64,000 bases of DNA from the NCBI GenBank assembly GCA_964036295.1, contig OZ038471.1, forward strand, positions 1,403,001 through 1,467,000, in the 5' to 3' direction. The translations under genes and the position numbers were made by a program. This document shows positions 1-64,000 of the stretch, piece after piece. Under the pieces are notes generated by a model. It saw only the letters and a program-made list of their open reading frames with translations, was not told where the DNA came from and made no database searches. Positions within the stretch are counted from its first letter, which is position 1, and every line of letters begins with the position of its first letter. Origin of the DNA: Plumapathes pennacea (taxonomy: Eukaryota > Cnidaria > Anthozoa > Antipatharia > Myriopathidae).

Positions 1-264
1 TTCCAAGATTTTTCAACCATCTCAGAATCGCATGAAACTTTCAGGAAACATTCCATGGACTAATCCAACGGTTTCTGCATAGTTTTTGTAAACTTTGAGG
101 CCTCGCGTCGCAAGAAATTAGAGAAAATTAGAGCAAATCTCGCACTAATTAAAACATCACACCTTTCGCGCAAAGGAGACACATTTAAGCTGCTATATCT
201 CGCCAACGGATGAAGACAGATAAGGCAAATGTATTACAAAAAGTCTTGTTATTGTCCAAACAAG

Positions 265-397
265 GTTTCCTGAAAGTTTCAAGAGTTTTCAATTTTTGGC
301 CAAAATCGGCAAAAAACCCTGTGCTATAGCCTTAGTATTTTTTCAAAATTCCAAGATTTTTCAACCATCTCAGAATCGCATGAAACTTTCAGGAAAC
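265..397. repeat. 16-bp inverted repeat inside each satellite monomer (example copy)
   Basis: GTTTCCTGAAAGTTTC at 265-280 is the exact reverse complement of GAAACTTTCAGGAAAC at 382-397, with 101 bp between the arms. The spacer itself holds a 12-bp palindrome, TTTTGGCCAAAA. The pair recurs in nearly every monomer of both arms with few changes, so each 348-bp unit could fold into a stem with a long loop, or offer two inverted binding sites for a dimeric protein. Confidence 0.9.
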
Positions 398-3300
398 ATG
401 ACTGGGACTGTTCCAACGGTTTCTGCATAGTTTTTGTAAACTTTGAGGCCTCGCGTCGCAAGAAATTAGAGAAAATTAGAGCAAATCTCGCACTAATTAA
501 AACATCACACCTTTCGCGCAAAGGAGACACCTTTAAGCTACTATATCTCGCCAACGGATGAAGACAGATAAGGCAAATGTATTACAAAAAGTCTTGTTAT
601 TGTCCAAACAAGGTTTCCTGAAAGTTTCAAGAGTTTTCAATTTTTGGCCAAAATCGGCAAAAAACCCTGTGCTATAGCCTTAGTATTTTTTCAAAATTCC
701 AACATTTTTCAACCATCTCAGAATCGCATGAAACTTTCAGGAAACATTCCATGGACTAATCCAACGGTTTCTGCATAGTTTTTGTAAACTTTGAGGCCTC
801 GCGTCGCAAGAAATTAGAGAAAATTAGAGCAAATCTCGCACTAATTAAAACATCACACCTTTCGCGCAAAGGAGACACATTTAAGCTGCTATATCTCGCC
901 AACGGATGAAGACAGATAAGGCAAATGTATTACAAAAAGTCTTGTTATTGTCCAAACAAGGTTTCCTGAAAGTTTCAAGAGTTTTCAATTTTTGGCCAAA
1001 ATCGGCAAAAAACCCTGTGCTATAGCCTTAGTATTTTTTCAAAATTCCAAGATTTTTCAACCATCTCAGAATCGCATGAAACTTTCAGGAAACATGACTG
1101 GGACTGTTCCAACGGTTTCTGCATAGTTTTTGTAAACTTTGAGGCCTCGCGTCGCAAGAAATTAGAGAAAATTAGAGCAAATCTCGCACTAATTAAAACA
1201 TCACACCTTTCGCGCAAAGGAGACACCTTTAAGCTGCTATATCTCGCCAACGGATGAAGACAGATAAGGCAAATGTATTACAAAAAGTCTTGTTATTGTC
1301 CAAACAAGGTTTCCTGAAAGTTTCAAGAGTTTTCAATTTTTGGCCAAAATCGGCAAAAAACCCTGTGCTATAGCCTTAGTATTTTTTCAAAATTCCAAGA
1401 TTTTTCAACCATCTCAGAATCGCATGAAACTTTCAGGAAACATGACTGGGACTGTTCCAACGGTTTCTGCATAGTTTTTGTAAACTTTGAGGCCTCGCGT
1501 CGCAAGAAATTAGAGAAAATTAGAGCAAATCTCGCACTAATTAAAACATCACACCTTTCGCGCAAAGGAGACACCTTTAAGCTACTATATCTCGCCAACG
1601 GATGAAGACAGATAAGGCAAATGTATTACAAAAAGTCTTGTTATTGTCCAAACAAGGTTTCCTGAAAGTTTCAAGAGTTTTCAATTTTTGGCCAAAATCG
1701 GCAAAAAGCCCTGTGCTATTAGCCTTAGAATTTTTTCAAAATTCCAACATTTTTCAACCATCTCAGAATCGCATGAAACTTTCAGGAAACATTCCATGGA
1801 CTAATCCAACGGTTTCTGCATAGTTTTTGTAAACTTTGAGGCCTCGCGTCGCAAGAAATTAGAGAAAATTAGAGCAAATCTCGCACTAATTAAAACATCA
1901 CACCTTTCGCGCAAAGGAGACACATTTAAGCTGCTATATCTCGCCAACGGATGAAGACAGATAAGGCAAATGTATTACAAAAAGTCTTGTTATTGTCCAA
2001 ACAAGGTTTCCTGAAAGTTTCAAGAGTTTTCAATTTTTGGCCAAAATCGGCAAAAAACCCTGTGCTATAGCCTTAGTATTTTTTCAAAATTCCAAGATTT
2101 TTCAACCATCTCAGAATCGCATGAAACTTTCAGGAAACATGACTGGGACTGTTCCAACGGTTTCTGCATAGTTTTTGTAAACTTTGAGGCCTCGCGTCGC
2201 AAGAAATTAGAGAAAATTAGAGCAAATCTCGCACTAATTAAAACATCACACCTTTCGCGCAAAGGAGACACATTTAAGCTGCTATATCTCGCCAACGGAT
2301 GAAGACAGATAAGGCAAATGTATTACAAAAAGTCTTGTTATTGTCCAAACAAGGTTTCCTGAAAGTTTCAAGAGTTTTCAATTTTTGGCCAAAATCGGCA
2401 AAAAACCCTGTGCTATAGCCTTAGTATTTTTTCAAAATTCCAAGATTTTTCAACCATCTCAGAATCGCATGAAACTTTCAGGAAACATGACTGGGACTGT
2501 TCCAACGGTTTCTGCATAGTTTTTGTAAACTTTGAGGCCTCGCGTCGCAAGAAATTAGAGAAAATTAGAGCAAATCTCGCACTAATTAAAACATCACACC
2601 TTTCGCGCAAAGGAGACACCTTTAAGCTGCTATATCTCGCCAACGGATGAAGACAGATAAGGCAAATGTATTACAAAAAGTCTTGTTATTGTCCAAACAA
2701 GGTTTCCTGAAAGTTTCAAGAGTTTTCAATTTTTGGCCAAAATCGGCAAAAAACCCTGTGCTAGCCTTAGTATTTTTTCAAAATTCCAAGATTTTTCAAC
2801 CATCTCAGAATCGCATGAAACTTTCAGGAAACATTCCATGGACTAATCCAACGGTTTCTGCATAGTTTTTGTAAACTTTGAGGCCTCGCGTCGCAAGAAA
2901 TTAGAGAAAATTAGAGCAAATCTCGCACTAATTAAAACATCACACCTTTCCCACAAAGGAGACACCTTTAAGCTGCTATATCTCGCCAACGGATGAAGAC
3001 AGATAAGGCAAATGTATTACAAAAAGTCTTGTTATTGTCCAAACAAGGTTTCCTGAAAGTTTCAAGAGTTTTCAATTTTTGGCCAAAATCGGCAAAAAAC
3101 CCTGTGCTATAGCCTTAGTATTTTTTCAAAATTCCAAGATTTTTCAACCATCTCAGAATCGCATGAAACTTTCAGGAAACATTCCATGGACTAATCCAAC
3201 GGTTTCTGCATAAGTTTTGTAAACTTTGAGGCCGCGCGTCGCAAGAAATTAGAGCAAATCTCGCACTAATTAAAACATCACACCTTTCGCGCAAAGGAGA

Positions 3301-6300
3301 CATTTAAGCTGCTATATCTCGCCAACGGATGAAGACAGATAAGGCAAATGTATTACAAAAAGTCTTGTTATTGTCCAAACAAGGTTTCCTGAAAGTTTCA
3401 AGAGTTTTCAATTTTTGGCCAAAATCGGCAAAAAACCCTGTGCTATAGCCTTAGTATTTTTTCAAAATTCCAAGATTTTTCAACCATCTCAGAATCGCAT
3501 GAAACTTTCAGGAAACATTCCATGGACTAATCCAACGGTTTCTGCATAGTTTTTGTAAACTTTGAGGCCTCCCGTCGCAAGAAATTAGAGAAAATTAGAG
3601 CAAATCTCGCACTAATTAAAACATCACACCTTTCGCGCAAAGGAGACACCTTTAAGCTGCTATATCTCGCCAACGGATGAAGACAGATAAGGCAAATGTA
3701 TTACAAAAAGTCTTGTTATTGTCCAAACAAGGTTTCCTGAAAGTTTCAAGAGTTTTCAATTTTTGGCCAAAATCGGCAAAAAACCCTGTGCTATAGCCTT
3801 AGTATTTTTTCAAAATTCCAAGATTTTTCAACCATCTCAGAATCGCATGAAACTTTCAGGAAACATTCCATGGACTAATCCAACGGTTTCTGCATAGTTT
3901 TTGTAAACTTTGAGGCCTCGCGTCGCAAGAAATTAGAGCAAATCTCGCACTAATTAAAACATCACACCTTTCGCGCAAAGGAGACACATTTAAGCTGCTA
4001 TATCTCGCCAACGGATGAAGACAGATAAGGCAAATGTATTACAAAAAGTCTTGTTATTGTCCAAACAAGGTTTCCTGAAAGTTTCAAGAGTTTTCAATTT
4101 TTGGCCAAAATCGGCAAAAAACCCTGTGCTATAGCCTTAGTATTTTTTCAAAATTCCAAGATTTTTCAACCATCTCAGAATCGCATGAAACTTTCAGGAA
4201 ACATTCCATGGACTAATCCAACGGTTTCTGCATAGTTTTTGTAAACTTTGAGGCCTCGCGTCGCAAGAAATTAGAGAAAATTAGAGCAAATCTCGCACTA
4301 ATTAAAACATCACACCTTTCGCGCAAAGGAGACACCTTTAAGCTGCTATATCTCGCCAACGGATGAAGACAGATAAGGCAAATGTATTACAAAAAGTCTT
4401 GTTATTGTCCAAACAAGGTTTCCTGAAAGTTTCAAGAGTTTTCAATTTTTGGCCAAAATCGGCAAAAAACCCTGTGCTATAGCCTTAGTATTTTTTCAAA
4501 ATTCCAAGATTTTTCAACCATCTCAGAATCGCATGAAACTTTCAGGAAACATGACTGGGACTGTTCCAACGGTTTCTGCATAGTTTTTGTAAACTTTGAG
4601 GCCTCGCGTCGCAAGAAATTAGAGAAAATTAGAGCAAATCTCGCACTAATTAAAACATCACACCTTTCGCGCAAAGGAGACACCTTTAAGCTGCTATATC
4701 TCGCCAACGGATGAAGACAGATAAGGCAAATGTATTACAAAAAGTCTTGTTATTGTCCAAACAAGGTTTCCTGAAAGTTTCAAGAGTTTTCAATTTTTGG
4801 CCAAAATCGGCAAAAAACCCTGTGCTAGCCTTAGTATTTTTTTAAAATTCCAAGATTTTTCAACCATCTCAGAATCGCATGAAACTTTCAGGAAACATTC
4901 CATGGACTAATCCAACGGTTTCTGCATAAGTTTTGTAAACTTTGAGGCCGCGCGTCGCAAGAAATTAGAGCAAATCTCGCACTAATTAAAACATCACACC
5001 TTTCGCGCAAAGGAGACATTTAAGCTGCTATATCTCGCCAACGGATGAAGACAGATAAGGCAAATGTATTACAAAAAGTCTTGTTATTGTCCAAACAAGG
5101 TTTCCTGAAAGTTTCAAGAGTTTTCAATTTTTGGCCAAAATCGGCAAAAAACCCTGTGCTATAGCCTTAGTATTTTTTCAAAATTCCAAGATTTTTCAAC
5201 CATCTCAGAATCGCATGAAACTTTCAGGAAACATTCCATGGACTAATCCAACGGTTTCTGCATAATTTTTGTAAACTTTGAGGCCGCGCGTCGCAAGAAA
5301 TTAGAGCAAATCTCGCACTAATTAAAACATCACACCTTTCGCGCAAAGGAGACACCTTTAAGCTACTATATCTCGCCAACGGATGAAGACAGATAAGGCA
5401 AATGTATTACAAAAAGTCTTGTTATTGTCCAAACAAGGTTTCCTGAAAGTTTCAAGAGTTTTCAATTTTTGGCCAAAATCGGCAAAAAACCCTGTGCTAT
5501 AGCCTTAGTATTTTTTCAAAATTCCAAGATTTTTCAACCATCTCAGAATCGCATGAAACTTTCAGGAAACATGCCATGGACTAATCCAACGGTTTCTGCA
5601 TAGTTTTTGTAAACTTTGAGGCCGCGCGTCGCAAGAAATTAGAGAAAATTAGAGCAAATCTCGCACTAATTAAAACATCACACCTTTCGCGCAAAGGAGA
5701 CACCTTTAAGCTGCTATATCTCGCCAACGGATGAAGACAGATAAGGCAAATGTATTACAAAAAGTCTTGTTATTGTCCAAACAAGGTTTCCTGAAAGTTT
5801 CAAGAGTTTTCAATTTTTGGCCAAAATCGGCAAAAAACCCTGTGCTATAGCCTTAGTATTTTTTCAAAATTCCAAGATTTTTCAACCATCTCAGAATCGC
5901 ATGAAACTTTCAGGAAACATTCCATGGACTAATCCAACGGTTTCTGCATAGTTTTTGTAAACTTTGAGGCCTCGCGTCGCAAGAAATTAGAGAAAATTAG
6001 AGCAAATCTCGCACTAATTAAAACATCACACCTTTCGCGCAAAGGAGACACCTTTAAGCTGCTATATCTCGCCAACGGATGAAGACAGATAAGGCAAATG
6101 TATTACAAAAAGTCTTGTTATTGTCCAAACAAGGTTTCCTGAAAGTTTCAAGAGTTTTCAATTTTTGGCCAAAATCGGCAAAAAACCCTGTGCTATAGCC
6201 TTAGTATTTTTTCAAAATTCCAAGATTTTTCAACCATCTCAGAATCGCATGAAACTTTCAGGAAACATTCCATGGACTAATCCAACGGTTTCTGCATAGT

Positions 6301-9300
6301 TTTTGTAAACTTTGAGGCCTCGCGTCGCAAGAAATTAGAGCAAATCTCGCACTAATTAAAACATCACACCTTTCGCGCAAAGGAGACACATTTAAGCTGC
6401 TATATCTCGCCAACGGATGAAGACAGATAAGGCAAATGTATTACAAAAAGTCTTGTTATTGTCCAAACAAGGTTTCCTGAAAGTTTCAAGAGTTTTCAAT
6501 TTTTGGCCAAAATCGGCAAAAAACCCTGTGCTATAGCCTTAGTATTTTTTCAAAATTCCAAGATTTTTCAACCATCTCAGAATCGCATGAAACTTTCAGG
6601 AAACATTCCATGGACTAATCCAACGGCTTCTGCATAGTTTTTGTAAACTTTGAGGCCTCGCGTCGCAAGAAATTAGAGAAAATTAAAGCAAATCTCGCAC
6701 TAATTAAAACATCACACCTTTCGCACAAAGGATACACCTTTAAGCTGCTATATCTCGCCAACGGATGAAGACAGATAAGGCAAATGTATTACAAAAAGTC
6801 TTGTTATTGTCCAAACAAGGTTTCCTGAAAGTTTCAAGAGTTTTCAATTTTTGGCCAAAATCGGCAAAAAACCCTGTGCTATAGCCTTAGTATTTTTTCA
6901 AAATTCCAAGATTTTTCAACCATCTCAGAATCGCATGAAACTTTCAGGAAACATTCCATGGACTAATCCAACGGTTTCTGCATAACTTTTGTAAACTTTG
7001 AGGCCGCGCGTCGCAAGAAATTAGAGCAAATCTCGCACTAATTAAAACATCACACCTTTCGCGCAAAGGAGACACCTTTAAGCTGCTATATCTCGCCAAC
7101 GGATGAAGACAGATAAGGCAAATGTATTACAAAAAGTCTTGTTATTGTCCAAACAAGGTTTCCTGAAAGTTTCAAGAGTTTTCAATTTTTGGCCAAAATC
7201 GGCAAAAAACCCTGTGCTATAGCCTTAGTATTTTTTCAAAATTCCAAGATTTTTCAACCATCTCAGAATCGCATGAAACTTTCAGGAAACATTCCATGGA
7301 CTAATCCAACGGTTTCTGCATAGTTTTTGTAAACTTTGAGGCCTCGCGTCGCAAGAAATTAGAGAAAATTAGAGCAAATCTCGCACTAATTAAAACATCA
7401 CACCTTTCGCGCAAAGGAGACACCTTTAAGCTGCTATATCTCGCCAACGGATGAAGACAGATAAGGCAAATGTATTACAAAAAGTCTTGTTATTGTCCAA
7501 ACAAGGTTTCCTGAAAGTTTCAAGAGTTTTCAATTTTTGGCCAAAATCGGCAAAAAACCCTGTGCTATAGCCTTAGTATTTTTTCAAAATTCCAAGATTT
7601 TTCAACCATCTCAGAATCGCATGAAACTTTCAGGAAACATGACTGGGACTGTTCCAACGGTTTCTGCATAGTTTTTGTAAACTTTGAGGCCTCGCGTCGC
7701 AAGAAATTAGAGAAAATTAGAGCAAATCTCGCACTAATTAAAACATCACACCTTTCGCGCAAAGGAGACACCTTTAAGCTGCTATATCTCGCCAACGGAT
7801 GAAGACAGATAAGGCAAATGTATTACAAAAAGTCTTGTTATTGTCCAAACAAGGTTTCCTGAAAGTTTCAAGAGTTTTCAATTTTTGGCCAAAATCGGCA
7901 AAAAACCCTGTGCTAGCCTTAGTATTTTTTTAAAATTCCAAGATTTTTCAACCATCTCAGAATCGCATGAAACTTTCAGGAAACATTCCATGGACTAATC
8001 CAACGGTTTCTGCATAGTTTTTGTAAACTTTGAGGCCTCGCGTCGCAAGAAATTAGAGAAAATTAAAGCAAATCTCGCACTAATTAAAACATCACACCTT
8101 TCGCACAAAGGAGACACCTTTAAGCTGCTATATCTCGCCAACGGATGAAGACAGATAAGGCAAATGTATTACAAAAAGTCTTGTTATTGTCCAAACAAGG
8201 TTTCCTGAAAGTTTCAAGAGTTTTCAATTTTTGGCCAAAATCGGCAAAAAACCCTGTGCTATAGCCTTAGTATTTTTTCAAAATTCCAAGATTTTTCAAC
8301 CATCTCAGAATCGCATGAAACTTTCAGGAAACATTCCATGGACTAATCCAACGGTTTCTGCATAGTTTTTGTAAACTTTGAGGCCGCGCGTCGCAAGAAA
8401 TTAGAGCAAATCTCGCACTAATTAAAACATCACACCTTTCGCGCAAAGGAGACACGTTTAAGCTGCTATATCTCGCCAACGGATGAAGACAGATAAGGCA
8501 AATGTATTACAAAAAGTCTTGTTATTGTCCAAACAAGGTTTCCTGAAAGTTTCACGAGTTTTCAATTTTTGGCCAAAATCGGCAAAAAACCCTGTGCTAT
8601 AGCCTTAGTATTTTTTCAAAATTCCAAGATTTTTCAACCATCTCAGAATCGCATGAAACTTTCAGGAAACATTCCATGGACTAATCCAACGGTTTCTGCA
8701 TAGTTTTTGTAAACTTTGAGGCCTCGCGTCGCAAGAAATTAGAGAAAATTAGAGCAAATCTCGCACTAATTAAAACATCACACCTTTTGCGCAAAGGAGA
8801 CACATTTAAGCTGCTATATCTCGCCAACGGATGAAGACAGATAAGGCAAATGTATTACAAAAAGTCTTGTTATTGTCCAAACAAGGTTTCCTGAAAGTTT
8901 CAAGAGTTTTCAATTTTTGGCCAAAATCGGCAAAAAACCCTGTGCTATAGCCTTAGTATTTTTTCAAAATTCCAAGATTTTTCAACCATCTCAGAATCGC
9001 ATGAAACTTTCAGGAAACATTCCATGGACTAATCCAACGGTTTCTGCATAGTTTTTGTAAACTTTGAGGCCTCGCGTCGCAAGAAATTAGAGAAAATTAG
9101 AGCAAATCTCGCACTAATTAAAACATCACACCTTTCGCGCAAAGGAGACACATTTAAGCTGCTATATCTCGCCAACGGATGAAGACAGATAAGGCAAATG
9201 TATTACAAAAAGTCTTGTTATTGTCCAAACAAGGTTTCCTGAAAGTTTCAAGAGTTTTCAATTTTTGGCCAAAATCGGCAAAAAACCCTGTGCTATAGCC

Positions 9301-10438
9301 TTAGTATTTTTTCAAAATTCCAAGATTTTTCAACCATCTCAGAATCGCATGAAACTTTCAAGAAACATGACTGGGACTGTTCCAACGGTTTCTGCATAGT
9401 TTTTGTAAACTTTGAGGCCACGCGTCGCAAGAAATTAGAGAAAATTAGAGCAAATCTCGCACTAATTAAAACATCACACCTTTCGCGCAAAGGAGACACC
9501 TTTAAGCTGCTATATCTCGCCAACGGATGAAGACAGATAAGGCAAATGTATTACAAAAAGTCTTGTTATTGTCCAAACAAGGTTTCCTGAAAGTTTCAAG
9601 AGTTTTCAATTTTTGGCCAAAATCGGCAAAAAACCCTGTGCTATAGCCTTAGTATTTTTTCAAAATTCCAAGATTTTTCAACCATCTCAGAATCGCATGA
9701 AACTTTCAGGAAACATTCCATGGACTAATCCAACGGTTTCTGCATAGTTTTTGTAAACTTTGAGGCCTCGCGTCGCAAGAAATTAGAGCAAAACGCGCAC
9801 TAATTAAAACATCACACCTTTCGCGCAAAGGAGACACATTTAAGCTGCTATATCTCGCCAACGGATGAAGACAGATAAGGCAAATGTATTACAAAAAGTC
9901 TTGTTATTGTCCAAACAAGGTTTCCTGAAAGTTTCAAGAGTTTTCAATTTTTGGCCAAAATCGGCAAAAAACCCTGTGCTATAGCCTTAGTATTTTTTCA
10001 AAATTCCAAGATTTTTCAACCATCTCAGAATCGCATGAAACTTTCAGGAAACATTCCATGGACTAATCCAACGGTTTCTGCATAGTTTTTGTAAACTTTG
10101 AGGCCTCGCGTCGCAAGAAATTAGAGAAAATTAAAGCAAATCTCGCACTAATTAAAACATCACACCTTTCGCACAAAGGAGACACATTTAAGCTGCTATA
10201 TCTCGCCAACGGATGAAGACAGATAAGGCAAATGTATTACAAAAAGTCTTGTTATTGTCCAAACAAGGTTTCCTGAAAGTTTCAAGAGTTTTCAATTTTT
10301 GGCCAAAATCGGCAAAAAACCCTGTGCTATAGCCTTAGTATTTTTTCAAAATTCCAAGATTTTTCAACCATCTCAGAATCGCATGAAACTTTCAGGAAAC
10401 ATTCCATGGACTAATCCAACGGTTTCTGCATAATTTTT

Positions 10439-13400
10439 GTAAAATTTGAGGCCGCGCGTCGCAAGAAATTAGAGCAAATCTCGCACTAATTAAAACATCA
10501 CACCTTTCGCGCAAAGGAGACACCTTTAAGCTGCTATATCTCGCCAACGGATGAAGACAGATAAGGCAAATGTATTACAAAAAGTCTTGTTATTGTCCAA
10601 ACAAGGTTTCCTGAAAGTTTCAAGAGTTTTCAATTTTTGGCCAAAATCGGCAAAAAACCCTGTGCTATAGCCTTAGTATTTTTTCAAAATTCCAAGATTT
10701 TTCAACCATCTCAGAATCGCATGAAACTTTCAGGAAACATTCCATGGACTAATCCAACGGTTTCTGCATAGTTTTTGTAAACTTTGAGGCCTCGCGTCGC
10801 AAGAAATTAGAGAAAATTAGAGCAAATCTCGCACTAATTAAAACATCACACCTTTCGCGCAAAGGAGACACCTTTAAGCTGCTATATCTCGCCAACGGAT
10901 GAAGACAGATAAGGCAAATGTATTACAAAAAGTCTTGTTATTGTCCAAACAAGGTTTCCTGAAAGTTTCAAGAGTTTTCAATTTTTGGCCAAAATCGGCA
11001 AAAAACCCTGTGCTATAGCCTTAGTATTTTTTCAAAATTCCAAGATCTTTCAACCATCTCAGAATCGCATGAAACTTTCAGGAAACATTCCATGGACTAA
11101 TCCAACGGTTTCTACATAGTTTTTGTAAACTTTGAGGCCTCGCGTCGCAAGAAATTAGAGCAAATCTCGCACTAATTAAAACATCACACCTTTCGCGCAA
11201 AGGAGACACATTTAAGCTGCTATATCTCGCCAACGGATGAAGACAGATAAGGCAAATGTATTACAAAAAGTCTTGTTATTGTCCAAACAAGGTTTCCTGA
11301 AAGTTTCAAGAGTTTTCAATTTTTGGCCAAAATCGGCAAAAAACCCTGTGCTATAGCCTTAGTATTTTTTCAAAATTCCAAGATTTTTCAACCATCTCAG
11401 AATCGCATGAAACTTTCAGGAAACATTCCTGGGACTATGCCGACGGTTTCTGCATAGTTTTTGTAAAGTTTAAGGCCGCGCGTCGCAAGAAAGTAGAGAA
11501 AATTAGAGCAAATCTCGCACTAATTAAAACATCACACCTTTCGCGCAAAGGAGACACCTTTAAGCTGCTATATCTCGCCAACGGATGAAGACAGATAAGG
11601 CAAATGTATTACAAAAAGTCTTGTTATTGTCCAAACAAGGTTTCCTGAAAGTTTCAAGAGTTTTCAATTTTTGGCCAAAATCGGCAAAAAACCCTGTGCT
11701 ATAGCCTTAGTATTTTTTCAAAATTCCAAGATTTTTCAACCATCTCAGAATCGCATGAAACTTTCAGGAAACATTCCATGGACTAATCCAACGGTTTCTG
11801 CATAGTTTTTGTAAACTTTGAGGCCTCGCGTCGCAAGAAATTAGAGAAAATTAAAGCAAATCTCGCACTAATTAAAACATCACACCTTTCGCGCAAAGGA
11901 GACACCTTTAAGCTGCTATATCTCGCCAACGGATGAAGACAGATAAGGCAAATGTATTACAAAAAGTCTTGTTATTGTCCAAACAAGGTTTCCTGAAAGT
12001 TTCAAGAGTTTTCAATTTTTGGCCAAAATCGGCAAAAAACCCTGTGCTATAGCCTTAGTATTTTTTCAAAATTCCAAGATTTTTCAACCATCTCAGAATC
12101 GCATGAAACTTTCAGGAAACATTCCATGGACTAATCCAACGGTTTCTGCATAGTTTTTGTAAACTTTGAGGCCTCGCGTCGCAAGAAATTAGAGAAAATT
12201 AGAGCAAATCTCGCACTAATTAAAACATCACACCTTTCGCGCAAAGGAGACACCTTTAAGCTGCTATATCTCGCCAACGGATGAAGACAGATAAGGCAAA
12301 TGTATTACAAAAAGTCTTGTTATTGTCCAAACAAGGTTTCCTGAAAGTTTCAAGAGTTTTCAATTTTTGGCCAAAATCGGCAAAAAACCCTGTGCTATAG
12401 CCTTAGTATTTTTTCAAAATTCCAAGATTTTTCAACCATCTCAGAATCGCATGAAACTTTCAGGAAACATTCCATGGACTAATCCAACGGTTTCTGCATA
12501 GTTTTTGTAAACTTTGAGGCCTCGCGTCGCAAGAAATTAGAGCAAATCTCGCACTAATTAAAACATCACACCTTTCGCGCAAAGGAGACACATTTAAGCT
12601 GCTATATCTCGCCAACGGATGAAGACAGATAAGGCAAATGTATTACAAAAAGTCTTGTTATTGTCCAAACAAGGTTTCCTGAAAGTTTCAAGAGTTTTCA
12701 ATTTTTGGCCAAAATCGGCAAAAAACCCTGTGCTATAGCCTTAGTATTTTTTCAAAATTCCAAGATTTTTCAACCATCTCAGAATCGCATGAAACTTTCA
12801 GGAAACATTCCATGGACTAATCCAACGGTTTCTGCATAGTTTTTGTAAACTTTGAGGCCGCGCGTCGCAAGAAATTAGAGAAAATTAGAGCAAATCTCGC
12901 ACTAATTAAAACATCACACCTTTCGCGCAAAGGAGACACATTTAAGCTGCTATATCTCGCCAACGGATGAAGACAGATAAGGCAAATGTATTACAAAAAG
13001 TCTTGTTATTGTCCAAACAAGGTTTCCTGAAAGTTTCAAGAGTTTTCAATTTTTGGCCAAAATCGGCAAAAAACCCTGTGCTATAGCCTTAGTATTTTTT
13101 CAAAATTCCAAGATTTTTCAACCATCTCAGAATCGCATGAAACTTTCAGAAAACATGACTGGGACTGTTCCAACGGTTTCTGCATAGTTTTTGTAAACTT
13201 TGAGGCCTCGCGTCGCAAGAAATTAGAGAAAATTAGAGCAAATCTCGCACTAATTAAAACATCACACCTTTCGCGCAAAGGAGACACATTTAAGCTGCTA
13301 TATCTCGCCAACGGATGAAGACAGATAAGGCAAATGTATTACAAAAAGTCTTGTTATTGTCCAAACAAGGTTTCCTGAAAGTTTCAAGAGTTTTCAATTT

Positions 13401-16400
13401 TTGGCCAAAATCGGCAAAAAACCCTGTGCTATAGCCTTAGTATTTTTTCAAAATTCCAAGATTTTTCAACCATCTCAGAATCGCATGAAACTTTCAGGAA
13501 ACATTCCATGGACTAATCCAACGGTTTCTGCATAATTTTTGTAAAATTTGAGGCCGCGCGTCGCAAGAAATTAGAGCAAATCTCGCACTAATTAAAACAT
13601 CACACCTTTCGCGCAAAGGAGACACCTTTAAGCTGCTATATCTCGCCAACGGATGAAGACAGATAAGGCAAATGTATTACAAAAAGTCTTGTTATTGTCC
13701 AAACAAGGTTTCCTGAAAGTTTCAAGAGTTTTCAATTTTTGGCCAAAATCGGCAAAAAACCCTGTGCTATAGCCTTAGTATTTTTTCAAAATTCCAAGAT
13801 TTTTCAACCATCTCAGAATCGCATGAAACTTTCAGGAAACATGACTGGGACTGTTCCAACGGTTTCTGCATAGTTTTTGTAAACTTTGAGGCCTCGCGTC
13901 GCAAGAAATTAGAGAAAATTAGAGCAAATCTCGCACTAATTAAAACATCACACCTTTCGCGCAAAGGAGACACCTTTAAGCTGCTATATCTCGCCAACGG
14001 ATGAAGACAGATAAGGCAAATGTATTACAAAAAGTCTTGTTATTGTCCAAACAAGGTTTCCTGAAAGTTTCAAGAGTTTTCAATTTTTGGCCAAAATCGG
14101 CAAAAAACCCTGTGCTATAGCCTTAGTATTTTTTCAAAATTCCAAGATTTTTCAACCATCTCAGAATCGCATGAAACTTTCAGGAAACATTCCATGGACT
14201 AATCCAACGGTTTCTACATAGTTTTTGTAAACTTTGAGGCCTCGCGTCGCAAGAAATTAGAGCAAATCTCGCACTAATTAAAACATCACACCTTTCGCGC
14301 AAAGGAGACACATTTAAGCTGCTATATCTCGCCAACGGATGAAGACAGATAAGGCAAATGTATTACAAAAAGTCTTGTTATTGTCCAAACAAGGTTTCCT
14401 GAAAGTTTCAAGAGTTTTCAATTTTTGGCCAAAATCGGCAAAAAACCCTGTGCTATAGCCTTAGTATTTTTTCAAAATTCCAAGATTTTTCAACCATCTC
14501 AGAATCGCATGAAACTTTCAGGAAACATTCCTGGGACTATGCCGACGGTTTCTGCATAGTTTTTGTAAAGTTTAAGGCCGCGCGTCGCAAGAAAGTAGAG
14601 AAAATTAGAGCAAATCTCGCACTAATTAAAACATCACACCTTTCGCGCAAAGGAGACACCTTTAAGCTGCTATATCTCGCCAACGGATGAAGACAGATAA
14701 GGCAAATGTATTACAAAAAGTCTTGTTATTGTCCAAACAAGGTTTCCTGAAAGTTTCAAGAGTTTTCAATTTTTGGCCAAAATCGGCAAAAAACCCTGTG
14801 CTATAGCCTTAGTATTTTTTCAAAATTCCAAGATTTTTCAACCATCTCAGAATCGCATGAAACTTTCAGGAAACATTCCATGGACTAATCCAACGGTTTC
14901 TGCATAGTTTTTGTAAACTTTGAGGCCTCGCGTCGCAAGAAATTAGAGAAAATTAAAGCAAATCTCGCACTAATTAAAACATCACACCTTTCGCGCAAAG
15001 GAGACACCTTTAAGCTGCTATATCTCGCCAACGGATGAAGACAGATAAGGCAAATGTATTACAAAAAGTCTTGTTATTGTCCAAACAAGGTTTCCTGAAA
15101 GTTTCAAGAGTTTTCAATTTTTGGCCAAAATCGGCAAAAAACCCTGTGCTATAGCCTTAGTATTTTTTCAAAATTCCAAGATTTTTCAACCATCTCAGAA
15201 TCGCATGAAACTTTCAGGAAACATTCCATGGACTAATCCAACGGTTTCTGCATAGTTTTTGTAAACTTTGAGGCCTCGCGTCGCAAGAAATTAGAGAAAA
15301 TTAGAGCAAATCTCGCACTAATTAAAACATCACACCTTTCGCGCAAAGGAGACACCTTTAAGCTGCTATATCTCGCCAACGGATGAAGACAGATAAGGCA
15401 AATGTATTACAAAAAGTCTTGTTATTGTCCAAACAAGGTTTCCTGAAAGTTTCAAGAGTTTTCAATTTTTGGCCAAAATCGGCAAAAAACCCTGTGCTAT
15501 AGCCTTAGTATTTTTTCAAAATTCCAAGATTTTTCAACCATCTCAGAATCGCATGAAACTTTCAGGAAACATTCCATGGACTAATCCAACGGTTTCTGCA
15601 TAGTTTTTGTAAACTTTGAGGCCTCGCGTCGCAAGAAATTAGAGAAAATTAGAGCAAATCTCGCACTAATTAAAACATCACACCTTTCGCGCAAAGGAGA
15701 CACATTTAAGCTGCTATATCTCGCCAACGGATGAAGACAGATAAGGCAAATGTATTACAAAAAGTCTTGTTATTGTCCAAACAAGGTTTCCTGAAAGTTT
15801 CAAGAGTTTTCAATTTTTGGCCAAAATCGGCAAAAAACCCTGTGCTATAGCCTTAGTATTTTTTCAAAATTCCAAGATTTTTCAACCATCTCAGAATCGC
15901 ATGAAACTTTTAGGAAACATTCCATGGACTAATCCAACGGTTTCTGCATAGTTTTTGTAAACTTTGAGGCCGCGCGTCGCAAGAAATTAGAGAAAATTAG
16001 AGCAAATCTCGCACTAATTAAAACATCACACCTTTCGCGCAAAGGAGACACATTTAAGCTGCTATATCTCGCCAACGGATGAAGACAGATAAGGCAAATG
16101 TATTACAAAAAGTCTTGTTATTCTCCAAACAAGGTTTCCTGAAAGTTTCAAGAGTTTTCAATTTTTGGCCAAAATCGGCAAAAAACCCTGTGCTATAGCC
16201 TTAGTATTTTTTCAAAATTCCAAGATTTTTCAACCATCTCAGAATCGCATGAAACTTTCAGAAAACATGACTGGGACTGTTCCAACAGTTTCTGCATAGT
16301 TTTTGTAAACTTTGAGGCCTCGCGTCGCAAGAAATTAGAAAAAATTAGAGCAAATCTCGCACTAATTAAAACATCACACCTTTCGCGCAAAGGAGACACA

Positions 16401-16643
16401 TTTAAGCTGCTATATCTCGCCAACGGATGAAGACAGATAAGGCAAATGTATTACAAAAAGTCTTGTTATTGTCCAAACAAGGTTTCCTGAAAGTTTCAAG
16501 AGTTTTCAATTTTTGGCCAAAATCGGCAAAAAACCCTGTGCTATAGCCTTAGTATTTTTTCAAAATTCCAAGATTTTTCAACCATCTCAGAATCGCATGA
16601 AACTTTCAGGAAACATTCCTGGGACTATGCCGACGGTTTCTGC
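10439..16643 (+). repeat. Higher-order repeat of about 3.1 kb within left arm
   Basis: Rare sequence variants recur at a fixed distance. The GTAAAATTTG variant is at 10439 and 13541, the TTTCTACATA variant at 11109 and 14211, and the CCTGGGACTATGCCGACGG cassette at 11428 and 14530. All three pairs are 3102 bp apart, about nine monomers. A further rare cassette variant (a CAGAAAACATG form) is 3112 bp apart at about 13149 and 16261. The block was therefore copied as a multi-monomer unit rather than one monomer at a time. Confidence 0.85.
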
Positions 16644-19600
16644 ATAGTTTTTGTAAAGTTTAAGGCCGCGCGTCGCAAGAAATTAGAGAAAATTAGAGCA
16701 AATCTCGCACTAATTAAAACATCACACCTTTCGCGCAAAGGAGACACCTTTAAGCTGCTATATCTCGCCAACGGATGAAGACAGATAAGGCAAATGTATT
16801 ACAAAAAGTCTTGTTATTGTCCAAACAAGGTTTCCTGAAAGTTTCAAGAGTTTTCAATTTTTGGCCAAAATCGGCAAAAAACCCTGTGCTATAGCCTTAG
16901 TATTTTTTCAAAATTCCAAGATTTTTCAACCATCTCAGAATCGCATGAAACTTTCAGCAAACATTCCTGGGACTATGCCGACGGTTTCTGCATAGTTTTT
17001 GTAAAGTTTTAGGCCGCGCGTCGCAAGAAATTAGAGAAAATTAGAGCAAATCTCGCACTAATTAAAACATCATACCTTTCGCGCAAAGGAGACACCTTTA
17101 AGCTGCTATATCTCGCCAACGGATGAAGACAGATAAGGCAAATGTATTACAAAAAGTCTTGTTATTGTCCAAACAAGGTTTCCTGAAAGTTTCAAGAGTT
17201 TTCAATTTTTGGCCAAAATCGGCAAAAAACCCTGTGCTATAGCCTTAGTATTTTTTCAAAATTCCAAGATTTTTCAACCATCTCAGAATCGCATGAAACT
17301 TTCAGGAAACATTCCATGGACTAATCCAACGGTTTCTGCATAGTTTTTGTAAACTTTGAGGCCTCGCGTCGCAAGAAATTAGAGAAAATTAAAGCAAATC
17401 TCGCACTAATTAAAACATCACACCTTTCGCGCAAAGGAGACACCTTTAAGCTGCTATATCTCGCCAACGGATGAAGACAGATAAGGCAAATGTATTACAA
17501 AAAGTCTTGTTATTGTCCAAACAAGGTTTCCTGAAAGTTTCAAGAGTTTTCAATTTTTGGCCAAAATCGGCAAAAAACCCTGTGCTATAGACTTAGTATT
17601 TTTTCAAAATTCCAAGATTTTTCAACCATCTCAGAATCGCATGAAACTTTCAGGAAACATTCCATGGACTAATCCAACGGTTTCTGCATAGTTTTTGTAA
17701 ACTTTGAGGCCTCGCGTCGCAAGAAATTAGAGAAAATTAGAGCAAATCTCGCACTAATTAAAACATCACACCTTTCGCGCAAAGGAGACACATTTAAGCT
17801 GCTATATCTCGCCAACGGATAAAGACAGATAAAACAAATGTATTACAAAAAGTCTTGTTATTGTCCAAACAAGGTTTCCTGAAAGTTTCAAGAGTTTTCA
17901 ATTTTTGGCCAAAATCGGCAAAAAACCCTGTGCTATAGCCTTAGTATTTTTTCAAAATTCCAAGATTTTTCAACCACCTCAGAATCGCATGAAACTTTCA
18001 GGAAACATTCCATGGACTGTTCCAACGGTTTCTGCATAATTTTTGTAAACTTTGAGGCCTCGCGTCGCAAGAAATTAGAGCAAATCTCGCACTAATTAAA
18101 ACATCACACCTTTCGCGCAAAGGAGACACATTTAAGCTGCTATATCTCGCCATCGGATGAAGACAGATAAGGCAAATGTATTACAAAAAGTCTTGTTATT
18201 GTCCAAACAAGGTTTCCTGAAAGTTTCAAGAGTTTTCAATTTTTGGCCAAAATCGGCAAAAAACCCCGTACTATAGCCTTAGTATTTTTTCAAAATTCCA
18301 AGATTTTTCAACCATCTCAGAATCGCATGAAACTTTCAGGAAACATTCCATGGACTAATCCAACGGTTTCTGCATAGTTTTTGTAAACTTTGAGGCCTCG
18401 CGTCGCAAGAAATTAGAGAAAATTAAAGCAAATCTCGCGGGACACATTTAAGCTGCTATATCTCGCCAACGGATGAAGACAGATAAGGCAAATGTATTAC
18501 AAAAAGTCTTGTTATTGTCCAAACAAGGTTTCCTGAAAGTTTCAAGAGTTTTCAATTTTTGGCCAAAATCGGCAAAAAACCCTGTGCTATAGCCTTAGTA
18601 TTTTTTCAAAATTCCAAGATTTTTCAACCATCTCAGAATCGCATGAAACTTTCAGGAAACATTCCATGGACTAATCCAACGGTTTCTGCATAGTTTTTGT
18701 AAACTTTGAGGCCTCGCTTCGCAAGAAATTAGAGAAAATTAGAGCAAATCTCGCACTAATTAAAACATCACACCTTTCGCGCAAAGGAGACACATTTAAG
18801 CTGCTATATCTCGCCAACGGATGAAGACAGATAAGGCAAATGTATTACAAAAAGTCTTGTTATTGTCCAAACAAGGTTTCCTGAAAGTTTCAAGAGTTTT
18901 CAATTTTTGGCCAAAATCGGCAAAAAACCCTGTGCTATAGCCTTAGTATTTTTTCAAAATTCCAAGATTTTTCAACCATCTCGGAATCGCATGAAACTTT
19001 CAGGAAACATTCCATGGACTAATCCAACGGTTTCTGCATAGTTTTTGTAAACTTTGAGGCCTCGCTTCGCAAGAAATTAGAGAAAATTAGAGCAAATCTC
19101 GCACTAATTAAAACATCACACCTTTCGCGCAAAGGAGACACCTTTAAGCTGCTATATCTCGCCAACGGAGGAAGACAGATAAGGCAAATGTATTACAAAA
19201 AGTCTTGTTATTGTCCAAACAAGGTTTCCTGAAAGTTTCAAGAGTTTTCAATTTTTGGCCAAAATCGGCAAAAAACCCTGTGCTATAGCCTTAGTATTTT
19301 TTCAAAATTCCAAGATTTTTCAACCATCTCAGAATCGCATGAAACTTTCAGGAAACATTCCATGGACTAATCCAACGGTTTCTGCATAGTTTTTGTAAAC
19401 TTTGAGGCCTCGCGTCGCAAGAAATTAGAGAAAATTAGAGCAAATCTCGCACTAATTAAAACATCACACCTTTCGCGCAAAGGAGACACATTTAAGCTGC
19501 TATATCTCGCCAACGGATGAAGACAGATAAGGCAAATGTATTACAAAAAGTCTTGTTATTGTCCAAACAAGGTTTCCTGAAAGTTTCAAGAGTTTTCAAT

Positions 19601-21139
19601 TTTTGGCCAAAATCGGCAAAAAACCCTGTGCTATAGCCTTAGTATTTTTTCAAAATTCCAAGATTTTTCAACCACCTCAGAATCGCATGAAACTTTCAGG
19701 AAACATTCCCTGGACTGTTCCAACGGTTTCTGCATAGTTTTTGTAAACTTTGAGGCCTCGCGTCGCAAGAAATTAGAGAAAATTAGAGCAAATCTCGCAC
19801 TAATTAAAACATCACACCTTTCGCGCAAAGGAGACACATTTAAGCTGCTACATCTCGCCAACGGATGAAGACAGATAAGGCAAATGTATTACAAAAAGTC
19901 TTGTTATTGTCCAAACAAGGTTTCCTGAAAGTTTCAAGAGTTTTCAATTTTTGGCCAAAATCGGCAAAAAACCCTGTGCTATAGCCTTAGTATTTTTTCA
20001 AAATTCCAAGATTTTTCAACCATCTCAGAATCGCATGAAACTTTCAGGAAACATTCCATGGACTAATCCAACGGTTTCTGCATAGTTTTTGTAAACTTTG
20101 AGGCCTCGCGTTGCAAGAAATTAGAGAAAATTAGAGCAAATCTCGCACTAATTAAAACATCACACCTTTCGCGCAAAGGAGACACATTTAAGCTGCTATA
20201 TCTCGCCAACGGATGAAGACAGATAAGGCAAATGTATTACAAAAAGTCTTGTTATTGTCCAAACAAGGTTTCCTGAAAGTTTCAAGAGTTTTCAATTTTT
20301 GGCCAAAATCGGCAAAAAACCCTGTGCTATAGCCTTAGTATTTTTTCAAAATTCCAAGATTTTTTAACCATCTCAGAATCGCATGAAACTTTCAGGAAAC
20401 ATTCCATGGACTAATCCAACGGTTTCTGCATAGTTTTTGTAAACTTTGAGGCCTCGCGTCGCAAAAAATTAGAAAAAATTAGAGCAAATCTCGCACTAAT
20501 TAAAACATCACACCTTTCGCGCAAAGGAGACACCTTTAAGCTGCTATATCTCGCCAACGGATGAAGACAGATAAGGCAAATGTATTACAAAAAGTCTTGT
20601 TATTGTCCAAACAAGGTTTCCTGAAAGTTTCAAGAGTTTTCAATTTTTGACCAAAATCGGCAAAAAACCCTGTGCTATAGCCTTAGTATTTTTTCAAAAT
20701 TCCAAGATTTTTCAACCATCTCGGAATCGCATGAAACTTTCAGGAAACATTCCATGGACTATTCCAACGGTTTCTGCATAGTTTTTGTAAACTTTAAGGC
20801 CTCGCTTCGCAAGAAATTAGAGAAAATTAGAGCAAATCTCGCACTAATTAAAACATCACACCTTTCGCGCAAAGGAGACACCTTTAAGCTGCTATATCTC
20901 GCCAACGGATGAAGACAGATAAGGCAAATGTATTACAAAAAGTCTTGTTATTGTCCAAACAAGGTTTCCTGAAAGTTTCAAGAGTTTTCAATTTTTGGCC
21001 AAAATCGGCAAAAAACCCTGTGCTATAGCCTTAGTATTTTTTCAAAATTCCAAGATTTTTCAACCATCTCAGAATCGCATGAAACTTTCAGGAAACATGA
21101 CTGGAACTATGCAAACGGTTTCTGCATAATTTTTGTAAA

Positions 21140-21300
21140 GTTTGAGGCCCTTCGTCGCAATAAATAGCAGCTTAAATATTTCTTCTTTGCGCGAAAGGTG
21201 TGCTGCTTTAATTAGTGCGAGATTTTTTCTATTTTCTTCCGACACGCGGCTTGAAAGTTTACAAAAACTATGCAGAAACCGTCGACATTGTCGTAGGAAT
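21140..21300. repeat. Head-to-head orientation switch of the satellite
   Basis: The left-arm monomer runs through the TTTGAGGCCCTTCGTCGCAATAA segment with several mismatches and stops at about 21,165. The next bases, from AGCAGCTTAAA onward, are the reverse complement of a different part of the monomer. The breakpoint is therefore asymmetric and has no unique spacer. The first right-arm monomer (21,166 to about 21,310) is more divergent than its neighbours, with for example TTTTTTCTATTTTCTTCC replacing the usual segment. Confidence 0.9.
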
Positions 21301-24300
21301 GTTTCCTGAAAGTTTCATGCGATTCTGAGATGGTTGAAAAATCTTGGAATTTTGAAAATATACTAAGGCTATAGCACAGGGTTTTTTGCCGATTTTGGCC
21401 AAAAATTGAAAACTCTTGAAACTTTCAGGAAACCTTGTTTGGACAATAAGAAGACTTTTTGTAATACATTTGCCTTATCTGTCTTCATCCGTTGGCGAGA
21501 TATAGCAGCTTAAAGGTGTCTCCTTTGCGCGAAAGGTGTGATGTTTTAATTAGTGCGAGATTTGCTCTAATTTTCTCTAATTTCTTGCGACGCGCGGCCT
21601 CAAAGTTTACAAAAACTATGCAGAAACCGTCGGCATAGACCCAGGAATGTTTCCTGAAAGTTTCATGCGATTCTGAGATGGTTGAAAAATCTTGGAATTT
21701 TGAAAAAATACTAAGGCTATAGCACAGGGTTTTTTGCCTATTTTGACCAAAAATTGAAAACTCTTGAAACTTTCAGGAAACCTTGTTTGGACAATAACAA
21801 GACTTTTTGTAATACATTTGCCTTATCTGTCTTCATCCGTTGGCGAGATATAGCAGCTTAAAGGTGTCTCCTTTGCGCGAAAGGTGTGATGTTTTAATTA
21901 GTGCGAGATTTGCTCTAATTTTCTCTAATTTCTTGCGATGCGCGGCCTCAAAGTTTACAAAAACTATGCAGAAACCGTCGGCATAGTACCAGGAATGTTT
22001 CCTGAAAGTTTCATGCGATTCTGAGATGGTTGAAAAATCTTGGAATTTTGAAAAAATACTAAGGCTATAGCACAGGGTTTTTTGCCGATTTTGGCCTAAA
22101 ATTGAAAACTCTTGAAACTTTCAGGAAACCTTGTTTGGACAATAACAAGACTTTTTGTAATACATTTGCCTTATCTGTCTTCATCCGTTGGCGAGATATA
22201 GCAGCTTAAAGGTGTCTCCTTTGCTCGAAAGGTGTGATGTTTTAATTATTGCGAGATTTGCTCTAATTTTCTCTAATTTCTTGCGACGCGCGGCCTCAAA
22301 GTTTACAAAAACTATGCAGAAACCGTTGGATTAGTCCATGGCATGTTTCCTGAAAGTTTCATGCGATTCTGAGATGGTTGAAAAATCTTGGAATTTTGAA
22401 AAAATACTAAGGCTATAGCACAGGGTTTTTTGCCGATTTTGGCCAAAAATTGAAAACTCTTGAAACTTTCAGGAAACCTTGTTTGGACAATAACAAGACT
22501 TTTTGTAATACATTTGCCTTATCTGTCTTCATCCGTTGGCGAGATATAGCAGCTTAAAGGTGTCTCCTTTGCGCGAAAGGTGTGATGTTTTAATTAGTGC
22601 GAGATTTGCTCTAATTTTCTCTAATTTCTTGCGACGCGCGGCCTCAAAGTTTACAAAAACTATGCAGAAACCGTTGGATTAGTCCATGGCATGTTTCCTG
22701 AAAGTTTCATGCGATTCTGAGATGGTTGAAAAATCTTGGAATTTTGAAAAAATACTAAGGCTATAGCACAGGGTTTTTTGCCGATTTTGGCCAAAAATTG
22801 AAAACTCTTGAAACTTTCAGGAAACCTTGTTTGGACAATAACAAGACTTTTTGTAATACATTTGCCTTATCTGTCTTCATCCGTTGGCGAGATATAGCAG
22901 CTTAAAGGTGTCTCCTTTGCGCGAAAGGTGTGATGTTTTAATTAGTGCGAGATTTGCTCTAATTTTCTCTAATTTCTTGCGACGCGCGGCCTCAAAGTTT
23001 ACAAAAGCTATGCAGAAACCGTTGGATTAGTCCATGGCATGTTTCCTGAAAGTTTCATGCGATTCTGAGATGGTTGAAAAATCTTGGAATTTTGAAAAAA
23101 TACTAAGGCTATAGCACAGGGTTTTTTGCCGATTTTGGCCAAAAATTGAAAACTCTTGAAACTTTCAGGAAACCTTGTTTGGACAATAACAAGACTTTTT
23201 GTAATACATTTGCCTTATCTGTCTTCATCCGTTGGCGAGATATAGCAGCTTAAAGGTGTCTCCTTTGCGCGAAAGGTGTGATGTTTTAATTAGTGCGAGA
23301 TTTGCTCTAATTTTCTCTAATTTCTTGCGACGCGCGGCCTCAAAGTTTACAAAAACTATGCAGAAACCGTTGGAACAGTCCATGGAATGTTTCCTGAAAG
23401 TTTCATGCGATTCTGAGATGGTTGAAAAATCTTGGAATTTTGAAAAAATACTAAGGCTATAGCACAGGGTTTTTTGCCGATTTTGGCCAAAAATTGAAAA
23501 CTCTTGAAACTTTCAGGAAACCTTGTTTGGACAATAACAAGACTTTTTGTAATACATTTGCCTTATCTGTCTTCATCCGTTGGCGAGATATAGCAGCTTA
23601 AAGGTGTCTCCTTTGCGCGAAAGGTGTGATGTTTTAATTAGTGCGAGATTTGCTCTAATTTTCTCTAATTTCTTGCGACGCGCGGCCTCAAAGTTTACAA
23701 AAACTATGCAGAAACCGTTGGATTAGTCCATGGCATGTTTCCTGAAAGTTTCATGCGATTCTGAGATGGTTGAAAAATCTTGGAATTTTGAAAAAATACT
23801 AAGGCTATAGCACAGGGTTTTTTGCCGATTTTGGCCAAAAATTGAAAACTCTTGAAACTTTCAGGAAACCTTGTTTGGACAATAACAAGACTTTTTGTAA
23901 TACATTTGCCTTATCTGTCTTCATCCGTTGGCGAGATATAGCAGCTTAAAGGTGTCTCCTTTGCGCGAAAGGTGTGATGTTTTAATTAGTGCGAGATTTG
24001 CTCTAATTTTCTCTAATTTCTTGCGACGCGCGGCCTCAAAGTTTACAAAAACTATGCAGAAACCGTTGGATTAGTCCATGGCATGTTTCCTGAAAGTTTC
24101 ATGCGATTCTGAGATGGTTGAAAAATCTTGGAATTTTGAAAAAATACTAAGGCTATAGCACAGGGTTTTTTGCCGATTTTGGCCAAAAATTGAAAACTCT
24201 TGAAACTTTCAGGAAACCTTGTTTGGACAATAACAAGACTTTTTGTAATACATTTGCCTTATCTGTCTTCATCCGTTGGCGAGATATAGCAGCTTAAAGG

Positions 24301-27300
24301 TGTCTCCTTTGCGCGAAAGGTGTGATGTTTTAATTAGTGCGAGATTTGCTCTAATTTTCTCTAATTTCTTGCGACGCGCGGCCTCAAAGTTTACAAAAAC
24401 TATGCAGAAACCGTTGGATTAGTCCATGGCATGTTTCCTGAAAGTTTCATGCGATTCTGAGATGGTTGAAAAATCTTGGAATTTTGAAAAAATACTAAGG
24501 CTATAGCACAGGGTTTTTTGCCGATTTTGGCCAAAAATTGAAAACTCTTGAAACTTTCAGGAAACCTTGTTTGGACAATAACAAGACTTTTTGTAATACA
24601 TTTGCCTTATCTGTCTTCATCCGTTGGCGAGATATAGCAGCTTAAAGGTGTCTCCTTTGCGCGAAAGGTGTGATGTTTTAATTAGTGCGAGATTTGCTCT
24701 AACTTTCTCTAATTTCTTGCGACGCGCGGCCTCAAAGTTTACAAAAACTATGCAGAAACCGTTGGATTAGTCCATGGCATGTTTCCTGAAAGTTTCATGC
24801 GATTCTGAGATGGTTGAAAAATCTTGGAATTTTGAAAAAATACTAAGGCTATAGCACAGGGTTTTTTGCCGATTTTGGCCAAAAATTGAAAACTCTTGAA
24901 ACTTTCAGGAAACCTTGTTTGGACAATAACAAGACTTTTTGTAATACATTTGCCTTATCTGTCTTCATCCGTTGGCGAGATATAGCAGCTTAAAGGTGTC
25001 TCCTTTGCGCGAAAGGTGTGATGTTTTAATTAGTGCGAGATTTGCTCTAATTTTCTCTAATTTCTTGCGACGCGCGGCCTCAAAGTTTACATAAACTATG
25101 CAGAAACCGTTGGAACAGTCCATGGAATGTTTCCTGAAAGTTTCATGCGATTCTGAGATGGTTGAAAAATCTTGGAATTTTGAAAAAATACTAAGGCTAT
25201 AGCACAGGGTTTTTTGCCGATTTTGGCCAAAAATTGAAAACTCTTGAAACTTTCAGGAAACCTTGTTTGGACAATAACAAGACTTTTTGTAATACATTTG
25301 CCTTATCTGTCTTCATCCGTTGGCGAGATATAGCAGCTTAAAGGTGTCTCCTTTGCGCGAAAGGTGTGATGTTTTAATTAGTGCGAGATTTGCTCTAATT
25401 TTCTCTAATTTCTTGCGACGCGCGGCCTCAAAGTTTACAAAAACTATGCATAAACCGTCGGCATAGTCCCAGGATTGTTTCCTGAAAGTTTCATGCGATT
25501 CTGAGATGGTTGAAAAATCTTGGAATTTTGAAAAAATACTAAGGCTATAGCACAGGGTTTTTTGCCGATTTTGGCCAAAAATTGAAAACTCTTGAAACTT
25601 TCAGGAAACCTTGTTTGGACAATAACAAGACTTTTTGTAATACATTTGCCTTATCTGTCTTCATCCGTTGGCGAGATATAGCAGCTTAAAGGTGTCTCCT
25701 TTGCGCGAAAGGTGTGATGTTTTAATTAGTGCGAGATTTGCTCTAATTTTCTCTAATTTCTTGCGACGCGCGGCCTCAAAGTTTACAAAAACTATGCATA
25801 AACCGTCGGCATAGTCCCAGGATTGTTTCCTGAAAGTTTCATGCGATTCTGAGATGGTTGAAAAATCTTGGAATTTTGAAAAAATACTAAGGCTATAGCA
25901 CAGGGTTTTTTGCCGATTTTGGCCAAAAATTGAAAACTCTTGAAACTTTCAGGAAACCTTGTTTGGACAATAACAAGACTTTTTGTAATACATTTGCCTT
26001 ATCTGTCTTCATCCGTTGGCGAGATATAGCAGTTTAAAGGTGTCTCCTTTGCGTGAAAGGTGTGATGTTTTAATTAGTGCGAGATTTGCTCTAATTTTCT
26101 CTAATTTCTTGCGACGCGCGGCCTCAAAGTTTACAAAAACTATGCAGAAACCGTTGGAACAGTCCATGGAATGTTTCCTGAAAGTTTCATGCGATTCTGA
26201 GATGGTTGAAAAATCTTGGAATTTTGAAAAAATACTAAGGCTATAGCACAGGGTTTTTTGCCGATTTTGGCCAAAAATTGAAAACTCTTGAAACTTTCAG
26301 GAAACCTTGTTTGGACAATAACAAGACTTTTTGTAATACATTTGCCTTATCTGTCTTCATCCGTTGGCGAGATATAGCAGCTTAAAGGTGTCTCCTTTGC
26401 GCGAAAGGTGTGATGTTTTAATTAGTGCGAGATTTGCTCTAATTTTCTGTAATTTCTTGCGACGCGCGGCCTCAAAGTTTACAAAAACTATGCAGAAACC
26501 GTCGGCATAGTCCCAGGATTGTTTCCTGAAAGTTTCATGCGATTCTGAGATGGTTGAAAAATCTTGGAATTTTGAAAAAATACTAAGGCTATAGCACAGG
26601 GTTTTTTTTCGATTTTGGCCAAAAATTGAAAACTCTTGAAACTTTCAGGAAACCTTGTTTGGACAATAACAAGACTTTTTGTAATACATTTGCCTTATCT
26701 GTCTTCATCCGTTGGCGAGATATAGCAGCTTAAAGGTGTCTCCTTTGCGCGAAAGGTGTGATGTTTTAATTAGTGCGAGATTTGCTCTAATTTTCTCTAA
26801 TTTCTTGCGACGCGCGGCCTCAAAGTTTACAATAACTATGCAGAAACCGTTGGATTAGTCCATGGCATGTTTCCTGAAAGTTTCATGCGATTCTGAGATG
26901 GTTGAAAAATCTTGGAATTTTGAAAAAATACTAAGGCTATAGCACAGGGTTTTTTGCCGATTTTGGCCAAAAATTGAAAACTCTTGAAACTTTCAAGAAA
27001 CCTTGTTTGGACAATAACAAGACTTTTTGTAATACATTTGCCTTATCTGTCTTCATCCGTTGGCGAGATATAGCAGCTTAAAGGTGTCTCCTTTGCGCGA
27101 AAGGTGTGATGTTTTAATTAGTGCGAGATTTGCTCTAATTTTCTCTAATTTCTTGCGACGCGCGGCCTCAAAGTTTACAAAAACTATGCATAAACCGTCG
27201 GCATAGTCCCAGGATTGTTTCCTGAAAGTCTCATGCGATTCTGAGATGGTTGAAAAATCTTGGAATTTTGAAAAAATACTAAGGCTATAGCACAGGGTTT

Positions 27301-30300
27301 TTTGCCGATTTTGGCCAAAAATTGAAAACTCTTGAAACTTTCAGGAAACCTTGTTTGGACAATAACAAGACTTTTTGTAATACATTTGCCTTATCTGTCT
27401 TCATCCGTTGGCGAGATATAGCAGTTTAAAGGTGTCTCCTTTGCGTGAAAGGTGTGATGTTTTAATTAGTGCGAGATTTGCTCTAATTTTCTCTAATTTC
27501 TTGCGACGCGCGGCCTCAAAGTTTACAAAAACTATGCAGAAACCGTTGGAACAGTCCATGGAATGTTTCCTGAAAGTTTCATGCGATTCTGAGATGGTTG
27601 AAAAATCTTGGAATTTTGAAAAAATACTAAGGCTATAGCACAGGGTTTTTTGCCGATTTTGGCCAAAAATTGAAAACTCTTGAAACTTTCAGGAAACCTT
27701 GTTTGGACAATAACAAGACTTTTTGTAATACATTTGCCTTATCTGTCTTCATCCGTTGGCGAGATATAGCAGCTTAAAGGTGTCTCCTTTGCGCGAAAGG
27801 TGATGTTTTAATTAGTGCGAGATTTGCTCTAATTTTCTCTAATTTCTTGCGACGCGCGGCCTCAAAGTTTACAAAAACTATGCAGAAACCGTCGGCATAG
27901 TCCCAGGATTGTTTCCTGAAAGTTTCATGCGATTCTGAGATGGTTGAAAAATCTTGGAATTTTGAAAAAATACTAAGGCTATAGCACAGGGTTTTTTTTC
28001 GATTTTGGCCAAAAATTGAAAACTCTTGAAACTTTCAGGAAACCTTGTTTGGACAATAACAAGACTTTTTGTAATACATTTGCCTTATCTGTCTTCATCC
28101 GTTGGCGAGATATAGCAGCTTAAAGGTGTCTCCTTTGCGCGAAAGGTGTGATGTTTTAATTAGTGCGAGATTTGCTCTAATTTTCTCTAATTTCTTGCGA
28201 CGCGCGGCCTCAAAGTTTACAATAACTATGCAGAAACCGTCGGCATAGTCCCAGGAATGGTTCCTGAAAGTTTCATGCGATTCTGAGATGGTTGAAAAAT
28301 CTTGGAATTTTGAAAAATACTAAGGCTATAGCACAGGGTTTTTTGCCGATTTTGGCCAAAAATTGAAAACTCTTGAAACTTTCAGGAAACCTTGTTTGGA
28401 CAATAACAAGACTTTTTGTAATACATTTGCCTTATCTGTCTTCATCCGTTGGCGAGATATAGCAGCTTAAAGGTGTCTCCTTTGCGCGAAAGGTGTGATG
28501 TTTTAATTAGTGCGAGATTTGCTCTAATTTTCTCTAATTTCTTGCGACGCGCGGCCTCAAAGTTTACAAAAACTATGCATAAACCGTCGGCATAGTCCCA
28601 GGATTGTTTCCTGAAAGTTTCATGCGATTCTGAGATGGTTGAAAAATCTTGGAATTTTGAAAAAATACTAAGGCTATAGCACAGGGTTTTTTGCCGATTT
28701 TGGCCAAAAATTGAAAACTCTTGAAACTTTCAGGAAACCTTGTTTGGACAATAACAAGACTTTTTGTAATACATTTGCCTTATCTGTCTTCATCCGTTGG
28801 CGAGATATAGCAGTTTAAAGGTGTCTCCTTTGCGTGAAAGGTGTGATGTTTTAATTAGTGCGAGATTTGCTCTAATTTTCTCTAATTTCTTGCGACGCGC
28901 GGCCTCAAAGTTTACAAAAACTATGCAGAAACCGTTGGAACAGTCCATGGAATGTTTCCTGAAAGTTTCATGCGATTCTGAGATGGTTGAAAAATCTTGG
29001 AATTTTGAAAAAATACTAAGGCTATAGCACAGGGTTTTTTGCCGATTTTGGCCAAAAATTGAAAACTCTTGAAACTTTCAGGAAACCTTGTTTGGACAAT
29101 AACAAGACTTTTTGTAATACATTTGCCTTATCTGTCTTCATCCGTTGGCGAGATATAGCAGCTTAAAGGTGTCTCCTTTGCGCGAAAGGTGTGATGTTTT
29201 AATTAGTGCGAGATTTGCTCTAATTTTCTCTAATTTCTTGCGACGCGCGGCCTCAAAGTTTACAAAAACTATGCAGAAACCGTCGGCATAGTCCCAGGAT
29301 TGTTTCCTGAAAGTTTCATGCGATTCTGAGATGGTTGAAAAATCTTGGAATTTTGAAAAAATACTAAGGCTATAGCACAGGGTTTTTTTTCGATTTTGGC
29401 CAAAAATTGAAAACTCTTGAAACTTTCAGGAAACCTTGTTTGGACAATAACAAGACTTTTTGTAATACATTTGCCTTATCTGTCTTCATCCGTTGGCGAG
29501 ATATAGCAGCTTAAAGGTGTCTCCTTTGCGCGAAAGGTGTGATGTTTTAATTAGTGCGAGATTTGCTCTAATTTTCTCTAATTTCTTGCGACGCGCGGCC
29601 TCAAAGTTTACAATAACTATGCAGAAACCGTCGGCATAGTCCCAGGAATGTTTCCTGAAAGTTTCATGCGATTCTGAGATGGTTGAAAAATCTTGGAATT
29701 TTGAAAAATACTAAGGCTATAGCACAGGGTTTTTTGCCGATTTTGGCCAAAAATTGAAAACTCTTGAAACTTTCAGGAAACATTGTTTGGACAATAACAA
29801 GACTTTTTGTAATACATTTGACTTATCTGTCTTCATCCGTTGGCGAGATATAGCAGCTTAAAGGTGTCTCCTTTGCGCGAAAGGTGTGATGTTTTAATTA
29901 GTGCGAGATTTGCTCTAATTTTCTCTAATTTCTTGCGACGCGCGGCCTCAAAGTTTACAAAAACTATGCAGAAACCGTTGGATTAGTCCATGGCATGTTT
30001 CCTGAAAGTTTCATGCGATTCTGAGATGGTTGAAAAATCTTGGAATTTTGAAAAAATACTAAGGCTATAGCACAGGGTTTTTTGCCGATTTTGGCCAAAA
30101 ATTGAAAACTCTTGAAACTTTCAGGAAACCTTGTTTGGACAATAACAAGACTTTTTGTAATACATTTGCCTTATCTGTCTTCATCCGTTGGCGAGATATA
30201 GCAGCTTAAAGGTGTCTCCTTTGCGCGAAAGGTGTGATGTTTTAATTAGTGCGAGATTTGCTCTAACTTTCTCTAATTTCTTGCGACGCGCGGCCTCAAA

Positions 30301-33300
30301 GTTTACAAAAACTATGCAGAAACCGTTGGAACAGTCCATGGAATGTTTCCTGAAAGTTTCATGCGATTCTGAGATGGTTGAAAAATCTTGGAATTTTGAA
30401 AAAATACTAAGGCTATAGCACAGGGTTTTTTGCCGATTTTGGCCAAAAATTGAAAACTCTTGAAACTTTCAGGAAACCTTGTTTGGACAATAACAAGACT
30501 TTTTGTAATACATTTGCCTTATCTGTCTTCATCCGTTGGCGAGATATAGCAGCTTAAAGGTGTCTCCTTTGCGCGAAAGGTGTGATGTTTTAATTAGTGC
30601 GAGATTTGCTCTAATTTTCTCTAATTTCTTGCGACGCGCGGCCTCAAAGTTTACAAAAACTATGCAGAAACCGTTGGATTAGTCCATGGCATGTTTCCTG
30701 AAAGTTTCATGCGATTCTGAGATGGTTGAAAAATCTTGGAATTTTGAAAAAATACTAAGGCTTATATAGCACAGGGTTTTTTGCCGATTTTGGCCAAAAA
30801 TTGAAAACTCTTGAAACTTTCAGGAAACCTTGTTTGGACAATAACAAGACTTTTTGTAATACATTTGCCTTATCTGTCTTCATCCGTTGGCGAGATATAG
30901 CAGCTTAAAGGTGTCTCCTTTGCGCGAAAGGTGTGATGTTTTAATTAGTGCGAGATTTGCTCTAATTTTCTCTAATTTCTTGCGACGCGCGGCCTCAAAG
31001 TTTACAAAAACTATGCAGAAAACGGTGGAACAGTCCATGGAATGTTTCCTGAAAGTTTCATGCGATTCTGAGATGGTTGAAAAATCTTGGAATTTTGAAA
31101 AAATACTAAGGCTATAGCACAGGGTTTTTTGCCGATTTTGGCCAAAAATTGAAAACTCTTGAAACTTTCAGGAAACCTTGTTTGGACAATAACAAGACTT
31201 TTTGTAATACATTTGCCTTATCTGTCTTCATCCGTTGGCGAGATATAGCAGCTTAAAGGTGTCTCCTTTGCGCGAAAGGTGTGATGTTTTAATTAGTGCG
31301 AGATTTGCTCTAATTTTCTCTAATTTCTTGCGACGCGCGGCCTCAAAGTTTACAAAAACTATGCATAAACCGTCGGCATAGTCCCAGGATTGTTTCCTGA
31401 AAGTTTCATGCGATTCTGAGATGGTTGAAAAATCTTGGAATTTTGAAAAAATACTAAGGCTATAGCACAGGGTTTTTTGCCGATTTTGGCCAAAAATTGA
31501 AAACTCTTGAAACTTTCAGGAAACCTTGTTTGGACAATAACAAGACTTTTTGTAATACATTTGCCTTATCTGTCTTCATCCGTTGGCGAGATATAGCAGC
31601 TTAAAGGTGTCTCCTTTGCGTGAAAGGTGTGATGTTTTAATTAGTGCGAGATTTGCTCTAATTTTCTCTAATTTCTTGCGACGCGCGGCCTCAAAGTTTA
31701 CAAAAACTATGCAGAAACCGTTGGAACAGTCCATGGAATGTTTCCTGAAAGTTTTATGCGATTCTGAGATGGTTGAAAAATCTTGGAATTTTGAAAAAAT
31801 ACTAAGGCTATAGCACAGGGTTTTTTGCCGATTTTGGCCAAAAATTGAAAACTCTTGAAACTTTCAGGAAACCTTGTTTGGACAATAACAAGACTTTTTG
31901 TAATACATTTGCCTTATCTGTCTTCATCCGTTGGCGAGATATAGCAGCTTAAAGGTGTCTCCTTTGCGCGAAAGGTGTGATGTTTTAATTAGTGCGAGAT
32001 TTGCTCTAATTTTCTCTAATTTCTTGCGACGCGCGGCCTCAAAGTTTACAAAAACTATGCAGAAACCGTCGGCATAGTCCCAGGATTGTTTCCTGAAAGT
32101 TTCATGCGATTCTGAGATGGTTGAAAAATCTTGGAATTTTGAAAAAATACTAAGGCTATAGCACAGGGTTTTTTTTCGATTTTGGCCAAAAATTGAAAAC
32201 TCTTGAAACTTTCAGGAAACCTTGTTTGGACAATAACAAGACTTTTTGTAATACATTTGCCTTATCTGTCTTCATCCGTTGGCGAGATATAGCAGCTTAA
32301 AGGTGTCTCCTTTGCGCGAAAGGTGTGATGTTTTAATTAGTGCGAGATTTGCTCTAATTTTCTCTAATTTCTTGCGACGCGCGGCCTCAAAGTTTACAAT
32401 AACTATGCAGAAACCGTCGGCATAGTCCCAGGAATGTTTCCTGAAAGTTTCATGCGATTCTGAGATGGTTGAAAAATCTTGGAATTTTGAAAAATACTAA
32501 GGCTATAGCACAGGGTTTTTTGCCGATTTTGGCCAAAAATTGAAAACTCTTGAAACTTTCAGGAAACATTGTTTGGACAATAACAAGACTTTTTGTAATA
32601 CATTTGACTTATCTGTCTTCATCCGTTGGCGAGATATAGCAGCTTAAAGGTGTCTCCTTTGCGCGAAAGGTGTGATGTTTTAATTAGTGCGAGATTTGCT
32701 CTAATTTTCTCTAATTTCTTGCGACGCGCGGCCTCAAAGTTTACAAAAACTATGCAGAAACCGTTGGATTAGTCCATGGCATGTTTCCTGAAAGTTTCAT
32801 GCGATTCTGAGATGGTTGAAAAATCTTGGAATTTTGAAAAAATACTAAGGCTATAGCACAGGGTTTTTTGCCGATTTTGGCCAAAAATTGAAAACTCTTG
32901 AAACTTTCAGGAAACCTTGTTTGGACAATAACAAGACTTTTTGTAATACATTTGCCTTATCTGTCTTCATCCGTTGGCGAGATATAGCAGCTTAAAGGTG
33001 TCTCCTTTGCGCGAAAGGTGTGATGTTTTAATTAGTGCGAGATTTGCTCTAACTTTCTCTAATTTCTTGCGACGCGCGGCCTCAAAGTTTACAAAAACTA
33101 TGCAGAAACCGTTGGAACAGTCCATGGAATGTTTCCTGAAAGTTTCATGCGATTCTGAGATGGTTGAAAAATCTTGGAATTTTGAAAAAATACTAAGGCT
33201 ATAGCACAGGGTTTTTTGCCGATTTTGGCCAAAAATTGAAAACTCTTGAAACTTTCAGGAAACCTTGTTTGGACAATAACAAGACTTTTTGTAATACATT

Positions 33301-36300
33301 TGCCTTATCTGTCTTCATCCGTTGGCGAGATATAGCAGCTTAAAGGTGTCTCCTTTGCGCGAAAGGTGTGATGTTTTAATTAGTGCGAGATTTGCTCTAA
33401 TTTTCTCTAATTTCTTGCGACGCGCGGCCTCAAAGTTTACAAAAACTATGCAGAAACCGTTGGATTAGTCCATGGCATGTTTCCTGAAAGTTTCATGCGA
33501 TTCTGAGATGGTTGAAAAATCTTGGAATTTTGAAAAAATACTAAGGCTTATATAGCACAGGGTTTTTTGCCGATTTTGGCCAAAAATTGAAAACTCTTGA
33601 AACTTTCAGGAAACCTTGTTTGGACAATAACAAGACTTTTTGTAATACATTTGCCTTATCTGTCTTCATCCGTTGGCGAGATATAGCAGCTTAAAGGTGT
33701 CTCCTTTGCGCGAAAGGTGTGATGTTTTAATTAGTGCGAGATTTGCTCTAATTTTCTCTAATTTCTTGCGACGCGCGGCCTCAAAGTTTACAAAAACTAT
33801 GCAGAAACCGTTGGAACAGTCCATGGAATGTTTCTTGAAGGTTTCATGCGATTCTGAGATGGTTGAAAAATCTTGGAATTTTGAAAAAATACTAAGGCTA
33901 TAGCACAGGGTTTTTTGCCGATTTTGGCCAAAAATTGAAAACTCTTGAAACTTTCAGGAAACCTTGTTTGGACAATAACAAGACTTTTTGTAATACATTT
34001 GCCTTATCTGTCTTCATCCGTTGGCGAGATATAGCAGCTTAAAGGTGTCTCCTTTGCGCGAAAGGTGTGATGTTTTAATTAGTGCGAGATTTGCTCTAAT
34101 TTTCTCTAATTTCTTGCGACGCGCGGCCTCAAAGTTTACAAAAACTATGCAGAAACCGTTGGATTAGTCCATGGCATGTTTCCTGAAAGTTTCATGCGAT
34201 TCTGAGATGGTTGAAAAATCTTGGAATTTTGAAAAAATACTAAGGCTATAGCACAGGGTTTTTTGCCGATTTTGGCCAAAAATTGAAAACTCTTGAAACT
34301 TTCAGGAAACCTTGTTTGGACAATAACAAGACTTTTTGTAATACATTTGCCTTATCTGTCTTCATCCGTTGGCGAGATATAGCAGCTTAAAGGTGTCTCC
34401 TTTGCGCGAAAGGTGTGATGTTTTAATTAGTGCGAGATTTGCTCTAATTTTCTCTAATTTCTTGCGACGCGCGGCCTCAAAGTTTACAAAAACTATGCAG
34501 AAACCGTTGGATTTGTCCATGGCATGTTTCCTGAAAGTTTCATGCGATTCTGAGATGGTTGAAAAATCTTGGAATTTTGAAAAAATACTAAGGCTATAGC
34601 ACAGGGTTTTTTTTCGATTTTGGCCAAAAATTGAAAACTCTTGAAACTTTCAGGAAACCTTGTTTGGACAATAACAAGACTTTTTGTAATACATTTGCCT
34701 TATCTGTCTTCATCCGTTGGCGAGATATAGCAGCTTAAAGGTGTCTCCTTTGCGCGAAAGGTGTGATGTTTTAATTAGTGCGAGATTTGCTCTAATTTTC
34801 TCTAATTTCTTGCGACGCGCGGCCTCAAAGTTTACAAAAACTATGCAGAAACCGTTGGATTAGTCCATGGCATGTTTCCTGAAAGTTTCATGCGATTCTG
34901 AGATGGTTGAAAAATCTTGGAATTTTGAAAAAATACTAAGGCTATAGCACAGGGTTTTTTGCCGATTTTGGCCAAAAATTGAAAACTCTTGAAACTTTCA
35001 GGAAACCTTGTTTGGACAATAACAAGACTTTTTGTAATACATTTGCCTTATCTGTCTTCATCCGTTGGCGAGATATAGCAGCTTAAAGGTGTCTCCTTTG
35101 CGCGAAAGGTGTGATGTTTTAATTAGTGCGAGATTTGCTCTAATTTTCTCTAATTTCTTGCGACGCGCGGCCTCAAAGTTTACAAAAACTATGCAGAAAC
35201 CGTTGGATTAGTCCATGGCATGTTTCCTGAAAGTTTCATGCGATTCTGAGATGGTTGAAAAATCTTGGAATTTTGAAAAAATACTAAGGCTATAGCACAG
35301 GGTTTTTTGCCGATTTTGGCCAAAAATTGAAAACTCTTGAAACTTTCAGGAAACCTTGTTTGGACAATAACAAGACTTTTTGTAATACATTTGCCTTATC
35401 TGTCTTCATCCGTTGGCGAGATATAGCAGCTTAAAGGTGTCTCCTTTGCGCGAAAGGTGTGATGTTTTAATTAGTGCGAGATTTGCTCTAATTTTCTCTA
35501 ATTTCTTGCGACGCGCGGCCTCAAAGTTTACAAAAACTATGCAGAAACCGTTGGAACAGTCCATGGAATGTTTCTTGAAAGTTTCATGCGATTCTGAGAT
35601 GGTTGAAAAATCTTGGAATTTTGAAAAAATACTAAGGCTATAGCACAGGGTTTTTTGCCGATTTTGGCCAAAAATTGAAAACTCTTGAAACTTTCAGGAA
35701 ACCTTGTTTGGACAATAACAAGACTTTTTGTAATACATTTGCCTTATCTGTCTTCATCCGTTGGCGAGATATAGCAGCTTAAAGGTGTCTCCTTTGCGCG
35801 AAAGGTGTGATGTTTTAATTAGTGCGAGATTTGCTCTAATTTTCTCTAATTTCTTGCGACGCGCGGCCTCAAAGTTTACAAAAACTATGCAGAAACCGTT
35901 GGATTAGTCCATGGCATGTTTCCTGAAAGTTTCATGCGATTCTGAGATGGTTGAAAAATCTTGGAATTTTGAAAAAATACTAAGGCTATAGCACAGGGTT
36001 TTTTGCCGATTTTGGCCAAAAATTGAAAACTCTTGAAACTTTCAGGAAACCTTGTTTGGACAATAACATGACTTTTTGTAATAAATTTGCCTTATCTGTC
36101 TTCATCCGTTGGCGAGATATAGCAGCTTAAAGGTGTCTCCTTTGCGCGAAAGGTGTGATGTTTTAATTAGTGCGAGATTTGCTCTAATTTTCTCTAATTT
36201 CTTGCGACGCGCGGCCTCAAAGTTTACAAAAGCTATGCAGAAACCGTTGGATTAGTCCATGGCATGTTTCCTGAAAGTTTCATGCGATTCTGAGATGGTT

Positions 36301-39300
36301 GAAAAATCTTGGAATTTTGAAAAAATACTAAGGCTATAGCACAGGGTTTTTTGCCGATTTTGGCCAAAAATTGAAAACTCTTGAAACTTTCAGGAAACCT
36401 TGTTTGGACAATAACAAGACTTTTTGTAATACATTTGCCTTATCTGTCTTCATCCGTTGGCGAGATATAGCAGCTTAAAGGTGTCTCCTTTGCGTGAAAG
36501 GTGTGATGTTTTAATTAGTGCGAGATTTGCTCTAATTTTCTCTAATTTCTTGCGACGCGCGGCCTCAAAGTTTACAAAAACTATGCAGAAACCGTTGGAA
36601 CAGTCCATGGAATGTTTACTGAAAGTTTCATGCGATTCTGAGATGGTTGAAAAATCTTGGAATTTTGAAAAAATACTAAGGCTATAGCACAGGGTTTTTT
36701 GCCGATTTTGGCCAAAAATTGAAAACTCTTGAAACTTTCAGGAAACCTTGTTTGGACAATAACAAGACTTTTTGTAATACATTTGCCTTATCTGTCTTCA
36801 TCCGTTGGCGAGATATAGCAGCTTAAAGGTGTCTCCTTTGCGCGAAAGGTGTGATGTTTTAATTAGTGCGAGATTTGCTCTAATTTTCTCTAATTTCTTG
36901 CGACGCGCGGCCTCAAAGTTTACAAAAACTATGCAGAAACCGTCGGCATAGTCCCAGGAATGTTTCCTGAAAGTTTCATGCGATTCTGAGATGGTTGAAA
37001 AATCTTGGAATTTTGAAAAAATACTAAGGCTATAGCACAGGGTTTTTTTTCGATTTTGGCCAAAAATTGGAAACTCTTGAAACTTTCAGGAAACCTTGTT
37101 TGGACAATAACAAGACTTTTTGTAATACATTTGCCTTATCTGTCTTCATCCGTTGGCGAGATATAGCAGCTTAAAGGTGTCTCCTTTGCGCGAAAGGTGT
37201 GATGTTTTAATTAGTGCGAGATTTGCTCTAATTTTCTCTAATTTCTTGCGACGCGCGGCCTCAAAGTTTACAATAACTATGCAGAAACCGTCGGCATAGT
37301 CCCAGGAATGTTTCCTGAAAGTTTCATGCGATTCTGAGATGGTTGAAAAATCTTGGAATTTTGAAAAATACTAAGGCTATAGCACAGGGTTTTTTTGCCG
37401 ATTTTGGCCAAAAATTGAAAACTCTTGAAACTTTCAGGAAACATTGTTTGGACAATAACAAGACTTTTTGTAATACATTTGACTTATCTGTCTTCATCCG
37501 TTGGCGAGATATAGCAGCTTAAAGGTGTCTCCTTTGCGCGAAAGGTTTGCTGTTTTAATTAGTGCGAGATTTGCTCTAATTTTCTCTAATTTCTTGCGAC
37601 GCGCGGCCTCAAAGTTTACAAAAACTATGCAGAAACCGTCGGCATAGTCCCAGGAATGTTTCCTGAAAGTGCCATGCGATTCTGAGATGGTTGAAAAATC
37701 TTGGAATTTTGAAAAAATACTAAGGCTATAGCACAGGGTTTTTTGCCGATTTTGGCCAAAAATTGAAAACTCTTGAAACTTTCAGGAAACCTTGTTTGGA
37801 CAATAACAAGACTTTTTGTAATACATTTGCCTTATCTGTCTTCATCCGTTGGTGAGATATAGCAGCTTAAATGTGTCTCCTTTTCGCGAAAGGTGTGATG
37901 TTTTAATTAGTGCGAGATTTGCTCTAATTTTCTCTAATTTCTTGCGACGCGCGGCCTCAAAGTTTACAAAAACTATGGAGAAACCGTCGGCATAGTCCCA
38001 GGAATTTTTCCTGAAAGTTTCATGCGATTCTGAGATGGTTGAAAAATCTTGGAATTTTGAAAAAATACTAAGGCTATAGCACAGGGTTTTTTGCCGATTT
38101 TGGCCAAAAATTGAAAACTCTTGAAACTTTCAGGAAACCTTGTTTGGACAATAACAAGACTTTTTGTAATACATTTGCCTTATCTGTCTTCATCCGTTGG
38201 CGAGATATAGCAGCTTAAAGGTGTCTCCTTTGCGCGAAAGGTGTGATGTTTTAATTAGTGCGAGATTTGCTCTGATTTTCTCTAATTTCTTGCGACGCGC
38301 GGCCTCAAAGTTTACAAAAACTATGCAGAAACCGTCGGCAGAGTTCCAGGAGTGTTTCCTGAAAGTTTCATGCAATTGTGAGATGGTTGAAAAATCTTGG
38401 AATTTTGAAAAAATACTAAGGCTATAGCACAGGGTTTTTTGCCGATTTCGGCCAAAAATTGAAAACTCTTGAAACTTTCAGGAAACCTTGTTTGGACAAT
38501 AACAAGACTTTTTGTAATACATTTGACTTATTTGTCTTCATCCGTTGGCGAGATATAGCAGCTTAAAGGTGTCTCCTTTGCGCGAAAGGTGTGATGTTTT
38601 AATTAGTGCGAGATTTGCTCTAATTTTCTCTAATTTCTTGCGACGCGCGGCCTCAAAGTTTACAAAAACTATGCAGAAACCGTCGGCATAGTCCCAGGAA
38701 TGTTTCCTGAAAGTTTCATGCGATTCTGAGATGGTTGAAAAATCTTGGAATTTTGAAAAAATACTAAGGCTATAGCAAAGGGTTTTTTGCCGATTTTGGC
38801 CAAAAATTGAAAACTCTTGAAACTTTCAGGAAACCTTGTTTGGACAATAACAAGACTTTTTGTAATACATTTGCCTTATCTGTCTTCATCCGTTGGCGAG
38901 ATATAGCAGCTTAAAGGTGTCTCCTTTGCGCGAAAGGTGTGATGTTTTAATTAGTGCGAGATTTGCTCTAATTTTCTCTAATTTCTTGCGACGCGCGGCC
39001 TCAAAGTTTACAAAAACTATGCAGAAACCGTCGGCAGAGTTCCAGGATTGTTTCCTGAAAGTTTCATGCGATTGTGAAATGGTTGAAAAATCTTGGAATT
39101 TTGAAAAAATACTAAGGCTATAGCACAGGGTTTTTTGCCGATTTTGGCCAAAAATTGAAAACTCTTGAAACTTTCAGGAAACCTTGTTTGGACAATAACA
39201 AGACTTTTTGTAATACATTTGCCTTATCTGTCTTCATCCGTTGGCGAGATATAGCAGCTTAAAGGTGTCTCCTTTGCGCGAAAGGTGTGATGTTTTAATT

Positions 39301-39900
39301 AGTGCGAGATTTGCTCTAATTTTCTCTAATTTCTTGCGACGCGAGGCCTCAAAGTTTACAAAAACTATGTAGAAACCGTTGGATTAGTCCATGGAATGTT
39401 TCCTGAAAGTTTCATGCGATTCTGAGATGGTTAAAAAATCTTGGAATTTTGAAAAAATACTAAGGCTATAGCACAGGGTTTTTTGCCGATTTTGGCCAAA
39501 AATTGAAAACTCTTGAAACTTTCAGGAAACCTTGTTTGGACAATAACATGACTTTTTGTAATACATTTGCCTTATCTGTCTTCATCCGTTGGCGAGATAT
39601 AGCAGCTTAAATGTGTCTCCTTTGCGCGAAAGGTGTGATGTTTTAATTAGTGCGAGATTTGCTCTAATTTTCTCTAATTTCTTGCGACGCGCGGCCTCAA
39701 AGTTTACAAAAACTATGCAGAAACCGTCGGCATAGTCCCAGGAATGTTTCCTGAAAGTTTCATGCGATTCTGAGATGGTTGAAAAATCTTGGAATTTTGA
39801 AAAAATACTAAGGCTATAGCACAGGGTTTTTTTTGCCGATTTTGGCCAAAAATTGAAAACTCTTGAAACTTTCAGGAAACCTTGTTTGGACTATAAAAAG
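21166..39900 (-). repeat. Satellite array, right arm (same monomer, inverted)
   Basis: This arm holds about 54 copies of the reverse complement of the left-arm monomer, again near 348 bp each. It is homogenised toward different variants. The segment reading GCGACGCGCGGCCTC here corresponds mostly to GAGGCCTCGCGTCGC in the left arm, and the 12-bp deletion common on the left is not seen here. Three cassette types dominate: GTTGGATTAGTCCATGGCAT, GTTGGAACAGTCCATGGAAT and GTCGGCATAGTCCCAGGA. Confidence 0.97.
28797..34368 (-). repeat. Two copies of a 2786-bp (8-monomer) higher-order repeat in right arm
   Basis: Three private variants are each spaced by exactly 2786 bp: CTAACTTTCTC at 30265 and 33051, an inserted TA in GGCTTATATAGC at 30761 and 33547, and GACTTATCTG at about 29821 and 32607. 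A nested four-monomer period of about 1391 bp is marked by the run GTTTTTTTTCG at 26601, 27991 and 29382. Parts of the pattern recur near 37,042 and 37,482. Confidence 0.85.
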
Positions 39901-40640
39901 ACTTTTGCAATATATTTGCTTTATCTGTCTTTATCCGTTGGCGTGATATAGGAGCTGGAATTTGGCTCCTTTGTTCTAAAGGTGTGGTGTTTTAATTAGT
40001 GCAAGATTTGCTCTAATTTGGACTAATTTCTCACGACGCACGCGTTTTAAGTTTACAAAAACTATGCAAAACCCGTCGGCATAGTCCCATGAACGAATCC
40101 TGAAAGTTTCATGCGATTCTGAGATATTCGAAAAATGACCTGATTTTGACGAAGTACTAAGGTTATAGCTTGAAACTTTCAGGAAACCTTGTTTGGACTA
40201 TAACAAGACTTTTGGTAATAGATTTGCTTTGTTAATCTGTTTTAATTATTCGATTATTTTTTCTAATTTGCTTTAATATCTCACAATTCGCTGGATAAAA
40301 TTTTAGAAAAACTATATAAGAACCGCCGGCATACTCCCAGGAACGTTTCCTGAAAGTTTTATGTGATTCTGGGAACGTCGAAAAATGACCGTATTTCGAC
40401 AAAATACTGAGGCTTTAGCCTATGGTTTTTTGTCAAATATAGCTGATTTTGGTGAAAAATTAAAAACTCTTGAAATGTTTAGGAAACCTTCCTGGGACTA
40501 TAATAAGACTTTTTGCAATACATTTGCTTTATTTATCTTTATCCGTTGGCGTGATATAGCAGCTGAACCGCTAAAAACTTCGAGAGATGTGATGTTTTAA
40601 TTAGTTGATGATTTACTCTAACTTGCTCTAATTTCTCACT
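39901..40640 (-). repeat. Degenerate edge monomers of the satellite
   Basis: Two to three further units can still be aligned (TTTCCTGAAAGTTT, ATTTGCTTTATCTGTCTTTATCCGTTGGCG-like and GTTTTAATTAG blocks remain), but they carry many substitutions and deletions. Similarity fades out near 40,640. This matches the usual picture in which terminal satellite copies escape homogenisation. The short open frame at 40,385-40,600 is a by-product of the decayed repeat. Confidence 0.85.
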
Positions 40641-41154
40641 GTTCGTACTGTTCACAAGTGCTGCAAAGGGTATTGTTCTTGTTCCGTAAAGGCGCAAAAC
40701 CGTCCCATTTCAGGTTAGCATCACTCGTCATTTTCTGTGCCGCGTAATTCAGAGAGACCCTGCAACACGAAAGAAACATTGATGTTCTGTCAGTGCGCGT
40801 CTTCTGTTTTAAAGTTAATCAACTTGCACTTTAATCGCTAGCTACATGAACCTCTTGCGTGCGCGTATTTCAGAAAAAAATTATTGCACAAAAGTTGTAA
40901 TCCCATTAAACATGATTTACAATGTATTTTGCTATTCATTATGAACGCGCTTTGCAAAATAATCTCGACAGAAAATGAACAAGTTACTACTCTGTCAGTG
41001 CGCACATCCAAGTAAACATGTAAGTAAACAAGTACACAAGTAAGCCATGATGGCTTACACCGGCATTCATTCTAAGCGCAAGTTTTCCCACAATTTGTGA
41101 AAAGACAGACAAACAGACAGACAGCGAGGATGAGTTATAGAATTCACAGTTAAA
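40641..41154. other. Unique spacer, no gene seen
   Basis: No convincing coding region. A CTGTCAGTGCGC segment occurs twice (near 40,790 and 40,996). An almost perfect 19-bp palindrome, GTAAGCCATGATGGCTTAC, lies at about 41,040-41,058. A short GACAGACAAACAGACAGACAG microsatellite follows at about 41,104. Confidence 0.6.
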
Positions 41155-41860
41155 AAGCAAAGGGGGGACCCCTATTTATAAAAGCAAAGGGGGACCCTTA
41201 CTTATAAAAAGCAAAGGGGGGACACTTACTTATAAAAAGCAAAGGGGGGACACTTACTTATAAAAAGCAAAGGGGGACACTTACTTATAAAAAGCAAAGG
41301 GGGAACTCTTATAAAATGCAAAGGGGGGACCCATACTTATGAAAAGGAAAGGGGGGACCCTTACTTATAAAATGTAAAGGGGGGACCCTTACTTATAAAA
41401 AGCAAAGGGGGGACCCTTACTTATAAAAAGCAAAGGGGGGACCCTTACTTATAAAAAGCAAAGAGAGACCCTTACTTATAAAAAGCAAAGAGAGACCCTT
41501 ACTTGTGAAAAGCAAAGGGGGGACCCTTACTTATAAAAAGCAAAGAGAGACCCTTACTTATAAAAAGCAAAGGGGAAACCCTTACTTATAAAAAGCAAAG
41601 GGGGGACTCTTACTTATAAAAAGCAAAGAGAGACCCTTACTTATAAAAACAAAGAGGGGACCTTACATATAAAATGTAAAAGGGGGACCCTTACTTACAA
41701 AAAGCAAAGGGGGATCCTTACTTATAAAAAGCAAAGGGGGGACCCTTACTTATAAAAAGCAAAGAGAGACCCTTACTTATAAAAACAAAGAGGGGACCCT
41801 TACTTACAAAAAGCAAAGGGGGACCCTTACTTATAAAAAGCAAAGGGGGGGGGGGGGGAT
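41155..41860 (+). repeat. Minisatellite, about 28-bp unit, about 25 copies
   Basis: The unit is close to TTATAAAAAGCAAAGG plus GGGGACCCTTAC. Copies vary mainly in the length of the G run (AGAGAGACC, GGGGACC, GGGGGGACC) and in TATAAAA versus TATAAAATG. The array ends in a 14-G run at 41,845-41,858. An open frame on the minus strand through it is a translation of the repeat, not a gene. Confidence 0.95.
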
Positions 41861-42241
41861 CCTTAAGGGACCCTAAGTTATCAAAAGTCAAGTTCTCCTT
41901 ACTATATGATATATTTCTGGTGAAAAACTGAAGAAGAAAATGTAAGTTGATCACTCTTGGCAGTGAAAGGTGAGTCAAATCCTGCATTTATAAAGTCATT
42001 TGTTTATTTCATCGGGGGGGGGGGGGGGGGTGCTATACACCATATGTATAGTTGTTTTATATCACAGCAATCACAATCCAATGTTCATACATTCAAGAAA
42101 AAAAAAATCAAACTTCTGGTATGACTTTTCATGTTACTAGTCCAGAATCAGAAAAACTGGATGAATAGAAACCACTTCTAAAAATTTCCTTAATTCCTAA
42201 ATTCAAGAAATAGCAGAGGCTCAGTTCTTGGTTGTTCGCGC
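41861..42241. other. Spacer with a 17-G homopolymer
   Basis: AT-rich non-coding DNA downstream of the minus-strand hydrolase gene, probably including its 3' UTR. A run of 17 G occupies 42,014-42,030. No other feature can be supported. Confidence 0.6.
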
Positions 42242-42481
42242 TTATTTAAGCCCATTCTTCTTCCTCCATCTTTCTACATGTTGTCTGATAACCTTGACGA
42301 CTATCCTGGCATTATCATAAAGTGCTGCATCAGCATCACCTGGCAGCTGGATCTTCTCACATCCAGAGTGAAGGAAGTTGGAAATCTGTTCCTGGGATAC
42401 TGACCATACCTGTCCAGAAACAAAGGTAAATGTGAAAATAGTTTGACTTTTGATTACAATAAATATCTGTATGTGTGTGTA

Positions 42482-42545
<64 letters not shown>

Positions 42546-43983
42546 AAAGAGAGAGAGGTTGTGGAGAGGGAAATAAGGGACAAAGAGTACGTTTCACTTG
42601 GGGCCCTATTAGTCTTCTGAGAAAAGTGTCAAGTGAGAGATGGTCCTGTTCACTTGCTATCCAGAACCTTACTTTATTGGTGTTCCCATCTGCTTTACTA
42701 GAGTATCTCCCACTGCTTAGTATTGACACGGGAATGGATCTGGGAAATGGCTTGACCCTCCATACCATCCTCATCTGAGACAAGCTGTCGTTAGCAAAGT
42801 AGTATTCCTCTACTGCAGAACTCAAATGCCCCGGTTTACAGTGAAGGTACTTTTGCCGTGCTACAACTTCCTGTGACACACTTTGTTTTATCGGCAGTTT
42901 CATGAGCCCTGTGATCAGAGCTATCCTATTAAACCCAAGAGAAGCTGAAAACTGAAGAGTCTGAAATGATGACATTAATTTGTCATACCAGAGTGTTGCC
43001 CACTTTCCACCATTCAAACTAAACATCCCTTCAACGAGAGGATTTACCAGAACCAGTCCAGCAACGCTGTCCTGAAATATCTGTGTGTAAAACCTCATGT
43101 TGACGGCACCTAACTCGGATCCAACAAGGAGAAATGGCTTTGACTGTTCACTGCTGACTGAAAATAGCCGGTAGAAATCGTCTACCATCCTCTCTGTCGT
43201 ATGCACCATTCCTCGGTTTGCCTTCTTACTCTCTGACTCAGTCCTGTTCACAAATGGTCTGTCACTAAAACCAAGGCCTGCCCTGTCATACACACAGGTT
43301 TTGGTAACCTTGGCAACCTCTGAAGCAATCAGAACCCAAGCATCTGAGGACATCCCAGTGGGTGCATCCAATATAACAGTCGGCAAGCCCTGCCCAGTGC
43401 ACCCCATAAACAACTTCTGGCCCCATCCTATGTCATACAGCTCCCCTGCAAATAAGGAGCCACACACGAGTGTGAAAGACAGTACTGTATGAGGGATGGG
43501 AGGCTGTAATCACGCACACGATAATACCCCCCCCCCCCCCCACCCCCCAAACCCCCCCAACCCCAGTATGTTGATTTTACCTGGTGGTTTCAGCTCCCTG
43601 GCTTCTCGGTAAAGGGCTGCATGATTTAAAAACGCTGGCACAAGTAGCAGTAGCAGATACTTCAACTGGGAATACCATCTCTGCTTCTGCACCTGATTTT
43701 CAATCGCCTCCTTCCTTTGCTCGGTACTTGAGGGCGCCTGAAAAAAACAAATCTTGTGAATTTTTTCCCCATACATTGGATGTTCTGCGCGGTTAGTTCC
43801 CTTTAGCGTGCCAAAATAGCGTTTCTTTAACTTTGGTTTTTGCTGTTTACGTATAATCGGGTTTTCGTATCAACCTGGCTTTTGAATAGCCCTGAGAACG
43901 ATCGCAACTTCCCAACCTCTCATGTCTAAGTTTCTCACCTTCCCGTCTTTTTCTGCGATTGATTCTTCCTTTCTCCGTCTCAT
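42242..43983 (-). CDS. Alpha/beta-hydrolase-fold protein, four exons, probable membrane anchor
   Basis: Coding exons from 5' to 3' on the minus strand are 43983-43939, 43737-43581, 43445-42598 and 42409-42242. Phases join cleanly into 405 residues plus TAA. Donors are GTGAG, GTAAAA and GTGAAA; all acceptors are AG. A hydrophobic stretch near residues 36-50 (YLLLLLVPAFL) suggests a signal anchor. The hydrolase core follows: strand TVILDAP (about 90-96), YDRAGLGFSDR (120-130) and LVGSELGA (174-181). In active members the last motif is G-x-S-x-G; here it reads G176-S-E-L-G180, placing Glu where the nucleophile should be. The C-terminal region has PGDADAALYDNA where a catalytic His (GDH-type) is usual. 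Both changes suggest a pseudo-hydrolase or a divergent subfamily. The start codon is 308 bp from the divergent RHIM-like gene, so the two may share a promoter. Family assignment is sound; substrate is unknown. Confidence 0.85.
42469..42543 (+). repeat. (GT)n microsatellite in hydrolase intron
   Basis: Nearly pure GT dinucleotides with a few A or T interruptions at the 5' end. It lies in the last intron (42,410-42,597). On the minus strand it reads as Thr-His repeats in two overlapping open frames, which are artefacts of intron read-through. Confidence 0.97.
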
Positions 43984-44152
43984 TTTCTTTAATACACGTG
44001 TTCGTACGTTTGTTCAATGAACAGCGACCGCCATCTTTGGTTGCTCAGACCCCGGCGCGTCCTCCAAAGACGCGCTGAAGGCTGGGCACTATGCCTAAAA
44101 GCCCTTGAATGCAAATTTCGATTGGTTTCATTTGTTTTGTTTCAGTCTTAAT

Positions 44153-44248
44153 TGAGTCCTTAGAGTTTCCGGAAGTGTTATGTTTCATGAATCACGAGTG
44201 CATGTCGGGGAATCCCCGAGTGCGCAACAAAATCCACATAAACAAAGG
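44153..44248 (+). promoter_or_regulatory. Conserved upstream block with palindromic kappaB site, RHIM-like gene 1
   Basis: The block contains AGTTTCCGGAAGTG (44,164-44,177, ETS-like core CCGGAAGT), then GGGGAATCCCC at 44,207-44,217 and ACATAAACAAAGG at about 44,236-44,248. GGGGAATCCCC is a perfect palindrome matching the NF-kappaB consensus GGGRNNYYCC. The same elements, reverse-complemented, occur upstream of the paralogue (47,251-47,346), including a run of about 19 matching bases from CGGGGAATCCCC into AGTGCGCA. It sits 43 to 138 bp before the ATG at 44,291 and also upstream of the divergent hydrolase gene. Confidence 0.7.
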
Positions 44249-44290
44249 TTGATTTCATAGCCCGTGACACGAAAATACGTTGACAACGAA

Positions 44291-46000
44291 ATGGCAAAAC
44301 TGCCTGAAGAAAAATATGAGGCTGTCGTTCACTTAGATTGCCGAGAAACTCAACAGTTGACCAGGACAACACAGGAAAATGCGAATGAAAATGAAAGACA
44401 ATGCGTGATAGATATCACGGGCGAGTACACTCAAGTTGGTGCGGAAAACCAGATCAGAATTACGCCGTCCAGTATTCCCAAGGCCAAACCTGTATTGCAA
44501 GTGATCAAAAGCATTCCCTCCCCGGTTCATCCTGGCAGAGGACGCATGGATTTCCCAAATCCAGAGAAAGATTATGCGTTGCATTTAATGACTTTAAAGG
44601 ATCCGAACTCAAACCGCCGCAGGTCGGAGCGGGAAGGTGACTATGACATAGATGTTGATATCACGAGGGAAGGTAGCCAGGAAACGGAAGCTACAAGCCC
44701 TGACTGTCTGTGGAGACGAAGCAGGAAAAAGACGGGAAGGCCTGATGTCATTGTGTTTTGGTTTCGGTTTTTCGAGCCAAACACTGATTACAGAATCACG
44801 TTCACTCTGAGGAAAATCGTGCACAGCAAGGACAAGTCAAAAAACAGTCAAACACTGCACGAAACAACTATTGTGGTAAGAACAAATCCATCGAAGTCGA
44901 AGTCTGTAAAAAGAAGGTCGAAAGACGCAGGTAAAGATAACAGATCCATTGTCCCCTTTAATTTGCCGGCAGCCACACCGTCCGAGAGGAGTCTGGAGCT
45001 GACTGAGATGTCCAATCACGTGATGAAGCGGCTGCACTTCCCACGTGACAACGGCAGGTGGCAGGAATTCACCAAGGTGTCACGTGACCTCTTGGCCGAG
45101 GACACGAGCTTAGACAGTCGGCTCACAATCCAGTTGGAGGAAAGCGTAATGAAATGCTACCTCAACCGTATGGAGGAATCTAAAGCATTGATACAAGAGG
45201 TATTGTCGCAGACTCCGCAAGCCGTTAACAGCAGCGTGTTGATTGGACGCGCGTATCTTTATCTCGCTGGGGTCCACAGGCGCCAAAAGAACTTGGGGGA
45301 AGTGGAGAAATGCCTTAAGATAGCCGCACAGAACTTTCATGGAAGTCCAGTGAGTCTTGACCAGAGCTTCCTCGCTTATGAGCAAGCCAGCTTCTTGCTT
45401 GATTTCCTACTTTGCTTCCCGTCCGTCAGTCCTAAGTTTCTGGAACAGACAAAGGATGGCCTGAAGAAGTGCATCGCTTTCTGCACTCAGCTCGAGGAGA
45501 TGGCTGAAAATGGAGGGCAACAATTGTACGTGAAAAAGCATCACTTTGCTTTCATCAAGTTCGCCATGCTGTTGCTAAACTGTCGCAACAAGGCGACAAG
45601 AGAGCACGACGTGAGCGAAGAAAACATCAACACTGCTCGAGAATGTCTACACGCTCTGGAGACCAAGTACTGGCATGGCATGGCGCAAGGCGAGAAGCTT
45701 CAGTTTTATCTGGCGCGTTCTGATCTCGAATACCGATTACAAAATTATTCAGACGCCGCAGGGTTTGCCAACGAAGCTCTGAAGATGTCCCAGCTTTTCA
45801 GCTTCAACACAGAAACTAAACCGGCTCGAGAGCGGCTCGATCACATCCGACAAAAATTACAGCAGTTTCACATTCCAGACCAGAATGAGAATGCGGGAGA
45901 CAGTGGCTTCAGTGAAAAAGTGACGTCATTTTCCAGTGATGGACGTACCGCTGACGTCAGTTCTTGCACAGACTCTGATTGGTTGCCAGGAAGCAATTAG
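44291..46000 (+). CDS. RHIM-like motif / TPR-like repeat protein 1 (intronless)
   Basis: An uninterrupted 569-codon frame. The ATG at 44,291 is chosen because it has a good context (A at -3, G at +4); the open frame extends nine codons further upstream without an ATG. Residues 46-57 (YTQVGAENQIRI) match the RHIM pattern [VI]-Q-[VLI]-G-x-x-N-x-[MLI] at every position except the first, which is Thr. A middle module around residue 150 carries FWFRFFEPN followed by YRITFTL, likely beta strands. From about 235 to 545 the protein is alpha-helical with TPR-like pairs (e.g. GRAYLYLAGVHRRQ, YSDAAGFANEALKMSQ). It is a clear paralogue of the gene at 47,538, sharing all three parts, but has one RHIM-like motif rather than two. 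No transmembrane segment or enzyme motif is seen. A signalling adaptor is the most economical reading; the function is inferred. Confidence 0.85.
   Translation: MAKLPEEKYEAVVHLDCRETQQLTRTTQENANENERQCVIDITGEYTQVGAENQIRITPSSIPKAKPVLQVIKSIPSPVHPGRGRMDFPNPEKDYALHLMTLKDPNSNRRRSEREGDYDIDVDITREGSQETEATSPDCLWRRSRKKTGRPDVIVFWFRFFEPNTDYRITFTLRKIVHSKDKSKNSQTLHETTIVVRTNPSKSKSVKRRSKDAGKDNRSIVPFNLPAATPSERSLELTEMSNHVMKRLHFPRDNGRWQEFTKVSRDLLAEDTSLDSRLTIQLEESVMKCYLNRMEESKALIQEVLSQTPQAVNSSVLIGRAYLYLAGVHRRQKNLGEVEKCLKIAAQNFHGSPVSLDQSFLAYEQASFLLDFLLCFPSVSPKFLEQTKDGLKKCIAFCTQLEEMAENGGQQLYVKKHHFAFIKFAMLLLNCRNKATREHDVSEENINTARECLHALETKYWHGMAQGEKLQFYLARSDLEYRLQNYSDAAGFANEALKMSQLFSFNTETKPARERLDHIRQKLQQFHIPDQNENAGDSGFSEKVTSFSSDGRTADVSSCTDSDWLPGSN
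44426..44461 (+). other. RHIM-like motif in gene 1
   Basis: Codes for YTQVGAENQIRI. Known RHIM cores in RIPK1, RIPK3, TRIF and ZBP1 are hydrophobic-Gln-hydrophobic-Gly followed by x-x-Asn. Q, V, G, N and the two trailing Ile fit; Thr replaces the usual Ile/Val at the first position. The same place in the paralogue carries LQLG and AQLG, so Q-[VL]-G-x-x-N is the conserved core. Confidence 0.55.
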
Positions 46001-46165
46001 ACACTCTTCGAGAAGAAAAAAGTGCCTAAATAAGTAGCATGGGTCAAATACTTCAAATAGAACACGACTGTAAAAGTTTACTAAACAGAAAAAGTTTGAC
46101 TTATTCCGACTTACGTAGACTTAATATTTAGACTTATGAAGACTTACGTAGACTTATTATATAGA
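46001..46165 (+). repeat. 3' flank of gene 1 with GACTTA-type minisatellite
   Basis: After about 95 bp of ordinary 3' flank, degenerate units of about 10 bp (GACTTACGTA, GACTTATGAA, GACTTAATAT) begin near 46,096. The same units resume at about 46,493-46,557, so the palindromic elements between them appear to have inserted into an older minisatellite. Confidence 0.6.
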
Positions 46166-46327
46166 CACGAGTGTTTTACTGGAAAATATACCGTGCGTAA
46201 AATCCATACGAAACTACATCCGGGACCCGAGTGGCGTATTTTCCATATCCTCACTAGTGAGGATATCGTTGGAATCATTTCCCGCTTTTGCACGGTTGTT
46301 TGTGCAATTTCTCGTAAAACACTCGTG
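46166..46327. mobile_element. Palindromic element with 14-bp terminal inverted repeats
   Basis: CACGAGTGTTTTAC at 46,166-46,179 is exactly inverted at 46,314-46,327 (GTAAAACACTCGTG). Inside lies a 22-bp perfect palindrome at 46,245-46,266 centred on CTCACTAGTGAG. No coding capacity. It looks like a short non-autonomous element; no clear target-site duplication is seen. Confidence 0.65.
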
Positions 46328-46348
46328 CCTAATATGATAAAAAGAAAA

Positions 46349-46481
46349 TTACACGGCGGCTTGAAGATATGGATTTTATTTGCTCGTGGTAAAAACAATA
46401 TTTTACTCGCGAAGCGCTCGTTCGTAAAATATTGTTTTTACCACTCGAAAATAAAATTCATATCTTCGCGCCGCCGTGTAA
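46349..46481. mobile_element. 133-bp foldback element with arms of about 58 bp
   Basis: TTACACGGCGGCTTGAAGATAT at the left pairs with ATATCTTCGCGCCGCCGTGTAA at the right, and GGTAAAAACAATATTTTAC pairs with GTAAAATATTGTTTTTACC. The loop is a short TCGCGAAGCGCTCGTTC segment. The entire element can fold into one hairpin, typical of a foldback MITE. It follows directly after the element at 46,166-46,327, so the two may be parts of one composite repeat. Confidence 0.75.
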
Positions 46482-46555
46482 TATCCTATATTTATGTAAA
46501 CTTATGCTGACTCATGTAGACTTGTGTTGACTGATGTAGACTTACGTTGACTTAC

Positions 46556-46632
46556 CACCTGATTACCACTTCCGATTACCACTCCTGATTACCACTTCCG
46601 ATTACCACTCCCGGTTACCATTTCCGATTGCG
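46556..46632 (+). repeat. 14-bp minisatellite
   Basis: Five units alternate GATTACCACTTCC- and GATTACCACTCCT-like sequence, drifting to GGTTACCATTTCC at the right end. Non-coding. Confidence 0.85.
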
Positions 46633-47250
46633 TGTGATGCGGGCGCGTTTTAGCAAATGTTGGGCAAATCACAAGATATTTTCGATCTTTTTAAAATTTC
46701 CTTTGACTTTATTTTTCTTTCGACTGTAATGCAATGTCTTTGTCTTACCGATTTTTTCATATTATGCTTAAATTATGCTCGAAAAATGCGGAATTTATGC
46801 CGGCATAATTCTCGCTGCCCGAAGTAGTAGTGAATTATGCTCGAAATTCTGCCGGAAGAATTTATCCAAGCCTAGCGAGGGGAAGAACGGATATTATTTT
46901 TTTGTTTTTCTATTTTTGGGATCTTAAAGTTCGGAAACTAAACTTTCTAGCACTAGCACCTGTCAGGCACTAACAGGTCACGAGAAAGTGACTCATGCTG
47001 AAACGACGGGGAATACCCGAACTGTAGATCGTGAGGTATCACATATCATACGTCGTAAACAACAACAAAGCACATTGGCATTGTATATATATATCGACTT
47101 TCAAGATTCTCGGCACAGCCTTTGCTGTTTCGTAAATTACCCGCCTTCCTGGGTATGCATTTACGAACTATTACAGTTCAGCCTCATCTTTTTCTTCAGA
47201 CAGTTTCGTCGTTCGTTGTCCAACGCCCGCATTTTCGAGTCAAAGGCTTT
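46633..47250. other. Intergenic DNA upstream of RHIM-like gene 2
   Basis: No coding region is supported. A degenerate ATTATGCTCGAAA-type repeat occurs at about 46,760-46,850 with the short inverted motif ATGCCGGCAT in its middle. A run GTATATATATAT at 47,083-47,094 could serve as a TATA-type element but lies about 440 bp from the start codon. Confidence 0.5.
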
Positions 47251-47346
47251 CCTTTGTTTATGTCGATCACTGAGTGCTGCGCACTTGGGGATTCCCCGCC
47301 ACTTCTGCCTGTGACTCGTTGCCACTTTCGGAAACTCCCAGGACTT
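47251..47346 (-). promoter_or_regulatory. Conserved upstream block with palindromic kappaB site, RHIM-like gene 2 (inverted)
   Basis: Read on the minus strand, the order is GGGAGTTTCCGAAAGTG, GGGGAATCCCC (47,287-47,297; GGGGATTCCCC on the plus strand), AGTGCGCA, ACATAAACAAAGG. This is the same order and largely the same sequence as the block at 44,153-44,248. GGGAGTTTCC is a second consensus kappaB decamer, so this gene may have two sites. ACATAAACA fits a forkhead-type site and AACAAAGG an HMG/TCF-type site, both by consensus only. The block lies about 190-290 bp upstream of the ATG at 47,538 in the opposite orientation to that of gene 1. Confidence 0.7.
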
Positions 47347-47537
47347 GTACCTATTGGTTGTTTTGCAACGGGTGATCTGGCGTGTTACAAGAATTGTTAT
47401 CGGTCCCAGTTTCCGTGCTGTAAACATGTGGAAAACGTAAGCAACTGCTTCAGTTCTGAAGAGAAAAGCGAGGGAGTCGTTCTGCATGATTTGATTACGT
47501 TTGTACGCGACATATTCTTACGTCGTATGAATTCAAC

Positions 47538-49469
47538 ATGACACTGAATTTGACGGCTGGTTCGTACGACGCACAACGAGGCAGAGAAAAAGCGACAAAG
47601 GACGTCATTCAAGCCAAAGCAGTACAAGTTATTTTACCGAGGGGGACTGAATGCAAGGGACAAAATCATGTTCTGATAAATTTAAAAAGTACGTTCCTAC
47701 AGCTCGGTGATAACAATAGCATAATCAACATGAACTTTGACACCAACAACGAAGCAGTTTTCGACTTTCTGTCGACAGCCCCGAAGAGCCCCGACAAGAG
47801 TCAAACAGCACTTCGTGTCCTCGGAAGTACCGCCGACAGTTCGGCTTCGGATGATCCGGAACTGATCGAACTGGGAAATATGACCGAACGAATCAACATT
47901 CGCGCAAAAGTTGTTCAGATTATCCTGCCCAGTCAAACGTCGAACAAAAACAGTGACAACACACCCACCATGTTGGATTTGAAAGTGAAAGAAGTCTCTG
48001 GCGTCGCTCAGTTGGGCGCAAGAAACGAACTTTACCTGCGAAGACAGTCGAAAGCTCCGTCGGACAAGTCGTCGGATCCCGAAAGCACTCGTGCCTGTCT
48101 TCGTGTTATCCGGAAACCGAAATCACCCCTGTCAGGAGTCAGAGGAAAAAGACATTCCGTGGAACTTGGATATGACGTGCGCAACACGCCAGACTCCCTA
48201 AAATACAAGATTGAAACAGATGTGGAGTGTAAGAGAGGTGAAGTTTTAGCCAAAACTTCCCGTGTTTGCCGATGGGAGCTGGCAGACTGGAGACCGAACG
48301 AGAAGTACGCAAAATTCTGGTTTCGGTTTTACGAATCCAATGCGAAATACACGTTGACATTTTCTTTGTGGCAACGGGGACCAACTGAGAGGGCAGAGAA
48401 GGACTGCGGCAAACAGCGAGTCGACGCCATCACGGTTACTCTTCAAACAGGCGCTGCAAAAACACAAGCCGGTAAAGTATCCCAGACAGCTAGCATTAGC
48501 AACTACCGTCCGTCAAGAAAGCCCAAAATCCAGAGGATCAAAAATCCAAACAGTACAGGCACAAAACTCTCGGGAGCAGACGTCGAGGCGCTTGGCGAGC
48601 GATTTGATCAGATCATGCAAGTGTTGGTCCCATTGAGAGACGACGGAGAGTGGCAGAAATTTGATGAAAAGGCGGAGACTTTGCTTCGGGAGTACACGGA
48701 TGCAGACACACAGGCTGTTGTTCATCTCGAGCGAGCCGTGACAGCTTCTTATCGAAATGAGAATGCGCGCGCAGAGCAAATTTTTCGTGAACAGGCTTGG
48801 AGGTGCGTGCTTGCTGCTTCAGATCCCTTAGTTCCTCTACTGAAAGGACGAGCTTTTTGCTACCTGGCTGGAATCCGGCGGAGAGCAGAGAAATTGGGAG
48901 ACGCGGAGAAACTCCTCGGATCCTCAAAAAAGGTCCTTGAAGGTTCAGAACACCCCCTTGACCTCGCCTTGCTCGCTTATGAAGAGGGAAGCCTCCAGCT
49001 TTGCTTCATGGAATCTGCGAGTTGTGATCTCAAACAGAGCATGTTCAGAATGGCAATGGAACAATTCGACACATGCGTTAAGCTTGGAGAACAAATGAGG
49101 GAGAATGAACACAACATCTACAACCCGAAACATCAGTTTGCTGTGATGAAGAAGGCCATGCTGTTGCTAAGCAGTGGGACAAAATGGTTCAGAAACAAAT
49201 GTGTGGACGAGAATAGCATCCAAGAAGCAACAAGATGCTTGGATAGCATCCAACGGTTAATGCGCTTGAAACTTCCGCAAGCGCAGTACTGTCTAGTCCG
49301 CGCAGACCAGTTTGTCCGCCAGCACTGCTACGAGGCAGCTGAGAGCTTCAGCCTGGAGGCCTGTGGCCTGTCGCGCATGTGCGGTTTTGACACGTTTGAA
49401 ATCGCCAAACAGCAACTGAAGTTTATTCGTCAGATTCGTTCACAGCCAATAATGTGTCGGGAATCCTAA
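47538..49469 (+). CDS. RHIM-like motif / TPR-like repeat protein 2 (intronless, two RHIM-like motifs)
   Basis: 643 residues in one exon. The N-terminal part is an internal duplication: residues 26-95 and 123-192 each run AKxVQxILP, a linker, a RHIM-like motif, then [AC]LRV[LI]. The two motifs are FLQLGDNNSII (53-63) and VAQLGARNELYL (156-167). Residues 245-280 hold the FWFRFYESN and YTLTFSLW module shared with gene 1. Residues 345 to about 630 form a TPR-like helical region (KGRAFCYLAGIRRRAEKLGDAEKLL; YEAAESFSLEACGLSRMCGF). The similarity to gene 1 covers middle and C-terminal parts with conserved positions such as LLAYEEGS versus FLAYEQAS and KHQFAVMKKAMLLL versus KHHFAFIKFAMLLL. RHIM proteins in animals signal through amyloid-like assembly, so this could be a scaffold or adaptor. 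That role is inferred from motifs only. Confidence 0.87.
   Translation: MTLNLTAGSYDAQRGREKATKDVIQAKAVQVILPRGTECKGQNHVLINLKSTFLQLGDNNSIINMNFDTNNEAVFDFLSTAPKSPDKSQTALRVLGSTADSSASDDPELIELGNMTERINIRAKVVQIILPSQTSNKNSDNTPTMLDLKVKEVSGVAQLGARNELYLRRQSKAPSDKSSDPESTRACLRVIRKPKSPLSGVRGKRHSVELGYDVRNTPDSLKYKIETDVECKRGEVLAKTSRVCRWELADWRPNEKYAKFWFRFYESNAKYTLTFSLWQRGPTERAEKDCGKQRVDAITVTLQTGAAKTQAGKVSQTASISNYRPSRKPKIQRIKNPNSTGTKLSGADVEALGERFDQIMQVLVPLRDDGEWQKFDEKAETLLREYTDADTQAVVHLERAVTASYRNENARAEQIFREQAWRCVLAASDPLVPLLKGRAFCYLAGIRRRAEKLGDAEKLLGSSKKVLEGSEHPLDLALLAYEEGSLQLCFMESASCDLKQSMFRMAMEQFDTCVKLGEQMRENEHNIYNPKHQFAVMKKAMLLLSSGTKWFRNKCVDENSIQEATRCLDSIQRLMRLKLPQAQYCLVRADQFVRQHCYEAAESFSLEACGLSRMCGFDTFEIAKQQLKFIRQIRSQPIMCRES
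47694..47726 (+). other. RHIM-like motif A in gene 2
   Basis: Codes for FLQLGDNNSII, residues 53-63. Leu replaces the usual Ile/Val before Gln; Gln, Leu, Gly and Asn fit the RHIM core (compare the TRIF and RIPK3 pattern of VQ[LV]G-x-x-N). Confidence 0.55.
48003..48038 (+). other. RHIM-like motif B in gene 2
   Basis: Codes for VAQLGARNELYL, residues 156-167. Q-L-G-x-x-N-x-L fits; Ala stands in the first core position. It is the second copy of the internally duplicated module. Confidence 0.5.
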
Positions 49470-49972
49470 TTTATCTTACATGAACACATGTCCAAACATT
49501 ATTTCATCAACTGACAATAACAACCTTACGGCTGATATCAGAACACACTTACCGAGAGACAACGGTACAGATACCTTATGGCTGATATCAAAACACACTT
49601 ACCGAGAGACAACGGTACAGACTTTGAGACGGTCCGAGTTTCTCAAACAAGGACAATAACACAACCGTGGCACATATAAACGTTTCCTTATATGGCATTG
49701 ACGGTATTATTTATTAATAGTTCTCCGAACTTGGGAGGTAATGATAATTAAAATCGTATACTCTTGATTGGCTCGCTGTTATGTTTGTATTTTGGCGTCA
49801 AGCTAGTGCCACGGGTCATCACGTAGCTAAATGCGGTGGCAATACTGAGAACTATCATCAAACAGCCTTGCTACTCTGTCAACCGCACGATCGCACTCTA
49901 TACGCGGGTTTCAAACGATTTGCCACAAATCAAGAAAATCTATACCTAAAATAGAGCCTTCAGTTTGCAGCA
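49470..49972. other. Intergenic DNA with a 50-bp tandem duplication
   Basis: Two adjacent 50-bp copies lie at 49,523-49,572 and 49,573-49,622. They share GGCTGATATCA, ACACACTTACCGAGAGAC and AACGGTACAGA and differ at a few positions. The rest is the 3' flank of gene 2 and 5' flank of the next gene. No kappaB palindrome like those of the two upstream genes is seen here. Confidence 0.75.
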
Positions 49973-50989
49973 ATGGGTACTGAATCGTTCACCGTAGCTG
50001 GCCAGTCTGTGGTGGCGGGTCGAATGCAGCTTGCGGCTTTGAATCCAATGATTGGAGGGGAGAATCAAGTAAAAAAAGCCATCGCTCAACATGGTGATGA
50101 GATAGAGACGTTAAAAACTCAGCTGAGAGAAAAGGAAGACGAAATCAATTCTCTTCGGAAGAAGGTGAAGGATTTGGAAAGTAAAAACGGTGACCTGGAG
50201 ATCAAACTGGGGACCAGAGACAGCGAGATTAAGAGCCTGAAAGGAAGGATTGCTAAATTAGAGAAGGAGAAGAAATCTGTTGAAGATGAACTGGCGAGTG
50301 TTCTAGCAAAACTAAGGCGAGTCGAAAGCGAAGTCGACGAACTAAAAGAAGCACGAAACACACAAGAGGACATAAACGCGAAGTTGGAAGAGACCATTGG
50401 AAAATGCAGCAGAAAATTAGAGGGCATGGCTGGAGAGTTAGAAAAATCTAACGAAGAAAACCGTACTTTGAAAAGAGAAGTCAATGATTTGAGAGCCCAA
50501 CAGAAAAATTTGGGGCAAATTGCAAGTTTGGCCGCTCCGGAGGACATGCTCTCCCGCCTTGTTCAACCAGGAACTAAACTTGCGTCGCCAATGCTACTCC
50601 TGGGAGAAATGTGCTGGGAAATCCAAGCCAAAATGTATAAAGCAGTTTTACCAGCTTTTTACACTCCACTCAGGAGTTACAAGATAAAAGCCATCGAAAG
50701 AGACTTGGATAAACTTCCCAAGAGCAAACAAGAGAAAGAAGATGCGAAACGAAGGTACGACAAACTGAAAGAGAAGTTGAATTGGCAAGAGAAATATGTA
50801 GATGTTATGAAGTCTCTACAAGATAGCAGAAACACTGAGGCCCATCCACGATTGACTGAAGAAATGTTATTACATATTGTGGCGGATCTTGAAAAGAAAG
50901 ATTTCCTCAAGGGCTGGTTGTCCCCTGAGAGTATCAAGGAACTCATCGCCATGTGGAAAAACCTCTCTAGCCGTTGTCAACTGAATTAA
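49973..50989 (+). CDS. Coiled-coil protein with C-terminal helical domain carrying RNxxxH (intronless)
   Basis: 338 residues. The ATG at 49,973 has a good context (GCAATGG). Residues 34-180 are strongly charged with heptad leucines/isoleucines (EIETLKTQLREKEDEINSL), a long coiled coil. Residues 203-335 are helical, beginning ASPMLLLGEMCWEIQAKMY. They include R286-N-T-E-A-H291 within a helix-rich segment; R-[ND]-x3-H is the hallmark of HEPN domains, some of which are RNases. At the N-terminus, residues 25-33 (PMIGGENQV) look like the gene 1 motif (TQVGAENQI), but with Pro-Met for the hydrophobic-Gln pair, so it is at best a degenerate RHIM. The gene follows the two RHIM-like genes on the same strand and is also intronless. 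I do not recognise the family with confidence; HEPN membership is a hypothesis. Confidence 0.75.
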   Translation: MGTESFTVAGQSVVAGRMQLAALNPMIGGENQVKKAIAQHGDEIETLKTQLREKEDEINSLRKKVKDLESKNGDLEIKLGTRDSEIKSLKGRIAKLEKEKKSVEDELASVLAKLRRVESEVDELKEARNTQEDINAKLEETIGKCSRKLEGMAGELEKSNEENRTLKREVNDLRAQQKNLGQIASLAAPEDMLSRLVQPGTKLASPMLLLGEMCWEIQAKMYKAVLPAFYTPLRSYKIKAIERDLDKLPKSKQEKEDAKRRYDKLKEKLNWQEKYVDVMKSLQDSRNTEAHPRLTEEMLLHIVADLEKKDFLKGWLSPESIKELIAMWKNLSSRCQLN

Positions 50990-53320
50990 GAACGGACTCG
51001 CAATTGTCTATCTCGAAAATTACTATTCCATGATTCCCCTACTGTTGATACGAAGGTTGAAAGCCTACGTATCCGCTTTTTAGAAACTGAATTAGTATCG
51101 ATCGATGTAGAATATTAGTCCAGTATTGGTGAGCTAGTGTTGTTGGTTACGAAGGGAACTGCTGAACACAATTTTTGCGAACAGCTTTGGCACAAGATAT
51201 CGGCGACAGCGCTGACTAGTTAGTCACTCTAGTGCAATTTCTAGTTTAGCACTTTTTATTCAAATGCACCTAATTTTCGTATGCACTGTTGCTGGTATAA
51301 TTTCTGTAGTACGGTAATCTATACGAACAATTATCGTACAGCCCAAAAGCAAAGACTGTCCACTTCGACTGAATTAGACTTCGCAATACTCAAGATGCTG
51401 AATAGCATCAAAACAACAAAATAGGAAAAAGGAAATCCAGCTAGTTCAAGTCATGCTTTTATCGTTTGAAAGTATCGAATATAGAAAAATGACCGATTCT
51501 ACTTTCGCTCACATATTATTTATAGAAACTCACATAAATAGGCAGGTGAGCTGAAGAACTTGCACAGATTGAAGTAAAAAAACTAGCTGAATGGCGGTAA
51601 TTATCTTGTACAATATTCTGCCGACTTTGAACATATATCTGCCGCTTAACGCGACACCAACAACCAAATGTTTAGATAGTCGACTTTCTAGCATTGTTAC
51701 GACTAGGGAATATGAAAATCATGATCATAAACATTTACTGTTTAGAGCTATACACGGTACAATATGCCTAAAAAATAGGATCAAATTGAGAAAGAAAGTC
51801 TCAGGTCTAACGCAGAATATATTATCACAGCAAAATTTTGTGCCACAAAGCAAAACAACCAATTCCGAGAAAAATATATCGTGCGCATGCTCCCATCAAA
51901 ACACCTGCTGTCTGAACTCGCTCCAGGTCACACTCTTCCGAGGTGCGTAAAAGCAACGCAAGCAGAATAATCGTGAAGTTGTCAGGAATCCTTAGAATAT
52001 TTAGTGTGATTTGCCCAACCCACTTCCTATCTTTTATTTTAAGACCAGCATTTACTTACCTATTTTCACTTACCTTCACTACACTATTTTGTTCAGTATT
52101 TCAGCATGGTGCAAATTCATTCCATGTCGGATGTTTGTGCTGAAAAACCAAACAAACAAGAGCAAAATTTTCTGTGGAGCAAAGACCGGAAACGTGTATA
52201 TTTTTGTTGGTTTCCGGTTACGTAAATACTTTATTACAGAGGCTCTCGGATGACCGTCGAAAACGAAAATCAACGTAATTACAACTGCAGTCACAAAGGC
52301 TGTAATAACACGTTTAACCAATCAGAAGGCAAAGTAAATTATGAAGAAGACACCAATCAGCAGTGCAGGATAACGCCATCGCCATTTTGTTCGCTTGCGC
52401 GAGGAGATCGCAATCGGGTTTTTGGTTTTTGTTCCTGATGGACCGAGAAATACTGCCAAGATTGCTCGGACCATTCCAAAAGGGAGAAGCAAAACCGAAG
52501 CAATTACACGATTACTTTTCCCAGTCATCCTAAAACCGCTCTATAGCCACTGTATTCTGGATAAACAAACAAACAAACAAACAAACAAACGTAGCTATAA
52601 GCAAACTTTATTTAAAACAGTCAAGTGTAGCCAGATGCGCGCGCTCCGCCTCTATTCAGGTTTCCTAAAATTCAACCAAACTATATACACATTCAGTTTA
52701 ATAGAACACCAATGACATTTTGCATTTTCTTTTAAAATATAATCTGTGAACAATTGTTTTATGCTCCTCTTTGGCAAAATGTAGCTCTTTATTAAAAAAA
52801 AAAAAAAAAAAAGCAGAGGTTGTCTTAGACCCCATTTATATAGAGAAGATTTGTCCTGGGAACCCGAGCACCCTGGGAAAACAGACGCCTCTTAGAACGC
52901 ACTCAAAACGGAACCAGCGTCTGAAAAATTACATACTGATGACTTATCACTACCTAGATCTGGTTGCTGAGTAACAGCCAATCAGAGAAACTACCCAAAT
53001 CTGGGTAGATCGCAGTTATAAGAGTTAATCTCAACAACACCATCATCATCGTCATCAACAACAACAACAACAACAACACCAAGAATGCTTTAGTCTCAGG
53101 CGACACGTAACAGAATTTTAAACTCCTGCGGGCAAGTAAAACTACAAATCGTACTTACTCTTGTCATTGAGCTATAAAAAGCTTCTAATAAATATTATTA
53201 ATATTAAGTTTAATAAGTTTAACCATATCGTTGGCGAGAGACTAACACACGGGTTGATAAAAATAATAAAAATAAAATAAAAAACTACGCATATCTGTGG
53301 CACCTGTCTGCAGATTCATT
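50990..53320. other. Intergenic region, no supported gene
   Basis: AT-rich DNA with short open frames lacking recognisable motifs, conserved starts or splice context. It contains a (AAAC)n microsatellite at 52,563-52,590, a run of about 19 A at 52,794-52,812, a CTACCCAAATCTGGGTAG hairpin at about 52,994-53,011 and a (CAA)n run at about 53,054-53,078. It is flanked by the 3' ends of two convergent genes, so parts are probably 3' UTR. Confidence 0.6.
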
Positions 53321-55804
53321 TCAGTGAGTGATAAATGAGATAAGATACTCAGGGTACATTTGGGCGTCGTGGAATACCACGTGGATCTTGGGACCCAGGA
53401 CATTATCCACTAGTGAGTCGTAGAGCTTTTCTGGACATCTTTGGTCAACTGGTGGGGGCTGTTTCATTCCTGACCGGCCCCTGGTGAACTTACCAAGCAG
53501 GACTCGTACTAGGTACATGTGCCTCTCACCATTAAAGCCAGGAGAGGTGTAACCCAAAGAACAGGAGGAGTCCCTGGCAAAGTACACTCCGTTTCCATAC
53601 AGCGCTCCTGTTATAAGAGAATTATCACGTTAGAGACGAATGGTATACAGTGCTCGAAATTAAAATAAAGTCCAGGTTGTCCGGATATGCGCATTAGTTT
53701 GCCCGATGGGTTTTCTCCTGGACGACCAGACTATCAATTTGGCAGAGAACCAGTCGTCCGAGCAAACCTTTTGGTCGTCTCGGACGACCGGACGACCGCT
53801 AAACGTAAGGCCACATTTTCAGTTCGATTACGATGAAAGCACTTACCGTGTGTCCCAGCAAAGCTTCTGTTAAAACCTTGATCATTTATGGCAGCCAAAC
53901 TCCGATCGTTCGTGCCATGGAATAAGAGCTCCTCGTTCTCATTTCCGTTACTTTCCGAGCTCATTTTTCTCTTTCTGACAGCGTAGCTCTCATACAGATA
54001 AGGGTTCTGAACACGCTGGATCTTCAAGATGGTTGCATTTTCTTTTCTTTGGCTTTCGTAGAATCGCTGTTGGACCTCATGACACTCGCGGCAATCCAGA
54101 CTGAGCATGACTAAATAAGATGTAACATAAGCTCCAGTCGGGGTTCGAGGCTGGGGAAACCAGTGACGAGGGAGCAGATCTTCTGCAGAAAATTGAAAAA
54201 AATTACAAAAGCTTTAGCTGGCGTTTGTGGAGGTGAGGTTTGAGAAGAATATTTATTTGTTCAAACTATCATATCAATATTAGATGGAGTTAAAAAATTC
54301 AATGCACAAGACTATCCATGTTGACACAGGGGGAGGGGCACAAGGTGTTGCAACCACAAAAATGGCTGCAAGGAGACTATCTTGGAAGTGAAAGGGTTAA
54401 ATTACATGTTTTGTCAAATAAAGCAAAAAATATCAGTAAATAGCTTACAGTTACCTCCATTTTGCCCCAGCACTTTACGAAGCAAAGGAACACTCGCAGT
54501 CCTTTTGCCGAGAAATGTCACCATCATGCCATGGAAGTCAGCAAAGTATTCACGATCTCCGATCAGGAACTGAACCCCCTCAGACCGGCTCCCTAATGCA
54601 CATTCAAGTAAAGAATTCACTTTCTTGCTACATGGCACTTCTTTACCATTGATTGTGTACACCCATTGAATGTAACAAGAAAGCAATTCATTGTTTGAAC
54701 CTGCTTGACGCTCCTTCACTGTTACAGCGATTTCTTCCCAGATTTTGCAAACTACATTGCAAACATCTTGAGCTCCCCCTGAAACTTGGATGCAACTGTT
54801 GCTGATATCGAGTGAGACATTGTATGTTATTTCATGTGCAAGCAGGCGTTTCCAACAGTCTGCACTCAGGTGGCAGATTTCCTCATGCTTCACTATCTGA
54901 TTAGTGCAAGCCTTCGTTAGTTCCCCTTCAAGATCATGCACAGCCTGGGTTAAGCTTGTTTCATGGTTGGCCAATACATGGAAGTTCACCACGTTTTCCT
55001 TGCGAGGGAATCTTGTGCGTTGGATACCATTTACCTCTGGTCCTGCACCAGGCGACTGTAAGCTTTCACTTTGGTCAGAAAGATGAGAATACTCGTCACT
55101 TGTGAGATTGTTAGAATGTTTTTCAAGCAGCCACTGCTGAAAATGGGAGTGGGAAACACTAGGACTGTAGTGATAGACTACAACTCTAATGATGCGAAGA
55201 TTTTGAGGTGACATCTGAGCAAAGTTCTGGAATGCACTATAGATCACATCAGCAGCATCCATTGGAGACATGTGCAGTATTCCTGTACCGATAACTGGCA
55301 TGGAAATGGATGTGAGGCCTTTGGTATCAGCAAACTGTAAGCACTGCTCAACACAATCTTGAACTAGTGACTTGTTGGCTGAGTGACGACAGAGAACAGC
55401 ATGGAGTATGTGTTTTGTTGGCAAGTCCCCAGCGCTAGTCATAATAACTTGGCCTGGCTCAAATGGGCCATGGAGTTCCATGTTTAGGTCGCACTCAATC
55501 TTAACAAGTGGACCTCCTAACTTGGATATTGCACTGTTGAGAACCCCGCCGGAACACAGGTTCAGTTGGCAATCATTAACTGTGATAATTGCATCAACTT
55601 TTTCCATGGTGATGTCTCCCACACAGACCTGAAGTGTCACTCCTCCCATGTTGATTTCACACGAGTTTTGTGCGTCTACTCCATCCATCAGAACAGCCTC
55701 ATCAAGAATGCCATACTTTACGGCCCTCACCTCTGGTTCGCTGGTGTGTATTCCAACCCCACACTCCTACAAAAATATGTGCAATTATGATTAAAACCTT
55801 CCTG

Positions 55805-55844
<40 letters not shown>

Positions 55845-56041
55845 TTATCATCAGTTCGTTGGTTGTGATCATCCAGGTGAGAATAGTCTTCTTATACTAA
55901 CTGTTAATGCCTGTGAGTTTAAACCATTTGTTATAACAATAACATTACAATAACATGATTGTTACAATACTGCCAATTAGAAGTTATAGTTCATTGGCTG
56001 TAGGTGTTAAGATATACTTGGTTTGTTGTTTGTTTTGTTTG

Positions 56042-56072
<31 letters not shown>

Positions 56073-56750
56073 TTTTTGGGGGGGGGGGGAGGTACAGGGG
56101 CATAAACTGACTTGTTTTGTATGCATGTAGTACAATTTAATCTATTAATCCCCATGATCAACAATAGATCTTGATCAGCCTGAATCCATGGGAAAAAAAA
56201 AGAATTAATTGGCTGCTCTAGAGGAGAGATGTTTCAACAGACCAATTAAGCAGTCACAAGGCATTGTACCTCATCAACAGCAAGGAACTCTGGTAGGAGA
56301 AAAGCCTCTGCCTTGAGTCTCTCTAAACCATCGCAACAATCCTCAGGTGGTACTACTATCACATCTGCACAAGGCTCCATTGTGATTTTACAGCTGTACT
56401 TATTTTCAAGACCCTGTAGCACATAAACGCCGGCACCATATGTGAAGTATTTACGTACTCCTGGTTGACTGGTTTGGACAGTTTTAGATTTTACCCGAAG
56501 GTCAATTATTGCTTTTCTGTTCTTTGACACGCCATGTCTTTGTAGCACAGTTCCGTTGGGGGCGTATTGGTATGATTGGCTTATGTGTGTCAAGCTCTTG
56601 GGGATTTCAAATCTTGCTCTCTTCTTACTCTTCTTCTTTCTCTTTTGTAGACTTTTCGTTCCCTTGAGTTCTTGCACCACCTTTCCATTCTGTAGTGCAA
56701 CTTTCCCCATGTGCTTTTTATGACCAAAGGTAGTAGGCACTGTTAAGCTA
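53321..56750 (-). CDS. Macro-WWE-PARP mono-ADP-ribosyltransferase (PARP10/14/15-like), 5' end uncertain
   Basis: Four coding exons on the minus strand are supported: about 56750-56270, 55766-54455, 54182-53847 and 53607-53321. Phases join cleanly, giving about 805 residues. The first listed exon encodes a basic segment (KRKKKSKKRARF) and an unassigned region; an in-frame stop lies upstream, so an upstream exon may exist. The second holds a macro domain (CVGDITMEKVDAIITVND, then CSGGVLNSAISKLGG; about 55,650-55,180), a linker and a WWE domain (IQWVYTINGKEVP, LIGDREYFADFHGMMV). The last two hold the PARP catalytic domain: LLFHGTND, GALYGNGVYFARD and PKIHVVFHDAQMYPEYL. The catalytic triad reads H-Y-I rather than H-Y-E, as in mono-ADP-ribosyltransferases such as PARP10. 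In the macro domain, VND replaces the usual VNAAN start, so ligand binding may be altered. Likely role: ADP-ribose signalling in stress or antiviral defence. Confidence 0.9.
55805..55843 (+). repeat. (AAC)n microsatellite in PARP intron
   Basis: About 13 uninterrupted AAC units in the intron between the first two PARP exons. The same intron carries GTTTT repeats and a 12-G run at 56,078-56,089. Confidence 0.97.
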
Positions 56751-58828
56751 CTGAAAACATGTGGGTACAGTGGTCACGACTGGTGGGGGTCAGTGTACCT
56801 AATTGGTGAAGACAAAAAATGAAACAAAAATGATTGCAATATTATAAGGTATGAGGTATGACTATAATAGTACAATCTGATGTGATCCGGTGACAAAAAA
56901 TACTTTTTTGGTGTGGAACCAACTTGGAAGTGGCCCAACCCTAATAACTACCAAAACAGGATCATAGGAAGTACATATTCTGATATTGGCCTGATGCCAT
57001 AATATGGCATTAAACCTGATTCCTTTCACTTTTATTTATTTTTATTTACTTTTATTCCTTTTACTTCTTTTACTTACTGATTTCTTTTTGTAAAGTTACA
57101 GCTGCCTTACAAAAGAAATAAATTAACTAATACAATGGATGTGTGGATAAATATGGCGACAGATCTACAAAAACTGTATCGCAAAATACCATCTGCCTCT
57201 GGCATCAGCAAATATTGATCTGCTCATTGCTTAACATGACCCATGTGTGCATGGTACCCCTTAAAATTTAAATTTTGAATGGGAAAGGGAACTTGAGTAC
57301 CCAAATATTTAATAGAAGCTGCCAGCTATATATATACCTGAGTGTCAGTACTTATGCCTCATTATTACAACACTGTCTTATAAGGGGTAACGGTCTCCAA
57401 CCATGCCCTTGGACTAGTCTAAGTCAGCATATGGCACCGTGCACAATTCCACCTGATCAATATTTCAATAAGTGCGCTTGTTTACAGCATTGTCTGAAGT
57501 GTCCTAGTGAGCAGAAATCCACTTTCGAATGCTAAAAACAGTGCACATGTAGGCAGAATGGGATTATGGCCCCTTAAATCGTAACACCACCACAAATACA
57601 CAGCACAGTATTCAGTTCTGACTGCGTACTAGTTTTCTAATTTTGTGTATCCTAATCAATCGATCCTATGCATGCATGCATGAGCACGTTTTACAACATT
57701 GCGAAACATATAACACTATCATAAGCAAAACTAATATCACAGCTGTTACAGAAGCAATACCAAAGATATCGTGAGTTTTCAAATCCAGTGCGTCGCATAT
57801 GATAGGCTTCTTCCAAACATCACGGGAATTGGACTAATTTCTAAGAAGAAGCGACATAAAATACGCGATCGTTGATAAATTGCACTCACGCCATGTGCGA
57901 GCCAATTCGTGTTAATAGATCTCCGCAAAACAAGCATTACGACAGGGATAAATACATGTTCTATACTGAAAGAATACTACATCTTAACTGTTTGAGCTAT
58001 TGGTACAAATTTCAAAGCATCTTCGGCGATTCTTATTACAAACCTGCTGGGAGACGATGCACTTTTCATGAGCGTGACATCCTCAACGCCGAACACTGTA
58101 CAAGCATGACTCAGCATCCAGTCGCTTCTGCTTGACATCCAAAACTATCAAACCATCATATTCTTTCAGCAAATGCTCAAGTGAAAGAATGAAATTGGCC
58201 CCTAGAACAAGCCAACCCCATGCCAACCAGGCTCGATTTTCCCGCACAAGACAAATACTAAATGTGAGGGGGTGGGACAGTTTTATAATGTCGACTCCCA
58301 CGCTGAACTAGCAGCTGTTTTGTGAGCAGGCAAGCTTTTTTTCTTTTTTTTTTTTAATACCAAAAAACATTCGCTTGTATGAATGCGGAAAATTTTGAAC
58401 ATCTAAACAAAATTCGGTTTGCCAGTCACAATTTACGCGGGGTGGGTGGGGGGTGGGGGTGGGAGGTATGTGGACTATTTCTGCGGTTTGGCGTGAGTCC
58501 TGAAAACATAGATTGTTCCAGCATGGCATTTCCGCATCAACCAGGAAACCAACAAGAAGATGCTATTCATCACATTCAAAGGCGCGATTGACTGAAAATA
58601 TTTGCTTTGTGTACTGGAACTTTCTAACAGGACATTTGACTGACTTGGACGCTAAAGCGGGGAAATCGTCAAAACAGTCACACTCAAGATACTTCTGTAA
58701 ACGAAAAACAATACTCGCCTGGGGATGTTTGATCTTGAACCGGAACAGCGCAAGACGCACCGACTAAGCTGCATATCTTATTTCAATTTATGACCGTCTT
58801 CACTATATAAGGCTTTTTTTCTTGAAGA
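56751..58828. other. Intergenic region between PARP and CAND1, no supported gene
   Basis: Probably includes the PARP promoter and possibly an undetected 5' exon. Pyrimidine-rich TTTATTTTTATTTACTTT low-complexity sequence lies at about 57,030-57,075 and a GCATGCATGCATG run at about 57,668. Short frames such as 58,083-58,301 on the minus strand have no recognisable motif. Confidence 0.5.
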
Positions 58829-58834
58829 TTTATT
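58829..58834 (-). terminator. Candidate polyadenylation signal for CAND1
   Basis: AATAAA on the minus strand (TTTATT on the plus strand), about 645 bp downstream of the CAND1 stop codon. It is a plausible 3' end for the transcript, not proven. Confidence 0.35.
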
Positions 58835-59477
58835 GCCCAGCCTACTGAGAAGCGCTGCTCTACTCGATGACGTAATGTATAATTGCGTGCGCGCGTGTGT
58901 GTATGAGGGGGAGAACTTTTTAAGTTCGTCACCTTCCTCAGGATGCACAGCTCGTCAATATTGAAATATCTGTTGAGTACATTTCCTAATAAGGACGGTA
59001 TGGTTTTTCAGGGTTTTCTCTCGTAAACAGCGTCACACAAATTACTATTCCAGAGGAGTTTTGTTTTCGACTGCTATATTGAATTATACCAAACGGGAAC
59101 TTATTTCGTTGCTGAGCAACACTAGAGAACCAAGGGAAGAAAAAGAAGCATCCAGAAATTTATGGACAGTGATCGAATTTTCAAGTAAACCAAGCTATTT
59201 TTTTTTTTTTTTTTTTTTTTACTTATTACGGGGATTGTACAGAAGGGCGACACTGCCAGGCTTAGATTACAATGCAAAACAATAAACATTTGCTTTGGGC
59301 AGCGGAAGGGTATTAAACACTCGATATCTTTTGTTTTTCTCTTTGCTCTTAGCACAAGCAAATCTATCAGGGATGGAAATGTGAACAGCACCACCGTGTG
59401 ATTGAACCATTTTCTAGATATTATCAAACTGTAGTAAAGCAATGTTCTTCCGGTAGCGTGTGGTCAGCGGACCCTCC

Positions 59478-62400
59478 TCAGCTAGTGTCCATGCTCTCTG
59501 CCGATCCAGCATCTCTCTGAATTGAATCGAACATCGTCGACAACTCCGTGTTGGACTTTATTTGCGAGAGGAACTCGCTAAGCAGCGGACTTTTGTCTGA
59601 AAGGAAGAAAACACAAACAAACAAACAACAACAACAACAACAACAACAAAAAAGTTGATATAGCAAACGAAAACAGCACACAGCATCATGGCATCAGTGA
59701 GTAAGTAAGTGAATATGTGAGTGAATAAGTCAGTGAGTGAGTGATGAGACTTACCACTGTCTTGGATGGACAGCAGAGCCGCTACAGCTCTCAAGGCAGA
59801 TCTCTTAAGTTCGTCTTGTTTCTCAAACTCCTGTTTGACTGAGTTCGCCTTGACTTTGGTTTGCAGTGTGGCGCGGAGGGGTTCCACCAGAATATCCACC
59901 CCTGCAAAAGAGATTAAACGCTGAATTCTCACTACGTCTCCAATACATTTTCTTCCTGAATGGTTGGAAGAATCGCTGTCAAAAGGCTCAGGCGCTAAGC
60001 CCAGTAACATATCAGCTGCCATGAATCTTTGCAGCCAGGAACTTTGATATTCTCCAGGGTCACTCCAGATATTCAAAACACGATCAGGCTTTGAAAACGG
60101 GAAGGTTTCACTTAATGTCCTTGATATGTTTTGAGCTAAACTAGAACTCTTTTAGTTAGTCTTTGAACAAAAACCTTTCCAGAAGTTCATTGGCCAAGAG
60201 GTCGAAGGAAAGTATTCGTGTACTAGCTTTGGGATTTTGAACTGCATGCGCAAGCTTTGATGAACACTGTCACACAGAATTAGACTTACGTTGTAATATC
60301 GCATTCGGACAAAGAGAAGAAAGGCGAACCAACATCAGGAAAGTCAACATCTGTTGATAAGGCACACAATCGGTAGATGAGAAAAATACACAAGCAACAG
60401 GAACACCGAAAAAAAAAAAAAAAAAAAAAAATCGAAACGGAGGAAGAGAGGGAGGTATACGAGAAAGAGAGTGTGAAAAAAAGGGAGGGGAGCGATAAAG
60501 AGGAACATGGGGAGAGAGGGAGGGAGGAGTCGAAAAAAATGAGACTAGAAAAAAAGGGAGGACAGGAATTTCTTCATCAATTATCCGTAGAACTTCAGAG
60601 CGGAAGAGTTTACTTGTCACCTTGATATCGTAGTGATCTTTCAGTCCGTCTTCTACATGACTTAGAAAATCAAAAATGTCCAGTCTGTCAAGGCAGGTGT
60701 CGAGCAAAGTGTACATACACTCAAAGGCAGCCTGCAACAAGACAGGAAAAGCTCAGGTTATACTTCAGAAACACGCGTCTAGTGACAAAAGAAGAGGCAG
60801 CAAAACATCTGATATTAACCCTTTTGAGAAGCACAATTGCATAAAAGAAATAACACCCCCCCTCCGAAGAAAATAAAAATAGGACGGAAATTAATATCAC
60901 CTTTCTGATGTCCAGACCATCGTCTACAGTGTGTTTGAATGGCCCCATCTCCACCTCACGAATAAGCTCTTTCTACAACAAACAAACAAACAAACAAGCA
61001 CCACAAATGAGCACAAATTCCCCCATGATTAGCCTACGTAGCTAGGGGGGGGGGGGGGGGGGGGGATCCGCGTTTGCTCGTTCCAGTCTACCTTCCTCCC
61101 CCGCCCCCTCTCCCTCCCATCCCCCCGGAGTGCCAAGCAACGCAGGTTACTCCATGATAGACAAGCCAATCGTCAAGTCGAATCCTGTCCCGGAATTCCA
61201 CTCCCACAATCACATCGAGTGGAAGTGAGGGATTAGGGGGAAATGGGATACAGGAAGTAGTACCAGGGCGGTACAGACAGGTCATGAACTCAATGTGGAT
61301 TTACACCCACGATGTAAGTTCTTTTCGAATTACGAGTCATCCATTTATAAATAGCATAACATATTTCCTTACCCTAACTTTAGTTTCATTATACAGCTGT
61401 GGCAGGATGTCCTCAAGTAGATCTCTAATCAGGCTTGGCTTGTTGTGTGCAGCAGAATTAAACGTCACGAGTGCCACGCGCCGAACATTCTGAAAATATA
61501 AGAGGATCAAGATGATAAACAATGTGTCCTGTTTCATCGTGTGTGGTACAATATTAAATCATGTGCAGTAAAACTAAAATCAACAAGTGTCATGCGAACG
61601 TGTGAGAGCATCGATGTGTTGTTTGTCGTTTAGTGCTCCGTGTAGTAGAACTTGAACGTCACAAGTGTCACGCATTCATTCTAAAATTCATTCTAAAAAG
61701 TGTGAGAAGATCAATATTTAGGGCGCGTTCGATTTGATCTATTCCGGAATAAAAATAGCGCTGCTGATCGGTAAAATTCTTTGGTTTGGAGCTGATTAAG
61801 GTTAGGATGAATCGGGAGCTGTTCAAAATGCAAGCATGGAGGTTTTTGAAACAATTTCGAACAAAATCTCCCCCAGAACAAGCAAAACCTTCGGTCATTT
61901 TAGCTATTCCTATTCTGGAATAGACCGAATCGAACGCACCCTTAATGTTGCGCCAAACGTTGCAGATTTCAACGTCACATGTTGAACATCACGAGTGCAC
62001 GCGTGTGTCACCCGCCGGACATTCTGAAAAGTATGAGGACATCGATATTTTATGCTGTGTCACGTGTAGCAGATTTCAACGCCATGACTCATGTCGTTCA
62101 AATTTGCCACATGTGACACAGCACGAGTGTCACGCGCTGGACATTCTGAAATTGTGAGGACATCGATATTAATGTTGTGTCCCGTCCCGGAAATTCTGGA
62201 AAGTTTATGATTCAAGCTTTTACGATATACTTAACATAAAACAGCACAGAGCGGCCCCGTGACACAATGTTCATACGTAATGTAAGCACTCACCAAGTCT
62301 GGGTCCTGAACCGTTTTGAGGAACTCTCCAATACAGCCCTTCAGCAGTGTGTCGATAGCCTGGGGCTAAAAAACAACGACACGATTCCTTTATATGTGGA

Positions 62401-63889
62401 GAGACCTAAAATCATACTCCCCCCTGTTCAATGTTGGAGGAGGTGTGGACCGGGGGGGGGGGGGGGGGACCTGAACCATGGAATGTGAGCTCCTTATAAG
62501 TTCTACGGATGACAGCCGCACCCCCACTTGTGCATATTCACTATTTACAAAGCGTCACAAACGAATTCTGGCCGTAAACGAGGCTCAGAAGTTTCAGTTA
62601 TTTCGACTGTGGGGCGCAACAGATTTGTCTCAAAGTAAAGCAGACAAGATTGGGCAGACTAGTGAGGGAGGTTCATATTTCATGTAAACAGCATAAAGTG
62701 CAGAGTATTCTCACGTGATCTGAGATTGTGAACTTGACAGCTGTAACTACAGTGCTCCTGGCAAACGGTGAACCTGCCCCAAGATATTCCTACAAAGAAA
62801 AACAATCACATAAACAAAACAATTACAGCGCAAAGCACAGTACTCATGGCAAACGGTGAACCTGCCCCAAGATATTCCTAAAAAGAAAAACAATCACATA
62901 AACAAAACAATAACAGCGCAAAGCACAGAGTTTCACAATTGCACACTTCCTGTGATCGCCACTATCTGTGCTTTTGCTCCTGATTGGCCAAGAATGCATG
63001 TCGCAAAATTCTCTTGAAATATTAGGGACTCAAAACCTGCCCAATGAAAGACGGCTGTATTTGCAGGCTACTTGAAACAATGAAAAGCGTAAAAAATGAA
63101 AGCCAAAAGCACGCAATTTAAGCACACACGCACACCAACAGACAATAAACATAAATAAATAAGACCCAGACATTTCTTAACCTTGAGCTGCGGAAGAAGC
63201 CTCAGGGCGTCAACCAGCGTCAGCTTTCCCAAACATTCCGCGACCACGTTCCTTGTTCCTTCTTCGGTACTCTCACAGTGACTAAACAAAAGTGTCCTAT
63301 AAATACACAAAAAAAAAAGAAGAAAAAAAAAAAAGAAAACTCGTCAGAAATCGACGTTGTGCAGAGATCTCTGTACCTTATTTTGTCTAATGTTTAAAAC
63401 AGCAACAAGAAATACGCGCGCACCATATCTTCTTCAAATCATATAGTATATGAAACTTAAACATACAGTACCATGTAATAAAAGATACTTAGGAACAAAG
63501 CACTTACCAGATTGAACCAATAAAAGGTCTGAGGGCTTCCACCCCTCCAGGGCTTCCCGCCTGACAAGATATAACCTACACAAACAAACAAACAAACAAA
63601 CAAACAACAGTTAATCGATCGAAAACAGCTGTCTTTTCACTAGTGCGTCTCAATCCCTCCACCCTCCCCACTTTTCATTCGCCCCTTTTTCGCTCCTGCT
63701 CAGTCTCTGCTATGCTAAATTACAAAATGGCGTTCGGCCAGACATTTACTGAGACCGCGTGCTGTCAACAGTATGAAACACAAACCTCTTTTAGGGAGTG
63801 TAACAGTAAATACTGCCTCTTGGGGCTCGCTTCGATCTCTTCCAACAGGTACGGAAGGTACAGCTTCAGATTTCCAGCCGCTATCTTTC
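59478..63889 (-). CDS. CAND1: Cullin-associated NEDD8-dissociated protein 1, C-terminal 11 exons (partial)
   Basis: Exons on the minus strand, 5' to 3': 63889-63786, 63560-63508, 63296-63182, 62789-62715, 62365-62294, 61489-61373, 60972-60901, 60731-60621, 60350-60290, 59901-59755, 59596-59478. All have AG acceptors and GT donors in matching phase, giving about 348 residues and a TGA stop. The translation follows the CAND1 C-terminus closely: [124 protein letters not shown] and a terminal SMDTS. CAND1 is a HEAT-repeat solenoid of about 1,230 residues that binds unneddylated cullin-RBX1 and exchanges substrate receptors of SCF-type ubiquitin ligases. The N-terminal two-thirds lie beyond the right edge. 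Near-complete conservation suggests a functional gene. Confidence 0.97.
60409..60560 (+). repeat. Poly-A and purine-rich low-complexity tract in CAND1 intron
   Basis: A run of about 22 A, then GGAAGAGAGGGAGG-like purine sequence to about 60,560. It lies in the intron between exons 60,621-60,731 and 60,290-60,350, where on the minus strand it forms a long polypyrimidine stretch before the acceptor at 60,350. Non-coding. Confidence 0.85.
61560..62180 (-). repeat. Degenerate copies of a CAND1 exon boundary within the upstream intron
   Basis: The 5' end of the exon at 61,373-61,489 reads, on the plus strand, GTGCAGCAGAATTAAACGTC, ACGAGTGCCACGCG, then ACATTCTGAAAATATAAGAG. Similar strings recur upstream at about 61,562-61,616, 61,635-61,713, 61,960-62,053 and 62,063-62,175, e.g. 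CACGAGTGTCACGCGCTGG followed by ACATTCTGAAATTGTGAGGA. Each preserves the acceptor region but carries changes, and none has a matching donor. They look like repeated partial exon duplications in decay. Confidence 0.6.
61721..61941. mobile_element. 221-bp MITE with about 38-bp terminal inverted repeats and TTA target duplication (Harbinger-type)
   Basis: Left end GGGCGCGTTCGATTTGATCT, right end (inverted) GGGTGCGTTCGATTCGGTCT; similarity continues through CTATTCCGGAATA on the left and CTATTCCAGAATA on the right. TTA lies immediately outside both ends (61,718-61,720 and 61,942-61,944). A 3-bp TTA/TWA duplication is the signature of PIF/Harbinger elements. There is no transposase. It sits in a CAND1 intron, between the degenerate exon copies. 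Confidence 0.85.
62747..62931 (-). repeat. Tandem duplication of a CAND1 exon start and its upstream intron (about 90 bp)
   Basis: The segment around 62,751-62,838 and that around 62,841-62,928 are nearly identical, including GGTGAACCTGCCCCAAGATA and AAAAACAATCACATAAACAA. The downstream copy is the real exon (62,715-62,789). The upstream copy keeps an AG acceptor and the first about 13 codons, with Arg to Met in one position, then departs from the coding sequence and has no donor. It is a partial exon duplicate. Confidence 0.8.
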
Positions 63890-64000
63890 CTGGAGTAGAA
63901 AAAAAAAAAAAAAAAAAAAAAGGCTGGTAGTTCATTTGCACGACTCACGGACAGAATGTGTACACCAAGACTAAAACCCTGGCCAAACGGACTCCCAAAA

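Follow-up and report, generated by a model that had tools for sequence, protein, structure and literature searches.

Two paralogous single-exon genes of Plumapathes pennacea encode predicted proteins in which RHIM-like motifs lie N-terminal to a TPR-like helical superhelix, and the motif is conserved across a family that is tandemly expanded and single-exon in this genome. Both genes lie on the forward strand of the window, the whole stretch of 64,000 nucleotides analysed here. Together with their coral relatives they hint, at the level of sequence, at an uncharacterised signalling family, the RHIM being the motif by which cell-death proteins of mammals are joined into fibres.

Gene pair and domain layout

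Gene 1 (44291..46000) is predicted to encode 569 aa comprising one RHIM-like motif, a beta region, a TPR superhelix and a disordered tail, and gene 2 (47538..49469) 643 aa with two RHIM-like motifs, a beta region and a TPR superhelix. Because in-frame stops precede both ATGs (at 44258 and 47487, respectively), we regard the two as complete single-exon frames. The proteins share 28% identity over 515 columns (E 4e-44), confirming the two intronless paralogues recognised by the first-pass annotation. The beta region of gene 1 (44486..44884, residues 66-198) has seven strands predicted with moderate confidence, and that of gene 2 spans 48096..48449 (residues 187-304) in the predicted model. The predicted disordered tail of gene 1 (45872..45997, residues 528-569) ends in DVSSCTDSDWLPGSN, and a similar ending recurs in several homologues.

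The TPR-like C-terminus proposed for both proteins was recovered in their predicted models as a superhelix at 44984..45868 (residues 232-526) in gene 1 and 48573..49442 (residues 346-635) in gene 2; models and fold matches together indicate stacked helix-turn-helix units over residues 228-536 and 343-642, respectively. Pfam TPR models stayed below their cut-offs in both window proteins, and TPR_2 exceeded its 27-bit cut-off in seven of the 11 cluster paralogues scanned. Fold searches with whole models were dominated by TPR chains. Pfam recognised neither a kinase nor a TIR or death domain in either protein, and neither NB-ARC nor NACHT was among the matches listed for the window proteins and all 32 members of alignment A2 (32 of the 51 sequences then collected; alignment A3 holds 16 of those 51). 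Classification as an NLR was rejected, no NTPase domain having been found. PDB sequence searches with both full proteins returned no credible relative (best E 0.52), NCBIfam matched gene 1 twice, both times under the cut-off, and left gene 2 unmatched, and PADLOC matched none of four proteins scanned.

RHIM-like motifs and their conservation

The element of gene 1 (44402..44461, residues 38-57) consists of a hydrophobic strand followed by TQVGAENQI, with Q48, G50 and N53. Gene 2 carries element a at 47670..47732 (residues 45-65, VLINLKSTFLQLGDNNSIINM, Q at 55) and element b at 47973..48041 (residues 146-168, ending in GVAQLGARNELYLR, Q at 158). The N-terminal Q-[VL]-G-x-x-N sites noted at first pass are thus present at Q48, Q55 and Q158, as is their departure from Ile/Val at the first core residue: the tetrads read TQVG, LQLG and AQLG, all three different from V/I-Q-V/I-G. 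Counterparts of element a are VQLGDEN in P0001 and VQIGDYS in P0002, and those of element b AQVGNKN and AQIGNGN, respectively. Pairwise alignment places the gene 1 motif opposite the second motif of gene 2, whose two motifs are parts of an internal repeat (45 columns aligned by blastp between pieces of 95 aa, E 3e-05). Q[ILV]GxxN occurs once in gene 1 (residue 48) and twice in gene 2 (residues 55 and 158), against an expectation from 20,000 shuffles of 0.011 and 0.015 per protein; at least two such strings arose in only 3/20,000 shuffles of gene 2. These shuffles and the conservation in homologues uphold the earlier view that the repeated motif exceeds chance.

Conservation of Q-x-G-x-x-N in relatives, the absence of which the first-pass annotation had set against its own reading, was found in the gene-1-type set of 19 non-redundant sequences, with Q in 19/19, G in 19/19 and N in 16/19. 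Most of the N-terminus varies among the homologues, and few of its columns change as little as these; the hydrophobic strand upstream of the core is conserved too. The set derives from 24 representatives, chosen without sequences shorter than 500 aa (except P0048 and P0003) and without those at least 75% identical to a kept one, by excluding gene 2, P0001 and P0002 (two motifs), P0003 (degenerate) and P0052 (different N-terminus). Homologues bearing organism names are from stony corals, and many relatives occur in corals, the Oculina patagonica orthologue LOC144666814 among them; one search covered the 120 matches listed of 155.

A related element is present in 12 remote tandem paralogues, found via the TPR region, with Q in 10/12, G in 11/12 and N in 1/12, and the exact mammalian tetrad V/I-Q-V/I-G appears in four. 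One paralogue reads VQVGKSNEL. Their detected similarity to gene 2 begins only at the TPR region, yet the element is kept; other columns of these N-termini are conserved to the same degree as those of the motif. Three of the 15 cluster genes were excluded from this count: L012, whose open frame yielded no motif, L010, with VQFE and no in-frame ATG upstream, and L014, split across two frames with VKVG. Between the family's own two motif sets the match is weak (4.9%; 18/300 shuffles).

Relationship to the RHIM

The first-pass annotation had named the lack of a Pfam RHIM profile match as a refuting result, and here its reading fell short, PF12721 matching no relative tested. With a limit of E<=10, and HMMER filters that discard most matches above about 0.1, the profile was not listed for either window protein or any of the 30 further sequences in alignment A2, for 14 motif segments, or for 11 cluster paralogues, a neighbouring 555-aa frame, P0003 and one further segment; we took at least 20 bits as the mark of membership, and the human RIPK3 RHIM reached 42.8 bits (E 3e-11) with the same profile library. 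PDB searches with motif profiles (E<=10), and one with a motif piece, did not retrieve any RHIM chain. A motif HMM scored 9.2 bits against RIPK3 (E 9.7), equalled by 27/20,000 shuffles, and 7.1 bits against RIPK1 (E 43), equalled by 122/20,000, the best shuffle (16.2 bits) lying above both. Reversed RHIM profiles scored close (7.29 vs 10.72 and 8.18 vs 9.76), and hhalign probabilities were 15.8% and 2.4%. The likeness to the RIPK1 and RIPK3 RHIM is marginal, and because of this and the negative PF12721 result, which led us to reject a RHIM proper, the motif is termed RHIM-like, short of RHIM membership as judged from sequence. Counted against RHIM-class assembly were the PF12721 negatives, the lack of RHIM chains among the PDB matches, the marginal scores, the Asn at +5 kept in 1/12 cluster paralogues, the equal conservation of other columns there, the weak match between the family's motif sets, the missing Gly two places ahead of the Gln, the T, L or A that opens the window tetrads, the possible beta structures at the gene 2 motifs and the behaviour of TQIG in RIPK3, which gives no NF-kB activation.

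Proposed role and alternatives

We favour, with slightly less than even confidence, an animal TPR family without a detected NTPase or kinase domain that polymerises via an N-terminal RHIM-class motif and so transmits a signal in immunity or cell death. The motif, joined to the TPR superhelix via the beta region in the window subfamily, would nucleate cross-beta polymerisation with like motifs of the same family or of a partner once the superhelix had bound a ligand or client, and the polymerised motif would then pass the signal on. Wider still, and put forward tentatively, is the idea of a large anthozoan tandem TPR-receptor family without NTPase whose RHIM-class motifs form amyloid signalosomes, a counterpart of fungal PNT1 and a route for cnidarian RHIM-class signalling independent of RIP kinases.

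A possible alternative, to which we give appreciable weight, is that the element serves as a conserved peptide for docking or beta-augmentation and pairs one-to-one with a specific partner or with the protein's own beta region, its RHIM likeness reflecting convergence on a Q-x-G turn. The failure of PF12721, the co-conserved upstream strand, the near-loss of Asn in the cluster paralogues and the similar short strings in unrelated PDB chains, e.g. HAUS8 and MinC, all agree with such a peptide, whereas the invariant residues of the gene-1-type set are the Q and G of the RHIM core, the exact tetrad recurs in 4/12 cluster paralogues, and the two copies in gene 2 fit multivalent assembly. We consider it rather improbable that the motif, instead of being linear, belongs to a small folded beta module present twice in gene 2. 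The gene 2 repeat does run from AKxVQxILP to QLGxxN (blastp E 3e-05), and AlphaFold places strands around both motifs (23-32, 44-58, 116-130 and 145-167), so that these may sit in small beta structures; however, the strands are of low confidence (ten-residue pLDDT means 45-72), residues 1-64 of gene 1 have pLDDT <50, and the cluster paralogues keep the element where similarity to gene 2 is no longer detected. Motifs inside folded beta domains, which the first-pass annotation would have taken as refutation, are not what is predicted for gene 1, whose motif lies in predicted disorder ahead of the beta region and TPR superhelix; gene 2, with low-confidence strands at both motifs, may fall on either side. 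A fortuitous string of no functional relevance is scarcely credible and was rejected on conservation, for although the genome-wide DNA pattern is common (1529 + 1566 matches on the two strands vs 1729 + 1863 for the reversed control), the motif persists in homologues and in remote paralogues while the sequence around it varies. As a DNA pattern the motif is uninformative across the genome.

A conserved and expanded RHIM-like family with coral homologues would offer an entry point to the question of whether animals inherited amyloid immune signalling from their common ancestor, and to the kinship of the mammalian RHIM with the PP motif of fungi and BASS3 of bacteria. As far as the text seen of PMC12119088 reports, cnidarians yielded no RIPK1 homologue that unites a kinase, the RHIM tetrad and a death domain. 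Our results also suggest that profiles built from known RHIMs can overlook candidates that conservation analysis detects.

Comparison with known systems

The predicted fold of the C-terminal half is that of the TPR superhelices of APPBP2, Rap/AimR, LGN, APC/C chain O, MalT domain III and IFIT1, with 5-14% identity in the listed rows. Helical repeats match each other readily, and a common fold is no sign of function. Within the mammalian RHIM set (RIPK1, RIPK3, ZBP1 and TRIF) the comparison covered RIPK3 and RIPK1, which share with the window proteins a hydrophobic-Q-hydrophobic-G-x-x-N core after a hydrophobic stretch. Unlike the mammalian proteins, those of the window lack matches to kinase, TIR and death domains and are PF12721-negative; the Gly two places before the Gln is missing from all three motifs, and the pre-core loop is, by eye, one residue shorter in many members. 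Drosophila PGRP-LC, PGRP-LE and Imd are alike by description, being invertebrate proteins with a divergent RHIM-like motif (PMC7885112, in the part seen).

The first-pass annotation knew of no described pairing of this motif with helical repeats. For animals that view holds as far as titles, abstract openings and few subscription journals extend, no animal protein of the RHIM-like motif plus TPR kind having been found in this literature. For fungi it does not, and a claim to the earliest RHIM and helical-repeat pairing was rejected, since PNT1 precedes. According to the portions seen of PMC7885112 and PMC7889193, PNT1 carries the RHIM-related PP motif at its N-terminus, an NB-ARC, and TPRs at its C-terminus, so that a RHIM-related motif with TPRs is as such already known. 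PNT1 differs, on the same partial sources, in its central NB-ARC, in place of which the window proteins have a beta region and no Pfam NTPase domain, and in its adjoining HELLP effector gene; a HeLo-type domain gave no match in six minus-strand window frames scanned and was not among the 25 of 106 Pfam matches listed for the downstream coiled-coil protein. What the window proteins share with the fungal PNT1/HELLP system, as these sources portray it, is the union in one protein of an N-terminal RHIM-related (here RHIM-like) motif with C-terminal TPRs.

Results

Gene 1 (44291-46000, + strand, 569 aa) and gene 2 (47538-49469, + strand, 643 aa) are complete single-exon frames, each with an in-frame stop upstream, and are 28% identical, in agreement with the two intronless paralogues described in the first-pass annotation. 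The three motif sites it reported were likewise recovered: Q[ILV]GxxN occurs at residue 48 of gene 1 and at residues 55 and 158 of gene 2, against 0.011 and 0.015 occurrences per protein, respectively, expected from shuffles. A duplicated unit contains both gene 2 motifs; comparison of two 95-aa pieces gave E 3e-05, with 38% identity over 45 columns.

The window spans C10:1403001-1467000, and most of its first ~40 kb (1-40000) is a satellite array whose units of ~348 bp run in both orientations; the switch in orientation falls near 20-21 kb, where the base skew also reverses. Directly downstream of the gene pair on the same strand is a single-exon coiled-coil protein of 338 aa (49973-50989, +), for which only sub-cut-off coiled-coil type matches were found among the 25 of 106 Pfam matches listed. 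Further downstream are PARP14-like frames (53734-55730, - strand) that match a macrodomain at E 2.5e-19 and a PARP catalytic domain at E 1.7e-09, other minus-strand neighbours being an alpha/beta hydrolase frame and TIP120 frames, the latter of which we take to be CAND1.

Three protein searches returned 3, 46 and 155 matches (120 of the 155 listed in the last), and 129 sequences, comprising 127 homologues and the two window proteins, were examined for the motif. Q[ILV]GxxN was present in 117 of the 129 sequences of this redundant set. Seven of the 12 lacking it depart at one position, with QIGxxS, QFG or QMG (P0050, P0053, P0058, P0072, P0074, P0079 and P0099); P0047 and P0060 begin inside the protein, P0052 has a different N-terminus, and the motif is degenerate in P0003 and P0049. 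Because of the redundancy, the set was reduced to 24 representatives (<75% identity), including 19 of gene-1-type, in which Q48 and G50 are invariant (19/19) and N53 is present in 16/19; the motif is thus kept in relatives. Its commonest form approximates FVLNVDARIMQIGRENGISFGS, a hydrophobic strand and short loop followed by M/T/A/V-Q-I/V-G-x-x-N-x-I/L. Averaged over columns, conservation among the 19 is 0.50 N-terminal to residue 66, rises to 0.68 across the beta region and 0.76 across the TPR region, and drops to 0.63 for the tail. A C-terminal tail, S-[EN]-[SL]-D-W or similar, recurs in gene 1 (45872-45997), P0006, P0054, P0063 and P0083, the last two being the stony coral homologues bearing organism names (Oculina patagonica LOC144666814 and Porites harrisoni, respectively). 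DW-x-x-I-L in the four homologue tails resembles an LC3-interacting motif; the equivalent stretch in gene 1 is SDWLPGS.

Searching the genome (290 Mb, 24 contigs) with gene 2, together with a further paralogue search, identified 15 genes clustered in tandem (C10:6.334-6.384 Mb), one of them divided between two frames, as well as a further locus on contig C1. Among the matches listed, cluster members share 25-30% identity with gene 2, starting at residue 351 at the earliest, that is, in the TPR region. An N-terminal element related to the motif is present in 12 aligned members (Q 10/12, G 11/12, Asn at +5 1/12), with tetrads VQVG (3), VQLG (2), AQIG (2) and VQIG, AQVG, VKVG, VQLS and AHVG (1 each). 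Conservation reaches at least 0.8 in 13 of 122 N-terminal columns (mean 0.49), including Q and G as well as residues outside the element. Of the three genes outside this alignment, one had no motif found, one has VQFE and one has VKVG in a separate frame. In the cluster tails shown, DSG-[WYCF]-S is present either whole or truncated. The cluster also contains a minisatellite with coding-like sequence, together with an open frame resembling a transposase, presumably of piggyBac type (L016 6230-7811 and 8736-9914).

The Pfam RHIM profile proposed as a check, PF12721, matched neither window protein, nor any of the 32 members of the A2 alignment that includes them, 14 motif segments, 11 cluster paralogues or one further segment; the RIPK3 RHIM control scored 42.8 bits. 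A motif HMM built from 25 segments scored 9.2 bits on RIPK3 and 7.1 bits on RIPK1, with 27 and 122 of 20,000 shuffles, respectively, equally good. In hhalign, the gene-1-type profile (A5, one row of which carries a typing error) and the cluster profile (A6) aligned in register with RIPK3/RIPK1 (probability 15.8% and 2.4%) and with each other (4.9%). Local reruns gave 10.72 for A5 versus RIPK3/RIPK1 (reversed profile 7.29; 3/300 column shuffles as high), 9.76 for A6 (8.18; 2/300) and 6.66 for A5 versus A6 (2.38; 18/300). The likeness is greater than composition alone would give, which falls short of demonstrating homology. A 555-aa open frame adjoining the cluster (L018 5484-7151) carries LTIEVNRCGNVIQGDNTTTTI, whose layout resembles that of RIPK3 VNIYNCSGVQVGDNN, and P0003 carries VVNISKNSGIIICGDHTVV; PF12721 matched neither of these two sequences.

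Discussion

A short N-terminal motif fixed in position, predicted disorder there in gene 1, a predicted TPR superhelix and tandem single-exon expansion are consistent with a layout in which a sensor or adaptor would bear a polymerising tag. We give this mechanism slightly less than an even chance, the main alternative being that the N-terminal motif would serve in one-to-one docking.

RHIM amyloids and the fungal motif PP are described as having a common core, G-(I,V)-Q-(I,V)-G (PMC7885112), and PP as homologous to RHIM and BASS3 (PMC12261475). Most natural RIPK3 tetrad variants assayed, a set including LQIG, activated NF-kB at reduced levels, TQIG and VQSG did not activate it, and every variant assayed supported ZBP1-dependent death (PMC12119088). 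Hence the TQVG of gene 1 does not rule out assembly; TQVG, LQLG and AQLG themselves do not appear in the source text consulted. The first-pass annotation knew of no described pairing of a RHIM motif with helical repeats, a view that has to be revised in light of fungal PNT1, which is reported to join the RHIM-related PP motif to NB-ARC and TPRs in one protein (PMC7885112, PMC7889193).
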